Below are positions 1 through 64,000 of a DNA stretch of 64,000 nt, one piece after another. The position numbers and the translations under genes are program-made. How positions within the stretch are numbered: the first letter of the stretch is position 1; each line of letters begins with the position of its first letter. Below the pieces are notes generated by a model, which was not told the DNA's origin, did no database searches, and saw nothing but the letters and a program-made list of their open reading frames with translations. Source of the stretch: Gilvimarinus agarilyticus (lineage in GTDB: Bacteria; Pseudomonadota; Gammaproteobacteria; Pseudomonadales; Cellvibrionaceae); contig NZ_JXCJ01000001.1 of the NCBI RefSeq assembly GCF_000832015.1, positions 771,169 through 835,168 of the forward strand. The letters run 5' to 3'.

Positions 1-2
1 CC

Positions 3-104
3 CTCGAGCCATTGGGCGGACACGGTTTTAACGGTAAAGCGCAAGGCGATAGTCTTTGGTTAGCTGGGTTTGATGCCTTCTTTGCGACACTAAAGCCCCA
101 TTGA
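3..104 (+). CDS. C-terminal end of an upstream protein (partial)
   Basis: An open frame enters from the left edge and ends with TGA at 102-104, giving 33 visible residues that include GGHGFNGKAQGDSLWLAG. The frame has no internal stop and lies in the same direction as the following amylase gene. Too little is present to recognise the family. The neighbourhood makes a starch-related protein plausible, but that is inference. Confidence 0.5.
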   Translation, partial: LEPLGGHGFNGKAQGDSLWLAGFDAFFATLKPH

Positions 105-123
105 CCGTGGTTAGCGGTCAATG
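99..123 (+). terminator. Hairpin overlapping the stop codon of the partial gene
   Basis: CATTGACCG (99-107) and CGGTCAATG (115-123) form a perfect 9-bp stem with a 7-nt loop. The stem includes the stop codon. No T-run follows, so it may be an mRNA-stabilising or weak terminator hairpin rather than a classical intrinsic terminator. Confidence 0.35.
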
Positions 124-242
124 GCTAATATTGGCGGAGGTGCCTGTCGGGTTCCGAACTTTACAATGCTATTGTGGTAATCTTTTTGCCGGCTTTGGGG
201 TTCTATTAGCCGGTACTTTTTAGATCAACAAAAGGAAATAGC

Positions 243-2093
243 ATGAGAGCCTTTGTTCTGTTACTAGCGCTTTTGCCTATGATGGCTGGGGCGGATACTG
301 TTGACCGGGTAGAGCCGCCATCCTGGTGGGTGGGTATGCACAGCAGCAAGTTGCAGCTATTGGTACATGGTGATGGTCTAGGTAACTTAACTCCCAAGCT
401 CGATTACTCAGGGGCAGAGATCGTTGAAGTACATCAAGCCGATAGCCCCAACTACCTATTTATAGATTTACGTATTGACCCGGATGCCGAGCCCGGTCGC
501 TTGCCGTTGGAGTTTTACCGGGGCGACGATCTCGTCGCCACTTGGCGTTACCCATTAATGACTCGCGCAAAACACTCGGCTGAGCGAGAGGGCTTTTCAG
601 GCAAAGATGTGATTTACCTGATAACGCCCGACCGGTTTGCTAACGGTGATCCAGGCAATGATACGCTTGAAGGTTATACGGATGGTTTACGCCGCGAGGC
701 TCCGGGTGGCCGCCACGGTGGTGACTTGGCCGGTATTATCCAGAATTTAGATTACATTAGTGAAATGGGCTTTACCCAGCTGTGGCTTAACCCGGTGCTC
801 GAGAATGCTCAGCCGGAATACTCTTACCACGGCTACGCCATCACCGATTTTTATCGGGTCGACCCACGGTTTGGCAGTAATGAGCAGTACCTGGCTCTTG
901 CGCAAAAAGCTCGAGAGCAGGGCATAGGGCTTATTATGGACGTGGTGTTAAATCATAGCGGCTCCAACCATTGGTGGATGCAGGATAAACCGTTTAAAGA
1001 CTGGATCAATTTTGACGGTAAGTTCTCCGCCACCACCCATCGCCGTACTACCTTGCGCGACCCCCATGCCGCCCCCAGCGATACTCGTCAGTTTACTGAT
1101 GGTTGGTTTGTGCCCAGCATGCCCGATCTTAATCAGCGCAATGAATTTTTGGCGCAATATCTGATACAAAGCAGCCTTTGGTGGATCGAGTACGCTGGGT
1201 TAAGCGGTATAAGAGTGGACACTTACTCGTACCCTGAGCAATCTTTTTTGGTCGACTGGGGCGAGCGAGTCCTGGAGGAATACCCTAACTTAAATATCGT
1301 TGGCGAGGAATGGTCTAACAATCCAGCGATTGTCTCCTACTGGCAGAGTGGTAAAGAAAACCCCGACGGATTTAAACCCATGTTGCCGAGTTTGATGGAC
1401 TTCCCATTGCAGACGGCTTTGGTAAACGCGCTTAACACTGAAGAGGCGTGGGGCACCGGGGTGATCGAGCTGTACGAAGCATTAAGTAATGATTTTTTAT
1501 ATCCCGATCCAGACAATTTAGTTGTGTTTACCGATAACCACGACATGAGCCGAATCTATACGCAGCTAGATGAGGATTACGCGCTATGGCAGCAGGCAAT
1601 GGCGTATTTGCTCACCACTCGTGGCATCCCTCAGATCTATTACGGTACTGAGATTCTAATGACTAACCCTGGCACGGAAGATCACGGTGCTATCCGTTCA
1701 GATTTTCCCGGCGGGTGGCCCGGTGACGAGGTAAATGCCTTTAATGGTTCTGGCCTGAGTAAAGAGGCAAAACAAGCACAAGATTTCTTGCGCACTTTGT
1801 TAACATGGCGAAAAAGTAGTAAAGCAATTGCCGAGGGTCGGCTGATTCATTATGCGCCGCACGACGGTGTCTACGTATATTTTAACGTGGCCGACGATTC
1901 ACAGGTAATGACAATACTCAATCACAATAATGAGCCGAAAGAGCTTAACTTAGATCGGTTTGCCGATATCTTAATGCGTGCCGATGAAGGGTTTGATGTT
2001 TTAAACAATAAATCCGTTGCGCTGGAAGGGTCGCTACCGCTTGGCGCTATGGATGCCAGAATTATTACCATAGTGCCTGGTAGTGAACCCTAA
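243..2093 (+). CDS. Secreted GH13 alpha-amylase / cyclomaltodextrinase-type enzyme
   Basis: A 616-residue alpha-glucan hydrolase. It starts with a hydrophobic signal peptide (residues 1-17, cleavage near AGA/DTV), so it acts in the periplasm or outside. Residues about 24-108 resemble the N-terminal domain of cyclomaltodextrinases and neopullulanases. The GH13 barrel follows with region I DVVLNH (233-238), the nucleophile Asp326 in GIRVDT, the acid Glu355 in VGEEW, and Asp434 in DNHD. A small C-terminal beta domain ends the protein. All three catalytic residues are present, so it should be active. AAGGAAA lies just upstream of the ATG. Its neighbour at 2551 carries starch-binding-like modules, which fits a role in starch or maltodextrin use. 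The exact linkage specificity cannot be read from sequence. Confidence 0.9.
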   Translation: MRAFVLLLALLPMMAGADTVDRVEPPSWWVGMHSSKLQLLVHGDGLGNLTPKLDYSGAEIVEVHQADSPNYLFIDLRIDPDAEPGRLPLEFYRGDDLVATWRYPLMTRAKHSAEREGFSGKDVIYLITPDRFANGDPGNDTLEGYTDGLRREAPGGRHGGDLAGIIQNLDYISEMGFTQLWLNPVLENAQPEYSYHGYAITDFYRVDPRFGSNEQYLALAQKAREQGIGLIMDVVLNHSGSNHWWMQDKPFKDWINFDGKFSATTHRRTTLRDPHAAPSDTRQFTDGWFVPSMPDLNQRNEFLAQYLIQSSLWWIEYAGLSGIRVDTYSYPEQSFLVDWGERVLEEYPNLNIVGEEWSNNPAIVSYWQSGKENPDGFKPMLPSLMDFPLQTALVNALNTEEAWGTGVIELYEALSNDFLYPDPDNLVVFTDNHDMSRIYTQLDEDYALWQQAMAYLLTTRGIPQIYYGTEILMTNPGTEDHGAIRSDFPGGWPGDEVNAFNGSGLSKEAKQAQDFLRTLLTWRKSSKAIAEGRLIHYAPHDGVYVYFNVADDSQVMTILNHNNEPKELNLDRFADILMRADEGFDVLNNKSVALEGSLPLGAMDARIITIVPGSEP

Positions 2094-2550
2094 GCGATAT
2101 TCACAATTATTTGTGCCGGGAGTAATTCCATACCCTATGGTTTCCCGGTTAACCTCCTGTCCCATACCCACTTAAAATGTTAAGCCGCATCACAAAGTGT
2201 TACCAATAGGTTTCACTGCATACGTATTCATATTGAACAATATCTGCTCTGTTACTAGTCTTGATAACAACCTGATGATTAGACCTAAATCGTAGCCACT
2301 AATAATAACGAGGGCTCGCATGAAATGTTATCTGACAATATTGAGATTGTTCTCTTTTCGGCTTCACTCAAGCTGACTATCTCCAAAAAATTCTAGCAAT
2401 TATTCGCACGCTTAATTGATCGACAGTTTCTGTCGAGGCGGGTTTGTCGTGTCCAATATAATGGCCGGAGTTTGCTAAGTATCTTTGCTCTTCTGGTATT
2501 GAGCGTGTTCTTGAAAAATAACGTGAAATCACGTTGATAATAATGGCTGG
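2094..2550 (+). other. Intergenic region upstream of the giant fusion gene
   Basis: 457 bp without a credible gene. It contains an imperfect hairpin just after the amylase (CCGGGA at 2116-2121 with TCCCGG at 2143-2148), which may end transcription, and the palindromic element TGCATACGTATTCA at 2217-2230. The promoter of the 2551 gene must lie here, but I do not see a convincing -10/-35 pair, and the Shine-Dalgarno of that gene is weak. Confidence 0.5.
2217..2230. promoter_or_regulatory. Palindromic operator-like site, copy 1
   Basis: TGCATACGTATTCA is a near-perfect palindrome. The same 14-mer occurs at 10452-10465 and a close relative, TGTATACGTATGCA, at 10481-10494, so the three sites flank the two-gene DUF1592/DUF1552 unit. 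The form, with a central CG and short symmetric arms, resembles LacI-family operators that control maltose and glucan genes. The regulator itself is not in the window. Confidence 0.5.
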
Positions 2551-5500
2551 ATGAACGCTATGATTGGCAATAATAAATGTGTCGTTGGCGAACCTATTAA
2601 AACAATATTTTGTTGGTTTGTGTGTGTGGCTCTGCTGGGTTTGTCGGCGAGCTCATTCTCGCAACAGTGGGATCACGCGTACTTTCGTGGTACGCCCAAT
2701 AATTGGGGTGCTGATGAACTTACCTTTAATAGCGATACCCAGCTTTGGGAGACTGTTCAGGAATTCTCGGGCGACAACCCGCGATTTAAAATCACAAGAT
2801 CGGTCAGCTGGGATGAGTCATATCCAGAGGACGACTTTCACGTCGAAGAAGGTCGTTACCGTATTCTTTTTAGCGACACAACTTACGAGGTGTCGGTTAC
2901 CGAAGTAGCACAGGATAATACGACCACCAATAAGCTTGTGTGTTACGACAATGCCTTACAATTTAACACAGGCTTCGTCTATTTCTGGAACCCCACCCCA
3001 TCGGGCGCCATGGTGGGTTTGAACGCTTGGCCAGGCTACCCGATGGCTAACAACAATAATCACTTATGTTATGACTTATCGGAGATAGTCTCCGGAGGCG
3101 TCCTTCCCGAAACCGTTAATGTGATATTTAACAATAATGCCGGTAGCCAAACACAAGACCTGGTGCTCAGTGGCGATTCCTGTTACCGCAATAATCAGTG
3201 GCTAAGTTTAGCCGGGTGTGGTGTCGGTGTTGATGAGTTTTCTATCAGTGTCGGCGAGGATGTTACTGTTGACTGGGGCGATGTAATAACGCTTGAAGCC
3301 ATTTCAGGAAACGGTGATATTGCCGCGGTTGAGTGGACCAGTGAGGCGTGGAGTGGAGTGCTTGAGGGAAACCCAATAAGCTCCCAGGCGTTGCTTTCTT
3401 CCGGTAGCTTTACGGTAAACGCAACAGCACTATCAAATGCCGATGCTTTGGCCTCTGACGATTTTTTGTTAACGGTTAACCCCAAGCCCGATTCAGTAAA
3501 TGCCAATAGTGTTTGCTTTGCCAACCCGGATGATTATGCCTTGCCCCATGTGTATTTTTGGGGCGCGGTGCCTGAGGCAAGTATGACAGAAGCTCCGCCT
3601 TGGCCTGGCGAGCCAATGGAAATGGTAGGGGACAATTACTGTTTTGATTTTTCAGATTATTTAGTCAGTGCGTTTCCAGAGTCCATCAATATAATATTTA
3701 ACGACGGCGCCTCTCAACAAACTGAAGATTTAACGTATCTCGGTAATAGCTGCTATACCGCTCAGGGCTGGAGTGACTTGGCGGCGTGCGATTTAATGCT
3801 GGGCGATTCTGTGCCACAAGCAAATGCAGGTGCCGATCAGGTTGTCTCGCTCGGCGAGAGTATCGAGCTGTCGGCTAGTGCGTCCACGGGAGAGTACCAG
3901 CAGGCCATTTGGAGTAGCGCCCTTTGGAGTGAGGATCTGACTGGTGAGTTAACGACTACCCCGGTATTTAGTGCGGTGGGGGATTTTAGCATAACCTTAA
4001 CGCTGGTAACGGCTGGCGGTGATACCGTGAGCGATACACTGCAGGTCACCGTGTTAGAGGCTAACGGTAACCACGGCATGCCCAATCGGCCGGTTATGGA
4101 GCAACCCCACGCGTTTCCTGTTGACGGCAATGTTTCTCAAGGTAACTACCGTTTCGAGGTTGCCTACCCAAACCTTGTTAATCAGTTTATGGCACCGGTT
4201 ATGATAACCGCAGACCCGGTGAGTGGTCTGTTGTTTGTGGTGGATAAGCCCGGTGTTATTTACGCGTTCCCCGATAGTGAAAGCGTAACCCCCCAAGATG
4301 TTAAAACGGTTTTGGATATTTCGTCAGAGGTTAAAAACTACCACGAGCAAGGGCTATTGAGTATTGCCTTTGACCCTGATTACGCCAGTAATGGCTACCT
4401 GTATGGCTACTATATTTATGGTGAAAGTGATGATGAGCGTGAAGCCAATGGTCAGTTTGGCGATGCCATTTTAAAACGCTGGCGCGTGGCTGACCCTTAT
4501 AACCCCAGTGGTATTGTGTCGGGCTCGGGTGTCGAGCTACTGCGTATTGCCCAGCCCGGCCCCGACCATAAAGGCGGAATGCTACAGTTTCATCCCGAGT
4601 CGAATTACCTGTATCTAAGTGTGGGCGACGGCGCTTACGGCCACAGCGCTATTACCTCGTACCCAGAAGATCCCCGCACTAATAATAATGCGCAGGTAAC
4701 CAGCAATTTGTTGGGCTCAATCATTCGTATTAACCCACTCGATCAGCCCATAAATGGCAAGTACTACGATGTGCCCAGTGATAACCCGTTTGTGGGTGTC
4801 GCAGGTTTTCGCCCCGAAATTTGGTCCTATGGTCACCGCAATCCCTGGCGCTGGGCGTTTGACTCTGAAGCACCGTACACTTTGTGGGAGACAGAGGTAG
4901 GCCAGGCGGGGTTTGAAGAGGTCAACCTAATTGAGAGAGGCAAAAATTATGGTTGGCCCATGTGCGAAGGCACGACCAATCGCGGCGACTTAGGGGGCGA
5001 TAGCAGTAAAGATTGCAGTGTTGATTTTGCGCCTCCCAGAGAGGGCTATAACCACCCGGTAGGGCGCTCTGTTATCGGTGGTTTTGTCTATCGCGGTAAC
5101 AGTTTGCCCGGGCTAAATGGTCGTTTCGTGTTTGGTGATTATGTCACCAAAAAAATCTGGGCGGTCGCCGATGGTGAAGCCAAGCAGTTGGTGACGGATG
5201 CCTTCCCGGAAAATATTGCCTCGTTTGGTACCGGTGTGGGAGGAGAGTCATTGTTAGTTTCTACCTACGGCGTCGAATACGGAGGCAACTCAACCATTTA
5301 TCGTCTGTTAGACGATGACGCCGAGCGGGCGACGATTCCTTCCAGATTATCGGAGACAGGGTTGTTTGAGTCTTTACAGCCACTCGTCCCTAAAACGGGA
5401 GTAATGGAATACAAAGTAAATACCGACGGCTGGTTTGATGGCGCCAGTGTGCGGCACTTTATGGTAGTTGCTGAAGGCGAAACTATAGATTTTTCCGCAA

Positions 5501-8500
5501 CCGATGACTGGGAACTTCCGGTGGGATCGGTATTGGTTAAACACAAAACGTTGCAGCTTAGTGACGCCAGTCAGGCTCCGTTCACCACATCGGTACTGTT
5601 TCGACAGAGAAGTGGTAAGTGGCAAGCGGCTAATTATTATTGGAACGAAGATTATACCGACGCAACCTTGGTTACTGAGACAACCAGTGTCAGTAACACC
5701 GATGTAGACGGTCGCGATCGTCCCGTGCAAGCCGCGGCCGATTGCGGGTCTTGTCATACCGGTAACGGGAGTCGCGAGCCATTGGCGATTCATACCCGCC
5801 AGTTGAACCGTAACTTTGACTACTCAGGCGTTGTCGACAATCAGCTGGATGCTTTTAACCATGTCGACTTGTTTAGCGAAGCGATTGACGCCTCGGACAA
5901 CTATGACCGCTTTGTCGCCATAGATGATTCCGATGCTAGCGAGTTAAAGCGCGCTAAATCTTATCTCGCCACTAACTGCGCGCACTGTCACTCCAGCACG
6001 TTTATGGATTTACGCTTTGACACGCCTCTGGCCGATATGAAGTTGTTGAATGTGCAAACCAATGGTGGGCAATACCGACTTAAACCTTTTAGCCCCGCCG
6101 ATAGCCTGTTGCATATTTACCAGGTAACCGACAGTAACCGCATGCCCAAGGGAACCCTTTACACCAACTCTAAAGCCGATACCTTTTTTCGCGATTGGAT
6201 AACCGCCGCCGGTGCGCAAACAACCGGATTACAGGTGTCAGTAACCGATACTCTCAACCCGGGTGACAGCGCAAACGCTATTGTTTCGGCGTTATTTGAT
6301 AATGGGTTTAGTGCGCCTGTGGGTGAGGTTACTGTGGCTGTCACCAGTAATCCAGGAATTCTGTCGGTCGAGTCGGTATCCGGCCACGAGCTTAGCTTAC
6401 GCGCACACAGTGTTGGCACGGCGACGCTAACGGTTCAGGCGGAGGGATTTGATCAAACCATTACCATCAAGGTGGTTGAACTGCATACAGCCATCACAAG
6501 TCTCGCCATTGCCCCAAGTGAAGTTAGCCTAAGAGATACACAACAGCTTGTGGTGTATGGCGTTGCTGCAGACGGTACCAAAGCCAATGTTTACGAGCGT
6601 GCGAGCTGGCACGTTAGCAGCGGCAATAATGCGGTTGCCGTTGATAATCAAGGGCTCTTAACGCGTATTAATTCTGGCCCTGCAACGGTGACGGCTCAAG
6701 TGGGCGATTTGACTGCGAGCGTAGAGGTTACAGAACCCTCCGACGATGTATGGTTGCGTTTCGACAACAGCAATAATTGGGAATCCGTTTATGTATATCT
6801 ATGGGTCACTATAGATGGGGTAGACCAGCCGCTCACAGAGTGGCCCGGTGTGCCTATGAACAATACCGATGGTAATTGGTGGCGCTACGGCATCACGCCC
6901 GATCAGCTACCGGATGGAACGGTAAACGCTGTATTCAACGCGGGTGAGGGCGGCGCACAAACGGCCGATTTAAACAATATTACAGAGTCGGTTAGTTACA
7001 CCAATGGGCAATTACAACCCTGGGATGCCAGCGGAATCAACCAAGGGATTTATCGGGTAGCCGTGATTGGCGGCACGACTGAAAACAATGAACGAGATTT
7101 TCCGGTTGGATCTCTGGTCACTGTAACGGCCGATGAGGCTCCATTGGGAACTGAGTTTACCGGCTGGCAGGGCGACGGTGCGGCCTTTATTGTTGGGCCG
7201 GTTAGCAACAAAGTCGTGCAGCTGCTTATTCCCGATCAAAATGTGTCGCTGCAAGCGCTTTTTACCGGAGGCGATGACTTGTATCAGTTGGGGCGGGATT
7301 TTTATGCGGCCCAGTGCGCTAGCTGTCATGGCGATGACGGAAGTGGTGGCGTAGCAAAAGCCATTAACGCCTTAGACGATACCTGGAGTCAGCCACTACT
7401 GGCCAATTACATTGCCGATTTTATGCCTATGGATAACTCCGCCAGTTGCGACGGCACTAACGAGGGTGACTGCGCATTGGAAATTGCCCGGATGGTTATC
7501 GATGAGGCGTGGCAGCCGCAATTGTGTGACGGCGCCGAGTGCGAAGGTGATGCGATTGATGCGCGCAACCTTCGGTTGCTGACCAAAACCGAGTATCTCA
7601 ATAGTGTTCGGGATGTCTTCAATATAAATTTCTCGGCCGAGATTATGAATACCGTGCCCGCAGACGGACGCTATCGTAACTTTACAACGGCCTCGTATTT
7701 ATCATCGGGGTACGACCGTACACTGGGTTACCAAATGGTCGCCAAAGAGTTAGCCGAGCAGGCCATTGCTCGCTACACCTTTAACGGCTTAGAAAACAAT
7801 TGCCAAGATATGCGCTGTGCGGTGAGCGGCTTTGGCAAACGTTTGTTTCGCCGGCCGCTGTCCGGCTCCGAGGTGGATGCCTATACGGCGCTTTATGACG
7901 ATGAGGATGGCGGCCGACGGGCGTTGCAAGCTATGTTGATGTCGCCACACTTTATGTACCGCTCGGAGCTAGGCTTACTTAATGCGGAGTCGGGCCTATA
8001 CGAGCTGTCACCTTTTGAAGTGGTCACTTCACTGGCTTATATCTTCTGGGCGAGCACACCCGATGCGACTCTGTTGACGGCCGCCAGCGACGGCGATTTG
8101 AACCTTAGCAGCCTTTTAAACTACGTGCTGAATGATGCCCGTGCCGAGCAAGGCTTGCGTCGTTTCATCGGCGGCTGGCTGATCAACAATCAGTACCCCT
8201 TCCCCGCCATTAGCAACCCCGATTTAGTCGTAGCGTTAAAAGAGGAGACGGTGCGCTTTGTACTGGAGAATATTGAATCCAATATGCCGTTTTCGGAGTT
8301 GCTGCTGGCCGGTTACACCCAAGCCAATGACTTGGTGGCAGGCCACTACAACCTAGAGGGCGCTGGAGCCGGCTGGGGCGTGCGCAACTACAATGCCGAC
8401 GATCCGCGCGCTGGTGCCGGATTATTGGGGCATGCTAGTTTCTTAGCCTCGCGTACCAATACGGTAAATCCGTCTCCGATAAAGCGTGGGGTTTTTGTAC

Positions 8501-9024
8501 GCGAGATGCTTATGTGTCAGGAGTTTCCGCCGCCGGCGGCAGCCAACTTTGACGTGACCTTTGAAGACGATGACAGCAACCGCGAGGCCACCGCACGTCA
8601 CACCAGTGAGCCGGCTTGTCGCGCCTGCCATCAGTTTATCGACGGGGTTGGCTTTGGCTTTGAGCGTTACGACAGTCAGGGTTTATACCGGGTTATAGAA
8701 ACCTTGGGCAACGGTCAAACTCAAGAGGTTGACGCCAGCGGCTCGATTAAAAGCTTGTACTCGCCAGAGACTGTAATGGATCCGGACAGCGAGGCCGTGC
8801 CGTACCACTCGATTGCCGAGTTGGCTGAGTTGATTGCCGGTAGTGGGCAGGGTGAGGCTTGTTTTGCCCGTCAATTCTATCGCTATGTGGTGGGCCGTGA
8901 GGAAAGCGAGTTAAGCGATGAAATCATTATTCGCTCTTACAGCCAGGATCTTCGTAACGGTGGTGGCATGCGCGACATGCTAAAAGCTCTGGTGTTATCC
9001 GATAGCTTTACCAAACGCCGCTAA
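2551..9024 (+). CDS. Giant secreted fusion: starch-binding modules, PQQ-type sugar dehydrogenase, cytochrome c motifs and DUF1592/DUF1588 region
   Basis: A 2157-residue exported protein. A signal peptide ends near residue 38. Next come a CBM48/pullulanase-like beta domain (about 39-118), two related CBM26-like modules (about 129-222 and 317-412, each with a VYFW...WPG pattern), and PKD/Ig-like spacers between and after them. Residues about 534-890 form a beta-propeller of the PQQ-dependent glucose/aldose dehydrogenase type (SYGHRNPW, KNYGWP). Haem c motifs follow: CGSCH (1065-1069) and CAHCH (1143-1147). Then a Big2-like domain, a third CBM26-like module (about 1400-1495), CASCH (1589-1593), and the planctomycete-type DUF1587/1592/1588/1585/1595 block (about 1660-2157), which holds CRACH (2023-2027). 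The inferred role is binding starch-like glucan and oxidising it, passing electrons through haems. The following DUF1552 gene is the usual partner of the C-terminal block. The start is uncertain because ATG codons at 2551 and 2560 are both possible. Confidence 0.8.
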   Translation: MNAMIGNNKCVVGEPIKTIFCWFVCVALLGLSASSFSQQWDHAYFRGTPNNWGADELTFNSDTQLWETVQEFSGDNPRFKITRSVSWDESYPEDDFHVEEGRYRILFSDTTYEVSVTEVAQDNTTTNKLVCYDNALQFNTGFVYFWNPTPSGAMVGLNAWPGYPMANNNNHLCYDLSEIVSGGVLPETVNVIFNNNAGSQTQDLVLSGDSCYRNNQWLSLAGCGVGVDEFSISVGEDVTVDWGDVITLEAISGNGDIAAVEWTSEAWSGVLEGNPISSQALLSSGSFTVNATALSNADALASDDFLLTVNPKPDSVNANSVCFANPDDYALPHVYFWGAVPEASMTEAPPWPGEPMEMVGDNYCFDFSDYLVSAFPESINIIFNDGASQQTEDLTYLGNSCYTAQGWSDLAACDLMLGDSVPQANAGADQVVSLGESIELSASASTGEYQQAIWSSALWSEDLTGELTTTPVFSAVGDFSITLTLVTAGGDTVSDTLQVTVLEANGNHGMPNRPVMEQPHAFPVDGNVSQGNYRFEVAYPNLVNQFMAPVMITADPVSGLLFVVDKPGVIYAFPDSESVTPQDVKTVLDISSEVKNYHEQGLLSIAFDPDYASNGYLYGYYIYGESDDEREANGQFGDAILKRWRVADPYNPSGIVSGSGVELLRIAQPGPDHKGGMLQFHPESNYLYLSVGDGAYGHSAITSYPEDPRTNNNAQVTSNLLGSIIRINPLDQPINGKYYDVPSDNPFVGVAGFRPEIWSYGHRNPWRWAFDSEAPYTLWETEVGQAGFEEVNLIERGKNYGWPMCEGTTNRGDLGGDSSKDCSVDFAPPREGYNHPVGRSVIGGFVYRGNSLPGLNGRFVFGDYVTKKIWAVADGEAKQLVTDAFPENIASFGTGVGGESLLVSTYGVEYGGNSTIYRLLDDDAERATIPSRLSETGLFESLQPLVPKTGVMEYKVNTDGWFDGASVRHFMVVAEGETIDFSATDDWELPVGSVLVKHKTLQLSDASQAPFTTSVLFRQRSGKWQAANYYWNEDYTDATLVTETTSVSNTDVDGRDRPVQAAADCGSCHTGNGSREPLAIHTRQLNRNFDYSGVVDNQLDAFNHVDLFSEAIDASDNYDRFVAIDDSDASELKRAKSYLATNCAHCHSSTFMDLRFDTPLADMKLLNVQTNGGQYRLKPFSPADSLLHIYQVTDSNRMPKGTLYTNSKADTFFRDWITAAGAQTTGLQVSVTDTLNPGDSANAIVSALFDNGFSAPVGEVTVAVTSNPGILSVESVSGHELSLRAHSVGTATLTVQAEGFDQTITIKVVELHTAITSLAIAPSEVSLRDTQQLVVYGVAADGTKANVYERASWHVSSGNNAVAVDNQGLLTRINSGPATVTAQVGDLTASVEVTEPSDDVWLRFDNSNNWESVYVYLWVTIDGVDQPLTEWPGVPMNNTDGNWWRYGITPDQLPDGTVNAVFNAGEGGAQTADLNNITESVSYTNGQLQPWDASGINQGIYRVAVIGGTTENNERDFPVGSLVTVTADEAPLGTEFTGWQGDGAAFIVGPVSNKVVQLLIPDQNVSLQALFTGGDDLYQLGRDFYAAQCASCHGDDGSGGVAKAINALDDTWSQPLLANYIADFMPMDNSASCDGTNEGDCALEIARMVIDEAWQPQLCDGAECEGDAIDARNLRLLTKTEYLNSVRDVFNINFSAEIMNTVPADGRYRNFTTASYLSSGYDRTLGYQMVAKELAEQAIARYTFNGLENNCQDMRCAVSGFGKRLFRRPLSGSEVDAYTALYDDEDGGRRALQAMLMSPHFMYRSELGLLNAESGLYELSPFEVVTSLAYIFWASTPDATLLTAASDGDLNLSSLLNYVLNDARAEQGLRRFIGGWLINNQYPFPAISNPDLVVALKEETVRFVLENIESNMPFSELLLAGYTQANDLVAGHYNLEGAGAGWGVRNYNADDPRAGAGLLGHASFLASRTNTVNPSPIKRGVFVREMLMCQEFPPPAAANFDVTFEDDDSNREATARHTSEPACRACHQFIDGVGFGFERYDSQGLYRVIETLGNGQTQEVDASGSIKSLYSPETVMDPDSEAVPYHSIAELAELIAGSGQGEACFARQFYRYVVGREESELSDEIIIRSYSQDLRNGGGMRDMLKALVLSDSFTKRR

Positions 9025-9041
9025 GCGATAGGAGAATTAAC

Positions 9042-10433
9042 ATGACAACAAGAATCAATCGGTCTCGGCGTAAACTGTTAATTAATATGGCGCGTACCGG
9101 AGCAATGTTGCCCATTGTTGGGCAAATGCTAGGTCAGAGCGTTTATGCCCAGTCAGGTCAGGCACAACGGGTACTGTTTTTGTATTACCCCAACGGGGTG
9201 GTTCCTTATAACTGGCGTCCAGCTCAGTTTGATGGTGGCATCAGTAGTGGTTCCGGCGAGCTGAGTTTTGGCTTGGGGCCTCTGGCCAATTGGTACGATC
9301 GCTTAGTGGTGTTAAAAAACCTGACTCTGGATATCGGCGCCGGCGCCGGTGCCCACTACAACGATATGCGCGGCATCCTTACAGGTAATAATCAAATCAG
9401 TACCGCCAGCGCCAGCATTGATCATTTAATTGCCGAGCAGTTGGGCAGTGAAGGGGTGCTCAGCCTTGGGGTTCGCACGGGCCCCAAATCCGATATCATG
9501 ATCTCTAAACCGCGTAACGTGGCAACGACCGAGCGGCCTATTCCGAATAATGACCCCCGCGATGTTGCCGCAAAATTAGCGCTGGGTCTTGGTAACGACG
9601 ACACCCCGCAAACCGACGAAATGCAGCGCGTGTATGAAACTATATTGTCTGACTTTGACTCGCTCGCCAATGCCACGCTCGACAGTGTTCGCCGCGATAA
9701 GCTGGCGATTCATGAGAACGCTCTGAAACGCTTAAAAGATCAGGCCGGTGTGCAGTTGGGTGAGTGCGCCTTTAATACCGATGTACTGGCCGATCCGTTT
9801 GCAAACTCTACCCAGGCACTGAGTCAAACCGAGTGGCAAATGTTTCCGCATTTATGCCGCGCACAAATTGATAATATCGTCGGGGCGTTTTCTTGTGGTT
9901 TGCACCGGGTGGCAACCTTACAGTTATCCAAAGGCGACGAAAACGGCAACCTGGTTAATTACTCTTACGATGAGTGCTGGCAAATGGCACAGCAGGCCAT
10001 CGTCCAAGGAATCAAACCCTCACAAAATGCCGGCACCGTGGCACCCATGACGCGCTGGTATAACGAGTTTGCCAGCCACAGTGCATCGCACCGGCCGGGA
10101 GATGTGCCCCACACGGCGCAGGTACGCTGGTACCACTCGTTGCTGGCCTATACCCTGGAGCAGTTAAACAATAAAGGCTTGCTGGACGACACTTTGGTGG
10201 TAATGTTCTCCGAGGTGGGCGATGGCTCTCAGCACGGAGGTGCGGCGGGCTCGGTCACGTTAGCCGGTGGCGCAGGCGGCGCGCTAAGTACCGGGCGAAT
10301 AATTCATTGCGGCAATGGCAGCAATGAAAGCCCACAGCGCATCTGGGGTACGCATCAACTGTTTGGCGATGTCGCGCGCTTGATGGGCGTAAATTCATTG
10401 CCTGAAGCGCACTGGAGCGGCGGCGTGGTGTAA
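9042..10433 (+). CDS. DUF1552 family protein, partner of the DUF1592/DUF1588 protein
   Basis: A 463-residue protein of the DUF1552 family, which is usually found next to DUF1592/DUF1588 cytochrome-like proteins in Planctomycetes and myxobacteria; its biochemical role is not established. The N-terminus contains NRSRRKLLINMA followed by a hydrophobic stretch ending in VYAQS, a twin-arginine-like leader, so export in a folded state is likely. The gene begins 17 bp after the giant fusion gene with AGGAGAA upstream of the ATG, so both are almost certainly co-transcribed. An intrinsic terminator lies at 10586. The overall fold resembles the DUF1501/alkaline phosphatase-like group, but this is only a resemblance. 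Confidence 0.8.
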   Translation: MTTRINRSRRKLLINMARTGAMLPIVGQMLGQSVYAQSGQAQRVLFLYYPNGVVPYNWRPAQFDGGISSGSGELSFGLGPLANWYDRLVVLKNLTLDIGAGAGAHYNDMRGILTGNNQISTASASIDHLIAEQLGSEGVLSLGVRTGPKSDIMISKPRNVATTERPIPNNDPRDVAAKLALGLGNDDTPQTDEMQRVYETILSDFDSLANATLDSVRRDKLAIHENALKRLKDQAGVQLGECAFNTDVLADPFANSTQALSQTEWQMFPHLCRAQIDNIVGAFSCGLHRVATLQLSKGDENGNLVNYSYDECWQMAQQAIVQGIKPSQNAGTVAPMTRWYNEFASHSASHRPGDVPHTAQVRWYHSLLAYTLEQLNNKGLLDDTLVVMFSEVGDGSQHGGAAGSVTLAGGAGGALSTGRIIHCGNGSNESPQRIWGTHQLFGDVARLMGVNSLPEAHWSGGVV

Positions 10434-10451
10434 GCGCGGCGTTAACGTAAG

Positions 10452-10494
10452 TGCATACGTATTCAGGCGGCGACCACGTGTGTATACGTATGCA
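10452..10494. promoter_or_regulatory. Palindromic operator-like sites, copies 2 and 3
   Basis: TGCATACGTATTCA (10452-10465) and TGTATACGTATGCA (10481-10494) lie 29 bp apart between the DUF1552 stop codon and its terminator. The first is identical to the site at 2217-2230. A pair of operators downstream of an operon is odd. It could allow looping to the upstream site, mark a lost gene, or serve a small unannotated transcript. Confidence 0.45.
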
Positions 10495-10585
10495 TAGCGT
10501 TGAATTGCAAGGTTAGGCTGAGTACTCTAAAAATCTGCATTCATTCCGGTGGATGACATACATGGGCTCTTCTCTGTATTGTGTT

Positions 10586-10613
10586 AGCGCGGCTATTGGC
10601 CGCGCTTTTTTTT
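10586..10613 (+). terminator. Intrinsic terminator of the DUF1592-DUF1552 operon
   Basis: AGCGCGGC (10586-10593) and GCCGCGCT (10599-10606) form an 8-bp GC-rich stem with a 5-nt loop, followed by a run of eight T. The hairpin ends the plus-strand unit just before the convergent xerC gene. Confidence 0.8.
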
Positions 10614-10631
10614 GCCTGCCCGTTAGCCGGA

Positions 10632-11564
10632 TTACTCTGTGTCGTCATCCTGGCGACGGCGCTGCGCACGCGGATGAGCGCTGTCGTACACTTTGGCCAA
10701 GTGCTGAAAATCCAGGTGAGTGTAGACTTGAGTGGTAGAGATATTGGCGTGACCTAGTAGCTCTTGCACGAGCCGTAAGTCCGAGCTTGATTCGAGCATA
10801 TGGCTGGCAAACGAGTGGCGCAGCATATGCGGGTGCACCGGTTGGCCCATGCCCTGGCGCAAGCTGATTTGTTCTAGCCGTGCCTGCACGCTGCGGTGGC
10901 TGATACGATTGCCCCGCTGGCTCACAAACAACGCCGGTTCGGTGGCGTTAGCGTGCAGCTCCCTCACGCCTAAGTAGCGCTTAACCGCGGCAACGGCAAA
11001 ACGCCCCACCGGCAACTCGCGTTGCTTGTTGCCCTTACCGGTTACCCGGATACTGGCACCGGTCAAATCAATATCTTGAACGTTGGTACTTACCAGCTCC
11101 GCCAAACGCAGCCCCGACGAATACATCAGCTCGACCATGGCGCCATCGCGCAGACTGATAAAATCGTCGCCATCCAGCTGCACGAATTGTCCGGCCTGAT
11201 CCACATCGAGGGTTTTAGGTAATTTTTTGGGCGACTTGGGCGCCTGCAAACCATCGGCGGGGTTAGCCTCAAGCCAACCGCGTTTAATGGCAAAACGAAA
11301 AAAACTGCGCAGCGCCGAGAGCCAGCGGGCGAGTGTTTTACCACCGTTACCGCTGCGGTGTTGTTGCGCTAACAGCAGGCGAATTTCCTGATGGTTGATG
11401 GTATCCAGAGACTGTAGGTTGCGCGTGTGAGCGTATTCTTGCAGCTTGCGCAAATCGCGCCGGTAGGCATCGAGAGTGCGCTCGGAGAGCTGCTTCTCGA
11501 TTTTTAGAAATTGGCTAAAGGCTTCGACTTCGCGCGCCAGTGGCAGTGCTTCGGGTGTGAGCAT
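10632..11564 (-). CDS. xerC: Tyrosine recombinase XerC
   Basis: A 310-residue site-specific recombinase that works with XerD at dif to resolve chromosome dimers. The N-terminal SAM-like DNA-binding domain covers residues 13-100. The catalytic set is visible: Arg153 in SGLRLAE, a Lys near 177, His246 and Arg249 in HPHMLRHS, His272 in LLGHAN and the nucleophile Tyr281 in QVYTHLD. It is the last gene of the conserved minus-strand block lptM-lysA-dapF-DUF484-xerC. The typical XerC length and this context argue against an integron integrase; the region between the HxxR box and its surroundings shows no IntI-type extra segment. Confidence 0.93.
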   Translation of the reverse strand: MLTPEALPLAREVEAFSQFLKIEKQLSERTLDAYRRDLRKLQEYAHTRNLQSLDTINHQEIRLLLAQQHRSGNGGKTLARWLSALRSFFRFAIKRGWLEANPADGLQAPKSPKKLPKTLDVDQAGQFVQLDGDDFISLRDGAMVELMYSSGLRLAELVSTNVQDIDLTGASIRVTGKGNKQRELPVGRFAVAAVKRYLGVRELHANATEPALFVSQRGNRISHRSVQARLEQISLRQGMGQPVHPHMLRHSFASHMLESSSDLRLVQELLGHANISTTQVYTHLDFQHLAKVYDSAHPRAQRRRQDDDTE

Positions 11565-11622
11565 AAGCCTCTCTTAAAGCCGGTTAACAGGCTGTAGGTT
11601 GCACGCGCCGCCCGGCGCCGCT

Positions 11623-12312
11623 TTACGCCTGAGGTAAGTAGCGCGGCAACAAGCGGTTTAGCACCTCGGCAATATAGGCCAAAAACAGGGTGCCCATACT
11701 GGAGCGGTAGTATTTAGGATCGCGGTTGCCAATAACCAAAAGGCCAAATGTTTGGCCGTTAGTCAGCGGTACGGTCGCGGCCGAGCCCACTTGCATGGCG
11801 GCATCGCCAAACAAATACGCTTTTTCTTTGTCACCCAGCTTACCGCAAAACGAGCGATTACTTTTTAGCAGGGCACCGATGTTATCGCGCGCCTCTTGCA
11901 GGCTGACGACGCGAGCCTGCGAGCCGCCAATGGCGCCGGCGTCGCCAAACAGTAGGGTGCGGGTGTAGTGAATGCCAAACTCTTTATCAAAGCTGTAGTG
12001 CAGCGCGTCGATAATATCGCCTAAATCTTGCCCCTCGAGCAGCTCTAAAATTAACCGTTTGGTTTTATCAAACAGGCGGTCGTTGTCGCGGGCGTTGTCC
12101 AGCAAGTGGCTTAAGCGGTGGCGCATATCCATGTTGCGGTCACGTAAAACGGCCACTTGCCGCTCCACCAGTGAGATGGCTGTACCGCTATCGTGGGGCA
12201 GCTCGATCTCGGCCAAAAGCGCCGGGTGCTCGGAGAAAAACTGTGGGTGCGCCATTAAATAACGCACCACATCCGAGGCGCTGGGCATGGGGGGCGTGTT
12301 GTTATCCGTCAT
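11623..12312 (-). CDS. DUF484 family protein
   Basis: A 229-residue cytoplasmic protein of the DUF484 family, which has a GAF-like fold (about residues 85-225) after a helical N-terminus. The start resembles family members: VVRYLMAHPQFFSEHPALLAEIELPH. In gammaproteobacteria it is encoded between dapF and xerC, exactly as here, 1 bp after the dapF stop. Its molecular function is unknown. The conserved operon position is the main support for the call. Confidence 0.88.
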   Translation of the reverse strand: MTDNNTPPMPSASDVVRYLMAHPQFFSEHPALLAEIELPHDSGTAISLVERQVAVLRDRNMDMRHRLSHLLDNARDNDRLFDKTKRLILELLEGQDLGDIIDALHYSFDKEFGIHYTRTLLFGDAGAIGGSQARVVSLQEARDNIGALLKSNRSFCGKLGDKEKAYLFGDAAMQVGSAATVPLTNGQTFGLLVIGNRDPKYYRSSMGTLFLAYIAEVLNRLLPRYLPQA

Positions 12313-12313
12313 A

Positions 12314-13144
12314 TTAAATCTTGACCTGTCCGTGAAATACGCTGGTCGCCGGGCCTGTCATTATCACTGGCTGACCTTCTCCGGCCCATTGAATGTGTAA
12401 CTTTCCGCCGGGCAGCTCGACCTCGACCTGCTCGTCGAGGATGCCACGCAGGCGCCCGGCCACCACCGCCGCACACGCGCCGGTGCCGCAGGCGAGGGTT
12501 TCGCCGGCGCCGCGCTCGTACACCCGCAGCTTAATAGCGCCGGCGTTTAGCACCTGCATAAAGCCGGCGTTAACACGACGGGGAAACCGCGGGTGTGATT
12601 CGATCAGTGGTCCGAGGCTTGCCACCGGAGCACTGTTAACATCGTCTACCACATACACTGCGTGAGGGTTGCCCATGGAGACGGCCGATACACTGATGTC
12701 GTGGTCGCCCACGTTTAGCGGGTACACCACGGCGCGATTGTCGGCGTTAAAGGGGATTTCGGCGGGGGTTAATACCGGCACACCCATGTCGACGCTGACG
12801 TTGTCCTGCTCATCGACAGTGAGCACCATCACCCCAGAGGCGGTTTGCACCCGAATCACGTTTTTACCGGTGAGGCGGCGATCGCGCACAAAGCGCGCAA
12901 AGCAACGCGCGCCATTGCCGCAGTTTTCTACCTCAGAGCCGTCGGCATTAAAGATGCGATAGCAGAAATCGACGTCCGGCGAATTGGGCACCTCGACCAG
13001 CAATACCTGATCGCAGCCGATACCAAAATTGCGATCGGCCAGTGCCCGCACCTTGTCGGCGCTTAGGCGAACTTTCTGGCTGATGCCGTCGATGACAACA
13101 AAGTCGTTGCCAAGGCCGTGCATTTTTGTAAACCGCAATCGCAT
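12314..13144 (-). CDS. dapF: Diaminopimelate epimerase
   Basis: A 276-residue enzyme that interconverts LL- and meso-diaminopimelate for lysine and peptidoglycan synthesis. The two catalytic cysteines are visible: Cys75 in NCGNGARC and Cys219 in ACGTGAC. The N-terminal [11 protein letters not shown] motif is typical. The length matches the family. It lies between lysA and the DUF484 gene in the standard order, so transcription from lysA is likely. Confidence 0.96.
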
Positions 13145-13216
13145 AGGAGTTCCTGATGCTTAATTAAAAGACAGGGCATTTTATCGTAAATGGCCCGTCT
13201 TTGCTCATTAGCCGTA

Positions 13217-14464
13217 CTATTGCTCGACGATGTGCTCGCCGCGAATCATATCGACAAAGCTCTCGCGCTCGCGAATCACGTGGATTTGGTCGCCGTCGAC
13301 CAAAATCTCTACCGCCCGGGCGCGGGTGTTGTAGTTTGAGGCCATGGTAAAACCGTAGGCGCCGGCGGACATTACCGCCAGATAATCGCCGGGGGCGAGG
13401 GCTAAATCGCGGTCTTTGCCTAAAAAGTCACCGGTTTCGCACACCGGGCCTACCAAGTCCCAGCGTTTTACCTCGCCGCTCGACGGCGCCAGGGGGCGAA
13501 TATCCTGCCAGGCCTGATACAGCGCCGGGCGAATATTGTCGTTCATGGCGGCATCGATAATGGCAAAATTGTGCGCCTCGGTGGGCTTTAGATAAAGCAC
13601 CTTGGTTAACAACACGCCGGCGTTGGCGGCAATCGAGCGGCCCGGCTCAAACATCAACGCCAGCTCTCGGTCGCCGATTTTGGCTTTAATGGCCTCCATA
13701 TAGGTGGCCACCTCGGGTGGCTGCTCATCGCGGTAGGTCACGCCCAAGCCGCCGCCTAAATCCAAGTGGCTGATCTGAATGCCGTCGGCGCTGAGGTTAT
13801 CCACCAGCACCAGCAGCCGGTCCAGCGCATCCAAAAATGGGTCTAACTCGGTTAGCTGCGAGCCAATGTGGCAATCGATGCCCTGAATATCAATGTTAGG
13901 CAGTTCGGCGGCGCGGCGGTAAACCACCGGCGCGCGGTTAATATCAATGCCAAATTTGTTCTCTTTAAGCCCGGTCGAGATGTACGGGTGTGTCTTGGCG
14001 TCTACATCCGGGTTGACCCGCAGCGAGACCCGCGCGGTTTTGTTCTTCTCGGTGGCGACCTGGCTTAACAGCTCAAGCTCGGCTTCCGATTCGACATTAA
14101 AGCAGTGAATGCCTACCGCCAACGCCTTAGCCATCTCCGCGGCGGTTTTGCCTACGCCCGAGAAGACAATGCGTTTGGGGTCACCACCGGCGGTTAGTAC
14201 CCGCTCTAACTCGCCGCCCGAGACGATGTCAAAACCCGCCCCTAAACGGGCCAGTAAGTTCAGTAGCGCGATATTCGAGTTGGCTTTAACGGCGTAGCAA
14301 ATCATGCCGGGGTGCTGGCCCAACGCCTGGGCGTAGGCCAGATAATGCTGGGTAAACGCGGCGCGGCTATAGACATACGCGGGGGTGCCGTACTGTTCGG
14401 CGATGTCGCTTAAGCGCACATCCTCGGCATACAGCTGGCCGCTGCGCTCGGTAAAAAAGGACAT
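13217..14464 (-). CDS. lysA: Diaminopimelate decarboxylase
   Basis: A 415-residue PLP enzyme that decarboxylates meso-diaminopimelate to L-lysine. The PLP lysine is Lys60 in YAVKAN, and the C-terminal GPVCETGD motif supplies the active-site cysteine. The open frame extends 39 codons further upstream, but that stretch runs through lptM in another frame and does not resemble LysA. The ATG at 14464, preceded by an AG-rich ribosome binding site (AGAGAGAATT), gives the expected MSFF start. It follows lptM by 16 bp. Confidence 0.95.
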   Translation of the reverse strand: MSFFTERSGQLYAEDVRLSDIAEQYGTPAYVYSRAAFTQHYLAYAQALGQHPGMICYAVKANSNIALLNLLARLGAGFDIVSGGELERVLTAGGDPKRIVFSGVGKTAAEMAKALAVGIHCFNVESEAELELLSQVATEKNKTARVSLRVNPDVDAKTHPYISTGLKENKFGIDINRAPVVYRRAAELPNIDIQGIDCHIGSQLTELDPFLDALDRLLVLVDNLSADGIQISHLDLGGGLGVTYRDEQPPEVATYMEAIKAKIGDRELALMFEPGRSIAANAGVLLTKVLYLKPTEAHNFAIIDAAMNDNIRPALYQAWQDIRPLAPSSGEVKRWDLVGPVCETGDFLGKDRDLALAPGDYLAVMSAGAYGFTMASNYNTRARAVEILVDGDQIHVIRERESFVDMIRGEHIVEQ

Positions 14465-14480
14465 AGAATTCTCTCTCGGG

Positions 14481-14603
14481 CTATTCAGCTGGCTCTTCCG
14501 ACGGGGCGGGGTCTTCAGCGGGCAGGTACAAAGGCCCCTGCTGACCACAGCCGGTGCTGAGGCAGATAAGGACGGTGGCACATAAAAGCCCTAGATACGT
14601 CAT
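14481..14603 (-). CDS. lptM: Small LPS-assembly lipoprotein LptM (YifL)
   Basis: A 40-residue lipoprotein. The signal peptide MTYLGLLCATVLICLSTG ends in a lipobox before Cys19, followed by GQQGPLYLP, the hallmark of the LptM/YifL family (CG.KGPLY.P). LptM helps LptD mature during outer-membrane LPS export in E. coli. The family is normally encoded immediately upstream of lysA, as here. A second in-frame ATG at 14633 would add 10 residues (MTYQAKTYRP), which do not look like a signal peptide start. Confidence 0.85.
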   Translation of the reverse strand: MTYLGLLCATVLICLSTGCGQQGPLYLPAEDPAPSEEPAE

Positions 14604-14867
14604 AGGTCGATACGTCTTTGCTTGATACGTCATAGACTGGTCACTGGTTTCTGGGCGAACAAAACGGCTAGTATAACCGCCGGCTCTGATGGGAACAATT
14701 ATGCGGCAAGCGCAGGCGGCGGGCGGGTCGCGTTTCTTTGCACTTCCTTTCTTGCGGCGCATTAGACTACATTGTACAAAAGGACTCGGTGGCCAAAACC
14801 TAACTGCCTTACAGGGCAATATTCCAATAATTGGGTAAATTGCGGCGCACCTTACAGGACGGATGTT

Positions 14868-15569
14868 TTGAATCAGACCATTATTGAGCTCGAGGCGCTA
14901 CGCAAAGAGTATCGCAGCGGAGAAATTTCCGTGGCAGCGCTACAGGGCGTGAGCTTTGCCATTGCCGAGAACGAGTTTATCGCCATTATGGGCCCCTCGG
15001 GCTCGGGCAAATCCACGTTAATGAACATATTGGGCTGCCTCGATCAGCCAACCTCTGGGCGCTACCGCCTGGGCGGGCGCGAGGTCAGCAGCATGAGCGA
15101 TGACGAGTTGGCCGCTGTGCGCAACCGCGACATCGGCTTTGTGTTTCAGTCGTTTCATCTCTTGCCGCGGCTTAATATCGTGCGCAATGTCATGCTGCCG
15201 CTTAAGTACTCCGATATCGAGCCTGCCGAGGCGCGCCAGCGCGCCTGCGATATGCTGGCACGGGTTAACCTCGAAAACCGGTTAGAGCACGTTCCCAACG
15301 AATTATCCGGCGGCCAGCGCCAGCGCGTCGCCATTGCCCGCGCGCTGGTCAACCGCCCCAAGATTATTTTTGCTGATGAGCCGACCGGCAACCTCGACAG
15401 CAAAACCTCGGTGGAAATTATGGAGCTTTTTACCGAGCTACACCGCGCCGGACAAACCATTATTTTAGTGACCCACGAGCCCGAGATTGCTGAATACGCC
15501 CAAAAGGTCATTCATATGCGCGACGGTCAAATAGAAAAGGTGGAAGTCAATGCGCCCCGCACTGTGTAG
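14868..15569 (+). CDS. ABC transporter ATP-binding subunit (MacB/LolD type)
   Basis: A 233-residue ATPase with Walker [10 protein letters not shown] (42-50), Q-loop FVFQ, signature LSGGQ (146-150), Walker [10 protein letters not shown] (166-174) and the H-loop THE. It powers the export machine encoded by the next four genes. The frame is open further upstream, but the best start is TTG at 14868 with AGGA 8 bp before it; the nearby ATG at 14863 is out of frame and stops at once. The stop codon overlaps the next gene by 20 bp, so translation is coupled. Confidence 0.9.
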
Positions 15570-16506
15570 TTTACTGTTGGCACTGATTGGCCTGCAGGCG
15601 TGGGCCGAGCCTTTGCTGTTAAGCGGCGAAGTAGCCGCGCGCGATTCACAAATGTTTGTCGCCCCGGAAACCGATGAGTGGATGGTGCAAATTGCCTGGA
15701 TGGTAGAAGAGGGCACCCGCGTAGAGCCTGGCGATGCAGTCGTGCAATACGAGTCGGCCAGTGTGGCGGCCAACCTTGAGCAGTTAGAGGCGGGTTTGCG
15801 CAAAGCCAAAGCCGAGGGTCGCCGCAATGATTTAATTCAAGATTTGGCACTGCGCGAGGCGCAGCACTTGTACGACGTGGCGCTACTCACGCTAAAAAAA
15901 GCGAAGCTTGATGCCGGCATCCCCAGTGAGCTACTCAGTGAATTGCAATATGAGCAGTACCGTTTGGCGCTTACTCAGGCGATTAACGATGAGGTGGAAA
16001 CCCGCAAAGCACTCGAGGTAAAAAAAGCCGATGTGATCGCCGAAAAACAACGCAGCCAGGTAGAAATTTCCGGAGCGCAAAACGAGCTGCGCCGGGTGCA
16101 ATTGATGCTCGATGGCATGACGCAGCACAGCGCCCGCGCGGGCACCGCTATGTATGTAGACCACCCCTGGACACGCAATAAAATCCGGCAGGGCGATTCG
16201 GTAGAGCGCGGGTTCAGCGTGCTGGAGATTCCCTCAACCGATGATTTACATGTGCGCGCCTGGCTGAACGAAGTGGACATCGCCAAAGTGTATGAGGCAC
16301 AGCAAGTCAGTATTGGTTTTGATGCGCGCCCCGAGCTTAAAGTGTCGGGCGTTATCGAGCGTATCGGCAAGCAAGCCGAGCCTAAAAACCACTGGGGCGA
16401 CTCGGGCTATATCGATGTGGATATTCGGTTTGATAATAAACCGTCACTGGGGTTGTTGCCCGGCATGAGTGTGCTGGTAGAGATAAGCGCGGAGGAGTCG
16501 CCATGA
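15550..16506 (+). CDS. Periplasmic adaptor (HlyD-like membrane fusion protein) 1
   Basis: A 318-residue exported protein with a Sec signal peptide (cleavage near AWA/EP), a biotinyl-lipoyl-like half (residues 20-80), a long coiled-coil hairpin (about 75-195), and a second lipoyl/beta-barrel part (196-318, with [23 protein letters not shown]). This is the layout of membrane fusion proteins that join inner-membrane exporters to outer-membrane channels. Unlike the next two adaptors it is not a lipoprotein. It overlaps both neighbours (20 bp and 4 bp). Confidence 0.8.
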
Positions 16507-17675
16507 GGATATATCGCGCCGTCAGTGCTTTAGCGTTGGCTGGGTTGTTGGCCGCTTGCGGCGCCAGCGATGGGCCAACACTTGTGGTCAAAAAAACCGA
16601 TATCCCGCTGGCGATACAAACCACCGGCGAGCTGGCTTCGGCCCGCACCATCGAGATAGGGCCGCCCAAAGTTAAATACACCTGGCAGTACAAGTTATCG
16701 TATTTGATTCCCGAGGGTACTTGGGTAAAAGCCGGTGACCGCATTATGGCGTTTGATGCTCAGCAGCAGCACTCGCGACTGCGCGATTTGCAAAATGCAC
16801 TGGCCACCGAGCAGCAACGGTTAGAAAGTCAGGCGCTGGATAATAAACAGGAGCGCGAACAGCTAGAGCTGGATTTGGCTGAGGCAAAAATGGAGCTGGA
16901 GAAAGCCACGCTTAAATCGAGCAACGTGGATGATTTAATGGCGCGTCTTGAGGTCGAGAAGTTGCGCATCGATAGACAAGTGGCTGAACTTAACTACGCC
17001 ATGGTCGATTACCGCCGTGCCAACCGCATTAGCCAGATGAAGGTTGACCGGGAGATTACCGAAACCGAGGTGTCCCGGCTTAGCTCTGAGGTCAATGAGC
17101 AGCAGCAGGCGATAGAAGAAATGAGCATCGAGGCTCCACGGCCTGGTATCGTCGTTTACAAGCCCAACAATGATGGCGAAAAACCCGCCGAGGGCGACCA
17201 GTTTTCAGTGATTCAAAAAGTGATCGAGCTGCCGGACTTAGATACCTTGATCATTGAAACCACTGTAGAGGAACAAATTGCCCACAAAGTCGCTGCTGGT
17301 GATCGGGTAGAGATCAAGTTAGACGCGGTGCCCGAGCGCACCTTTACCGGCAAAGTAGAATCTTTAGGCCGGATAGTACGGTTAAAATCCCGTCGCGAGC
17401 CCAGCAAAGTATTTGACGCGGTGGTGAGTATCGATAACCCCGATACGGACGCCATGCGCCCGGGCATGGCGGCGCGGTTGTCCATTGTGCAGCGCATCGA
17501 ATCTGATGCGGTGGCGGTGCCGCAACACGCGCTGATGTATCGCGACGATAACGCTTATGTGCGCGTCCAAGGGCTTGCCGGCGAGCGAGAGCAAGAGGTT
17601 ACCGTGGCAGCGCGGCAAGGGGGCGAGGCGATTATTACCGAGGGCCTCGATGATGGCGATGAGGTGATTTTGTGA
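16503..17675 (+). CDS. Periplasmic adaptor (HlyD-like) 2, lipoprotein
   Basis: A 390-residue adaptor. The signal peptide ends in a lipobox LLAAC (Cys20), so it is lipid-anchored. The lipoyl half (about 30-90) is followed by a long coiled coil (about 90-205, rich in E/Q/L), a second lipoyl half with SIEAPRPGIVVY, a beta-barrel, and a membrane-proximal domain (about 330-390, AVPQHALM). It starts with ATG inside the preceding stop (ATGA, 4-bp overlap). Confidence 0.82.
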   Translation: MRIYRAVSALALAGLLAACGASDGPTLVVKKTDIPLAIQTTGELASARTIEIGPPKVKYTWQYKLSYLIPEGTWVKAGDRIMAFDAQQQHSRLRDLQNALATEQQRLESQALDNKQEREQLELDLAEAKMELEKATLKSSNVDDLMARLEVEKLRIDRQVAELNYAMVDYRRANRISQMKVDREITETEVSRLSSEVNEQQQAIEEMSIEAPRPGIVVYKPNNDGEKPAEGDQFSVIQKVIELPDLDTLIIETTVEEQIAHKVAAGDRVEIKLDAVPERTFTGKVESLGRIVRLKSRREPSKVFDAVVSIDNPDTDAMRPGMAARLSIVQRIESDAVAVPQHALMYRDDNAYVRVQGLAGEREQEVTVAARQGGEAIITEGLDDGDEVIL

Positions 17676-18895
17676 GTGAGTTTAAACGCGTAGGACAATT
17701 ACTTCATATAGGTGTTGTCGCGGTTCTTGCCGTCGCTCTCGTGGCGTGTTCAAAAGCGCCAGAGTCAACCACCTTAACCATGACCGTTACCGCCAAGCCG
17801 TTTGAATTTAGTGTGCCAGCCAAGGGCGAATTGATTTCGGCCGAGGAGGTCACCATTAATGCACCGTCGGGCAATCGCGGGCGTTTGACGTTAGCCTGGA
17901 TGAAAGAAGAAAACAGCCGGGTTAACGCCGGCGATGTGGTGGCCCGTTTTGACGGCACCGAGCACGAGCTGGAAAAGCAGCGCGCCGAGCTGGAGCTGGA
18001 AAAAAACACCTTGTCGCGCGATGTAACTTCCCGTGGGCTGGATCAAAGTCAGTTTGCGATTGTGCAGCAGGCGGGCGAAGTGGCGCAAGAGAAAGCCATG
18101 GTGGAGCGCTTTAGCGTTGACGATTTAACGGTTTACTCAAAAAATGAAATTATCGATCAGCTGCTGAGTAAAGATTATTTGTCGGCACAACAATTGTACC
18201 TCGACTGGCGGCAGGACTCCCAGCAAACTCAAGGAGAAGCGCAGCTGCAGCTGCTGAGCCTTGAGGGTAAAAACTATCAGGATAAAATCAAGTTGCGTCA
18301 GGGCGCCTTGTCAAATCTAGAGGTGGTGGCGCCTGTCGACGGCATTCTGATCCACGCCAAAAACTGGCGTGGAGATAAAGTGCGCGCCGGACAAACACTG
18401 TGGCCGGGCTCTAAGCTTGGCTCTATCCCCAGTTTAGAAAAACTTCAGGCGCGCTTGTATGTGCTAGAAACCGAAGCCGCCGGTATTGAAATTGGCCAGC
18501 GGGCCGACATTGTTCTGGATGCCTACGCAGACCGCCCGCTCAGCGGAAAAGTGGTGGCGCTGGCCAATATAGCGGCACCGCGAGATAGACGCAGCCCTAC
18601 TAAGTACTTTGAGGTGACGGTAACGCTCGATGAATCCGATCCGAGCTTTATGCGGCCAGGGCAAAAACTAGAAGGGGAGGTGCAGGTGGCTTTTAAAGAT
18701 AACGCCTTAAGCATCCCCAATCAGGCAGTGTTTAAAGATGAACACGAGTCGTGGGTGTATGTAATGCGTGGCGGTGGATTTGCGCGGCAAGTGATTTCCA
18801 CCGGTCTGCGCAGCCTGACGCAAACGGAAGTAGTGAATGGTATTGCCGAAGGCGATCGCGTGGCGCTGCTTAAGCCCGCAGGAGAAACACTGTGA
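17672..18895 (+). CDS. Periplasmic adaptor (HlyD-like) 3, lipoprotein
   Basis: A 407-residue adaptor with a lipobox ALVAC (Cys26). It has the same order as adaptor 2: lipoyl half, coiled coil (about 95-210), second lipoyl half with LEVVAPVDGILIHA, beta-barrel and C-terminal domain (SIPNQAVF). Sequence similarity to adaptor 2 is limited to the fold, so it is not a recent duplicate. It starts with GTG inside GTGA of the preceding gene, a 4-bp overlap. Confidence 0.82.
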   Translation: MSEFKRVGQLLHIGVVAVLAVALVACSKAPESTTLTMTVTAKPFEFSVPAKGELISAEEVTINAPSGNRGRLTLAWMKEENSRVNAGDVVARFDGTEHELEKQRAELELEKNTLSRDVTSRGLDQSQFAIVQQAGEVAQEKAMVERFSVDDLTVYSKNEIIDQLLSKDYLSAQQLYLDWRQDSQQTQGEAQLQLLSLEGKNYQDKIKLRQGALSNLEVVAPVDGILIHAKNWRGDKVRAGQTLWPGSKLGSIPSLEKLQARLYVLETEAAGIEIGQRADIVLDAYADRPLSGKVVALANIAAPRDRRSPTKYFEVTVTLDESDPSFMRPGQKLEGEVQVAFKDNALSIPNQAVFKDEHESWVYVMRGGGFARQVISTGLRSLTQTEVVNGIAEGDRVALLKPAGETL

Positions 18896-20130
18896 AAAAG
18901 CTAAAAGATAGTTTTCTCGAAGCGCTGGAGCAACTGTGGTTTCACCGCTTACGCACCTTTCTAACGTTATTGGGAATGATTTTCGGCGTCGGTGCGGTTA
19001 TTGCCATGGTCAGTGTGGGCGAAGGTGCCGAAAAAGAGGCGCTACAGCTGATCGAGTCCATGGGGCTGCGCAATGTGTTGGTGGAAGAAAAAGCGATTTA
19101 TGGCGAGCGCCTGCGCGACGTGCGCAAACACTCGGTGGGGCTATCGCTGCAGGATGTGCGCGCCAGCATGGAGACCTTACCCTTTGCCCTAAACTACAGC
19201 GCTGAAAAAAAGATTGAGGTGTACGCGCTGTTTAGCCGCAACGCCGACAGTGACAGTGAAGTGCTGGGGGTTACCCCAAGTTTAAATGAACTCGGCAGTT
19301 TAGAGGTGGAGCGCGGCCGCTGGTTGACGGATGATGACAACCGTTACTACCGCCAAGTGGTGGTTATCGGTACGGCGGTTGCTAACCAGTTGTTTCCCCG
19401 CGGTAATGCCATCGGCCAAACCATTAAGGTTAATCACTTGTGGTTAGAGGTGGTGGGCGTGCTAAAAAGCAAAAACTTAAGTAAAGATAACTTTCAAGGC
19501 GTGCAATTATCCGGTGAAAATAACCGCATTTATATGCCGCTTGAAACCGCGCTTAAGCGTTTTGAGTTTCGCGATATGGCCTCCGAGATCGACGCGTTTC
19601 GGGTTGAGTTGAGCCCGGGTGTTAGCCCTCAGGCAGCCGCTAAAAACTTAGCGCACCTACTGGATCGGCGCCATGGCCAGGAGCAGGACTACAATATTGT
19701 GGTGCCCGCCGAGCTGCTTAACCAGCACGAACAAACCCAGCGTATTTTTAATATTATTATGTCCTGCGTGGCCGGCATCTCATTGCTGGTGGGCGGCATC
19801 GGCATTATGAATATCATGCTTGCCACAGTGCTGGAGCGCACTAACGAGATCGGTTTGTTGCGAGCCATTGGTGCGACGGAAAAAAATGTACGCGATCAAT
19901 TTATAATCGAGAGTGTTACCATTGCCGGTATTGGTGGCCTGTTGGGTATTGTTTTAGGGTTTAGTTTGGCGGCGGTAATCTCTACCTTTGCCGGCTGGCC
20001 GGTGGCATGGTCACTGAATGCTGTGGTGGTGGCGGTTTTGTTCTGCACGGCTACCGGCTTGATTTTTGGCATTTACCCGGCGATAAAAGCCTCTCAGCTG
20101 GATCCGATTACCGCACTGCAACACGATTAA
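18892..20130 (+). CDS. MacB-type ABC transporter permease
   Basis: A 412-residue inner-membrane protein. One N-terminal membrane helix (about 18-42) is followed by a periplasmic core domain (about 45-275) and three C-terminal helices (about 283-400) with the FtsX motif NIMLATVLERTNEIGLLRAIGA. This is the MacB/LolC-type mechanotransmission permease, here separate from its ATPase. It starts with GTG in a 4-bp overlap and ends the five-gene operon. The substrate cannot be read from sequence; macrolides, peptides, lipids or siderophores are all possible. Confidence 0.88.
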   Translation: MKKLKDSFLEALEQLWFHRLRTFLTLLGMIFGVGAVIAMVSVGEGAEKEALQLIESMGLRNVLVEEKAIYGERLRDVRKHSVGLSLQDVRASMETLPFALNYSAEKKIEVYALFSRNADSDSEVLGVTPSLNELGSLEVERGRWLTDDDNRYYRQVVVIGTAVANQLFPRGNAIGQTIKVNHLWLEVVGVLKSKNLSKDNFQGVQLSGENNRIYMPLETALKRFEFRDMASEIDAFRVELSPGVSPQAAAKNLAHLLDRRHGQEQDYNIVVPAELLNQHEQTQRIFNIIMSCVAGISLLVGGIGIMNIMLATVLERTNEIGLLRAIGATEKNVRDQFIIESVTIAGIGGLLGIVLGFSLAAVISTFAGWPVAWSLNAVVVAVLFCTATGLIFGIYPAIKASQLDPITALQHD

Positions 20131-20140
20131 CTCTCGTTCT

Positions 20141-20162
20141 GCGCTGACCGCTCGGTCAGCGC
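20141..20162 (+). terminator. Strong hairpin after the ABC exporter operon
   Basis: GCGCTGACCG (20141-20150) and CGGTCAGCGC (20153-20162) pair perfectly over 10 bp with a 2-nt loop, 11 bp after the permease stop. There is no T-run, so it may act with Rho or protect the mRNA end. Confidence 0.5.
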
Positions 20163-20340
20163 TTAGCCCTTCCCACATTTTTGCAAACTCTACCGGCGGC
20201 CGCCGTTATTTACATCGTATTGTTCTATCAATAGGTTCCCAGCCCGCGTTGTACGGCCTCGCGCGGATGGCGCCAATTTTGCTATAGCCTATAGTTCTAA
20301 TGTTCAATCGATTGTAAAAACGGATAATAGGTTAACGGGG

Positions 20341-21096
20341 ATGATGGGATTTAATCGCTTTTTTACCTGGCTTGGTAGCCGTGAACTCACGGTTATGTGC
20401 GTGGTGTTTGCGCTGTTGGCGTCTATTTGGGTATTTGCCGAGATTGCCGATGAGGTGACCGACGGTGAAACCCACGAGTTTGATCGCAGCGTATTGCTGA
20501 TGATGCGCAGCGCCGACGACGTGTCCGACCCCATCGGCCCCGGTTGGGTCGAAGAGATGGGGCGCGATATAACCGCACTCGGCGGCAATGTTGTGCTGAC
20601 CTTGCTGACCCTGGTCGTGATGGGCTATTTAGTGCTATGTCAGCGTCGCCGCTTGGCCTTAGTCGTACTTGCGGCCTCTCTGGGCTCGCTCGGGGCCAAT
20701 ACGTTACTCAAAGACTCCTATGAGCGCGACCGGCCTGATTTAGTCCCCCACGGCGCCGAGGTGTACACCGCAAGTTTTCCCAGTGGCCATTCCATGGTTG
20801 CCGCCGCCACTTATTTAACGCTGGGCGCCCTGTTGGCGCGGGCCGAAAAGCGACGCAGGTTAAAAGCGTATTATTTGCTGGTGGCCTTTACGATTACGCT
20901 GCTAGTGGGTATGAGCCGCGTGTATTTGGGCGTGCATTGGCCCACCGATGTTTTGGCTGGCTGGACGGCGGGTGCCGGTTGGGCACTGGCTTGCTGGCTA
21001 TTGGCCGGCTGGCTACAAAAGCGCGGGCAGGTAGAGCCCGAGTCTGATAACCCTACGGCCTTAGATGGCCCCTCCACTGATAAGGCATTGCAATGA
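20341..21096 (+). CDS. PAP2-family membrane phosphatase
   Basis: A 251-residue multi-pass protein of the type 2 phosphatidic acid phosphatase family. The three family motifs are present: KDSYERDRP (124-132), PSGH (147-150) and SRVYLGVHWPTD (192-203), which together hold the phosphate-binding and catalytic residues. Membrane segments lie near residues 18-35, 85-100, 105-123, 152-167, 176-192 and 205-222. It probably dephosphorylates a lipid phosphate or undecaprenyl diphosphate. It overlaps the next gene by 4 bp, and a diacylglycerol-kinase-like gene follows, so the group may act on lipids. Confidence 0.88.
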   Translation: MMGFNRFFTWLGSRELTVMCVVFALLASIWVFAEIADEVTDGETHEFDRSVLLMMRSADDVSDPIGPGWVEEMGRDITALGGNVVLTLLTLVVMGYLVLCQRRRLALVVLAASLGSLGANTLLKDSYERDRPDLVPHGAEVYTASFPSGHSMVAAATYLTLGALLARAEKRRRLKAYYLLVAFTITLLVGMSRVYLGVHWPTDVLAGWTAGAGWALACWLLAGWLQKRGQVEPESDNPTALDGPSTDKALQ

Positions 21097-21890
21097 ACAC
21101 AACGGCAGTTAATACAAATGATATTTCAGCCATTGGTGTGCTAGCGCGTATGGGCTACGCCGCACGGGCATTGGTTTATTTGGTGGTGGGCTCTCTGGCG
21201 ATTTTAACGGCCGTTGGCTTGGGCGGCGAAACCACGGACAGTAGAGGCGCGGTGCGCGAAATTGCGCAACAACCGTTTGGCAAAATATTGCTGATTTTAT
21301 TGGTGCTTGGTTTGATTGGTTATGTGGTTTGGCGCACGACACAGGCCCTGACCGATAGTGACGATCATGGCACCTCGGCAAAGGGGTTAGGCGTGCGCGC
21401 CGGCTTGTTAATCAGTGCAGTCACTCACGCGGCGCTTGCCTTATTTACAGCTAAATTAATTTGGTCTGGTGATGATGGCGGCGGCGGTCAGCCCACTTGG
21501 CTGTCTAGCGATCCGGGGTTGTGGTTGCTGGGGGCTATCGGTGTGGGTATGGCTGTGGCGGGTATTGCTCATATGGTAAAAGGCTGGAAGGTCGGTTACC
21601 AAAAATTTATGCGTTTACCGCCTTCTCAGGTAAGCTGGATGCAGCCGCTGTGTCGTTTTGGCTTGGTCGCTCGCGGCGCCGTGTTGATTTTGATTGGCGC
21701 GATTCTGGCCCGCTCGGCGATTGTCGCTCAAAGCTCGGATGTTAAAGGGATCGCCGATGCGCTCAACGCGCTGCGCGATAGTGCCTACGGCGCCTGGCTG
21801 TTAGGGGTGGTTGCAGCGGGCTTAGTGGCTTTTGGCTGTTACAGTTTACTTGAGGCGATCTATCGTCGTATTGATGATAACGATGAATAA
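21093..21890 (+). CDS. DUF1206 membrane protein
   Basis: A 265-residue protein with about six hydrophobic segments in three similar pairs, each beginning with a pattern such as RMGYAARALVYLVVG, PLCRFGLVARGAVLILIG. This triplicated layout is that of the DUF1206 family of unknown function. It starts with ATG in a 4-bp overlap with the PAP2 gene and overlaps the lipid kinase gene by 8 bp, so the three are translated as a unit. Confidence 0.82.
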   Translation: MNTTAVNTNDISAIGVLARMGYAARALVYLVVGSLAILTAVGLGGETTDSRGAVREIAQQPFGKILLILLVLGLIGYVVWRTTQALTDSDDHGTSAKGLGVRAGLLISAVTHAALALFTAKLIWSGDDGGGGQPTWLSSDPGLWLLGAIGVGMAVAGIAHMVKGWKVGYQKFMRLPPSQVSWMQPLCRFGLVARGAVLILIGAILARSAIVAQSSDVKGIADALNALRDSAYGAWLLGVVAAGLVAFGCYSLLEAIYRRIDDNDE

Positions 21891-22818
21891 CCCCGCTATG
21901 CACAACCAACCGATACGCAACGCTTTATTAATCGTGAACCCTAAAGCGCGTCAGGGCGCCGAGGCGCAGCTGGATGAAGGCATTGCGCAGCTCGAGCAAG
22001 CGGGTATTAAGCTCGAGCGACTTGCCTCTGAGGGGCCGGAGCAAAGCCGTCGGGCCGTGCTGGAGCGTAAAGACTCGCTCGATTTGGTTATCGTGGGGGG
22101 CGGTGATGGCACCATAAGCTCGATGGCTGGCACCTTACATGAGTGTCAGTTGCCCCTGGCCGTATTACCGTTAGGTACCGCTAATGATTTAGCGCGTTCG
22201 TTGGGGTTGTCGGGTGAATTGCCAGAGGCTTTTGCGGTAATTGCCGCCGGGTATCGCCAGCGCATCGATTTGGGTGTGGTTAACGAGCATTACTTTTTTA
22301 ATGTGGCGCATCTTGGCTTAGGCGTTAAAGTCACTGAAGAGCTCACCCAAGACGTAAAGAAACACTGGGGTGTGTTCAGCTATCTAAAAGCATTTTTTGC
22401 CGCACTCGCACGGGTTAAGCAATTTAAAGCGAGCCTGTCGGTGGATGGCGTACACTACCGGCAGCGATCCATTCAGCTGGCGATTGGTAACGGCCGCTAC
22501 TATGGTGGTGGTAACATTGTGGATGAAAACACCCGCATCGACGATGGTAAATTATCGCTCTACAGCTTACGCCCGCAAACCGTCTGGGAATTATTAACCC
22601 TGGCACCGCTGTTACGCGATGGTCGCCAGCGTTACAATAATCGGGTGTTTAATATTCAGGCCCGGCAGATAGACATTAATACCGGTCGTAAACGTATGGC
22701 GATTCACGCCGACGGCGAGCCGGTTGCACACACACCGGCCAAATTTTATGTGCTGCCCCAGGCGCTCGAGGTGCTGGCCCCCAAGCCCACTGAGCCCGCG
22801 CCGCACAGTGACAGTTGA
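21883..22818 (+). CDS. Diacylglycerol kinase-like lipid kinase (YegS/DagK family)
   Basis: A protein of 311 residues from ATG 21883. The N-terminal catalytic domain has the nucleotide-binding GGGDGTISS motif and LPLGTANDLARSLGL, followed by the beta-sandwich domain with GNGRYYGGG and the ending DGEP. The family phosphorylates lipids such as diacylglycerol or phosphatidylglycerol. The longer frame from 21832 lies inside the DUF1206 gene; ATG 21883 or ATG 21898 are better starts. Confidence 0.88.
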   Translation: MNNPAMHNQPIRNALLIVNPKARQGAEAQLDEGIAQLEQAGIKLERLASEGPEQSRRAVLERKDSLDLVIVGGGDGTISSMAGTLHECQLPLAVLPLGTANDLARSLGLSGELPEAFAVIAAGYRQRIDLGVVNEHYFFNVAHLGLGVKVTEELTQDVKKHWGVFSYLKAFFAALARVKQFKASLSVDGVHYRQRSIQLAIGNGRYYGGGNIVDENTRIDDGKLSLYSLRPQTVWELLTLAPLLRDGRQRYNNRVFNIQARQIDINTGRKRMAIHADGEPVAHTPAKFYVLPQALEVLAPKPTEPAPHSDS

Positions 22819-22836
22819 TGTAACAGGATGCCTATC

Positions 22837-23280
22837 ATGAGTGTATTACGCACTGAACTGCAAGTTGCCCTTAACGATTTACACGTCGCCTTAATGGAAA
22901 GCGCCGACCACTATCGCTACGCGGCCGAGTTTGTCACAGACGAGCGAACCGGCAAGCTGTTTGAAACTCTGGCCGAGGCGCGAGACTTACTCGCGGATGA
23001 GGCCGAAGAGGCCATCCGCGATGCCGGCGATTTACCCTCCGTACCCGATGCCGACCGCGAAACCGGCGAGCATTTACTGCAACGGCTAGAGGCGGTCTTC
23101 TCCGCCGATCAGGCGGCCGATGTTATGGCGCAGCGGCTTGAAGGGGAACAGGAGTTTGAGCACTTAATAAAAGCGCCCGAGATGGAAGTCATAGACAAAG
23201 ATTACCCCACGCTGCGCCGCGCTTGTTTACAAAGTATTGAGGTGGCGCGCGAAAAGCTTAAAACCACGCCTGCGGCTTAA
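22837..23280 (+). CDS. Ferritin-like / DUF2383-type four-helix protein
   Basis: A 147-residue helical acidic protein. It looks like a four-helix bundle with ESADHYRYAAEFV, LLADEAEEAIRDAG and EQEFEHLIK segments, in the manner of DUF2383 and ferritin-like proteins. Metal ligands cannot be assigned with confidence. An upstream ATG at 22828 overlaps AGGA itself; AGGA at 22825-22828 is well spaced (8 bp) for ATG 22837, so I chose the latter. It is 18 bp from the lipid kinase stop and probably in the same operon. Confidence 0.65.
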   Translation: MSVLRTELQVALNDLHVALMESADHYRYAAEFVTDERTGKLFETLAEARDLLADEAEEAIRDAGDLPSVPDADRETGEHLLQRLEAVFSADQAADVMAQRLEGEQEFEHLIKAPEMEVIDKDYPTLRRACLQSIEVAREKLKTTPAA

Positions 23281-23335
23281 GTGTGGTCATCAGCCTGTTA
23301 ATAAGGTGATGTTGGCGTGGCTGTTTTCTTACTGA

Positions 23336-23618
23336 GTCATACCGGCCTTGAGCCGGTATCCAGTGGCTTTGCTCCTTACGTCGTAGTATGTGCGGCAAAC
23401 GAGTACATTGGTTGCTTATCCACCTTGTGTGCCCTCAGTCGCCGAGCGGGCGAATTACTTCTTGTTGTGCGACAAGAGGCAATCAATGCTGTTCCTACGT
23501 TGTTCTATTCAACTACATCCCTGTAGCGATTCGGGTTACCTCGCTCCGGCCTATTTTTGCAAGCCGTGTCGACAAAGCACGGCCCAGACTGGCCTCTCTG
23601 CCTGCGGCATTCACCTTC
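23336..23618 (+). repeat. Non-coding repeat, copy A
   Basis: The copy begins with GTCATACCGGCCTTGAG and its own small hairpin (TACCGGC/GCCGGTA), continues through CAGTGGCTTTGCTCCTTACG and CCCTCAGTCGCC, and ends at CGGCATTCACCTTCTCC. Copy B repeats these blocks in the same order with point changes. This looks like an interspersed repeat of the host rather than a gene. Confidence 0.75.
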
Positions 23619-23635
23619 TCCTGTTTACTTACAGC

Positions 23636-24001
23636 GTCATACCGGCCTTGACCGGTATCCAGTGGCTTTGCTCCTTACGTAGTAGTCTGGGCGGCAAACG
23701 AGTACATTGGTTGCTTACCCACTTTGTGTGCCCTCAGTCGCCGGGCGGGCGAATTACTTCTTGTTGTGCGACAAGAAGTAATCAATGCTGCTCCTGCGCG
23801 TCCATGCGCTCGCTGCATTAGTGCATCCATGCACGTCAAACGCACCCCGGTTCACGGCCCTCGGCAACTGCTCCTGCGTTGTTCTACTACGCTACATCCT
23901 TGTAGCTATGCGGGTTCCCTCACTCCAGCCGATTTTAGGGGGCCGTATCGACAGGACGCGGCCCAGGCCGGCCTCTCTGCCTTCGGCATTCACCTTCTCC
24001 A
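23636..24001 (+). repeat. Non-coding repeat, copy B, with an 80-bp extra segment
   Basis: Same block order as copy A, shifted by 300 bp. It contains an extra segment of about 80 bp (23799-23878) that copy A lacks. The extra segment is bounded by the 11-bp direct repeat CTGCTCCTGCG at 23788-23798 and 23868-23878, as expected for a slippage or insertion event. Confidence 0.75.
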
Positions 24002-24487
24002 TGCCCTGGCGATACTTGCGCGAACGTCCTGTTTGCTTACCCCCTAAAATAGGTCTGCGTTCGGCTCGCTCTCAGGGGCCCCAGGTGTGCCACTCTGCGG
24101 GCCCGAAGGCATTTTCTCGACTGCGACCGAAACTCACGTGAGTTCGTTGTTCTATAACTGTATGGCATTTCATTGGCGTCTGACGTCAGACCTCCGACAT
24201 CAGACGTAAACCCCATTGCAAAACGGGTTTCCCCATGGCACTATTTTCTTCATTAAACATGCGTTTATTGTTGTCACTCAGTACAACTATAATCAGTGGC
24301 TTAGCCAGGAGGCTGGGGGTGGGACAGGGCAGTATCTAAGAGTCAGCGCATGCCCTTCTTTTTCTGTTCGTTTTCAGGGGAAAACCCTTGAACACCGCGC
24401 GGTAGAGTTCCTAGAGTTAACTAAAAAGCCATTATTTTCAGTGGGTTAATTGTACCTTTCGACAACTCAGATAGGTCCACTGGATGC

Positions 24488-24518
24488 GGTAAATGTGCGA
24501 CTAAGTCGCACATTTACC
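24488..24518. repeat. Perfect 31-bp palindrome at the array border
   Basis: Arms GGTAAATGTGCGACT (24488-24502) and AGTCGCACATTTACC (24504-24518) are exact complements around a single A. The inner part, TGCGACTAAGTCGCA, recurs in inverted form as TGCGACTTAGTCGCA at 24619-24633, directly before the first cassette boundary. There is no T-run. It may be a protein-binding site or a remnant of a recombination site. Confidence 0.7.
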
Positions 24519-24643
24519 AAACAAAGATGTTTCAAAACAACCAACTTTCACTGTGTTTTCAAAAGGTTATGCTATTTTTCGAGTCGACCATTAGTGGAGA
24601 TAGGGTGAAAGGGAAAAGTGCGACTTAGTCGCATGAATTAGCT

Positions 24644-24650
24644 GTTAGGT
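24644..24650 (+). repeat. R' core site starting the cassette array
   Basis: GTTAGGT fits the integron core GTTRRRY. Its complement ACCTAAC is exactly the R'' box found at the end of the first cassette (25170-25176), so this is the true left boundary of cassette 1. No matching R'' lies upstream, so the site is either an attI remnant or the right half of a truncated attC. Confidence 0.65.
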
Positions 24651-24659
24651 ACCACAACC

Positions 24660-24920
24660 ATGTTCACACCAGAATTCGTGAGTGAAGACCGAGGCGAGTA
24701 CATTCTTATAGCTAATCACAGCCTCGAAAATTCCGAAGCAATCGAGATGAGTATTGCTTACAACCGTGGTCGGATAGCTTTTGGGGCTTCACAATTACCT
24801 TCGCATTTACAAAGCTGTCGCCTCATCTATGACATACGTGGGCAAGTGGTATCCGACAATGTGATCGACCAAATTCGTCAAGCTCTTGGTCAAGACTGTA
24901 TTTTGGAGTTTAAAAGCTGA
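24660..24920 (+). CDS. Cassette 1 hypothetical protein A
   Basis: An 86-residue soluble protein of unknown family. It starts 9 bp after the cassette boundary and shows no signal peptide or membrane segment. The stop shares one base with the start of the next gene (TGATG), so the two form a translationally coupled pair in one cassette. Two-gene cassettes often code for toxin-antitoxin or similar pairs, but neither protein shows a motif I recognise, so no function is given. Confidence 0.55.
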   Translation: MFTPEFVSEDRGEYILIANHSLENSEAIEMSIAYNRGRIAFGASQLPSHLQSCRLIYDIRGQVVSDNVIDQIRQALGQDCILEFKS

Positions 24921-25162
24921 TGGGGATTCAAGCAGTAGTAAAAACGGAAAATCCCAAGAGGGTTGAGTCAGTGTTTGACGAGTTTTTTGGGGAAATTGAG
25001 TTTTTTCCCCTTGAAAATGGTTTCTTCGGACTCTCCATCCCAACAAAAGTCGTTAATACTCTTGGTGAGCGAGCTGTTTTCGGAAAGCTCGCTACTCTGG
25101 ATCACTATGAGCTTTGGTCGGGCTCCTGGCGTAAACCAAAATCAAAATGGAGGCTATGGTAA
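24920..25162 (+). CDS. Cassette 1 hypothetical protein B
   Basis: An 80-residue protein with a basic C-terminus (SWRKPKSKWRLW). It overlaps protein A by one base and ends 8 bp before the attC site. Family not recognised. The acidic N-terminal part (ESVFDEFFGEIEFF) and basic tail are the only visible features. Confidence 0.55.
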   Translation: MGIQAVVKTENPKRVESVFDEFFGEIEFFPLENGFFGLSIPTKVVNTLGERAVFGKLATLDHYELWSGSWRKPKSKWRLW

Positions 25163-25169
25163 AGGTGGC

Positions 25170-25253
25170 ACCTAACAATCGCAGGCACAGCGACGGCTTT
25201 TCCGTTGCGGCCTCGCCTTCACTACAAAGCCGCGCGTGCTGCGGGCGTTAGGC
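25170..25253 (+). repeat. attC site of cassette 1
   Basis: R'' ACCTAAC (25170-25176) complements the cassette's own R' GTTAGGT at 24644. The site ends with the next R', GTTAGGC (25247-25253). The inner arms, CGCAGGCACAGCG and CGCGTGCTGCGGG, pair with an unpaired extra base, as in folded attC hairpins. Length 84 bp. Confidence 0.85.
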
Positions 25254-25274
25254 GTAAAATCGGAATTCAGAGTA

Positions 25275-25677
25275 ATGCCAAAAGGAAAATGTAATTGCGG
25301 GGCAGTTTCTTTCGAAATAGACAGAGCACTGTCAGATATATTTGTATGCCATTGCTCGATCTGCCAGTAATTCAACTGGCAGCATGGGAATTGCTGTTTG
25401 CATTGCATCTAAAGACGATTTCAATTGGCTGCAAGGCGAGGGAAAGATTCGCCAATGGTCTAAACCTGGGCATGACTGGCAAACTAGTTTTTGTGAAGTC
25501 TGTAGTTCTCCTGTGCCAGGAGAAAATGATGAAAATAATATGTATATCCCTGCAAGCTTACTCACTTCGGATGATAGTACTCTTAGAATTACTCATCATC
25601 TTTATATCGGGTCAAAGGCTAGTTGGGAGGAGATTGCAGGCGGAGCGAAGCAGCACGTAGCGGGCTACAGTGGGTGA
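25275..25677 (+). pseudogene. Cassette 2: GFA-family (CENP-V/GFA) enzyme gene with frameshift
   Basis: Two adjacent frames together encode one GFA-type zinc protein. The first, from ATG 25275, gives MPKGKCNCGAVSFEID and the zinc ligands CxC and CHCSIC before a stop at 25368-25370. The second, open until 25677, continues with NSTGSMGIAV and the remaining cysteine pair FCEVC. Joining them needs one base to be skipped near 25367. Family members handle glutathione or small aldehyde adducts, with zinc held by these cysteines. The break may be a real mutation, a sequencing error or a programmed shift. If it is real, the enzyme is lost. The single indel and otherwise intact sequence argue for a recent event. 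Confidence 0.7.
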
Positions 25678-25680
25678 TCC

Positions 25681-25797
25681 GCCTAACAATGCAATGCAGC
25701 CGACGTCTTACTTTGTGCACCTTTTGCACGGTCGCTGCGCTCCCATTTTCGTGCAAAAGGCACACAAAGTAAGCCGCGGCTGATCGCGGCGTTATGC
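25681..25797 (+). repeat. attC site of cassette 2
   Basis: R'' GCCTAAC (25681-25687) complements the cassette's R' GTTAGGC at 25247. The site ends at GTTATGC (25791-25797). The centre carries a long inverted repeat, TTACTTTGTGC and GCACACAAAGTAA, around the cassette hairpin tip. Length 117 bp. Confidence 0.85.
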
Positions 25798-25806
25798 AAT
25801 CATCCT

Positions 25807-26280
25807 ATGACGTATCAAGGTTATAAAACTCGGGAAGAAGTTTTCGAAATGGTCGGGAATGCATTTCCATTTCAGCCAAAGCCTGTTGGTTATCAATTAA
25901 CTAACCAGGGGCCAGAAGACTGTATTTGTCGCTACTTGGTTGAGCACATGCAGATTTATAAGGAGGCGAAAATTCCAATGGATGGCATTACCTACCTACA
26001 TTCCGAGCTGTCCAATATATCAGCAAAAGGAATGTCGTGGTTACTGCCAAATCTGCTGCGCAAGGCTGTTCTCTGCACTGACAGATTCAGCACAATTACC
26101 GACACCTTTATATATGACCTCGAATACATCAATGAAGGTGATGAATCGGCTATGGATCGTTACTCTTGGTTGTCACATGAGCAACTAGTTTGTTTCGAGT
26201 GTGTGCTGGAACTTATGTCAGAAGAGCATGGTCATGTGATATCGTCAGCAACTCAAGCTTTAGAGAAATTAAGTGCATAA
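25807..26280 (+). CDS. Cassette 3 hypothetical protein
   Basis: A 157-residue soluble protein. It starts 9 bp after the cassette boundary and its stop codon lies within the R'' box of its own attC site. The sequence (REEVFEMVGNAFPF, then a middle DLEYINEGDESAMDRYSWLSHEQL, then CVLELMSEE) resembles small DUF6714-like proteins, but I recall this only loosely. No catalytic motif is visible. Base composition is more AT-rich than the chromosomal genes around the array. Confidence 0.65.
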   Translation: MTYQGYKTREEVFEMVGNAFPFQPKPVGYQLTNQGPEDCICRYLVEHMQIYKEAKIPMDGITYLHSELSNISAKGMSWLLPNLLRKAVLCTDRFSTITDTFIYDLEYINEGDESAMDRYSWLSHEQLVCFECVLELMSEEHGHVISSATQALEKLSA

Positions 26281-26385
26281 CAAAGCAAGGCAATCTGACA
26301 GCTTACTCTCCACTTGTGTTCGTGCGGGAAAAGCTTCGCACAAACACAAGTTCCGTTACAGCTGCAGTTGCTTGCGGCGTTAGGT
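26275..26385 (+). repeat. attC site of cassette 3
   Basis: R'' GCATAAC (26275-26281) exactly complements the unusual R' GTTATGC at 25791 that begins the same cassette. This shared deviation from the consensus is strong evidence that the boundaries are right. It ends at GTTAGGT (26379-26385). The inner inverted repeat is CTTGTGTTCGTGCG with CGCACAAACACAAG. Confidence 0.88.
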
Positions 26386-26428
26386 TTCTTTCAGCATTAC
26401 TACAAATGTTCGCATAAATGGAGGTTTA

Positions 26429-26995
26429 GTGGATAATCAAGATAATAAGACTAGAGCAGAAAGTTTCGGTCTATGGATTGGGGGCTCTAGGTTTGGAGAG
26501 TCGATAACTTTAAATAAAGTTAGAGTTGCAATCTTTATATTTGTCCTTTTAATTCACTCTATTTATTGGTTAACTGCTTGGTGGTCTCCGTGGCCTTTTT
26601 TAATTGTTAGCTTTTTAGGTCTGTGGTTTGCTCAAGGTATTTATAAACCTTGGACAACGATCATGTCACAAGCAATACAACCAAAATGGGATTCAGCTAT
26701 TTTAAAAATTACTATTCCATTTATTGTACTTAATTACATTGCAATATTTGCTTGCTTATATATGTTTTGCTCAGTTACTGAAAATAATGTGCCAATAGCA
26801 GGGACTTGGAAGCATTTTTATTTTAGTACCATAACTCTTACTACCGTCGGCTTTGGTAATATTGTGCCAAATGACTTTTGGTCTGAGTTAATAGCTACGG
26901 TTCAAGCCATTATTGGTTTTATGGGGTTTGCTGTATTGGCTGGCATTGTTGCTTCTATTGCGTTAAAACGTATAGAAATCAGTAACAAAACCTAA
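26429..26995 (+). CDS. Cassette 4: small potassium-channel-like membrane protein
   Basis: A 188-residue membrane protein. Hydrophobic segments lie at about 32-50, 55-72, 93-114 and 155-183. Between the last two is a re-entrant pore loop with the selectivity filter TVGFG (139-143), preceded by STITLT, the hallmark of two-helix potassium channels (Ion_trans_2). The layout suggests a 4-helix subunit with a 2TM pore that would assemble as a tetramer in the inner membrane. GTG at 26429 is preceded by GGAGG. No RCK or cyclic nucleotide domain is attached, so gating is unknown. Confidence 0.82.
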   Translation: MDNQDNKTRAESFGLWIGGSRFGESITLNKVRVAIFIFVLLIHSIYWLTAWWSPWPFLIVSFLGLWFAQGIYKPWTTIMSQAIQPKWDSAILKITIPFIVLNYIAIFACLYMFCSVTENNVPIAGTWKHFYFSTITLTTVGFGNIVPNDFWSELIATVQAIIGFMGFAVLAGIVASIALKRIEISNKT

Positions 26996-27119
26996 CAAGG
27001 CCTTAAAGCCTCGCCCGCAAGCGGGCTGGACAAATTTTCCGTGGCTCGTTTTTGCGTTTTACGCTACGCTAACGCAAAAACGTTCCACTTCAAATTTGCC
27101 GCTTAAGGCGGCGTTAAGC
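26990..27119 (+). repeat. attC site of cassette 4
   Basis: R'' ACCTAAC (26990-26996) complements R' GTTAGGT at 26379, the start of the same cassette. It ends at GTTAAGC (27113-27119). Paired inner arms are GGCCTTAAAGCC with GCCGCTTAAGGCGGC, and TTTTGCGTT with AACGCAAAA. Length 130 bp, the longest in the array. Confidence 0.87.
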
Positions 27120-27138
27120 AATGGAAGGAGCACCACAC

Positions 27139-27915
27139 TTGATTGACGAAAGTAATCCTGCGGGAAGATTGCACAAGATATTGTCCGATGCGAAAAGACG
27201 AAAGGATCAAGACAAGGTTCGAGCGGTTTGGGCATCCGTGCTAGATATTGAGCAGGATGAAGTGGCAATTACTAAAGCGGTTGTGGAGCTATACTCTCTT
27301 TCAAATGAGATTCAATCCCTAATAAAGATGAACAACCAGTTGAATCACCAATTGTACTTGAAATCATTCAATCAAATTAACCGAGCATTTTTCCCGCTTA
27401 ATTTGGGCACTAATTGGAGTTCAGTCAAACAACACCTAACCGATGAGGCACTAACAAGATTACAGTTTTGCGCAGAAGAGTTGTCCACATTTTACACGGA
27501 AGATACCTTATCGGATGAGGACTTAGCGGAAATAATTTCGAAAACGGAAGCTTTGTTTGAATCGGTATTTAATTCATCTCTTCCAGATGTTCTGCGATTG
27601 GCGCTCCTTGAAGAAGTGGAACGCTTAAGAAGCTCAATAAGTATGTATAGAATTAAAGGTGCTAAAGGGCTTAAGGAATCGCTTCAAGGGACTATCGGAG
27701 CTGTAGTAGCTAACCAAGAGGAATTAAAAGAAGCAGCATCCCAAAATCCTGACGTGTTACAGCGATTAGGCGAGCTAATTGATAAATTGGACTCATTCAC
27801 TGCTAGAGCTCTCAAGCTGAAAAAAATGGTAACCAAACCTATCCGATATTTGCTAGAAAAAGTAACAGATGCGGATCTATCGGATAGTAATCCTGAACTA
27901 GAACCCGATGCTTAA
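27139..27915 (+). CDS. Cassette 5 hypothetical helical protein
   Basis: A soluble, largely helical protein of 258 residues with charged heptad-like stretches (for example KRRKDQDKVRAVW and EELKEAASQNPDVLQRLGELIDKL). Family not recognised; no membrane segment or signal peptide. Two starts are possible: ATG 27121, directly at the cassette boundary without a ribosome binding site, or TTG 27139 with GGAG 8 bp upstream. I chose the latter; the former would add six residues. The stop falls in the attC R'' box. Confidence 0.6.
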   Translation: MIDESNPAGRLHKILSDAKRRKDQDKVRAVWASVLDIEQDEVAITKAVVELYSLSNEIQSLIKMNNQLNHQLYLKSFNQINRAFFPLNLGTNWSSVKQHLTDEALTRLQFCAEELSTFYTEDTLSDEDLAEIISKTEALFESVFNSSLPDVLRLALLEEVERLRSSISMYRIKGAKGLKESLQGTIGAVVANQEELKEAASQNPDVLQRLGELIDKLDSFTARALKLKKMVTKPIRYLLEKVTDADLSDSNPELEPDA

Positions 27916-27957
27916 CAAAGCATTGCAGCGGACAAGCCGTTGAATGCGGCGTTAATT
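27910..27957 (+). repeat. Short attC site of cassette 5
   Basis: R'' GCTTAAC (27910-27916) exactly complements R' GTTAAGC at 27113. The next R' is GTTAATT (27951-27957). The inner arms GCATTGCAGCGG and CCGTTGAATGC pair with mismatches. At 48 bp it is close to the smallest known attC sizes. Confidence 0.78.
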
Positions 27958-27978
27958 ATCCAAAGCTACGGAGAGCTT

Positions 27979-28284
27979 ATGCCAAGCTGGTTAAACGAAT
28001 TCTTGTATATCCTAGCTTTATCCAAGAAGACTCAGTGGGCAATAATACTTAGCTTTTTCTTTTTCTTTTTCTTTTTCTTTTTCTTTTTCTTTTTCATTGG
28101 CATTCATCTGCTCGGCGGGTACATGCTAGAAAACCTTGAATTGCATGGGCGAGCCCAAGGCATCCAAGATGTCATTGCTCATAAAGCGGCCAAGAAATAC
28201 GATAAAGCTGCATTAATAGCTCTCATATCATTTTGGGTTGTCGCATATAAATGCTATCAAAAGGATAAGAAGCGGTTTTGGTAA
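27979..28284 (+). CDS. Cassette 6: small membrane protein with a 14-phenylalanine run
   Basis: A 101-residue protein. ATG 27979 with GGAGAG upstream is preferred; the frame is open to 27940 but that part is inside attC. A hydrophobic helix includes 14 consecutive Phe coded by the hexamer CTTTTT repeated seven times (28053-28095), then IGIHLLGGYM. A second hydrophobic segment, ALIALISFWVVAYKC, lies near the C-terminus. Family not recognised. Because the unit is six bases, copy-number changes alter the helix length by two residues without shifting the frame. Confidence 0.55.
   Translation: MPSWLNEFLYILALSKKTQWAIILSFFFFFFFFFFFFFFIGIHLLGGYMLENLELHGRAQGIQDVIAHKAAKKYDKAALIALISFWVVAYKCYQKDKKRFW
28053..28095 (+). 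repeat. Hexanucleotide microsatellite CTTTTT x7
   Basis: Seven uninterrupted copies of CTTTTT plus a final C within the cassette 6 gene. Such tracts change length by slipped-strand mispairing. Confidence 0.9.
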
Positions 28285-28287
28285 AAA

Positions 28288-28398
28288 CATTTAACAAGCG
28301 CCAGCACAATCGCCAAAGGCGAAAGGCGAAAGGCGAAAGGCGAATATGGCTGGACTCACTACACTCCGTTTCGTTTGCCTGTGTGGCGGGCGTTAGCA
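28288..28398 (+). repeat. attC site of cassette 6
   Basis: R'' ATTTAAC (28288-28294) matches the complement of the cassette's R' GTTAATT with one mismatch, the only imperfect pair in the array. It ends at GTTAGCA (28392-28398). Its centre contains four tandem copies of the 7-mer AAAGGCG (about 28314-28342), which lengthens the hairpin arm. Confidence 0.75.
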
Positions 28399-28417
28399 TT
28401 TCAATGGAGTTCAGAGC

Positions 28418-29194
28418 TTGAGTAAGTTTTCCACGCATTGCTTTAGAGACTTCAAAAAGTTCATAGGCGAGCTGACTGCGACATCCGCAGGCATTCATGT
28501 CGCCATATTGTTTACGGATGATGTCGGGTTAGATCTGGATATAAACGACCCGTGGGCTGAAGTGGCCAAAAGATATAAGGTTAAAGTTGATGGCTTGCAG
28601 TCACAGCATGTGTTAAGCAGCGCTTCTCGACTGAATATTGTTAACGTTTACAGCGGATTCGATCTATATCTGAGTTCCTTTCGGAAAATCTTTTTTGAGC
28701 TTCAAGGAAGAGAGTGGTCTTCGGACAAAAAAGATACTCCCTTTGAAGAATTTCAGAGAAATATCTCATTGAATGATATTAAAAAGCTAGGCGATATTGT
28801 TCAGTGTCAGATGGACCTCATTGACTACTATAGGTTAGCTAGAAATACCATCGTGCATCCGTCCAAAGAGAATGGAAGTGCGGTTCGCAAGTATTTTCAG
28901 GATCATACGAATAGTCTGCTCAGTGTTAAGTCCCACTACGGTATGTCTGGTGCACCAAACAGCTACGAAGAGCTGGATTTTCATGATGTTAAACTGTTTG
29001 CAAGAACCTTGTTAGATATTCTCCCTGAGTTTGACGCTACTCTTGATCCTGGCGACGAAAGACTTAAGTCATTAATTCCATACAAAAACTGGCCGAACTA
29101 TAATGAATCAAGAAAGAGTAACGCTGCATTGGGTTTTCTCAAGAATGAGTATGGAATTGATCAGAATAGAGCACTAAAAGTATTGGCTCATTAG
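28418..29194 (+). CDS. Cassette 7: HEPN-like protein with RX4H motif
   Basis: A 258-residue soluble protein. Its middle contains YYRLARNTIVHPS, where Arg142 to His147 forms an RX4H motif typical of HEPN-type ribonucleases and their relatives; a helical segment precedes it as in HEPN domains. I do not recognise the whole-length family. The start is TTG 28418 with GGAG 8 bp before; the nearby ATG at 28404 stops after five codons. The last codons and the TAG stop (29192-29194) lie inside the tRNA gene that follows. HEPN proteins often act as RNA-cleaving toxins, so an RNA target or partner is plausible but unproven. Confidence 0.6.
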   Translation: MSKFSTHCFRDFKKFIGELTATSAGIHVAILFTDDVGLDLDINDPWAEVAKRYKVKVDGLQSQHVLSSASRLNIVNVYSGFDLYLSSFRKIFFELQGREWSSDKKDTPFEEFQRNISLNDIKKLGDIVQCQMDLIDYYRLARNTIVHPSKENGSAVRKYFQDHTNSLLSVKSHYGMSGAPNSYEELDFHDVKLFARTLLDILPEFDATLDPGDERLKSLIPYKNWPNYNESRKSNAALGFLKNEYGIDQNRALKVLAH

Positions 29195-29287
29195 CTTAAC
29201 GGTAGAGCATCCCCCTTCAAGAGGGCTTTTAAATCAAGAGCTTTCTTGAAGGGGAGGGTTCCAGTTCAACTCTGGAATGAGCCACCA
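29185..29287 (+). tRNA. tRNA-like gene with a greatly extended anticodon arm
   Basis: All canonical parts but one are present. Acceptor stem GGCTCAT (29185-29191) pairs with ATGAGCC (29277-29283), then discriminator A and an encoded CCA (29285-29287). The D arm is GCTTAACGGTAGAGC with A14, GG and A21 in place. The T arm is TCCAG-TTCAACT-CTGGA (29260-29276). The anticodon stem TCCCC (29210-29214) pairs with GGGGA (29251-29255), but between them are 36 nt instead of 7. These continue the helix: TTCAAG with CTTGAA, then AGGGCTTTT with AAGAGCTTT using G-T pairs, closing on the loop AAATC. The apparent amino acid cannot be assigned: removing 29 nt after CTTCAAG would leave anticodon TCA, other cuts give other triplets. 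It lies one base before the R'' box of cassette 7, so it is cassette cargo. It may be an intron-bearing tRNA, a tRNA mimic or a decayed tRNA. Confidence 0.75.
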
Positions 29288-29288
29288 C

Positions 29289-29360
29289 TGCTAACAAAGC
29301 GCTGCTGTCGGACAAATTTCACGCTGCGCTTCAAATTTGCCGCAGACCGCGGCGTTAAGC
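29289..29360 (+). repeat. attC site of cassette 7
   Basis: R'' TGCTAAC (29289-29295) is the exact complement of the non-consensus R' GTTAGCA at 28392, which begins this cassette. It ends at GTTAAGC (29354-29360). The inner arms GACAAATTT and AAATTTGCCGC pair. Length 72 bp. Confidence 0.87.
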
Positions 29361-29367
29361 ATCCACA

Positions 29368-29628
29368 ATGAACGGACTAGAAGAACTTAAAAGTTGGTAT
29401 GTTTCTCAATGCAATGATGATTGGGCGCATACGTATGGTATTGAAGTTGGGAATATCGATAATCCGGATTGGGAGCCAAGAATCGATATGAATGACACTA
29501 ACCTAGAGAATGTACCTTTTGAGGAGTATTCGTACGGTGTTGAGGGCGAAGCGGGGGAAAGTGGGGATAATTGGCTTGTCACTCGCATTGAGGAGGGCAA
29601 GTATCGCTGGATACGGTGGGCCGCATAA
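29368..29628 (+). CDS. Cassette 8: Imm53-like immunity protein
   Basis: An 86-residue acidic protein. The pattern LKSWYVSQCNDDWAHTYGIEV followed by IDNPDWEPRIDM and NWLVTRIEEGKY matches, from memory, the Imm53 family of immunity proteins, which protect against polymorphic toxins. It would act in the cytoplasm by binding a toxin domain. No toxin gene is next to it, so it is an orphan immunity gene, as often found in cassette arrays. It starts 7 bp after the cassette boundary. Confidence 0.7.
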   Translation: MNGLEELKSWYVSQCNDDWAHTYGIEVGNIDNPDWEPRIDMNDTNLENVPFEEYSYGVEGEAGESGDNWLVTRIEEGKYRWIRWAA

Positions 29629-29674
29629 ACTTCAGGAGCTTATTTCAGTTTTTGTAGCCTGAGCAAACTCTAAT

Positions 29675-29737
29675 GCTTAACAAGCAGCGGCAGAGCGACA
29701 GCCAACGCTGGGTGTGAAATTTCACTAGGCGTTGAGT
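29675..29737 (+). repeat. attC site of cassette 8
   Basis: R'' GCTTAAC (29675-29681) complements R' GTTAAGC at 29354. The right core is GTTGAGT (29731-29737). The inner inverted repeat pairs CAACGC with GCGTTG around GTGAAATTTCAC. The site is less regular than the others and is the last clear attC. Confidence 0.7.
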
Positions 29738-30204
29738 GCATGTTCCAGAGAACAGCAAACTCCTTAACAGATTTGCTAGATGGCACTGACACTGAAATGT
29801 TTAAGACAGCACGTCAGGTATTATTTTATATTGGTGCTGCCGAGGCAGGTAGCGAGTGCGTAGGCCCTGCAGGTAGTCAACAGAGGCGAGCGTTAACTCT
29901 TTGCATTTTGACCCCATTGATAACATAAGTCGGTCGAAACATAGAGATCCAGGGGCAATCCATACTCATTACCCATCGCTTCAACGCAAGCAATCCCGCA
30001 CTCCCATCTTCGCGCTAGTATCGCCAGCTGGATGGTACAAATCATGCTTGTATCATGTTCTTCTTTAAGAGTTGCCCTAAAACACGTCGTTCGCAGTGCT
30101 AAGAGAGCAATATTCACAATTTCAGTGCTCTTTTGACAATTCACTAGGCGATATCGGTGGGCATTTATGGGTTTTTCAACCAATCAAGCGAAAGGTGGAT
30201 ATGC
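29738..30204. other. End of the cassette array, no clear gene
   Basis: 467 bp after the last attC. A 62-codon frame starts with ATG 29740, directly at the cassette boundary (MFQRTANSLTDLLDG), and a 96-codon frame runs on the minus strand (29893-30183); neither is recognised and both could be chance. The 11-mer TTCACTAGGCG of the attC site (29721-29731) recurs at 30140-30150, which may be the decayed right end of a ninth cassette. The expected R'' for that cassette (ACTCAAC) is not found. Confidence 0.45.
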
Positions 30205-30849
30205 ATGTTGGTAAATCGTTGGGTTCTTAGTTCTTTTCTTGTTGTCACTCTGGCGGGTTGTCAGTCAATGTATTACGGGGCGATGGAGAAGGCCGGAGTT
30301 CACAAGCGCGATATCATGATTGATCGTGTGGAGTCGGCGCAAGAGTCGCAAACCGATGCTAAAGAGCAGTTTGAATCCGCGCTGGAGCAATACCAATCGA
30401 TTGTTACGATTGAAGACCAGAATCTGGTTGAGCGCTACGAGAAACTTAACGACGAATACGAAGACAGTAAAGCAGCGGCTGAAAAGGTGTCTGAGCGAAT
30501 TAATTCGGTAGAGGATGTCTCAGAAGCCTTGTTTGATGAGTGGGAAGATGAAATTGACTTGTACAGCAATGCCAACCTAAAACGTCAAAGTGAAGCCAAG
30601 TTACGTCAGACCAAAAAGCAATACGAAAAGCTTATTAAAGCCATGCGCAGCGCAGAAGCACGCATGGATCCGGTCTTACAAGTCTTTCAGGACCAGGTTT
30701 TGTTTCTCAAGCATAACTTAAATGCCCGGGCCATTGATTCTCTGCAAGGTGAGCTGGGAAATGTGAACACTGAGGTCGCTCAGCTGATCAGAGAAATGGA
30801 AAAATCCATTGCAGAGTCGGAGGCGTTTATTAGCAGCCTGAAGAATTAG
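30205..30849 (+). CDS. DUF2959 family lipoprotein
   Basis: A 214-residue lipoprotein. The signal peptide ends in VTLAGC (lipobox, Cys18), followed by QSMYYGAMEKAGVHKRDIM, the typical start of DUF2959 proteins. The rest is highly charged coiled coil (about residues 35-210). The frame is open to 30157, but ATG 30205 with AAGGTGG upstream gives the proper lipoprotein start. Function unknown; the coiled coil suggests a structural envelope role. It is the first ordinary chromosomal gene after the cassette array. Confidence 0.85.
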   Translation: MLVNRWVLSSFLVVTLAGCQSMYYGAMEKAGVHKRDIMIDRVESAQESQTDAKEQFESALEQYQSIVTIEDQNLVERYEKLNDEYEDSKAAAEKVSERINSVEDVSEALFDEWEDEIDLYSNANLKRQSEAKLRQTKKQYEKLIKAMRSAEARMDPVLQVFQDQVLFLKHNLNARAIDSLQGELGNVNTEVAQLIREMEKSIAESEAFISSLKN

Positions 30850-30965
30850 CAGGGGGCTTTTGCTCACGCTCAGAACAAGCGATGCACAATGAGAGCCATA
30901 CGTGTAAGGCACGTTAGTGTATTTGTCGTGATCTTGCTAAATCAGTGGGTATTACAGGAGTTTTC

Positions 30966-32186
30966 ATGGATCGTTCGTCGCCCGACAAAGCCTGCTCAGC
31001 GCTGGCTCCTATCGAAATTGGTCTGGTCATTGTCGGTCGTATGGATCGTATCGATAAGCAGGCCATTCGATCTTCGCGCGAGCAGCTGCTAACTTGGTTG
31101 CAATCACAGTTCCCTCAGTTTGCTTGGCGGATTAGTGCGGTACAGCGCGAGGAAGTGCCACTGAGCATTCGTCAGGAACCCTCGGCTCTGTTACGCGATG
31201 GCAGCGACTTACGCGATGCCGAAGGCTGGGACTTTGCCATTTTGTTCACCGCCGCCGATTTAACCTGCCGTTATAAGCCTTACTCGATCGCTGTTACATC
31301 CAGCGCGTTGGATTTAGCGGTAGTGTCTACCAACCGGATTGATCCGCATGCGTTTGACGCCGAGGTAGATGAAGACGCGCGGATAAGCACAGTGGCACAA
31401 CGTTTAACCACGCTTTGCATCCGCTCATTAGGGCACCTTAACGGCCTCGCCGTGGTGAGAGATGAAAGCAATTTTATGCATATTCCCTCATCGCCAAAAG
31501 AGCTGTCTGAGATGAGTGAATTTGACAGCAGCCAACTCAGCGCTATTGAAAACAATCTTCATCAAATTGCTGACCCCCGCCTGGAAGAAACCCAAGCGGC
31601 GACCGAGCTTTCGCCCCTGCGCTTTTACGTGCAGTCGGCCTACATCAACCGACATGAGATTATTGACGCGGTTAGGCACGCGCGCCCGTGGGAGTTTCCG
31701 TTGCGTTTATTACGCCTTACGGCGGCGGCAGTTTCAACAACCACACTGTTAATGCTTACCGCAGAATCCTGGCATTTGGCGTCCAACCAAGCCATTACCA
31801 AGCTCGCCATACTATTGGGTATTGTCCTGATCGTTACCACCGCCTTGGTCGCCGTTAGGCAGCGTTTGTTACTTCAACGGCGCCGGTCGCTAATGAGAGA
31901 ACAGATTGTTATTACTAATGTTTCGGCGGTGGTTATCGTATTAATTGGCCTTGCTACTACAGCCTCTGCTCTTCTTGCGCTCAATGTATCGGCAGGTTTC
32001 TTTCTATACGCCCCGAGTTTAGTGGCATCCTGGATTGACTCGGATGTCGGTATGTCTGTGTTCACTGTCTATTGGCAAGTGGCTTTGTTCGTCACCACAT
32101 TGGGGCTATTCATTGGTGCCTTAGGGGCCACTTTCGAAGAGCAGCACCATTTTCGTCATGTGGTTTTTGTGGATGAAGAGATTTGA
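30966..32186 (+). CDS. Unknown membrane protein
   Basis: A 406-residue protein. The N-terminal half (about residues 1-220) is soluble, with an alternation of strands and helices (GLVIVGRMDRID, WDFAILFTAADL). The C-terminal half has four to five membrane segments, roughly at residues 235-252, 262-283, 307-332 and 357-383. Family not recognised. ATG 30966 with AGGAG 5 bp before is preferred over the GTG at 30945. It follows the DUF2959 gene by 116 bp. Confidence 0.7.
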   Translation: MDRSSPDKACSALAPIEIGLVIVGRMDRIDKQAIRSSREQLLTWLQSQFPQFAWRISAVQREEVPLSIRQEPSALLRDGSDLRDAEGWDFAILFTAADLTCRYKPYSIAVTSSALDLAVVSTNRIDPHAFDAEVDEDARISTVAQRLTTLCIRSLGHLNGLAVVRDESNFMHIPSSPKELSEMSEFDSSQLSAIENNLHQIADPRLEETQAATELSPLRFYVQSAYINRHEIIDAVRHARPWEFPLRLLRLTAAAVSTTTLLMLTAESWHLASNQAITKLAILLGIVLIVTTALVAVRQRLLLQRRRSLMREQIVITNVSAVVIVLIGLATTASALLALNVSAGFFLYAPSLVASWIDSDVGMSVFTVYWQVALFVTTLGLFIGALGATFEEQHHFRHVVFVDEEI

Positions 32187-32438
32187 TAATGTTACCCGTG
32201 GTCTAACCTGCTTTGGCCCACGTTATTTTTGCTATGTGAACCCGCCTATGTTTTCTGGCAGCCCCCATTACTATTTTGACGGTGCTGTATCTATTTAACA
32301 TGCTCGCACGTCAACTCAGTTCGCTCACCCGGCGCTAGGCCTGGCTCCGCTCGGCCATTGTTGGTAGCATTAAAGCTTCCAGCCTTAGCCTCGGTGTTTA
32401 AAGCGCGGTGAGCATTACCCTATAACTTGACGTACTCT

Positions 32439-33149
32439 ATGAAGTCTCGCAATAGTCGCCTCGACCGTTTTATTTCTCAGCACAGTGAGTTTGCTATGTC
32501 GGACGTTCGGCTGTTGTTGGCGCAGGGGCGGATTTTGGTAGATGGTTGTGTGGCCCAATCTATCCAACAACGGGTTTCGGAGTTTTCTCGTGTTGTATTG
32601 GATGATAACTGCCTGCAAGATAAGCAGCCGATTTATTTGATGCTACACAAGCCCAAAGGGGTAGTTAGCGCGACTAAGGACGGCAAGCACAAGACGGTTC
32701 TGGATTTGATTGATCACCCTGAAAAAAATGATCTGCACATCGTTGGCCGACTAGACTTTAATACCACTGGTCTGCTATTGCTCACCAACGATGGTGCCTG
32801 GTCCCGAAAACTCAGCTTACCCGAGACAAAACTCCCTAAGACTTACGAAGTAACCTTGTCAAAGCGATTAAACGCAGATTATATGGCGGCGTTTCGCGAG
32901 GGTATTTATTTTGGCTATGAGGGTATCACCACGCAACCGGCCAGCTTAGAGATATTGTCCGATTACTCCGCCAGACTCTCGCTGGTTGAAGGAAAATATC
33001 ACCAGGTAAAGCGCATGTTTGGGTTCTTTGATAATGAAGTATTGGCGCTGCACAGGGTGTCAGTGGGGGCGATTACGCTTGGGCCGTTGGCGCCAGGCAG
33101 TAGCCGGTTGCTTACACAGGATGAGATCGACCAGAGCAGTAAAAATTAA
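32439..33149 (+). CDS. RsuA/RluB-type pseudouridine synthase
   Basis: A 236-residue RNA modification enzyme. An S4 RNA-binding domain (about 5-60) precedes the catalytic domain with the motif HIVGRLDFNTTGLLLLTNDG, whose Asp is the nucleophile, and VEGKYHQVKRMFG near the end. The size and the S4-plus-catalytic layout match RsuA, which makes pseudouridine 516 in 16S rRNA; RluB and RluE are the alternatives. ATG 32439 is preferred over TTG 32427. It is a single gene with no close neighbour. Confidence 0.85.
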   Translation: MKSRNSRLDRFISQHSEFAMSDVRLLLAQGRILVDGCVAQSIQQRVSEFSRVVLDDNCLQDKQPIYLMLHKPKGVVSATKDGKHKTVLDLIDHPEKNDLHIVGRLDFNTTGLLLLTNDGAWSRKLSLPETKLPKTYEVTLSKRLNADYMAAFREGIYFGYEGITTQPASLEILSDYSARLSLVEGKYHQVKRMFGFFDNEVLALHRVSVGAITLGPLAPGSSRLLTQDEIDQSSKN

Positions 33150-33461
33150 CAGAGGCGCCCTTTGGTAGGCACTACATTGAAAGTAACGTTACCCGTCGCT
33201 GAGGCTCATAGGTGACGATGTGAAAAACGATGACTGATACTGTAAGTGTAGGTAAAGCTTTATAAAACTCACCGACTTGGTTTGACAGGCTGTTTGCCTC
33301 AGCATAGCTTTACTAGCAGGCTGTTGAAGACTATCTGCGTGGCCGCTGCGGCGTTGAAGTCGTCTGCCTAGAAAACGTTTTTCAACAGCCTGCTAGCGGG
33401 AGTAACACCCTACAAACCATAAAATGCCCTTTCTGGTGTTTACTATAAAAAGGATAAAGCC
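33150..33461. other. Intergenic region with a MITE-like element
   Basis: 312 bp without a gene between the pseudouridine synthase and the secreted protein gene. The only clear structure is the inverted-repeat element at 33313-33396. AAAAGGATAAAGCC before ATG 33462 supplies the ribosome binding site for the next gene. Confidence 0.5.
33313..33396. mobile_element. 84-bp inverted-repeat element (MITE-like)
   Basis: Perfect 16-bp terminal inverted repeats, CTAGCAGGCTGTTGAA (33313-33328) and TTCAACAGCCTGCTAG (33381-33396), enclose 52 bp with further internal pairing. CAGGCTGTTGAA ends are common in small non-autonomous repeats of gammaproteobacteria. No coding capacity and no obvious target duplication. 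Confidence 0.6.
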
Positions 33462-34319
33462 ATGTTAGTGATAAAATCTTCTCGTTTAATGACCACTCTA
33501 TTATTGCTGTTTGTTTCGTACGGCGCCAAGGCCGATGGCTTTGGGCCCACGCAAGCAGTCAATGGCCTGTTTAACCAAGAGCAGGATTTATTGATTGCCA
33601 ACTTTGATAGTAAGCCTGACCCCGATGATCTTCAGGCCGTGGCGGCACTGGGAACGATGCTGCAACACGAGTCACTGAGTAATGTTAATTATTTGGCCGT
33701 TGCTGGCGCCTATGGAGTACAGGACGGTAGCTATATTCCATCGCCTAAGCTTTTTAAGCTGGCTTTTGGCAAAAGGTGGGTTGATGCTCACGGTGATCGC
33801 GAGGCAGCGGTGCAAGCCGCGAGCGAGCTTGCGCAAAAAACGTTACAACAGGGCGGCGATGTATGGCTTCAGGAAGCGGGGCAGTCGGATTTTAGCGCCG
33901 CTTTGGTGAAATCGATTCGCGCCGCGTTGCCTAAACTGAACAGCAAGCAACGTATTCACACGGTTCAGCACAGCACCTGGAACGAAAATGCGACGACGCC
34001 TGAAGATTTGTTGTACGTGCGTGAGTATACCGATTACAGCAAGATTCCCGATGGAAATGGTGGCGGTAACGGCACGCCGAGTTTTAATAATAAAGACGGG
34101 CAGTGGTGGAGTCGGTTAGCAGAGCACAAAGCGTTGGCGCCTTTGTGGATAGAAGCTAAACGTTTAAGCGACGAAAACAATGGCCATGCCGGTTACGATA
34201 ACCCGACGATTGCCGTGGGAGGGTTTGATTTCTCTGATACGGTAGAAGCGACCTGGATATTTGGTTTTAACCAGCTCGAGACAACCGATGATTTCTTTAA
34301 GAAGTTTGCTGCACACTAG
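33462..34319 (+). CDS. Secreted protein of unknown function
   Basis: A 285-residue protein with a signal peptide (cleavage near AKADG). The segment LIANFDSKPDPDDLQAVAALGTML loosely resembles the DxxxDDxxA start of nucleoside hydrolase-like and DUF1593 sugar-related proteins, and a later stretch HTVQHSTWNEN and YDNPTIAVGGFDFSDTVEATW may supply the rest of a site. I do not assign a function. It ends at a shared bidirectional terminator facing the xylan locus. Confidence 0.6.
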   Translation: MLVIKSSRLMTTLLLLFVSYGAKADGFGPTQAVNGLFNQEQDLLIANFDSKPDPDDLQAVAALGTMLQHESLSNVNYLAVAGAYGVQDGSYIPSPKLFKLAFGKRWVDAHGDREAAVQAASELAQKTLQQGGDVWLQEAGQSDFSAALVKSIRAALPKLNSKQRIHTVQHSTWNENATTPEDLLYVREYTDYSKIPDGNGGGNGTPSFNNKDGQWWSRLAEHKALAPLWIEAKRLSDENNGHAGYDNPTIAVGGFDFSDTVEATWIFGFNQLETTDDFFKKFAAH

Positions 34320-34356
34320 CAAAACAAAAGCAAACATTGCACTGATAAAAGGCAAT

Positions 34357-34387
34357 AAAAAGCCGGGGCATTTGCCCCGGCTTTTTT
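34357..34387. terminator. Bidirectional intrinsic terminator
   Basis: AAAAGCCGGGGCA and TGCCCCGGCTTTTTT form a GC-rich stem with A-run on one side and T-run on the other, so it ends transcription of both the plus-strand gene at 33462 and the minus-strand GH43 gene at 34401. Confidence 0.9.
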
Positions 34388-34400
34388 GTTTAACGCGGTG

Positions 34401-35558
34401 TTAATCGGCAAAGGCGTTAACGGTTTCGATGGTGCCGTCTTCGTTGTGCTGAATGGGCATCATTTTTACGTTGCGCAGGTGAGTCTGGCCACCCGAGAGT
34501 TGCGTGTCGTGATAAAAAACGTACCACTGGCCGTTAAACTCGGCAATGGAGTGGTGATTGGTCCAGCCCAATACCGGCTCTAGCACCACGCCTTGATAGG
34601 TGAATGGGCCGTAGGGGTTATCGCCGGTGGCGTAGGCAATATTGTGCGTATCACCGGTAGAGTACGAAAAGTAGTAAGTGCCGTCGTACTTGTGTACCCA
34701 GGCGGCTTCAAAAAAGCGTTTCTCGTTATCGCCGTGCTTGATAGGTGTGCCGTCGCGGTCGAGCAGCATGACTTCTTTGGGCTCTTCGGCAAAGCTGAGC
34801 ATGTCGTCGCCCATTTTGGCAATCAATGGCGCAATGGCGGGTTCGTCATCGGCGGGGTAGCTGTCTTCGGCTACGTATTCACCGGTGGTCCAGCGCTGCA
34901 ATTGCCCGCCCCAGATGCCGCCAATGTACATGTAATACTCGCCATCGGTGTCTTGGTAAACGGTTGGGTCCATGCTGTAGCTGCCTTCAATAGGCTTGGG
35001 CTGAGCAGTAAACGGGCCGGTGGGTGAGTCGCTAACGGCGGCGCCAATACGAAAGATGCCGTCGTAATCTTTGGCGGGAAAGTACAAGTAGTATTTATCG
35101 CCTTTTCGGGCTGCATCGGGTGCCCACATTTGTTTTTCGGCCCAGGGCACATCGTCGACGTCCAGTACCACGTCGCTCAGGGTGACTTCACCGCCAGCTT
35201 CGGTCATGGAAATCACATAGTAGTCACGCATGGCAAAGTGCGCGCCGGTGTCATCCATGGGGATGTCGGTTTCGATATCGTGGGAGGGGTAGATGTACAG
35301 GGTGTCGTCCCATACGTGGGCCGATGGGTCGGCGGTGTAAATTTCGGTGACCAGCGGCTGCGAGACGAACTTGCGCTCGGCTGCCATGCGCCGGTTTTCC
35401 GCTTCTTTGGCTACCACATCGGGCACTTCTTCGGCGCTAGCGGTGGTGGCTTTGGCGGGAGCTTCATTGGGGGTGGCGATGCTTTGGCTTTCTTGTTCGC
35501 TACAGGCGGCCATGGCGGCCAGCATCGCAAGCAGTGTCAGATTTTTTTTAAAGTGCAT
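34401..35558 (-). CDS. GH43-family glycosidase, lipoprotein
   Basis: A 385-residue lipid-anchored enzyme (lipobox MAAC, Cys19, then a low-complexity linker to about residue 60). The five-bladed propeller carries the GH43 triad: base Asp77 in ADPSAHVW, pKa modulator Asp197 in SMDPTVY, and acid Glu284 in FFEAAWVHK. GH43 enzymes remove xylose or arabinose from xylan and arabinan side chains. The neighbouring GH115, GH3 and xylose genes favour a xylosidase or arabinofuranosidase role. It lies 69 bp after the manD gene and is probably co-transcribed. Confidence 0.88.
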   Translation of the reverse strand: MHFKKNLTLLAMLAAMAACSEQESQSIATPNEAPAKATTASAEEVPDVVAKEAENRRMAAERKFVSQPLVTEIYTADPSAHVWDDTLYIYPSHDIETDIPMDDTGAHFAMRDYYVISMTEAGGEVTLSDVVLDVDDVPWAEKQMWAPDAARKGDKYYLYFPAKDYDGIFRIGAAVSDSPTGPFTAQPKPIEGSYSMDPTVYQDTDGEYYMYIGGIWGGQLQRWTTGEYVAEDSYPADDEPAIAPLIAKMGDDMLSFAEEPKEVMLLDRDGTPIKHGDNEKRFFEAAWVHKYDGTYYFSYSTGDTHNIAYATGDNPYGPFTYQGVVLEPVLGWTNHHSIAEFNGQWYVFYHDTQLSGGQTHLRNVKMMPIQHNEDGTIETVNAFAD

Positions 35559-35627
35559 GACAGTCTCCAGTTATCGTTTTAGGTTGTCAGATTAGCGTGT
35601 TAATAATGTTGTTTTTTGGGGCCGTTA

Positions 35628-36857
35628 TTACCAGTGCCAAAGCGTGCCGTCTTCAAGGCGGTTAACGGGCAGGCAGGCGCGTTTATACGGGTGTTTGGCG
35701 GCCTCGGCTTCATCGATGTCTACCCCGTGGCCGGGGGTTTCGCCCGGAGTGAAGTAGCCATCTTTAAATTCATAGTCGCGGGTAAATACCGACTCCATCA
35801 GCGGGCTGTGGGGCATGTGCTCCTGCACACCAAAGTTGGGCACCCAGTAGTCAAAATGCAGTGCGGCGCCCATGCATACGGGCGACAGGTCTGTCGCACC
35901 GTGAAACCCGGTACGCACATGGTAGAGCGAGGCTAAATCGGCAATGCGTCGCACATGGGTGATGCCTCCGCCGTGGACAATCGTGGTGCGGATATAGTCG
36001 ATCAGCTGATTCTCGATCAGTTCGCGGCAGTCGTGAATGCTATTAAACACTTCACCCACGGCAATGGGGGTGGTGGTGTGCTGGCGAATCAGCTTAAAGC
36101 CTTCCTGGTTTTCGGCGGGCACCGCATCTTCCAGCCAAAATAAATGGTACGGCTCCAGCTCTTTTCCCAGGCGGGCGGCTTCGATTGGTGTTAACCGGTG
36201 GTGCACATCGTGTAGTAGGTGTAAATCATCGCCAAACTCGTCGCGGATGGCCTTAAAGAGCTTGGGGGTGAAATTTAGGTACTTTTCGGTAGACCACACA
36301 GATTCGGTGGGTAAGTCGGCATCGGCGGGCTCGTAGGCTTGGCCCTCTTTAGCAACGCCGTAAGTGCTGGCCACGCCGGGGATGCCGCACTGGACGCGAA
36401 TAGCTTGATAGCCGGCATCGCGTGCGCGGGCTACGGCCTCGAGTGTTGTGGGTAGATCCTTACCATTGGCATGGGTGTAAGCCATGATCCGGTCGCGGCT
36501 GCGCCCCCCTAGCAGCTGGTACAGGGGCATATTGGCGAGCTTGGCTTTGATGTCCCACAGGGCGGTATCGATACCGGCCAGCGCGGTCATGCCCACCGGC
36601 CCACGGCGCCAATAAGCGCCGCGGTAGATAAACTGCCAGATGTCTTCAATGCGCTGCGGGTCGCGGCCGATGAGCGCCGGCAGAAGGTAGTCCTCTAAGT
36701 AAGAGACAACGGCTTTTTCACGGCCATTTAGAGTGGCGTCGCCAATTCCGTACACGCCCTCATCGGTGGTGATTTTAACGGTGACAAAGTTGCGGCCGGG
36801 GCTGCAAACAATTACTTTGGCTGCGGTAATTTTCACGCCGGGAAGTTCCTCATACAC
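35628..36857 (-). CDS. ManD-type mannonate dehydratase (enolase superfamily)
   Basis: A 409-residue enolase-superfamily enzyme. It matches the ManD group: [15 protein letters not shown] and VGEVFN supply metal ligands, and Arg154 with Tyr166 (QAIRVQCG ... ASTYG) show the 12-residue spacing of the Arg/Tyr pair that acts as base in characterised ManD. The reaction is D-mannonate to 2-keto-3-deoxygluconate, part of glucuronate breakdown. GH115 nearby releases (methyl)glucuronate from xylan, which provides the substrate. Some members prefer gluconate, so specificity remains open. A 27-bp palindrome lies at 36888 upstream of its start. Confidence 0.85.
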
Positions 36858-36887
36858 TTGGGTGGCGCTCGGTAGGCGCCTTGCTGT

Positions 36888-36914
36888 TTCTTATAGTCAA
36901 TAAAACCATAAGAT
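36888..36914. promoter_or_regulatory. 27-bp palindromic operator candidate upstream of manD
   Basis: TTCTTATAGT-N7-ACCATAAGAT, with spacer CAATAAA. It matches the sites at 43947 (GH115) and 44968 (xylB) in arm sequence, arm length and spacer length. It begins 30 bp upstream of the manD start codon, a good position for a repressor. Confidence 0.65.
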
Positions 36915-36971
36915 TAGCGATGTTTTGCCCAAACTACAAGTCCGTTTCAGCTGCTGGCGTCAGGATAGGCC

Positions 36972-37898
36972 CTAACCGGTCATGATTTTGTTGCGGCCGC
37001 TTTGTTTGGCCTGATACAGGCTTTTATCCACGCTCTGAATAAAGGTCTTGGGCGAGTCAGTGGGCTTAGGGGTAATGGTACCCACTCCCTGACTGACGGT
37101 GACCACGGGGCCGGTGGCGGAGCTTGGGTGAGGCAGTTGCTGCTTAAAAATGAGTTCGCGGCAGCGCTCGGCCACTTTGGCGGCGGCGGCTTTGTCGGTG
37201 TCTGGCAGGATCAGCATAAACTCCTCGCCACCGTAGCGGGCAAAGAAGTCCCGGTGGCGGGTGGCGCCCTGACTGAGGGTTTTGGCCACCAGCCTCAGGC
37301 AGTCGTCGCCCTGAATATGACCGAAATGATCGTTGTACTGTTTAAAATAATCAATATCAAAAATAATGACAGATAGTGGCTGGCTGTTGCGCCGGGCATC
37401 GCTCCACTCTTTATCCAGTACGGAGTCGAGCATGCGGCGGTTGGCGACACCGGTTAAGCCATCTTTAAAAGATAGCTCTTCGAGTTCTTGCTGCAGGGTG
37501 ACCAGTTTATCTTCAATTTTCTTGCGCTCACTGATGTCGAACATAAAGCCCACCAGTGACTCGACCGCCCCTTCGTCATTGCGAACTACGTGCACTACAT
37601 CGCGAATCCAAAGGTAGCTGCCGTCGGCGCACAAAGCGCGGTAATCGGCCTCGTGATCGACGCCCTCTTTAGATTGCGAAATACAAAAGTTGACCACCCA
37701 ATCGCGGTCCTCCGGGTGCATTCGCTCAGCCCAGTCGTTGGCACTTATCCAGCTGTCAGTGCTCCAGCCAAGCAGTTTTTCAATTTGCGGGCCGATGTAG
37801 GCAAAGGTCATGGTCTCCCAGTCGATTTTCCAGGGAATCGCGTGGGTCGATTCCAGCAGCGTTTTGTAGAAAGCGGCGTCTTCCGGGGTATCGCTCAT
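36972..37898 (-). CDS. PAS-GGDEF diguanylate cyclase
   Basis: A 308-residue cytoplasmic signalling protein. A PAS/PAC sensor (about 15-128, with DGSYLWIRD and FDISERKKIE) is joined by a short coiled coil to a GGDEF domain (145-305). The active site is GGEEF (223-227) and an inhibitory I-site RHRD (214-217) lies five residues before it, so c-di-GMP feedback is expected. It makes cyclic di-GMP. It is 37 bp from the GNAT gene and on the same strand, but no functional link to xylan use is visible. Confidence 0.92.
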   Translation of the reverse strand: MSDTPEDAAFYKTLLESTHAIPWKIDWETMTFAYIGPQIEKLLGWSTDSWISANDWAERMHPEDRDWVVNFCISQSKEGVDHEADYRALCADGSYLWIRDVVHVVRNDEGAVESLVGFMFDISERKKIEDKLVTLQQELEELSFKDGLTGVANRRMLDSVLDKEWSDARRNSQPLSVIIFDIDYFKQYNDHFGHIQGDDCLRLVAKTLSQGATRHRDFFARYGGEEFMLILPDTDKAAAAKVAERCRELIFKQQLPHPSSATGPVVTVSQGVGTITPKPTDSPKTFIQSVDKSLYQAKQSGRNKIMTG

Positions 37899-37934
37899 GG
37901 GGGCATTGCTCGCAGGTTGTGGGTATTGCGGCGG

Positions 37935-38342
37935 TTACAGGCGTTTGGCCATTTTGACGTAATCGACGCCGCCTTTGCTAAAGGGCTCGCTCTCTACCGC
38001 CATGCCAAAGCGGCTGTAGATACCCGTGGCCGATGAGCGGGCATCGCACCAAAAGCGCTTGGCATCATGGTCTGATTTTAGTTCATCCAGGATATGGGCC
38101 AGCAGTGCACTGCCAATGCCCTGATTTTGATACTCGGGCAGGGTGGCAAATTTGCGCAGGCGGGCATCGCCGCCCTCGATAAATATAGAGGCGACGCACA
38201 CCAGTTTGTCGTCGATAAAAGCACCATAGTGCAGGGCGTCCTCGTCACCGCTGATGCGGCAGAAATCTTCGGTACGGTCGGGCCAAAGCACGAGGTGACG
38301 TAGCGGTAGGACTTGGTCAATATCAATTCGTGCTAACTTCAT
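37935..38342 (-). CDS. GNAT family N-acetyltransferase
   Basis: A 135-residue acetyltransferase-like protein. The acetyl-CoA site is visible in LPEYQNQGIGSALLAHIL (Q/RxxGxG pattern). Substrate not deducible. A following run SRFGMAVESEPFSKGGVDYVKMAK closes the fold. It may form a two-gene unit with the downstream GGDEF gene. Confidence 0.85.
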   Translation of the reverse strand: MKLARIDIDQVLPLRHLVLWPDRTEDFCRISGDEDALHYGAFIDDKLVCVASIFIEGGDARLRKFATLPEYQNQGIGSALLAHILDELKSDHDAKRFWCDARSSATGIYSRFGMAVESEPFSKGGVDYVKMAKRL

Positions 38343-38484
38343 AAAAGGTTACCGGGATTAAGTCGTTTTTATCAGTAAAGGGCCGGGTGCTGATCGGGCC
38401 CTGAATGCCTGCAGCGAAATGCGACAGACATTCAGTGTAGACGATCCTTGCGGCAAAGTGTCAAGCGCTGCCTGATACCTGACG

Positions 38485-40002
38485 CTAGTCGCGCAGCTGA
38501 GTATTGCTGATAAACGCGATGCGCTTACCATCGGGTGACCAGCTGGGCACATTAATGCTGCCCTGACCACCGTACAGGTAGCCAATAATACGAGGCTCGC
38601 CACCGCTGGCGGGCATTTGCCGTAAATACACATGGCGATAAAACGGGTGATCTCCCGAGTCTATATCATCCATATATGACAAAAATACGAGCGTTTTGCC
38701 GTCGGGTGAAACATGGGGAAACCAGTCGTTATAGCGGTCAAAGGTAAGTTGCTCCTGGCCGCTGCCGTCCGGGTTCATACGCCATAGTTGCATGGTGCCG
38801 GTGCGGTTGGAGTTAAAGTAGATCTTGCTGCCATCGGGGCTGTATTCAGAGCCGTCATCGAGTGTTTTGGTGTTGGTCAGCTGGGTTTCTGCGCCGCTGG
38901 CAATATCCACCGAGTAGATATCGTACTGGCCCTTGCGCTCGGCAGTAAAAATCAGTGACCGGTCGTCGGGGGCAAAGCCGTGCAGGTACGAATGTCCGAC
39001 ACCGGGCTTGGTAATTTGTCGGGGCGTGTCACTACCCGTTAATGGAAGCGTATACAGCGTAGAGCGGCCATCCTCTTCAGCGGCATGATGACTAATACCA
39101 ATGTGAGTGCCGTCCCAGGATAAAACGTGGTCGTTATTGTTGTTGTCGGCAAAGCCGGTGTTTAGCTCGCTCACCTGGCCCGTGGCGATGTCGTAGTTAT
39201 ACAGCAAGCCCTCGGCGTTAAAAATTAAGGTGCGCCCGTCGTGGGTCCAGTTGGGCGCCTGAATAGAGTTGGGCGCGCGATGGACAATGTGCCGGTTAAA
39301 GCTATCCATCTCCATAATTTCGAGGTTACTGCCAATATAATCCTGGTACGGGGTAAAGTCCGGAGCCGCCGGTTTAATGATCCGCACGTTGTTAACCCTG
39401 GCGGAGGCTATCGCCCCGGTATTAGGGGCGGTTACCGCGAGCCCCACCTGCAGCGTGTCGTGTAACTTTAGGTGAGAGACTTGCGTTACCTGGAAGGGCT
39501 CGCCAAAGTTGGCCGCCGAAAAAATATAAGTATCGCCGCGGCGCTCTAGCTGAATCACATCGGGGGCGTCTATTTTAAGGTGGTACTCCTCTGTGCTAGC
39601 GGCTGTAGCGGGGCGAAACTGCAGTGAGGCTAAGCCGCTGCCGTAAACCCCGGCAAAAACATGCGCGGCGTCAGGGGCGAGGCTTTCGCGTACATTCCAG
39701 CCTGCTTTGAGGTGCGGTTGGGCGCCCTGAAGCTCTATCTGGGCGCGAACAATAAAATCGCCTGATAATTCGTTGTACAGCAGCTTCAGGCCGTCGTCCT
39801 GTTCACTGTTTTTGCCCGAGGCGGTGATGATGTAGCCTTGTTGCCGGGCATCGAATGTCGCCTCGCTCTGGTGCGCAACAGGCCCGATAGAGGCCTGAGC
39901 CGCAAACTGGCCAATATCGTCTGCTTGGGCGGATAAGCTAATACCGGCGGCTAACACCGCCCCCAGTGAAATGGGATGCCGGCGAGTTGTTGGGTTAGGC
40001 AT
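38485..40002 (-). CDS. Secreted TolB-like beta-propeller protein
   Basis: A 505-residue exported protein (signal peptide ending near AQA/DD). Residues about 30-215 form a jelly-roll domain of the DUF1349/laminin-G-like type. Residues about 240-505 carry repeated PD40 blades such as SPDGSKIYFNSNRTG, SPDGKTLVFLSYMD and SPDGKRIAFIS. Such propellers bind proteins or glycans and sometimes belong to polysaccharide-use loci. No enzyme motif is seen. The neighbours suggest a link to xylan breakdown, but this is only by position. Confidence 0.8.
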   Translation of the reverse strand: MPNPTTRRHPISLGAVLAAGISLSAQADDIGQFAAQASIGPVAHQSEATFDARQQGYIITASGKNSEQDDGLKLLYNELSGDFIVRAQIELQGAQPHLKAGWNVRESLAPDAAHVFAGVYGSGLASLQFRPATAASTEEYHLKIDAPDVIQLERRGDTYIFSAANFGEPFQVTQVSHLKLHDTLQVGLAVTAPNTGAIASARVNNVRIIKPAAPDFTPYQDYIGSNLEIMEMDSFNRHIVHRAPNSIQAPNWTHDGRTLIFNAEGLLYNYDIATGQVSELNTGFADNNNNDHVLSWDGTHIGISHHAAEEDGRSTLYTLPLTGSDTPRQITKPGVGHSYLHGFAPDDRSLIFTAERKGQYDIYSVDIASGAETQLTNTKTLDDGSEYSPDGSKIYFNSNRTGTMQLWRMNPDGSGQEQLTFDRYNDWFPHVSPDGKTLVFLSYMDDIDSGDHPFYRHVYLRQMPASGGEPRIIGYLYGGQGSINVPSWSPDGKRIAFISNTQLRD

Positions 40003-40336
40003 GTGGAGGTCCTGTTGCTGTGTGTTTTTGTCACAAGAGCATGGCGCAGGCTTATGGTGGGTGACAGTTTAAATTTGTTAAGGCACCTCTGAACAATAGT
40101 GCAAGCCCAGAAGGGCGAGACTTCAAGCGCACATTTGCGGCGTTGCAGTCATTGCTAAGGGCTAAGGCCATTAGCTTTGGCCTGCGCCTTGTAACTGCAC
40201 GCTTGAGGTCTCGCAGAGGCATTACTCTATTATTCAGAGGTGCCTTAAATAAACGTAATAGGCTGTCGCGCAAATGTAAGGCGGCCCCGACAATAATGTA
40301 TCGGGGCCGAGGGCGGTTGTGTTTAGGTTGCCGTGG
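40003..40336. other. Intergenic region with a 171-bp MITE-like element
   Basis: 334 bp between two minus-strand genes. Most of it is the inverted-repeat element at 40078-40248. Nothing else is seen. Confidence 0.5.
40078..40248. mobile_element. 171-bp palindromic element (MITE-like)
   Basis: Perfect 16-bp terminal inverted repeats, TTAAGGCACCTCTGAA (40078-40093) and TTCAGAGGTGCCTTAA (40233-40248). The interior is also near-palindromic: GCGAGACTTCAAGCG on the left mirrors CGCTTGAGGTCTCGC on the right, and the centre folds around GGCCATTAGC. No coding capacity. TTAA at both ends may be part of the element or a target duplication. Confidence 0.7.
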
Positions 40337-40765
40337 TTACTCGGCTTGCTCAGCGGCGGCTTTGCGTGCGGCTATGGCGGCATCGTGAGCGGCAAAGGCC
40401 TCTTCGCGGCTTTCAAACTCAAACATATTGCGAATGGTGCAATTGTCACCACCGGTGCGCACGTGATCCATTCCGCCGCCGCACACTTCATAGAAGCGGC
40501 TGCTAAACATAGCCCGTGCCGATACCTCAAGGTTGTTGCAGCCGGGTAGCACGGTGGCGAGATAATAGTTGCTGCGGGCGTCGATGGAGATGACGTCTTG
40601 CTCGAGTACGCCATAGCCTCGGATATCGCTCGTGTCGACACAGGCGCGGCCGTTTTGCCCGGTAGTTTCAAGCAGGGTCGTCGAGATATTAGGCATCGGT
40701 GTTGTGCTGCAGCCCGCAAGCACGGCGCCCGCTAAGACGCCCGCTAAACGATAGGGTAATGGCAT
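40337..40765 (-). CDS. Small DUF6491-like lipoprotein
   Basis: A 142-residue lipoprotein (lipobox VLAGC, Cys19). The core contains RACVDTSDIRGYGVLEQDVISIDA and VLPGCNNLEVSARAMF, as in small DUF6491 lipoproteins of unknown function; three or four cysteines may form disulphides. The C-terminal tail is helical and Ala-rich. It lies between the MITE and the terminator of GH115, apparently as a single gene. Confidence 0.7.
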   Translation of the reverse strand: MPLPYRLAGVLAGAVLAGCSTTPMPNISTTLLETTGQNGRACVDTSDIRGYGVLEQDVISIDARSNYYLATVLPGCNNLEVSARAMFSSRFYEVCGGGMDHVRTGGDNCTIRNMFEFESREEAFAAHDAAIAARKAAAEQAE

Positions 40766-40862
40766 GGAGACTCCTCCGTGTTATCGATAGGAAGTTTTTA
40801 AATTTGTACCCAAGTGTAGACACTTTTTTATCTGTATATTTTTATTTGTTGCGAAAAAAGAT

Positions 40863-40897
40863 TAAAAAAAACCCCGGTGGATAAATCCGACCGGGGA
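40863..40897 (-). terminator. Intrinsic terminator of the GH115 gene
   Basis: On the minus strand CCCCGGT (complement of 40890-40896) and ACCGGGG (complement of 40872-40878) form a 7-bp stem with an 11-nt loop, followed by eight T (complement of 40864-40871). It lies 25 bp after the GH115 stop. Confidence 0.88.
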
Positions 40898-40921
40898 AAG
40901 CTTCCTGAGGTTGCTCCAGGG

Positions 40922-43804
40922 TTAGGGGGCTCGGTGGTAGCTCTCGGGAGGGCCGAGGTAGCTAGGTTGTAAACCACCGGTATCGATAATCAGTTTTTGC
41001 AGGGTCACGCCCGGGTCAATGGCGTAAATACGCAGTTTATGGTGACCGGGTTGCTCGATGTGATGCACGCTACTGGAGCGTCTCACTCCATCGCTAACGG
41101 CTTGTGCCCATGCTTGCTGAGACAGGTCCGCCAGGATGTCGACAACCTGAGGCTCGGCGTCGTCAAAGGCGACGGCGTAGCGCAAGCCGCGCTCTGGTAC
41201 AAAATTCAGGCTGGGGGCAAACAGGCCGCTGAGCGTCACTTCGCCGCTGCTAAATAAATAAACGTCGTACTCCACCCAGGGCGCATCAATATTGCCGCTG
41301 AACTCGGTGTCGCTAACCGGAAACACCGAAATGGAACCTTGTGTATGGCCGAGTTGCTCAATGGTTTGCCATTCGGCACCGGCCACTGTTTGTTTGCCGG
41401 TGTAGTGGGGCGCTTCAATACTGACAACGCCGCCTGCCTCGACAAAACCTGTCACCTCACGGCGCTGCTCTGGTGTGGGCACTAAGGCGTTGATAGTAAT
41501 CTTGGCGCCGCCCCATCCGGTGCCCTTAATCAGTAGGCTGGTTTGTTGTTGCCCGGTGGGCGCCTGATCCCAATTAATACTCACGTACACGCGTTCACTG
41601 AGCTCGATTTCACCCTCGGTGCGGCTCACTGATACCCAGTCGGCACTGGGGGTGGCGGTGAAATCAAAAGGCTCGGTGCCGCGGTTATAAATATCCACGT
41701 AATAACTGGTGGGCCCGTAGGGGCTAAACTCAGGCAGCGCAAGCGCACCGGCTTCGGGCCACGCCTCGCTCATACCCTCTACCGCGACGCCCATATCAGC
41801 GGCGGCGTTGGCCTGGTAGTGGTAAGTGACCGGCATGGTGTTGGCGGGCGGGTTGTTCCAGTGGGTATAGCCAATATGGGGTTGCGCCATAAAGTGATTC
41901 CACTTGCCGCCATTAATATCGTGGTAGCGCTCGGTAAGTTCGGCATCGGCTTGAAACAGCTCGTTTGCCCGCTCGGCATAAAGGTTGGCATTAGCACGGG
42001 CCTGGTTGGCGTACAGGCGGTTTTTGGCGGTGACGTTGTACAGCTCGTTAACAATGTAAGTGGCGTTTACCGGGTGCAGCACTAACTGAAAAAACGCGTC
42101 TCGCTGGGCGCGGGGGATGTCGTCGTAAATGGCTTCGGCTTTTTCCAGTAGCTCGGTCAGTCCGGCGCTGATGCGATCGGCCTCGTTGTAATGCAGCTGG
42201 CTGTAGGTATCGGGCGACATAAGCTCGGGCTTACGGCGACCGTTGTGACGGCTGTAGCCACTGATTAACTGCTCGATCTCGGTGGCGTGCTCCGGGCCAA
42301 ATTCGCGCTCGGCCCACAGTTTGCCAAACTCGGTGATACGCTCCTTGGGCCAGTCGGCCGGGTCCCACGCCAGGCGTAAAAAATACTCCATGGGAAATTC
42401 TTGTGGTTTTAAATCGCCCACGTTGACGATCCAAATACGATCGGCTTCAAAGGCGTTGGCTAAATTCATTTGCTCCCAAATTTTGGCAATGGGGGTGACG
42501 TTCATCCAGCGGTAGGAGCGTGGGCCGCCGACGTAGTCGAAGTGGTAGTAAACCCCGGCGCCGCCGCTGCGCTCGCGCTCGGCCGGCGTTGGCAGGCGGC
42601 GAATATTGCCCCAGTTGTCGTCGGCCCACAGCAGGGTGACATCCTCGGGTACACGCATGCCGTTTTCGTAGTAGCCCTGCACCTCTTTGTACAGCGCCCA
42701 CAGTTGCGGCACGTCACTGACATCGCGATCGTTAAACACCCCGGAGAGTATGTTGCGCTGCTCTTCGACGATGGCTTCCAGTAACCCGATGTTTTGTTCT
42801 TCGCTCATGGGGGTGTCTTCCTGACCGCGCATACCCATGGTGAAGATACTGTCGTATGGCTTGTTACGCTGCGCGCCGGCGCGCCAAAACCTGGCTAATT
42901 CGTCTGGGTTGGTGGCGTAATCCCATGCGCCTTTACCGTAGCGGTTCCACTCTTTGTCGGCGCGCATCATGGGCTCGTGATGCGAGGTGCCCATCACAAT
43001 GCCGTGCTCGTGAGCGCGTACCATGTTTAGCGGGTCGTCATCGTTAAAGGCGTTGTTCCACATGGCCGGCCACATATAGTTGGCCTTTAAGCGCATTAGC
43101 AGCTCAAACACATGCTCGTAAAATTCGTGGTTGTAGTTGCCGAATTTTTCGTTAACCCAGCCGGTTAATGCGGGCGCTTCATCGTTTAAAAAGATGCCGC
43201 GGTATTTAACTTTGGGCGCGTCCGTGATCCGTGTGCTGGCTTTAATGGTGAGATCAGAGGATTTTTTTACCGGGACATCGGCCCACCAGTACCAGGGCGA
43301 GACACCAATTTGTTCGCTGATATCGTATAAGCCGTAGGCGGTACCCCGGCGGTCACTGCCTGCTACGATCAGCGCCTGCTCGACACCCGCCACGGGGTTT
43401 TGCACCACTTGTATTAAGTATCCCTCCCAGCGATCGACGATGTCACTGACATCAATTTTTTGCTGGGCAATTAATTGATCAATAACCTCGCTGTGGCCAA
43501 TCTCACCGACGATAACCGCTTGCTTGCCGAGCTTGTTGAGCTCGGTGGTTACGGTGGCGCGCTCACCGGTTACGCGTTTAATGTCGGCTTTTAAATCATC
43601 CAGCGCCAGGGCGATGGCACTGTCGGCATCGCTGTCGCGATACAACGTGGCCGCTTTACGGCCATCGACTAAACGCAAGTCGCCTGCTTGCGGAGTATCG
43701 GTAAGGTAGCTTGGCTCGCCCAGCGCCACGGCGTGCTGGCCGCAGAGGGCTGCCGCCGTTAGGGCGGTAAGCTGCAGAAACTTTTTGATCGGTTGCATCA
43801 GCAT
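40922..43804 (-). CDS. GH115 family alpha-glucuronidase
   Basis: A 960-residue exported enzyme with a signal peptide (cleavage near AVALG). The sequence has the expected GH115 order: an N-terminal alpha/beta domain (ALDDLKADIKRVTGERA), the catalytic barrel (PKVKYRGIFLNDEAPALTGW, KANYMWPAMWNNAF, MGTSHHEPMMRADKEW, LLWADDNWGN), a helical region and C-terminal beta domains (APHYTGK...). GH115 enzymes remove 4-O-methyl-glucuronic acid from internal or terminal xylose of glucuronoxylan. Released glucuronate feeds ManD after isomerisation and reduction. The 27-bp palindrome at 43947 is upstream and the terminator at 40863 follows, so it is a single transcription unit. Confidence 0.92.
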   Translation of the reverse strand: MLMQPIKKFLQLTALTAAALCGQHAVALGEPSYLTDTPQAGDLRLVDGRKAATLYRDSDADSAIALALDDLKADIKRVTGERATVTTELNKLGKQAVIVGEIGHSEVIDQLIAQQKIDVSDIVDRWEGYLIQVVQNPVAGVEQALIVAGSDRRGTAYGLYDISEQIGVSPWYWWADVPVKKSSDLTIKASTRITDAPKVKYRGIFLNDEAPALTGWVNEKFGNYNHEFYEHVFELLMRLKANYMWPAMWNNAFNDDDPLNMVRAHEHGIVMGTSHHEPMMRADKEWNRYGKGAWDYATNPDELARFWRAGAQRNKPYDSIFTMGMRGQEDTPMSEEQNIGLLEAIVEEQRNILSGVFNDRDVSDVPQLWALYKEVQGYYENGMRVPEDVTLLWADDNWGNIRRLPTPAERERSGGAGVYYHFDYVGGPRSYRWMNVTPIAKIWEQMNLANAFEADRIWIVNVGDLKPQEFPMEYFLRLAWDPADWPKERITEFGKLWAEREFGPEHATEIEQLISGYSRHNGRRKPELMSPDTYSQLHYNEADRISAGLTELLEKAEAIYDDIPRAQRDAFFQLVLHPVNATYIVNELYNVTAKNRLYANQARANANLYAERANELFQADAELTERYHDINGGKWNHFMAQPHIGYTHWNNPPANTMPVTYHYQANAAADMGVAVEGMSEAWPEAGALALPEFSPYGPTSYYVDIYNRGTEPFDFTATPSADWVSVSRTEGEIELSERVYVSINWDQAPTGQQQTSLLIKGTGWGGAKITINALVPTPEQRREVTGFVEAGGVVSIEAPHYTGKQTVAGAEWQTIEQLGHTQGSISVFPVSDTEFSGNIDAPWVEYDVYLFSSGEVTLSGLFAPSLNFVPERGLRYAVAFDDAEPQVVDILADLSQQAWAQAVSDGVRRSSSVHHIEQPGHHKLRIYAIDPGVTLQKLIIDTGGLQPSYLGPPESYHRAP

Positions 43805-43946
43805 AGTGTTGAGCTCGGTGTCGGTATATCTACGAGAGTAGCGGTGGCATTTGCTGGCGGCTGGCAGCGATTTTGTTGTCGCTGTTATGGCTACCCTTAT
43901 GGGTTATCCGCATTTTTATTGTTGCAAACGAAACGGCTACCCACGC

Positions 43947-43973
43947 ATCTTATGGTCACAAAAACCATAAGAT
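43947..43973. promoter_or_regulatory. 27-bp palindromic operator candidate upstream of GH115
   Basis: ATCTTATGGT-N7-ACCATAAGAT is a perfect 10-bp inverted repeat with spacer CACAAAA, 143 bp before the GH115 start. It is the best copy of the motif also found at 36888 and 44968. Confidence 0.72.
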
Positions 43974-44067
43974 AGTCAAAAATGCCTCAAAGCTCAAGGT
44001 GCGGGTAAAAAATAACTAACAGGAAGTGGGCGGCCAGACGCCGGCAGGTGTCTGGCCGCTTATCAGG

Positions 44068-44796
44068 CTAGATCTCGAAAGAGAAGCCTTTTTCGGTGAG
44101 GGCTTGATAGGCTTGTTCGTCAAAGCGGTAGAGCTTGGCGGCGCGGTGGGCAACGCCCTGTTGTTTCTCTTCGCAGCTGGCGAGCAGGTTCATTTTCATG
44201 ATTTTGCGGCGAAAGTTGGGCTTATCGAGCTTGGTACCCAAGATGCTCTCATACAGCTCTTGCAGCTCGAGCAAGGTGAATTTTTCCGGTAGCAGGTTAA
44301 AACCGATGGGGCGCCGACGCACCTGTTGTTGTAAAAACTCGATACCGTATTGCAGGATCTCGGCGTGATCGTAGATAAGCTCGGGTAGTTCACGAATATT
44401 AAACCAACTGGCGTCGGCAGCATTGTTACCAGCGACTAGACTGTAATCTTCAGCGCTTACCAGTGCATAGTAGGCAATGGTGACTACCCGCTCGCTGGGA
44501 AAGCGGTCGAGGCGGCCAAAGGTCTTAAGCTGCTCAAGGTAAAGGTTTTGCACCCCGGTGAGCTCGTGTAGGTGGCGTGATGCCGCGTCGCGTAGGTTTT
44601 CGTCATAGCGAATCCAGCCGCCGGGTAACCCCCAGCGGCCTTTGCTAATACCCTCGCGGTGCTTAATAAGCATGACGTCGAGCTGGCCGTGGTCGAGCCC
44701 AAAAATCAGGTTGTCGATGGACAGCGCTTTGATAACGTTATCAGGCGTTCGCGCTGGCTCTACGTGGTTGCTATAAGGGTGGTCGGTGTCAGGCAC
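44068..44796 (-). CDS. NUDIX-domain transcription regulator (NrtR/AraR-like)
   Basis: A 242-residue regulator. The N-terminal NUDIX fold (about 20-150) has a degenerate catalytic box, GGWIRYDENLRDAASRHLHELTGV, in which REXXEE is replaced by RHLHEL, so hydrolysis is probably lost and the domain senses a ligand. A winged-helix DNA-binding domain follows (about 160-240; LPEKFTLLELQELYESILG, PNFRRKIMKM). Relatives control arabinose, xylose or NAD genes. It is divergent from xylB, so it may control the xylose genes. An inverted repeat lies in its own promoter region. Confidence 0.82.
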   Translation of the reverse strand: MPDTDHPYSNHVEPARTPDNVIKALSIDNLIFGLDHGQLDVMLIKHREGISKGRWGLPGGWIRYDENLRDAASRHLHELTGVQNLYLEQLKTFGRLDRFPSERVVTIAYYALVSAEDYSLVAGNNAADASWFNIRELPELIYDHAEILQYGIEFLQQQVRRRPIGFNLLPEKFTLLELQELYESILGTKLDKPNFRRKIMKMNLLASCEEKQQGVAHRAAKLYRFDEQAYQALTEKGFSFEI

Positions 44797-44841
44797 TGTG
44801 TAATCCGGCTGGGGTTATTGAATAAATATAGGTTACTACTT

Positions 44842-44870
44842 AAATGCTATTTTTCTATATGATAGCATTT
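44842..44870. promoter_or_regulatory. Inverted repeat in the regulator/xylB intergenic region
   Basis: AAATGCTAT (44842-44850) and ATAGCATTT (44862-44870) form a 9-bp inverted repeat with an 11-nt spacer, 46 bp upstream of the NUDIX regulator start. Centre-to-centre spacing of about two helical turns suits a dimeric winged-helix regulator, so autoregulation is likely. Confidence 0.5.
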
Positions 44871-44967
44871 TTATATACAGTTTAGGTGCATGTTTAGTCA
44901 ATGCGAAAGCTGACTAATCTGTAAAGCAAGGTAATTTGGACGAAACTGGGGCAAAATTCAAGCAAAA

Positions 44968-44994
44968 GTCTTGTGGTCAAAAGGACAATAAGGC
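44968..44994. promoter_or_regulatory. 27-bp palindromic operator candidate upstream of xylB
   Basis: GTCTTGTGGT-N7-ACAATAAGGC, with spacer CAAAAGG. It aligns with the 36888 and 43947 sites without gaps, with four changes from the perfect copy, and lies 84 bp before the xylB start. Confidence 0.55.
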
Positions 44995-45077
44995 ATACTG
45001 CCTTCAAATTTATATGCTCGGGCTGATTTAGCAGCGTAGGGGCAACGCTTAAATATTATTACGATAAGTGGAGAGCC

Positions 45078-46568
45078 ATGATCTTTCTCGGTCTTGATAT
45101 CGGTAGTTCGTCTACCAAGCTTGCGGTTATTGACGGTGCGACAGGTCGCACTCTGGCGGCGGTCTCTTACCCGGAGACTGAGCTGGAAATCAGCAGCCCG
45201 CAGACGGGTTTTGCCGAGCAAGACCCCGACACTTGGTGGGATTGCGTTAAGCAGGGGCTGGCAAAGATTGACGCCACGACTGATGTGGATTTAAAACAAG
45301 TCGACGCGGTGGGTATCTCTTATCAGATGCACGGCTTGGTGTTGGTGGATGAGCAACAGCAAGTGCTGCGCCCGTCAATTATCTGGTGTGACAGCCGCGC
45401 CGTGCCTTACGGTGAGGCAGCGCGTAAGGCACTGGGGGACGACTACTGCTTTGATCACCTGCTGAATTCTCCCGGTAACTTTACCGCCGCCAAGCTGCGT
45501 TGGGTGCAAGAGAGTGAGCCCGAGTTGTTCGCGCGGGTGCACAAAGCGATGCTGCCCGGTGATTTTATTGCCATGCGTTTGTCGGGCGAGATAACCACAA
45601 CGCCTTCGGGCTTGTCAGAGGGTACCTTTTGGGATTACCTGGATCGCGCCCCGGCGGCACAGTTGTTGGCTCACTGGGGGATGCCTGCAGAGTTACTGCC
45701 AACCCTAGTGCCGAATATCGGTGAGCAAAGCCTTGTGAGTGATGCCGTTGCTGCTGAACTCGGCTTAAAGAGCGGGGTCAAGATTAGCTATCGCGCCGGC
45801 GACCAACCCAACAATGCGTTCAGCTTGAATGTGCTGCAAGCCGGTGAAGTGGCCGCTACCGCCGGCACCTCGGGTGTGATTTACGGTGTGACCGACAATA
45901 ACGCCGCCGATCGCCAGTCGCGGGTAAACACGTTTGTGCACGTAACAGACACCGAGGCCGAGCGGCGCAACGGTGTGCTGGTGTGTGTGAATGGTACGGG
46001 GCGTTTGTACAGCTGGTTGCGGCAAATGCTCGCCACCGGCGGCGAGGTTAGCTACCCGCTACTCAATGATTTAGCGGCAAAGGTTGCCGTCGGTAGTGAA
46101 GGACTTGTGTTTCATCCGTTTGGTAACGGCGCCGAGCGTATTTATCAAAACCAAAATCTCGGGGCGCATATTCGCAATATCGATTTTAATCGTCACGGTT
46201 TGGGTCATATGGTGCGGGCGGCACAAGAGGGGATTGTCTTCGCTCTTAACCAAGGCTTTGATGTATTGAAAAGTTTAGGTGGCAGCTGCGAGGTGATTAA
46301 AGTCGCCAAAGGCAATATGTTTTTAAGCAATGTGTTTGCCCAAACGTTTGCCAACACCACGCAAGCGGCCATTGAAATGTACGACACCGATGGTGCCGCG
46401 GGCGCGGCGCGCGGGGCGGCGTTAGGCAGCGGTTATTACGCCAATGCGGGCGAGGCGTTTGCTGGTCTGGAGTGCATTAATGTGATCGAACCCAATCGCG
46501 CTCAAGCCGACGAATATCAAGCAGCCTATCAAGCCTGGCAGGATCAACTGCCATTTGTTAACGAATAG
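45078..46568 (+). CDS. xylB: Xylulokinase
   Basis: A 496-residue FGGY-family kinase that phosphorylates D-xylulose with ATP. The phosphate-binding motif DIGSSSTKLAVID starts the protein; the second FGGY signature region includes AGTSGVIYG and the segment RNIDFNRHGLGHMVRAAQEGI. Size and the adjoining xylA support xylulokinase over other FGGY kinases. It heads a unit with the epimerase and xylA. The start has GGAGAG upstream of the ATG. Confidence 0.93.
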   Translation: MIFLGLDIGSSSTKLAVIDGATGRTLAAVSYPETELEISSPQTGFAEQDPDTWWDCVKQGLAKIDATTDVDLKQVDAVGISYQMHGLVLVDEQQQVLRPSIIWCDSRAVPYGEAARKALGDDYCFDHLLNSPGNFTAAKLRWVQESEPELFARVHKAMLPGDFIAMRLSGEITTTPSGLSEGTFWDYLDRAPAAQLLAHWGMPAELLPTLVPNIGEQSLVSDAVAAELGLKSGVKISYRAGDQPNNAFSLNVLQAGEVAATAGTSGVIYGVTDNNAADRQSRVNTFVHVTDTEAERRNGVLVCVNGTGRLYSWLRQMLATGGEVSYPLLNDLAAKVAVGSEGLVFHPFGNGAERIYQNQNLGAHIRNIDFNRHGLGHMVRAAQEGIVFALNQGFDVLKSLGGSCEVIKVAKGNMFLSNVFAQTFANTTQAAIEMYDTDGAAGAARGAALGSGYYANAGEAFAGLECINVIEPNRAQADEYQAAYQAWQDQLPFVNE

Positions 46569-46576
46569 GACGTGTT

Positions 46577-47497
46577 ATGAGCGCCCCAGTGCACTTGCAA
46601 GCCGGTCAGTCACGCCTAACGCTCTACCCTGAGTTTGGCGGCATGATCAATGCGCTTGAGTTTGCAACAGCGGGTGGCGCGCGTAACGTTATTGATGGCG
46701 TGGCGCAGGGCGAGTTACCTAATAATCCGGGTTACCGCAGTGCGTTATTGTTTCCGTTTCCCAACCGGTTGCGCGATGGTCGCTATCAGTTTTCCGGTCA
46801 GTCGCATCAATTTGCGATAAATGAGACGGCGAGCCAAACGGCGCTGCACGGCTTTTTGTTTGCAAAAGAGGCCAGTGTTGTCGCCCAGCAGCAAACGGCC
46901 ACAGCGCACTCGGTGCAGTTGCACTATTCGTGTAGAGACGAGCCTGGGTATCCGTTTGCAGCTGACCTTGAACTGAACTATACCCTGCGGGCTGAAGGTG
47001 CATTGGATGTCGAGTTAACCGTCGTCAATCACGATGCGTGTGCAATACCTTTTGGCATTGGTTGGCATCCTTATTACACGCTGGGTTGCGACTTGGCGGA
47101 GTGTCAACTGCAGGCGCCTGCGATGCAGCGCAGTGTTATCGATGAGCGCATGCTGCCTACGGGAGAGTACGTGGCGGACGAGCGGTTTCAACAGCCAGTG
47201 CGACTCGGTGATACGGTATTAGATAATTGTTTTGCTTTGAAGGCTGATGTCGAAGGCGATCAATGTGTGCGCTTTTTTAATCCGGCGGCGGGCTTTGGGC
47301 TCGAGCTATGGCAGCGCACCGGCAATAATGGCATGAATTTTTTGCAGTTATATACACCACCCGAGCGCCAGTCATTGGCCATTGAGCCTATGAGTTGCGG
47401 TGTTGACGCATTGAATACAGGTGAAGGGCTGCAAATACTTGAGCCCGGCCAGCAATATCAGGGCGCATTTGGTGTGCGCCTAATCGAGAGCGTTTAA
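46577..47497 (+). CDS. Aldose 1-epimerase
   Basis: A 306-residue galactose-mutarotase-like protein. FPFPNRLRDGRY, ETASQTALHGFL and GIGWHPYYTLG are the typical segments with His residues used for catalysis; Glu in LAIEPMSCGVDALNTGEG is the likely base. It interconverts alpha and beta forms of a sugar, here probably D-xylose, before isomerisation by XylA. Eight bp after xylB and 71 bp before xylA. Confidence 0.88.
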   Translation: MSAPVHLQAGQSRLTLYPEFGGMINALEFATAGGARNVIDGVAQGELPNNPGYRSALLFPFPNRLRDGRYQFSGQSHQFAINETASQTALHGFLFAKEASVVAQQQTATAHSVQLHYSCRDEPGYPFAADLELNYTLRAEGALDVELTVVNHDACAIPFGIGWHPYYTLGCDLAECQLQAPAMQRSVIDERMLPTGEYVADERFQQPVRLGDTVLDNCFALKADVEGDQCVRFFNPAAGFGLELWQRTGNNGMNFLQLYTPPERQSLAIEPMSCGVDALNTGEGLQILEPGQQYQGAFGVRLIESV

Positions 47498-47568
47498 CAG
47501 AATAAACGATTAACAGACTAAGTGGCGCCTGCGGGACGGCCGCTGATTTTTAGCAAAGGTGATTTGAT

Positions 47569-48900
47569 ATGAGTGTACTCATTGGTGATAAAGAATACTT
47601 CAAAGGTGTTGGCAAAATTGCCTACGAAGGTCCCGAGTCGGACAACCCGCTAGCGTTTAAATGGTACGATGAAAATCGTGTGGTTGCCGGTAAAACGCTA
47701 AAAGAACACATGCGTTTTGCCACCTGCTACTGGCACACCTTTTGTGGTGCCGGCCACGATCCATTTGGCCCTGGCCCACTGCAGTTTCCCTGGAACGAAG
47801 GCAAAGATGCCGAGACTCGCTCGCGCATGAAACTCGATGCGGCATTCGAGTTTTTTACTAAAATCGGCACGCCCTTTTACTGCTTTCACGATGTTGATGT
47901 GATTGAAGAAGGTAGCAGCCGCGCCGAAACGCAACAGCGTTTGCAGCAGTGGACGGGTTGGGCAAAAGAGAAGCAGGATGCCTCTGGCATGAAGCTTTTG
48001 TGGGGCACCTCTAACCTGTTTACCAACCCGCGCTTTATGAACGGCGCGTCTACCAACCCGGATTTTAACGTGGTGGCGTTTGCCGGCGCTCAGTTAAAAG
48101 ACGCCATCGATGCAACTATTGCCTTGGGCGGTGAAAACTACGTGTTCTGGGGTGGCCGTGAAGGTTACATGAGCTTGCTGAACTCGGATATCGGTCGCGA
48201 GCAAGAGCACATGGCTCGCTTCTTAACCATGGCTCGTGATTACGGTCGCGCCAACGGCTTTAAAGGTAACTTCCTGATCGAGCCAAAGCCAATGGAGCCG
48301 TCTAAACATCAATACGACTTTGACAGCGAAACTGTGATTGGCTTTTTGCGTCACCACGGCTTGGACAAAGACTTTAAACTGAATATCGAAACCAACCATG
48401 CGACGCTGGCTAGTCACACCATGGATCACGAGATGCAAGTGGCGGCTAACGCCGGCATGTTGGGCTCGATCGATGCTAACCGCGGTGACTACCAAAACCA
48501 GTGGGATACCGACCAGTTCCCTTACAATATCAACGAGACCGTTGAGATGATGCTGGTGCTGTTGCGCGCTGGCGGTTGGGCTGGCGGCGGCGTTAACTTT
48601 GATGCCAAGCGTCGCCGTAACTCTACGGATCTGGTTGATACGTTCCACGGCCATATTGGCGGTATGGATGTATTTGCCCGCTCGCTGATTATTGCCGATG
48701 ATCTGCTGCAAAACTCCAAGCTCGAGCAGATGCGCAAAGAGCGTTACGCCACGTTTGACGCAGGCGATGGCGCTAAATTTGAGGCCGGCGATCTGAGCCT
48801 CGAAGCGCTAGCTGCCATTGGCAATGCAGGTGGCGAGCCGGCGCAAACCAGTGGTCAGCAGGAACTCTACGAAAATATTATTAATCGTTTTGTCCGCTAA
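47569..48900 (+). CDS. xylA: Xylose isomerase
   Basis: A 443-residue class II xylose isomerase that converts D-xylose to D-xylulose. Typical segments are [27 protein letters not shown] (active-site His), [28 protein letters not shown] (metal-binding Glu) and [10 protein letters not shown]. The length is typical for the long class. It follows xylB and the epimerase and is ended by the terminator at 48939. Confidence 0.96.
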
Positions 48901-48938
48901 CTATGGGCTAAAAGCCATTAATTGACGCTATACAAACT

Positions 48939-48981
48939 GGGCTTGTTGTTCTCAGCGTGAGCGCAACAGGCCCGTTTTTTT
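48939..48981 (+). terminator. Intrinsic terminator after xylA
   Basis: GGGCTTGTTG (48939-48948) and CAACAGGCCC (48964-48973) pair over 10 bp with one G-T, followed by a run of seven T. Confidence 0.85.
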
Positions 48982-49074
48982 ATAGAAAAATCGTGTCGCC
49001 CAAGAGCCATGTTCACGGTGGTTCGCCTAGAATCCACCTTCATAATAAAGCCATACTAGAATATAGGTGCACAT

Positions 49075-51531
49075 ATGATTCATCGTAATGCCCGGCTTTT
49101 TTCCATGATGACGTTTATCGGTATGAGTTTGCTTGGTGCAGTTTCGGCCTCAGCGTCGGAGTCGCCAGCCTACAAAGATGCAAGCCTGCCTGTCGATGCG
49201 CGAGTGAATGATCTGCTGCGCCGAATGACCCTTGAAGAGAAGGTGGCCCAGCTTCAAGCCATTTGGGCGGCAAGGCAAGACCTCGAAACCAGCGATGGTG
49301 AGTTTACCGACGCCAAAGCAAAAGAGATTCTAGGTTTGGGAGTGGGGCAAATTGCCCGCCCATCCGAAAATAAAGCGCAAATAACCACCAACAAAACGCC
49401 TGAGCAAACGGTTGCGTTTGTTAATAATGCGCAGCGCTGGCTGATTGAAAATACTCGCCTGGGCATTCCCGCTATTTTTCATGAAGAGGCTTTGCACGGC
49501 CATGCTGCGCGCGACGCAACGAGTTTTCCTCAGGCGATTGCACTGGCGAGCACCTGGAACCCTACATTGATCGAACAAATGTACACGGTGAGCGCGGCTG
49601 AAGTTAGGCGCCGTGGTGGACAACAGGCGTTAACCCCTATTTTAGATGTAGCGCGCGACCCGCGCTGGGGCCGAATTGAAGAGACGATGGGTGAAGATCC
49701 GTACTTAATTGCCGAGATGGGTGTCGCGGCTGTGCGCGGGTTTCAGGGAGAGGGCGATGACGTTGGCAAGGATCGGGTGATTGCTACTTTAAAGCACTTG
49801 GCCGGTCATGGCGAGCCTACCGGTGGAATGAACATCGCACCGACGCCAGTGGGTGAGCGCACCTTGCGTGAGGTATTTTTGTTTCCTTTTGAGGCGGCCG
49901 TAAAGCTTGCTGGTGCACGCAGTGTTATGGCCTCCTACAATGAAATTGACGGCGTTCCATCCCACGCGAATGGAAAATTGCTCAACGATATTCTTCGTGG
50001 AGAGTGGGGTTTTGATGGCGTTTTGGTAAGTGATTACTATGCCATTTCCGAGCTTATGACCCGCCACCACATTGTCGCAACTAAAGCGGAAGCCGCCGTT
50101 GCCGCGTTACAAGCGGGCGTCGATATGGAACTTCCTGATGGCGATACTTACCCCGCGCTGGTAGATTTAGTTGCGCAAGGTAAGGTGGATGAGTCTTTGA
50201 TTGATACCGCTGTTGCCCGTGTATTGCATGAAAAATTTATGCTTGGCTTGTTTGAAAATCCCTACACTGACGACGCTGGTGTCGATGGTTTTATTGGTAA
50301 TGATGAGCACAAGGCGTTAGCGCAAACGGTTGCTGAGCAGGCCATCGTGCTGCTTAAAAATGACGAAAATCTATTACCTATCGATGCCGCTACACTCAAG
50401 TCAGTTGCTTTGATTGGCCCGCATGCCGATGAAGGTATGTTGGGTGGCTACAGCGATGTACCGCGTCATACCGTAAGTATCCTTGAGGGGGTTCAAACCT
50501 ATTTAGCCGGAAAAGCCGATGTGACCTTTGCTCGAGGTACACGATTAACGATCGATAAAGGAGAGGCGGGTGTAGACTCTGTTGCCGCCAACACGCGCTC
50601 GAAGGAGCGCTGGAATACGGATGATATCGTATTGGCCACTGCCGACGATAAAAAAGGTTTAATGAATGAAGCCGTGAAACTTGCGGCGGCCAGTGATTTG
50701 GCGTTGATCGTAGTGGGCGGTAATGAACAGACTTCGCGTGAAGGGTGGGCGGAAGGTCACCTGGGTGATCGCACTGACATACAGCTATTAGGCGATCAGC
50801 GTGAGTTGGTCGAAAAGGTTTTGGCAACGGGCACGCCTACGGTGGTGCTGTTACAAAACGGACGACCTTTGGCGATTCCGGAACTCGCCGAAAAAGCGCC
50901 GGCCATTATGGAACTTTGGTATCTTGGGCAAGAGGCTGGTCATGCTGTCGCTCGTACCGTGTTTGGTGATGTTAACCCCAGTGGTAAATTACCGGTAACG
51001 ATTGCGCGTTCAGTGGGCCAGCTACCTGTTTATTATAATCATAAAAACACCGCCAAACGCGGCTATGCGTTTAGTGATATGTCGCCGCTGTATGCGTTTG
51101 GTCACGGCTTAAGTTATACCGAGTTTAAATACGGTGAGTTAACGGTGAGTGGAAGCCCTGTTAAAGCTGGGGGCTCGGTGACGCTGAGCACGACGATCAC
51201 CAATACGGGTAAGCGCACAGGGACAGAGGTGGTTCAGTTGTACCTGCACGACAAAGTTGCCTCACTGACTCGCCCTGTTCAGGAGCTAAAAGGTTTTGCG
51301 CGTGTAGAGCTTCAGCCAGGCCAAAGCCGTACCGTAAGTTTTGACGTGGCCGCAAATCAACTTGGCTTTTATGATCAGGACTTAAATTACATCTTAGAGC
51401 CTGGTGTTTTTGAGGTTATGGTTGGGAGTTCGTCAGCGGATATTCGCGCGCAAGGCGAGTTTACGGTGACGGGCGCGACGACTGATATTGGTGAGGAAAA
51501 AGCGTATTTGACTAAGGTTGAGATTAAGTAG
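49075..51531 (+). CDS. GH3 family beta-xylosidase / beta-glucosidase
   Basis: An 818-residue exported enzyme (signal peptide ending near ASA). The GH3 barrel carries GKDRVIATLKHLAGHGEP, RSVMASYNEIDGVPSHAN and the nucleophile Asp320 in GVLVSDYYA. The alpha/beta sandwich follows (about 430-660, with VALIGPHADE and GGNEQTSREGW) and a fibronectin-III-like C-terminal domain (about 715-790). In this locus the likely substrate is xylo-oligosaccharides, giving xylose for XylA/XylB, though beta-glucosidase cannot be excluded. Confidence 0.92.
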   Translation: MIHRNARLFSMMTFIGMSLLGAVSASASESPAYKDASLPVDARVNDLLRRMTLEEKVAQLQAIWAARQDLETSDGEFTDAKAKEILGLGVGQIARPSENKAQITTNKTPEQTVAFVNNAQRWLIENTRLGIPAIFHEEALHGHAARDATSFPQAIALASTWNPTLIEQMYTVSAAEVRRRGGQQALTPILDVARDPRWGRIEETMGEDPYLIAEMGVAAVRGFQGEGDDVGKDRVIATLKHLAGHGEPTGGMNIAPTPVGERTLREVFLFPFEAAVKLAGARSVMASYNEIDGVPSHANGKLLNDILRGEWGFDGVLVSDYYAISELMTRHHIVATKAEAAVAALQAGVDMELPDGDTYPALVDLVAQGKVDESLIDTAVARVLHEKFMLGLFENPYTDDAGVDGFIGNDEHKALAQTVAEQAIVLLKNDENLLPIDAATLKSVALIGPHADEGMLGGYSDVPRHTVSILEGVQTYLAGKADVTFARGTRLTIDKGEAGVDSVAANTRSKERWNTDDIVLATADDKKGLMNEAVKLAAASDLALIVVGGNEQTSREGWAEGHLGDRTDIQLLGDQRELVEKVLATGTPTVVLLQNGRPLAIPELAEKAPAIMELWYLGQEAGHAVARTVFGDVNPSGKLPVTIARSVGQLPVYYNHKNTAKRGYAFSDMSPLYAFGHGLSYTEFKYGELTVSGSPVKAGGSVTLSTTITNTGKRTGTEVVQLYLHDKVASLTRPVQELKGFARVELQPGQSRTVSFDVAANQLGFYDQDLNYILEPGVFEVMVGSSSADIRAQGEFTVTGATTDIGEEKAYLTKVEIK

Positions 51532-52064
51532 GCGTCGAGCTTTGCATCCGTTTGTCGGAAAAGAATGTGTAACGTCTCAATAGGTGGCCACGGATGCAAA
51601 GTGGTGGTGGGTTGCTATACTCATATATCCAACTAACGCACGCGAGTTGGGTTTTGTCTGCTCGCTAATGAGCTGTCGCCGAGATGAGTGTCAACGTCGA
51701 TAGGATGAATGCTTTTCCTGCCTAAGGCGTGTTCGGTCGGGGTGGGGCAATTGATGGTTCGCTGGTCTCAAAAGTGGCTGATTCTCGGCGGCTTGTCCTC
51801 CTCAATGTAAAGCTAGGGCGTTGTTAACGTTACCTCCGGATTGCTGCTAGCGTAATATTCAAAGAAAATCTATAAGACTTATAGTCAATTAGAATATTTG
51901 TGTGGTATGTTACTGACACTGCGGTCAGTTTGAGTGCTCAAAGTCTCTTATTAGGGGCTTTCAAATGTGGCCAGCACGCTATAGATGACGCAAAGTTTAC
52001 CGACACCGGTCTGCTTCGTTCAATAATAATTAAGCTGAAGACTAGAATAATAGAGGGCTTCAAT
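51532..52064. other. Intergenic region upstream of the surface lipoprotein
   Basis: 533 bp with no credible gene. The frame of the next gene is open to 51900, but that part has no coding features. The perfect inverted repeat CTATAAGACTTATAG (51870-51884), followed by TCAAT as in the manD operator, is the only regulatory-looking feature. Confidence 0.5.
51870..51884. promoter_or_regulatory. Short palindrome upstream of the surface lipoprotein gene
   Basis: CTATAAG-A-CTTATAG. The right half with the following bases, CTTATAGTCAAT, equals the left half plus spacer of the manD operator, so the same regulator might bind here with lower affinity. Confidence 0.35.
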
Positions 52065-53753
52065 ATGTTACAAAAACTACTCATTGTGTTCTGCACGCTC
52101 TTTGTGCTCTCGGCCTGTGGCGGGGATCTTGATTTAGGAGCGGGTACTTCATCTCCATCTGAGGGCTCTGGCGGAGAAGATGGCGGCGGCACCGACGGTT
52201 CGGGCTCGGGTGATTTCGAACCCGGCGAGCCACAGATTTATACCTATATTCCTTTCTCTGAAGAAACTGACATCGATGGTTGGGCTAGCCGCTGTGTGGA
52301 TAACTGCAATGCGACAGCGAGCTTTAGCTGGAATGGCAGTGAAGAGGTTTTGGCGGCCGAGCCTACCTGGGCTAGCGACAGCGATATGCTGGATATCTAC
52401 GGCGCCGTGGGTGAAGTGGATGACATGGCTGGCTCCGCCGCCAGTATTTGGGTTTATGTCAGCGATGCTTACGCCAACGATGGCAACATGAGCATGCACT
52501 TATTGCTCAGTAACGCCGCTGGCCTTAAGGGCGTAAGTCGCGCTTATCCGCCAAAAGCGGGTTGGAATCGCATTGAGATGTGGGAGCTGGCGGCCGGTAC
52601 CGGCGAAATTGTCGTAATCGACGGCACTGAGTACCTCGACTACGGCACCTTCGCGTGGCACGACCAAGGCTTTTCTTTACGAGATATCAACGAAATTGGC
52701 GTGCGCCTGATAGCGAATGGCAAAGCACCTGAGGTTAATGGGCCTCTGTGGTTTGACAACGTCACCATGACGCCAGCATCTGGCAGCGGGCCATTAATTG
52801 TGGCCGCCGATGATCCGGCCTGGACCGTGATGGACGCCACCGACGAAGTCACCGTTCAGCGTGATGACACAGGTGTGTTTTATGAGCCCTCGGCAGCGGA
52901 TCAAAAGCTTGTGTACTTGCTTGAAGGGCCGACAGATCTGGTTGGTCGCAGCTTTGATATGACCATTACTGTCGATCAGGCTTTTAAAGATTCCGGCGCC
53001 GATATTCAACCGATTATGCAACTTAACTTTGGCAGCTACACCGGCGAATTTGGTTGTTATGTGGGTAATGGTTCATTAACGGCGGGCGAGCCCTACGAGG
53101 TGAACTGTGCTACAGAAAACGAAGCGTTTGTGGCCGAAGAAGGGCAAAACATTCGTGTGGGCCTGCAGGTTAAAAACGAGGTTGCCGGTCGCGTAACCAT
53201 TAATAGCATGCAGATCAACATTAATGCCGGCGGTGGCGACACAGGGCCTTTCGCCCTTGTGCCTTCGCAAGAAACTGTCGACGCCGGCACGTGGGGTAAC
53301 GACAACTGGCAGGGCCTTGAAGGTGCTCCAGATTTGTCCTACGACGCCGATTCGGGCGCGCTAAGCATTGCGCCTAACTGGCAGGGTATGGACAGTGATG
53401 AGCGCACGGTGATGTATCTTGCGGAAGAAGGTGAGCTGCCCGAGCTAGAAGGTGCGACGGTTGGGGTTGAGCTGTACCTTAGCGATTACTACTTTACAGA
53501 AAACCCCGGCATGGCCATGCAAATTTACATTCAGCAGGCCAGCGATAGCTACGCGGGTAATTATGGTAGCAACATTGCCTTAAGTGCGGGTGAAGACTTG
53601 GGTGATGGTTGGTATCGGTTTGAGCGTGTTATGGAGGATGTTCCGACTGAGCCCGCTGCGCTCCGTGTAGGTATCAAGCTTCAGGGCGGCGGTTTAGCGG
53701 CCCGGGAAGAGGGAGCCGATCCAATTCTTTTACGCCAAATCACCGTTGAGTAA
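52065..53753 (+). CDS. Surface lipoprotein with carbohydrate-binding-like domains
   Basis: A 562-residue lipoprotein (lipobox LSAC, Cys18) with an acidic, Gly/Ser-rich linker (about 25-55). At least two or three beta-sandwich domains follow, each rich in Trp and aromatic residues (for example WASDSDMLDIYGAV, NWQGMDSDERT), in the style of glycan-binding modules and surface glycan-binding proteins. No catalytic motif is seen. It precedes the TonB-dependent receptor and so probably helps capture xylan fragments at the cell surface. ATG 52065 with AGAGGG upstream is chosen over the 51900 start. Confidence 0.75.
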   Translation: MLQKLLIVFCTLFVLSACGGDLDLGAGTSSPSEGSGGEDGGGTDGSGSGDFEPGEPQIYTYIPFSEETDIDGWASRCVDNCNATASFSWNGSEEVLAAEPTWASDSDMLDIYGAVGEVDDMAGSAASIWVYVSDAYANDGNMSMHLLLSNAAGLKGVSRAYPPKAGWNRIEMWELAAGTGEIVVIDGTEYLDYGTFAWHDQGFSLRDINEIGVRLIANGKAPEVNGPLWFDNVTMTPASGSGPLIVAADDPAWTVMDATDEVTVQRDDTGVFYEPSAADQKLVYLLEGPTDLVGRSFDMTITVDQAFKDSGADIQPIMQLNFGSYTGEFGCYVGNGSLTAGEPYEVNCATENEAFVAEEGQNIRVGLQVKNEVAGRVTINSMQININAGGGDTGPFALVPSQETVDAGTWGNDNWQGLEGAPDLSYDADSGALSIAPNWQGMDSDERTVMYLAEEGELPELEGATVGVELYLSDYYFTENPGMAMQIYIQQASDSYAGNYGSNIALSAGEDLGDGWYRFERVMEDVPTEPAALRVGIKLQGGGLAAREEGADPILLRQITVE

Positions 53754-54175
53754 GGCGGTGTTGTAAAAGGTTTTAGTTAAAGCCCGCGCCTTGCGAGGCC
53801 GGGCTCGGCCAATTAACTCAAGGGTCATAGTCACTAACTAAGTATTACACGGCGGAGCCAGTTTGTTGTGGCTTTGCCAGCGATGTACCGAGCCTGTTTA
53901 CTGTTTGACTATTACCTGGTCATCGGGCAACATCGCAGTAGTGGTCTTAATGACTATTTGAGGGTGTGAGGCGGTGTTTTAGTCGAGGCTAAACATAAGT
54001 GATAAAGCCGGCTTAATTCGCTTCAGATGCTGTGACCGTGCAAGAGTTGAGAAAGCTGATCCATTAGGTAAGTGTTGGCAGCCCGTATCTAGCAATACCT
54101 GCATGAGCGGAGCCTAGCTGTCGATACTGAGTTACATAATAACAACGTTACATAATAACAACGGGGTAAAGCGCT
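53754..54175. other. Intergenic region upstream of the TonB-dependent receptor
   Basis: 422 bp without a gene. Shortly after the lipoprotein stop are complementary stretches AGCCCGCGCCT and AGGCCGGGCT that could form a terminator-like hairpin. Near the end the 16-mer GTTACATAATAACAAC occurs twice in tandem (54131-54162), just before the receptor's start. Confidence 0.5.
54131..54162 (+). repeat. Tandem 16-bp repeat before the TonB-dependent receptor
   Basis: Two perfect adjacent copies of GTTACATAATAACAAC, ending 13 bp upstream of the start codon, in the leader of the mRNA. Each copy contains the partial palindrome GTTAnnnnTAAC. Confidence 0.85.
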
Positions 54176-57100
54176 ATGGTTTATCGCGACAACAACAAGA
54201 GAGTTGTCCCTTTCAAAAAGTCGATGCTTGCTATTTGTGTTATGGCAATCGGTTCTCCAACTTTTGCTCAGGATACACCACCTTTAGAGCAAGAAATGCT
54301 GGAAGAAATCGTCGTCAGCGGCACGCGTCAGAACTTAGAAAATGCTCAGGACATTAAACGAAATGCAGATACGTTTGTTGATGCTATTTCAGCCGAAGAC
54401 ATAGGCTCGTTGCCGGATCGCAGTGTGCTCGAAGCTATGCAGCGTATGCCCGGTGTATCCATCGAGCGCTTCCAGGCGCCAGAAGATCCTGATCACTTTG
54501 GGGTTGAAGGCAGCGGCGCGGTTATCCGCGGCATGAGTGCAACGCGAAGCGAGTTTAATGGCCGCGATTCTTTTACCGCCAGCTCAGGCCGAGGCCTGAA
54601 CTTTCAGGATGTGCCACCAGAGTTGATGGCCGGTGTGGATCTTTATAAAAACCAGACCGCCGATATGATCGAAGGTGGTATTGGCGGGACAGTGAGCCTG
54701 CGTACCCGTAAGCCTTTTGATCAAGACGGTCAACGCATCGCCTTCACCGGTGACGTGTCTTATGGCGATATGGCAGAAGAGGAGTCGCCTACGGTTTCCG
54801 GTTTGTACAGCAACCGCTGGGATACGGAAGAGCTGGGTGAATTCGGCTTTTTGATTAACGCCTCCTACTCAGAGTTAATCGGCGAATCGAACGGCATACA
54901 AAGTGACGCCTTTGTAAAATACAACGCCGATACGCTGGGCGCGCCCTCGAGTGTCGCGGATGAAAACAACCAAGTGTGGATGACCAACGGCTCTAACTTC
55001 TTCACCAAAGAAGATGACCGGGTGCGTAAAGGCTTTGCCACCGCCTTTCAGTGGGCGAGCCCTGATGATACGTTAGAGGCCACAGCGGAGTTTATTCGCT
55101 CTGACGCACGCTTGAGCTGGAAAGAAAACGCCATTAAGTATCAGGGCGGCTACGGTGAAGAGAACGACGATGGTTCTGTGAGTGAAACCCGTCGCGCCCG
55201 TCCTTATCCTGGTACCGAGTTTGCGTTTGATGAGCGAGGTATTTTTGAATCCGGCTACATTACCGATGGTGGCGGCTGGCGCGGCGGCGAAGGTCGTGTG
55301 CCAAGTGGCTGGGCCGGTGAGGGTGATGCGCCAGAAAATTATGTTACTCAAAACGATTATTTTGGCCAGAAGTATCAAGCGGATACACGCTATAAAGATA
55401 CGCGCACAATTGTTGATGACCTGAGCTTCAACCTTAAGTGGACGCCGAATGAGGATTGGGAATTCGAAGGCGACTTCCAGTTGATAAACGCGACTACAGA
55501 GGACGATGATCTTCAGGTCGCTAATGGCTTCTACGGTTTGCAGCAGTTTTCTATGACGGGGGATAAGCCTTATCTAAACGTTATTGAACCGTGGGACGGC
55601 CGTCGTGATGCCAACCCCGAATACTACGCTGAAGACTTCCCCGGGTTCTCGAATGACCCGGCCGGTGACAGCAACTACTTCCAGGACCCAGACTCGTACT
55701 GGTGGCGCTCGGCAATGGATCACTACGAGCGCTCAGAGGGTGAGTCAAAAGCCGTGCGCTTTGACGCTACCCACTACTTTGATAACTCGGATTTCTTGCG
55801 CTCTGTGAAAGCGGGTGTACGCTACGCCGACCGCAACCAGATTGTTCGCATGACGCCCTACAACTGGGGCAGCATCGGCGCTGAGTGGGGGCCAAATGGT
55901 GGTGAAGGCGCCTTGTGGCTCTCGGAGACCGAAGAGCTAAGCGATGGCTATGAGTATGTTGATTGGTCCGAGTTCCACCGCGGTGGTGTGGCTAGCATCC
56001 CAGGTGGTGGCTTCCTCTTTCCAACAGAGCAGTTGCTTAAAGATGTGATTGCCGGTCGCGATTTGCCGCAGGCCAACCCGGGTGCCGAAGGCGCATGGGA
56101 TCCTGCCAATGAGCGTCCAGAAGTTGGTAATAACGGCACCTATTTTACCGAGGCGGAAATTTACGATACTACGGAAACTAACAAGGCCGTTTATGTTCGC
56201 CTTGACTTTGGCTCTGACGAAACCGCGCTGCGCTTTTCGGGTAATGTCGGTTTACGCTATGTCGAGTTGGATCGGGATGCCCTCGGTTCGATTCAATACC
56301 CGGACATGATTGGTCAGGCGTACCCAGAGGGTGCCCCAACTGATTTGTCCGATAGCGGCGCTATCCGCAAGTGGGCCGAAGAGCAAGTGGGTGCGTTTGA
56401 TCCAGGCTTGTTCCCGAGCGAACAAGACTGGCTGGACGACGTTAACAATTTAATGTCTTACTCTCGGGATGCAAACAATTGGTTGTCTGAAACCGAGCAA
56501 AACTTTGGTAATAACGTAGACGAAAACCAGGAAGATAGCACCTCATGGGATGGTCTTCTGCCTAGCTTAAACTTAAAAGTCGAGCTGACAGATGATTTGA
56601 TTACTCGCTTTGCGGTTGCCAAAGCCATTGCCTTACCGGATATGTCTGAGGTGCGTAATCAGGCGGTTTTGGGTGCGCAGCAACTGGTTGTGACCCGCGA
56701 AAACAATACCAACGAAATCGTTGAGCCGGGCCCTGTGGACGACGGTATCAACATCTTGGGTGTTAACGACGCGGTCTGGATCGGTAGTGGTGGTAACCCC
56801 GGTTTGCAACCGATGGAGTCGATTCAGTATGACGCCTCGCTGGAGTGGTACTTTGCGCCGGTAGGTTCTATTACGGCCAGTATCTTTTATAAAGATCTGA
56901 GCAACTTCTTTATTGAGGGGGCGGTGCCCCGGACCTTTACGAACCCGAGTACCGGCGTAAGTCAGACCGTTGACTTCACGACGACTCGCAACGGTGAAGA
57001 AGGCAAAATGCAGGGTATCGAACTGGCTTACCAGCAGTTCTACGATATGTTGCCCGAGCCTTTTGACGGTTTTGGTATCCAGGCTAACTACACCTTTATT

Positions 57101-57568
57101 GATTCCGAAGGTGTGCCTAACTTCACCAGCGACGCACAGGCGACGACCGAAGTTGACGGCGAAGACAGCGGTCCCGATACGCCACAGCCAGGTCTAGAGG
57201 TGGTTGATTTGAGTTTGCTGGAAGGTCTGCCGTTGCGCGGTCAGTCTGAGCACACGGCCAACTTAGTGTTGATGTACGAAAAGAACGACTGGTCGGCTCG
57301 TTTAGCCTACAACTGGCGCTCTAAGTATTTGGTAACCACTCGCGATGTTATTAGTGGTCAGCCGATTTGGAACGACGATGCAGGCTTTCTTGACGGCTCG
57401 GTGCAGTACACGGTGAATGACTACTTCACCATCGGCCTGCAGGCTACTAACCTGCTCGACACCCAGACGGAAACCTTGATGACGTTGGATGAGTTCGGTC
57501 GTGAAACCGGTCGCTCCTGGTTTATCAATGACCGCCGCCTGGCCCTGACCGCGAAGTTCGTTTATTAA
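54176..57568 (+). CDS. TonB-dependent receptor
   Basis: An 1130-residue outer-membrane receptor. The signal peptide ends near TFAQD. The plug domain (about 45-190) has LEEIVVSGTRQ, RSVLEAMQRMPGVSIER and GMSATRSEFNGR; the rest is a 22-strand beta-barrel ending in LTAKFVY with a terminal aromatic residue. It belongs to the large TonB-receptor group used for glycan uptake in Caulobacter- and Cellvibrio-type bacteria. Position between the surface lipoprotein and the halogenase-like genes suggests import of xylan oligosaccharides. A terminator follows, so the halogenase-like genes have their own promoter or read-through. Confidence 0.92.
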   Translation: MVYRDNNKRVVPFKKSMLAICVMAIGSPTFAQDTPPLEQEMLEEIVVSGTRQNLENAQDIKRNADTFVDAISAEDIGSLPDRSVLEAMQRMPGVSIERFQAPEDPDHFGVEGSGAVIRGMSATRSEFNGRDSFTASSGRGLNFQDVPPELMAGVDLYKNQTADMIEGGIGGTVSLRTRKPFDQDGQRIAFTGDVSYGDMAEEESPTVSGLYSNRWDTEELGEFGFLINASYSELIGESNGIQSDAFVKYNADTLGAPSSVADENNQVWMTNGSNFFTKEDDRVRKGFATAFQWASPDDTLEATAEFIRSDARLSWKENAIKYQGGYGEENDDGSVSETRRARPYPGTEFAFDERGIFESGYITDGGGWRGGEGRVPSGWAGEGDAPENYVTQNDYFGQKYQADTRYKDTRTIVDDLSFNLKWTPNEDWEFEGDFQLINATTEDDDLQVANGFYGLQQFSMTGDKPYLNVIEPWDGRRDANPEYYAEDFPGFSNDPAGDSNYFQDPDSYWWRSAMDHYERSEGESKAVRFDATHYFDNSDFLRSVKAGVRYADRNQIVRMTPYNWGSIGAEWGPNGGEGALWLSETEELSDGYEYVDWSEFHRGGVASIPGGGFLFPTEQLLKDVIAGRDLPQANPGAEGAWDPANERPEVGNNGTYFTEAEIYDTTETNKAVYVRLDFGSDETALRFSGNVGLRYVELDRDALGSIQYPDMIGQAYPEGAPTDLSDSGAIRKWAEEQVGAFDPGLFPSEQDWLDDVNNLMSYSRDANNWLSETEQNFGNNVDENQEDSTSWDGLLPSLNLKVELTDDLITRFAVAKAIALPDMSEVRNQAVLGAQQLVVTRENNTNEIVEPGPVDDGINILGVNDAVWIGSGGNPGLQPMESIQYDASLEWYFAPVGSITASIFYKDLSNFFIEGAVPRTFTNPSTGVSQTVDFTTTRNGEEGKMQGIELAYQQFYDMLPEPFDGFGIQANYTFIDSEGVPNFTSDAQATTEVDGEDSGPDTPQPGLEVVDLSLLEGLPLRGQSEHTANLVLMYEKNDWSARLAYNWRSKYLVTTRDVISGQPIWNDDAGFLDGSVQYTVNDYFTIGLQATNLLDTQTETLMTLDEFGRETGRSWFINDRRLALTAKFVY

Positions 57569-57586
57569 TACGAATTGAGCTGAGGT

Positions 57587-57621
57587 AAAAAAGGCGCAAC
57601 TCTCGGGTTGCGCCTTTTTTT
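57587..57621 (+). terminator. Intrinsic terminator after the TonB-dependent receptor
   Basis: AAAAAAGGCGCAAC and GTTGCGCCTTTTTTT form an 8-bp core stem (GGCGCAAC/GTTGCGCC) extended by A-T pairs, with loop TCTCGG and a T-run. Confidence 0.92.
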
Positions 57622-57703
57622 ATGTGTGCTTTAAGATAAATGACAGTACAGTATGTACTTGTGAAGAATAATAACAGTAAGCTGAATAAGTGCAGAGGCT
57701 CTC

Positions 57704-59236
57704 ATGGCAACCCCAATGACTCAACGAATTGTTATTGTCGGTGGTGGCACGGCGGGCTGGATGACCGCCGCCGCATTCGCGCGCCTTTTACCTGCGGGTA
57801 TGTCAATCACTCTGGTTGAATCAGATAATATCAGCACGGTTGGGGTGGGTGAGGCCACTATTCCCCATATACGATACTTTAACCAATTGTTGGGTATTGC
57901 CGAGCGAGAGTTTATCCAGGCCACTCAAGCGACTTACAAATTGGCGATTGAGTTTGTCGGTTGGGGCGATGAAAGTAGCCGTTACATGCATCCCTTTAGC
58001 GCCTTTGGTCACGACTTAGGCGGTATTGATTTTCATCACCACTGGCTGTGTGCCCGTGCCGCGTTACCCCATTTACGCTTAGATTCATTTTCTCTGGCGG
58101 CGCAGTTGGCCCATAACGGGCGTTTCGCGCCACCACCGCCCTATGCCGACTTAGGGTACGGTTATGCGTTTCACGTAGATGCCACACGTTACGCAATACT
58201 GTTGCGCCGCTATGCTGAAAAGCGCAGGGTTGTGCGCTGTGAAGGCACGGTGGATTACGCCGAGCAGTCCGCTGATGGCCGCTTATCGGCAGTGGTACTT
58301 GAGTCGGGAGCGCGAATTGAGGGGGATTTTTTTGTCGACTGTAGCGGCTTTCGTTCGCTTTTGCTCGGCCAAGCGATGAAGGTGCCTTTTACCAGCTGGA
58401 AGCACTGGTTGCCTTGCGACAGGGCAATAGCCATGGCGAGCGAGCCGCTGAAGACGATACCGTCTTTTACTCGTTCAACAGCGACGGGATCTGGCTGGCA
58501 GTGGCGTATTCCACTGCAGGAACGTACCGGAAACGGGCAAGTGTATGCCAGCGATTACCTAACGGATGACGAGGCGTTTGAACAGTTGTATCAGGCGTTA
58601 AACAGTGAGCCGGTGTCAGAGCCAAACTTGCTGCGCTTTGAAGCGGGCTGCCGCGCGCAAAGCTGGAAGAAAAACTGCGTAGCAGTGGGGCTATCCAGCG
58701 GCTTCTTAGAGCCTTTAGAATCTACCAGCATTTACTTAATCCAGATGGCGATTATTAAATGCGTAGAATATTTCCCCATCAACGGCGAACATAGCTTAAG
58801 TGAATCTGCGTTTAACCAGTGGATGTCTACAGAGTATCATCGGGTGCGCGATTTTTTAATTTTGCACTACCATTTGAATCGCCGTACAGACTCTAGGTTT
58901 TGGCAAGACTGCGCCGCAATGAGTATTCCGGATAGCCTGCAGCAAAAGATAGAACTGTTTCGCGAATCTGCTTGTATCGAGCAATACGAGCGGGGCTTGT
59001 TTGCCCAGCCTAGCTGGCTAGCCGTTTATCTTGGTCAAGGTTTATTGCCAACGGGTTTTGACTCTCGGGCGCTTCAGTCACCGCAAGCGGCCACCGCGGC
59101 AAAGCTCGACTCTATGGCGTCGCATCTACAACAGCTGGCGCAAAGGGCCCCCATGCACGGGGATGTGATCCGACGGGGCGGGTTAAGTCAAGAGGGGCCA
59201 GCGGTAATGAGTTTGTATGGTGAACGCCGTGGCTAA
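57704..59236 (+). CDS. Flavin-dependent tryptophan halogenase-like protein 1
   Basis: A 510-residue FAD protein. The nucleotide-binding GGGTAG lies at 13-18, the catalytic lysine is Lys79 in TYKLAIEF, the same number as in PrnA, and the family's WxWxIP motif appears as GWQWRIPLQ. The segment LEPLESTSI carries the conserved Glu. All key residues for flavin-dependent halogenation are present. Such genes sit next to TonB receptors in many aquatic proteobacteria, and their natural substrates are largely unknown. It overlaps the next gene by 20 bp. Confidence 0.88.
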   Translation: MATPMTQRIVIVGGGTAGWMTAAAFARLLPAGMSITLVESDNISTVGVGEATIPHIRYFNQLLGIAEREFIQATQATYKLAIEFVGWGDESSRYMHPFSAFGHDLGGIDFHHHWLCARAALPHLRLDSFSLAAQLAHNGRFAPPPPYADLGYGYAFHVDATRYAILLRRYAEKRRVVRCEGTVDYAEQSADGRLSAVVLESGARIEGDFFVDCSGFRSLLLGQAMKVPFTSWKHWLPCDRAIAMASEPLKTIPSFTRSTATGSGWQWRIPLQERTGNGQVYASDYLTDDEAFEQLYQALNSEPVSEPNLLRFEAGCRAQSWKKNCVAVGLSSGFLEPLESTSIYLIQMAIIKCVEYFPINGEHSLSESAFNQWMSTEYHRVRDFLILHYHLNRRTDSRFWQDCAAMSIPDSLQQKIELFRESACIEQYERGLFAQPSWLAVYLGQGLLPTGFDSRALQSPQAATAAKLDSMASHLQQLAQRAPMHGDVIRRGGLSQEGPAVMSLYGERRG

Positions 59237-60677
59237 CGCGCCTCGCCCAATACGGCGGATAATTATTGTGGGCAACGGCTTGGTTGCGGCCGGTGCGGCC
59301 GTCACTTTGGCAACTACGCTTAAAGCGAGCAGTTGTGAGCTGCTCTGGGTGCGCCCTGCTGCGCTGGAGCAAGACGACAGCCACGGCGTAGAAGTTACTG
59401 ACCCCGCGTTTGGGTGTTGGTTGACTATGGTGGGTTACCCGGAGCCGGAGCTACTGCGCACTTGCCGAGGGATCTACTCGTTGGGTGTGCAATACAACAT
59501 TAACCAAACGCCTTTTTTTTGGCCCTACGGCACCCATGGCATTGAACCCTCGCCGGCGCCTTTTGAGCAGGAATTCTTTAGGCGCTTTGACGGCGCCGAT
59601 CAATTAGCGTTTGCTGATCACTTCCTGGCTGCGCAGGCAGCTAAACTAGGGCGGTTTGACTTTCCGGTGGACGATCCGCGCTCGGCCAAATCCACTTTAG
59701 GTTACGGGTTACACTTAGATCGCTCGGCCTTGGTAGAAGCTCTCGCCCAATACGCCCGCACACTGGGTGTGGAGTGCGTTTCTTGTGATACCTTGAATGT
59801 TCATGGAGGTTCCGCTAATGGGGTCGAAGCGTTGGACGTTGGTGGCGGATCGCCACTGGCCGCCGATTTTTATATCGATGCCACCGGCGCGTCAGCACAC
59901 CTGCTGCGGCAAACACTTAATGAGCCCTATGATAATTCGCAAGCGGAACCTTGGCGCTATTGCCTAAGCTATAGCGAGATGTCTACCGTCACCCCACAAC
60001 CTTTTGCTCAAATGTTGTGCGAGCCTTGGGGCTGGCGCCGCCAGTGCGCTTTACAAGATAACCTTAAGGTCGACTGCTGGGTGCGCGATGAAACCGCTTT
60101 GCACACATTAACGTCGGGGATGCATACGGACGGCTACCGTGTTCAGGGCATTCAAAGCGGTCGCTCCCGTCAGGGGTGGGCTCACAACTGTCTTGCCTTG
60201 GGGCAAGCGGCCGGTCAACCAGGGGGGGTGGCCTTTTCTGAATGGTCCTGGGCTTCACGGTGTCTTATGCTTTGGCTCGAATTATTGCCAGACAGAACCG
60301 GCCGCCCGTTATTAAGGGATGAATATAATCGACGTTGGCGACAGCTTTACGAGCTCGTGAATGAGATTCACTGGATGCACGCCGTGGGTTTTGAGTGTGA
60401 CAACAAAAGTCTTCCAGATCAGTTACGCTGGCGCTTATCAGTGTTTTGTGGTTTTGGTCGCTTATGGCGGCGAGAGGAAGATATCCTGAGTGACGAGGCG
60501 TGGATTGTATTGGCACTTGGGTTAGGATGGTATCCCAAGGGCTACGACCTGACGCTGGTTGATGCGGATTTAGATCGTTTGCAGCACAAGCATAACAAAA
60601 TTCACCAAACCCTGGTTAAGGCGGCAGAAACTATGCCCACCCTAACCGAGGTATTAAAAAATCTCAAAGCCCGGTAA
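59217..60677 (+). CDS. Degenerate flavin-dependent halogenase-like protein 2
   Basis: A 486-residue relative of the two flanking halogenase-like proteins. It keeps a Rossmann start (IIIVGNGLVAAGAAV) but with GNGLVA in place of GGGTAG, has no lysine in the place of Lys79, and shows EPWGWRRQCALQ where the others have GWQWRIP. It probably cannot halogenate. The gene overlaps the previous one by 20 bp and ends 44 bp before the next, so it is kept in the operon, perhaps as a partner or scaffold, or with another flavin reaction. Confidence 0.75.
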   Translation: MVNAVANAPRPIRRIIIVGNGLVAAGAAVTLATTLKASSCELLWVRPAALEQDDSHGVEVTDPAFGCWLTMVGYPEPELLRTCRGIYSLGVQYNINQTPFFWPYGTHGIEPSPAPFEQEFFRRFDGADQLAFADHFLAAQAAKLGRFDFPVDDPRSAKSTLGYGLHLDRSALVEALAQYARTLGVECVSCDTLNVHGGSANGVEALDVGGGSPLAADFYIDATGASAHLLRQTLNEPYDNSQAEPWRYCLSYSEMSTVTPQPFAQMLCEPWGWRRQCALQDNLKVDCWVRDETALHTLTSGMHTDGYRVQGIQSGRSRQGWAHNCLALGQAAGQPGGVAFSEWSWASRCLMLWLELLPDRTGRPLLRDEYNRRWRQLYELVNEIHWMHAVGFECDNKSLPDQLRWRLSVFCGFGRLWRREEDILSDEAWIVLALGLGWYPKGYDLTLVDADLDRLQHKHNKIHQTLVKAAETMPTLTEVLKNLKAR

Positions 60678-60721
60678 CTAGCCGCGCCGCAAAAGATGTT
60701 AAAAAGAGGCCATTAAATTAG

Positions 60722-62233
60722 ATGACGGATAACAGGATACAAAAAGTACTCATTGTTGGCGGCGGTACGGCCGGCTGGATGGCCGCTGCGGCAATGGCTC
60801 GCGTGTTAAAAAACCAGTACTGTGAAATTCAGCTTATAGAATCGGACAGCATTGGTACTGTCGGTGTTGGAGAGGCGACTATTCCGCAGATTCAGCTGTT
60901 TAACCAAATGTTAGGGCTTGATGAAAACGAATTTTTACGAAAAACCTTTGGAACTTTTAAGCTTGGTATTCAGTTTGATAATTGGGGCCAGATTGGCGAG
61001 CGCTATATTCACGCTTTTGGTGGCGTCGGTAAAGATATGGAAGGCGTGTCGTTTTATCACTACTGGCTAAAGATGTTTCAGTTGGGGGAGGCGCCGGGGC
61101 TGGATCAATTTACGCTTAACTGCCTGGCCGCTCAGCAAGGGCGTTTTATGCGGCCGGTAGATGCGGGCAACTCACCACTGTCAGATATTGCCTATGCGTT
61201 TCATTTTGATGCTACTTTATACGCTATGTTCTTGCGTGATTACGCCATCGAGAGAGGCGTACAAAGGCGAGAAGGAAAAATAATCGATGTTTCTCTGAAC
61301 AACGACAACGGTTTTATTGAATCTGTCGCCCTAGAGGATGGCGATTGCCTGGATGCCGATTTTTTTATCGATTGCTCTGGCTTTCGCGGCGTGCTTATCG
61401 ACCAAGCACTTAATACAGGCTATGAAGACTGGAGTCAGTGGCTGCCCTGTGATCGCGCTGTCGCCGTGCCTTGCAGTAAGGTCTCCGAGCCCACGCCATT
61501 TACTCGCGCTACGGCCCACAAGGCGGGTTGGCAGTGGCGCATCCCGCTACAGCATCGCACCGGTAATGGCCATGTGTACTGCAGTCAATATATAAGTGAT
61601 GATGAGGCGACTGGCACGCTGTTAAATAACTTGGATGGCGAACCCTTGGCCGATCCAAAGCTGTTGCGTTTCACCACGGGGAAACGTAAGCATTTTTGGA
61701 ACAAAAACTGTGTTGCCCTAGGGCTGGCAGGTGGCTTTATGGAGCCGCTCGAGTCCACCAGTATTCATTTGGTGCAGTCGGGCATCGCAAAGTTGATGAG
61801 CTTATTCCCCAACCGAAATTTTGATCAGGAAGATATCGACGAATACAATCGTCAGGTCGACTTTGAGTACGACCGTATACGGGACTTCTTAATTGCTCAC
61901 TACTGTATCACTCGCCGGGATGATTCAGATTTTTGGAACTACTGTCGTACGATGCCTATCCCCGAAACACTGCAACAAAAAATTGCTCAGTTTAAAAAGA
62001 ATGGCCGAATATTTCGTACTAATGAAGAGCTATTTAATGATCTTAGCTGGCTTGAGGTTATGCACGGTCAGGGGTTGCGCCCGAGGGCGTATCATCCGAT
62101 TGTGGACACGCTTAGCAAAGATGAAATCGCGCGGCGCTTAGACAGCATTCGCGAGGTTGTTCAGCGCTCGGTGGAGTATATGCCCACTCACCAAGCGTTT
62201 ATTAACGATAACTGTCGTGCTAAATCGATGTAA
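60722..62233 (+). CDS. Flavin-dependent tryptophan halogenase-like protein 3
   Basis: A 503-residue FAD protein closely similar in layout to protein 1. GGGTAG (13-18), Lys80 in TFKLGIQF, GWQWRIPLQ and MEPLESTSI are all present, so it should be catalytically competent. Its stop codon overlaps the convergent sensor kinase gene by 14 bp, and no terminator separates them. Confidence 0.88.
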   Translation: MTDNRIQKVLIVGGGTAGWMAAAAMARVLKNQYCEIQLIESDSIGTVGVGEATIPQIQLFNQMLGLDENEFLRKTFGTFKLGIQFDNWGQIGERYIHAFGGVGKDMEGVSFYHYWLKMFQLGEAPGLDQFTLNCLAAQQGRFMRPVDAGNSPLSDIAYAFHFDATLYAMFLRDYAIERGVQRREGKIIDVSLNNDNGFIESVALEDGDCLDADFFIDCSGFRGVLIDQALNTGYEDWSQWLPCDRAVAVPCSKVSEPTPFTRATAHKAGWQWRIPLQHRTGNGHVYCSQYISDDEATGTLLNNLDGEPLADPKLLRFTTGKRKHFWNKNCVALGLAGGFMEPLESTSIHLVQSGIAKLMSLFPNRNFDQEDIDEYNRQVDFEYDRIRDFLIAHYCITRRDDSDFWNYCRTMPIPETLQQKIAQFKKNGRIFRTNEELFNDLSWLEVMHGQGLRPRAYHPIVDTLSKDEIARRLDSIREVVQRSVEYMPTHQAFINDNCRAKSM

Positions 62234-64000
62234 TGAAACAGTCACTCAATACTTTGTATAGTTTTGCGGGTTTTATTGGCTTGCTGATGTAATCGTTCAT
62301 GCCGGCCGCTAAACAGCGGTCGCGATCTTCGTGCATAGCCTGTGCGGTTAGGGCGATAATGGGTAGGTGGCTTAAATGTGATTGTGCGCGAATCGCTTGA
62401 GTCGCTTCTATGCCATTCATAAGCGGCATTTCAATATCCATTAAAATGGCGTCAAAGCTTAGGCTTCCGGCCAAGTGCGCCAGTGCCTCTTGACCATTAT
62501 TGGCTGTGGTTACCGTAACGCCTTTTTTGCGTAACATGCCAGTGGCCACCTGTTGGTTCACGACATTGTCCTCGACCAATAAAATATGGCGTCCCTGTAG
62601 CTGCTCAAATGTTTCGATCTCTGTGCTTTGGTTGGGCTGCAAGCATTCGGGTAGCGCTCGGCAAATAGCGTCAAATAAGCGTGATTCGCTGACCGGTTTA
62701 CTTAAAAAATCATCGACAATGTCGACGTCTTTGTCAGTGGCCGTATGCGGCTGCGAGAAAATTTCGTCGCGACTAAGTGAAGACACCAAAAAAATCCGTG
62801 GCTTACGGTGTAAGTCGCACGCGGTTTTAATATCGCGCGCCGCGGCTAAGCCATTTTTAATAGGCATTTTGTAGTCGATTAATACTAAGTCGTAAGGGCG
62901 ATTGTCTTGTTCTGCGCGGCGAATTTTGTCGCAGGCCACGTGGGCATCGCAGGCGCTATCCACGTGATCGACCAGTTTGCCCGCCGACTGACTGAGAATA
63001 TCCAGTGCCAGCTGATTGTCGTCGACGACCAGTAGGCGCAGGGCGCGACAATTGTAATCGCTGTCGTTGATGCGTCGCGCGCCTATATGGCTTTTTTCAA
63101 AGTCGGCGGTGAACGAAAAGGTCGTGCTTTTGTTGGGTTCGCTGTGCAGCTCCAGTGAGCCGTTCATTAGTTTGACCAACAGCTTGCATATTTGTAAGCC
63201 AAAACCACTTTTGTTACCGATGGTGCGGTGCGGCTGGCGTTGTAGATCGCTGCGCAACCGCTCCAGGGTTTGCGGCGACATTCCCCGTCCGTAATCAGTG
63301 ATCGAGAATCGCAGGCTAATACGGTCGTTGACACAACGCAGTAGCTTGGCCCTAATTAAAATCTCGGGGCTGTAGGAGTATTGCAAGGCGTTGCTGACTA
63401 AGTGGCTGATAATATGCGTAAGCCTAGTAGCATCGCCACGCATAAACAGCGGCACCTCGTCATCGATGGCAAAATTAATGGCCACTGATTGCGCGTTGCC
63501 GTCGCGCTCGATCCCGCGACTTTCAAATTGGTGAGAGAGACGCTCAAACACCCGCTCTAAATCAAAGTGACTGTGTTCTAAGGTGATGTTGCCGGTCTCG
63601 AGCTTGGCGTAGTCAAACACCTGATTAACCGTTTGTAGCAACGCGTCGGCGGCTATGCCCATGCTGTGCAGATAGCTGCGTTGTACATCGTCCAGAGGGG
63701 TGTCTTGCAGCAGATGCCCCAGGCCAATAATGGCGTTCATCGGGGTGCGGATCTCGTGGCTCATACTGGCCAAAAACTGACTTTTGGTTTTGCTGGCCTG
63801 TTCGGCCTCGGCTTTGGCTGTGACGAGCTCGGTATTGGTTTGGACGTCTCCGGTGATATCGCTAATGGTACCCACGCAGCGGGTTGCGTAGCCGTCTTCG
63901 TCGGGCTCAACTAACACACAGCGGCTATCGACCCAGAGGGTTTCGCCAGCCGCGTTCAGCATGCGGTGCTCCAGGCGCAAATTGGCGCGGCGGTTGGCGA
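62220..64000 (-). CDS. Hybrid sensor histidine kinase, N-terminus beyond the window
   Basis: At least 590 residues are visible and the frame stays open to the right edge, so the start lies outside. From the edge: the end of a PAS/PAC domain ([15 protein letters not shown] ... GTISDITG), a coiled coil, HisKA with phospho-acceptor His in [14 protein letters not shown] (codon at 63756-63758), HATPase with DYGRGMS and [12 protein letters not shown], then two receiver domains with phospho-acceptor Asp in LVLIDYKMP and AILMDIEMP. No output domain is fused, so it needs a phosphotransfer partner. Its signal is unknown. It converges on and overlaps the halogenase-like gene by 14 bp. Confidence 0.92.

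Follow-up and report, generated by a model that had tools for sequence, protein, structure and literature searches.

The window, a stretch of 64,000 nucleotides from Gilvimarinus agarilyticus, carries a giant open reading frame encoding a 2157-residue fusion protein, followed by a DUF1552 gene (Table 1). Both genes had been described in an initial annotation made from the sequence alone, and both are borne out. The survey of other genomes proposed there finds the same fusion in 32 of 144 genomes of the family, and intact orthologues of identical architecture across several genera rule out chance or a broken reading frame as its origin. The protein probably starts with a Sec signal peptide, as read by eye.

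Table 1. Genes, domains and sites at the locus (window coordinates; aa, residues of the respective protein)
Feature	Position	Strand	Remarks
GH13 cyclomaltodextrinase/neopullulanase-like enzyme	243..2093	+	Pfam Cyc-maltodext_N, Alpha-amylase, Cyc-maltodext_C
Operator-like palindrome TGCATACGTATTCAT before fusion gene	2217..2231	.	Recurs at further alpha-glucan genes of this genome
Giant fusion ORF, 2157 aa	2551-9024	+	Orthologues in other genomes
N-terminal module, unnamed, aa 34-120	2650..2910	+	Resembles a portion of the GH13 alpha-amylase frame found in this genome
CBM26 no. 1	2938..3162	+	52.4 bits
CBM26 no. 2, aa 321-395	3511..3735	+	Pfam; aligns to R. bromii Amy16 and 2c3g
GSDH propeller-family domain, aa 559-874	4225..5172	+	Pfam GSDH, E 3.4e-40
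SO2930-type diheme region, aa 930-1218	5338..6204	+	CXXCH at aa 1065 and 1143; conserved H998, M1198
CBM26 no. 3	6757..6975	+	Lies between an Ig-like stretch (below cut-off) and a Flg_new_2 stretch
X183-type monohaem cytochrome, aa 1580-1648	7288..7494	+	CXXCH at aa 1589; conserved Met 1625
X132-type block DUF1587-DUF1595-DUF1592-DUF1588-DUF1585, aa 1675-2153	7573..9009	+	Pfam; CXXCH at aa 2023
DUF1552 (HXXSHH) partner, 463 aa, twin-arginine N-terminus	9042-10433	+	Pfam DUF1552, E 1.5e-37
Second pair of the palindrome, just 3' of DUF1552, before convergent xerC-like ORF	10452..10496	.

Modules of the pair and their conservation

The three CBM26-like modules proposed earlier are recovered by Pfam above the gathering cut-off (E 2.4e-42), and a genome-wide search for CBM26 alone returns these three and no others. 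Their Tyr and Trp positions line up with those of Amy16 and 2c3g, which we take to be starch-binding residues, and on the Pfam matches and these ligand-type aromatics the modules are classed as predicted starch-binding modules. The CBM48-like module did not hold up: residues 31–125 gave no CBM48 match in the profile search, just sub-threshold hits to YfjL_N and pullulanase X25, and a translated search led to a 756-residue open frame of the same genome that holds a GH13 alpha-amylase. The search for a solved structural relative of this module gave none that was convincing (best E 0.21).

All four haem motifs expected from the initial annotation are present, and the redox nature of the protein is reinforced by conserved residues that are the probable axial ligands of three of the haems: M1625 (68 of 68 alignment rows), H998 (32 of 33) and M1198 (33 of 33). 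The region holding two of the four motifs, left unnamed previously, matches TIGR03806 with an E value of 3.5e-44 and 151 bits, below the curated cut-off of 313 bits, and is, judged by its sequence, a divergent relative of the TIGR03806 diheme cytochromes. For the X183 region, a profile of the X183–X132 alignment (67 of 77 extracted stretches plus the window sequence, with near-copies dropped by eye) retrieved PDB entries 8q1v (E 7.7e-16) and 7b21 (E 6.7e-14), and VIA gave a Z score of 9.8 with an rmsd of 2.7 for 73 residues. The proposed DUF1587–DUF1595 block is equally clear, with DUF1587, DUF1595, DUF1592, DUF1588, DUF1585 and Cytochrome_CBB3 all above the Pfam gathering cut-off. From the layout of Cbp2D in PMC8981238 and that of a Teredinibacter waterburyi locus (L115), we infer that CAZy X132 is this DUF1587-1595-1592-1588 block. 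Many of its residues are invariant, but once the CXXCH His is set aside none of its alignment columns reaches 90% for H, M or K; its haem, for which no distal residue of these kinds is conserved, may be open, although an alignment is no proof of that. The Foldseek and VIA lists for X183–X132 were filled by the cytochrome part. The middle of X132 also gave weak matches to phycobilisome linker domains (E 0.088 by profile, 0.3 and worse by Foldseek), which we did not use as evidence.

In the DUF1552 alignment (68 of 77 extracted stretches plus the window sequence, near-copies again dropped by eye), the RR pair at positions 9–10 is present in 69 of 69 rows, and the partner is probably exported by the Tat pathway. 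H346 and H350 are likewise invariant (69/69), whereas H398 and an Asp or Glu at 391 are each kept in 67 of the 69 rows. Modelled with middling confidence (pLDDT 75.8), the structure matches known structures with a Foldseek E value of 2.5e-6 at low TM (0.42 in the best row) and a VIA Z score of 18.1 over 255 residues (rmsd 3.3, 10% identity), and weak sequence matches to sulfatases are found as well (E 0.008). The model thus places the predicted overall fold in the sulfatase/alkaline phosphatase superfamily, a fold that by itself gives no function. At the expected nucleophile position, placed by the usual sulfatase motifs, the protein of the window and 44 further rows of the 69 (45 in all) have His and 21 are gapped, with no evident Ser, Thr or formylglycine nucleophile.

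The earlier statement that DUF1592 and DUF1552 form a conserved pair can be sharpened, as a DUF1552 match follows X132 in 79 of the best 80 X183–X132 loci. Fusions account for 24 of these 80 and include loci from Microbulbifer, Colwellia, Catenovulum and Cellvibrio; the pair in the window is the only one of its type found in this genome. Among X132 ORFs that lack CBM26, CBM2 is found in 33 of the 52 N-termini aligned (out of 59 ORFs, the seven with short N-termini being omitted), and the DUF1552 pairing extends to such CBM2 proteins. In an X132 tree built by a quick method, 20 of 21 fusion rows fall into one clade (SH-aLRT 99); the exception, L077, comes from a cut contig and has a long branch, for which the tree carries a warning. 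From the gene pairing we infer physical contact between the two proteins.

The fusion belongs to the CBM-linked X183–X132 type, as it combines in one chain X183, an X132 block with one CXXCH and a CBM. The closest point of reference is Cbp2D of Cellvibrio japonicus (CBM2-X158-X183-DUF1587-X132), whose X183 domain is 7b21 and which shares the C-terminal X183–X132 unit. Excerpts of PMC12542752 describe Cbp2D as CBM-linked and important for growth on insoluble glucan: on insoluble cellulose the single mutant shows poor growth and only multi-mutants fail, on cellodextrins the single mutant matches the wild type, and an lpmo10B single mutant grows like the wild type. Cbp2D, however, carries a cellulose-type CBM2 and a YceI/X158 quinone-type domain where the fusion has CBM26, GSDH and SO2930; a profile search for YceI in the fusion found no match at E 1, and we therefore regard it as a variant rather than a Cbp2D orthologue. 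A Cbp2D-like gene of T. waterburyi (CBM2-YceI-X183-X132, the L115 locus above) is followed by DUF1552.

Three further groups are comparable. According to the available parts of PMC10916295 and PMC12055684, TERTU_3803 and TERTU_2567 of Teredinibacter turnerae are secreted proteins that likewise combine a CBM, a GSDH-like propeller and cytochrome c in a single chain; TERTU_3803 is listed with X183 and X132 and has its propeller annotated pf08450-X173, a TERTU_2567 homologue has CBM5 and CBM10, and those parts report neither SO2930 nor CBM26 nor starch genes with them. The AA12 pyranose dehydrogenase CcPDH (AA8-AA12-CBM) has the same kind of assembly of CBM, propeller dehydrogenase and haem domain, but is fungal, with a b haem, other PQQ contacts and a domain list, in the excerpts of PMC6881789, without X132 or DUF1552. 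In the PSCyt/PSD proteins of Planctomycetes and Verrucomicrobia, cytochrome domains of the planctomycete type and PSD domains recur in common layouts, as gene pairs and in CBM fusions; the accessible text of PMC5615132 names no CBM26 or GSDH–SO2930 fusion.

Starch context of the locus

The GH13 gene upstream, cited earlier in support of the substrate, encodes an enzyme with cyclomaltodextrinase N and C domains and, read by eye, a probable signal peptide. It is the end of a mal-type locus (LacI regulator, MFS, GH15, GH13) that continues upstream of the window, and its orthologue adjoins the fusion in G. polysaccharolyticus. A GH13 gene lies within the fetched flank of 7 of 24 fusion loci versus 0 of 56 others, with flanks of differing length. 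The other 17 fusion loci, including all those of Colwellia, Catenovulum and Cellvibrio, have none there; the GH13 neighbourhood was thus rejected as a general proof of starch, and it is the palindrome that bears the wider claim.

Of 21 testable fusion loci, 15 have the palindrome core ATACGTAT upstream of the fusion gene, compared with 0 of 50 other X132 ORFs (Fisher p 6e-11, for rows that are not independent). These counts cover ORFs with at least 460 bases in the cut, that is, 21 of 24 fusion loci (L067, L068 and L077 drop out) and 50 of 59 others. The strict 14-base form is present in 13 of the 21; upstream of the fusion in six Microbulbifer loci and in G012 the palindrome was not found. 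Elsewhere in the Gilvimarinus genome it stands ahead of genes for pullulanase, alpha-amylase, GH15/GH13 and TonB receptors. Nine sites have no more than one mismatch, seven of them before alpha-glucan genes (counting the fusion and the amylase-side TonB receptor), one after DUF1552 and one elsewhere. Allowing two mismatches adds 18 places, of which 4 fall at these same mal sites while 14 lie elsewhere, against 5 in all for a reversed control. The sharing of this palindrome with starch genes suggests that the fusion is a member of a starch regulon. With CBM26, the mal-type locus and the palindrome, the case for starch targeting is stronger than could be known to the initial annotation. Fourteen papers match the palindrome letters, and among the 10 titles listed none concerns starch regulation; MalR of Shewanella is described in excerpts of PMC2996990, in which no site sequence was found.

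A proposed mechanism and its rivals

We propose, with a probability of roughly 0.4, that the pair is an alpha-glucan version of the Cbp2D-type X183–X132 redox proteins together with a DUF1552 partner. The exported fusion would sit on starch through its CBM26 modules, and the two SO2930 haems and the X183 haem would act as an electron wire. The X132 haem and the conserved His site of DUF1552 would be the place of glucan oxidation, or of O2 or H2O2 use, and the GSDH-like propeller would either supply this wire as a modified sugar dehydrogenase or be a relic that binds glycan. The putative reaction centre that we favour is thus the X132 haem, which lacks a conserved distal ligand, together with DUF1552. 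Counting against this proposal, the partner described for Cbp2D in C. japonicus is Cbp2E and not DUF1552.

The initial annotation placed the oxidation elsewhere, in a PQQ-type aldose dehydrogenase that would oxidise the reducing ends of maltodextrin or starch and pass electrons down the haems. The fold family stands (GSDH), and in an alignment with sGDH, whose catalytic residue roles are given in excerpts of PMC6881810, the catalytic His, the Arg-Asn pair and the Ca-site Gly are matched. D-H and R-N are kept in 11 of 11 aligned domains (10 fusion GSDH domains and that of the window, near-copies dropped by eye), and by sequence the domain is thus assigned to the sugar dehydrogenase fold family with its catalytic residues. 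Cofactor and activity are where the claim weakens. The Lys of the YliI ALK motif aligns to Val, and QRIRDVR to ENIASFG; taking this Lys and RIRDV to be the Lys377- and Arg406/408-type residues, and Arg406 to be a PQQ contact, we find these contacts absent from the fusion domain, whereas separate GSDH proteins of the genome keep RIRDV or RLRHV (L005, L003). Lys377 and Arg408 are given as PQQ contacts in the excerpts of PMC6881789, which also state that fungal AA12 enzymes bind PQQ without an equivalent of Lys377 and that E. coli uses PQQ that it does not make. A search for PqqC picked up both positive controls but none of the 32 fusion genomes, PqqB was found in 0 of 9 by a search with no control above its cut-off, and PqqE scores below its cut-off in this genome, a cut-off that 20 of 143 genomes of the class exceed. 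A related GSDH-like domain of T. turnerae neither bound PQQ nor oxidised glucose (PMC10916295, excerpts), and we consider PQQ-dependent oxidation rather unlikely.

That the haems exchange electrons with an outside acceptor, in an extracellular conduit or adhesion scaffold that CBM26 merely holds on granules, is unlikely: four haem motifs in one chain would suit it, and excerpts of PMC10916295 raise such a role, in broad terms, for the proteins of T. turnerae, but it would leave both the DUF1552 pairing and the many invariant X132 residues unexplained. Still less probable is that the fusion donates electrons to an LPMO active on starch, in the way proposed for Cbp2D and Lpmo10B. To our knowledge starch LPMOs (AA13) are fungal, and no further CBM26 exists in the genome to point to one here. 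The genome does encode four LPMO_10 genes, and the isolated X183 domain of Cbp2D reduces LPMOs, if slowly (PMC8981238, in part); against this, X183 domains of T. turnerae did not supply the LPMO of that species (PMC10916295, in part), and of 13 fusion genomes tested out of 32, one has no LPMO_10, two have weak partial matches (27–28 bits, for a family cut-off of 23) and ten have full ones. We give least credit, and very little, to DUF1552 as a hydrolase of the sulfatase or phosphatase kind that removes substituents such as starch phosphate, with the haem protein an unrelated companion; the fold and the weak sulfatase matches would fit, but the usual nucleophile is not visible, with His in its place, and the pairing recurs behind CBM2 proteins.

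A bolder form of the preferred reading, which we hold to be doubtful, is that X132 and DUF1552 form an LPMO-independent oxidative catalyst for insoluble polysaccharides, in which an open c-type haem, coupled to a sulfatase-fold metalloprotein, is aimed by exchangeable CBMs, here at starch. In the literature available to us, in part as excerpts, no measured activity of any X132 or DUF1552 protein was found. A CBM26-GSDH-X132 protein was not found in the open-access literature either, and the main text of a starch RNA-seq paper (PMC10714805) contains none of the terms cbp26A, CJA_, cbp, cytochrome or carbohydrate binding. If true, the reading would give bacteria a machine for oxidising starch of which that literature offered no description. 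Cbp2D, the member with genetics, acts on cellulose, a substrate that makes assays difficult; a pair that binds starch, seems to be under starch regulation and is the only one of its type found in its genome offers a clean knock-out and an easy substrate. Across the loci, the N-terminal modules that accompany the X183–X132 unit differ in the glucan-binding type they belong to.

A conserved fusion with a constant partner

The window (positions 771169–835168 of C1 in the 4.19-Mb Gilvimarinus agarilyticus genome) carries a giant fusion gene beside a DUF1552 gene, as the initial annotation had proposed. This arrangement is real and conserved: three CBM26 modules, a GSDH propeller, four CXXCH motifs (residues 1065, 1143, 1589 and 2023) and, after a monohaem X183-type cytochrome, a DUF1587-1595-1592-1588-1585 block (X132) are all found, and 17 bases separate the stop codon from the DUF1552 gene. 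Across X183–X132, the closest named relatives in a genome collection search, Gilvimarinus chinensis and G. polysaccharolyticus, are 95% and 83% identical. The fusion is also starch-linked. Genome searches found exactly three CBM26 modules, all within the fusion, and one DUF1552 gene; the DNA before the fusion carries a LacI regulator, an MFS transporter, GH15 and GH13 genes (the last assigned to its family by reading) and then a GH13 enzyme at 243–2093, and in Microbulbifer sp. HZ11 three GH13 genes and one GH31 surround the fusion.

Features of the fusion locus (aa, fusion residues) and palindrome sites with at most one mismatch in the genome
Feature	Position	Strand	Remark
Fusion ORF	2551–9024	+	2157 aa
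Probable signal peptide	N-terminus		read from sequence
Module without family name	after signal peptide		resembles a segment of the GH13 alpha-amylase frame found in this genome
Two CBM26	after N-terminal module
PKD-like stretch	between CBM26 pair and GSDH		score below cut-off
GSDH	aa 559–874
SO2930-type diheme region	aa 930–1218
Ig-like stretches	after SO2930 region		mostly below cut-off
Third CBM26, then Flg_new_2	between Ig-like stretches and X183
X183-type cytochrome	aa 1580–1648
DUF1587-1595-1592-1588-1585	C-terminal to X183
Palindromic element	2217–2231		15 bases; the site before the fusion
Two sites	before pullulanase gene
Two sites	before TonB receptor adjoining alpha-amylase
One site	before alpha-amylase adjoining TonB receptor
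One site	between GH15 and GH13
One site	before fusion
One site	after DUF1552
One site	~570 bases before outer-membrane porin-like gene		not in starch set

At E 1e-100, 33 of 144 family genomes match the fusion, 32 with a fusion-type match (the G215 copy is cut by a contig end) and one, G032, with the GSDH–SO2930 part only. Among the best 80 of 177 X183–X132 relatives in the genome collection, 24 loci, including Gilvimarinus, Microbulbifer, Marinagarivorans, Cellvibrio, Colwellia, Pseudoalteromonas, Catenovulum and Arenicella, combine CBM26, SO2930, X183 and X132 within one frame, 23 of them with GSDH at least partly present (L068 is cut), and a quick-method X132 tree places 20 of 21 fusion rows in a single clade. 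A DUF1552 match lies 3′ of X132 at 79 of these 80 loci, the exception (L077) stopping at a contig edge, and the N-termini of 52 other X132 proteins scanned carry CBM2 (33), YceI (28), GSDH (4), malectin (4) or a GH5 cellulase (1). The C-terminal X183–X132 unit and DUF1552 are thus kept while the glucan-targeting modules are exchanged.

In Marinagarivorans algicola, a second, fragmentary DUF1552 copy lies near the fusion (L059:16173–16781), and at locus L085 the DUF1552 match is divided between two ORFs. L089:5195–11719 encodes one 2174-aa protein (CBM2, GH5 cellulase, esterase-like, CBM9, two X183, X132), and DUF1552 comes directly after it. The fusions of G207 and G213, from the genus (g2) of Cellvibrio mixtus G008, are 56–64% identical to that of the window versus 41–48% in other listed congeners, over spans that differ between comparisons, hinting at transfer. 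A second GSDH–SO2930 protein of our genome (L029:7383–13499, C1:1179382–1185498; 2038 aa) has five F5/8C modules and ThuA; its neighbours read as uronate and pectin-esterase genes, and we read it as the same core directed to another glycan.

Cofactor, haems and putative reaction centre

The propeller had been annotated as a PQQ-type aldose dehydrogenase, of which the sGDH-like fold stands and the cofactor is doubtful. A profile of ten fusion GSDH domains and the window matches sGDH at E 1e-22, its catalytic His, Arg–Asn pair and Ca-site Gly falling on those of sGDH, and the 11 aligned domains are consistent with this. Against PQQ, the Lys of YliI aligns to Val, and its QRIRDVR to ENIASFG. In favour of PQQ, AA12 enzymes are described as binding it without the Lys, and E. 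coli as obtaining PQQ from outside (PMC6881789). Against PQQ also stand the searches for its synthesis: PqqB in 0 of 9 genomes, PqqC in 0 of 32 fusion genomes versus 2 of 2 positive controls, and PqqE only below cut-off in our genome (above it in 20 of 143 class genomes). On balance, we lean against PQQ.

X183 is identified by sequence (matches to 8q1v, 7b21 and 8q1w) and by fold (structure comparison with VIA: Z 9.8, rmsd 2.7, 73 residues). Its Met 1625, invariant in 68/68 rows, is probably an axial ligand; Met is one in Teredinibacter turnerae structures (PMC10916295). Beyond the CXXCH residues, the SO2930 region conserves H998 (32/33) and M1198 (33/33). In X132, the CXXCH His 2027 alone among the H, M and K columns stands at ≥90%; next come Met at 1896, present in 53/68 rows and replaced by Leu in the window, and His 1932 (45/68), so this haem may be open. 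Window positions 7741–7932 (X132, about aa 1731–1794) bear a weak likeness to phycobilisome linker domains (E 0.088).

The AlphaFold model of DUF1552 (69 rows, pLDDT 75.8) resembles, among the matches listed, sulfatases and phosphatases (Foldseek E 2.5e-6, TM only 0.42; VIA Z 18.1, rmsd 3.3, 255 residues). H346 and H350 (69/69), H398 and D/E391 (67/69 each) are conserved; H346-x3-H350 with H398 presumably occupies the place of one alkaline phosphatase zinc (Asp-x3-His, His). An RR pair stands at residues 9–10 in 69/69 rows, and 73 of 79 DUF1552 proteins have RRxxL, the remaining six having RR with different spacing. Tat export, if DUF1552 undergoes it, would suit a protein that acquires its metal before leaving the cytoplasm.

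The cellulose protein Cbp2D of Cellvibrio japonicus offers a comparison. In the part of the study available (PMC12542752), cbp2D and cbp2E single mutants matched wild type on cellodextrins but grew poorly when given insoluble cellulose, loss of either on top of four other genes abolished growth on insoluble cellulose, the lpmo10B single mutant grew as wild type, and the authors propose that Cbp2D/E cut cellulose directly. Of 13 fusion genomes tested for LPMO_10, ten have a full match, two a weak match only and one none. On these two grounds we would assign the reaction to X132 and DUF1552 in contact, a centre that three wired haems would feed. In Teredinibacter waterburyi (L115:8642–11854), a Cbp2D-like CBM2–YceI–X183–X132 gene precedes DUF1552, so Cbp2D may itself have such a partner.

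A palindrome shared with starch genes

Fourteen bases of the palindrome, with up to two mismatches, occur at 27 genome places versus five for the reversed control; nine have at most one mismatch, and of the 18 with two, four fall at the same sites as the nine and 14 elsewhere. The core ATACGTAT lies upstream of the fusion at 15 of 21 fusion loci (the six without are Microbulbifer) versus 0 of 50 other X132 ORFs (Fisher p = 6e-11, too small a value as the rows are related), and averaged across the 80 loci it has a density of 0.014 per 660 bases, fusion-upstream sites included. The palindrome recurs in Cellvibrionaceae, Alteromonadales and Arenicella; it was not found in G012. We infer that it marks a MalR-type starch regulon that would include the fusion. 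MalR is described in Shewanella, in an account whose available part did not yield the site sequence (PMC2996990).

A spaced palindrome pair lies in the gap between DUF1552 and a convergent xerC-like ORF (window 10452–10496), where no gene was seen. No such pair follows DUF1552 in G. chinensis (L053); G. polysaccharolyticus has one likewise, at L054:13169 and 13198.
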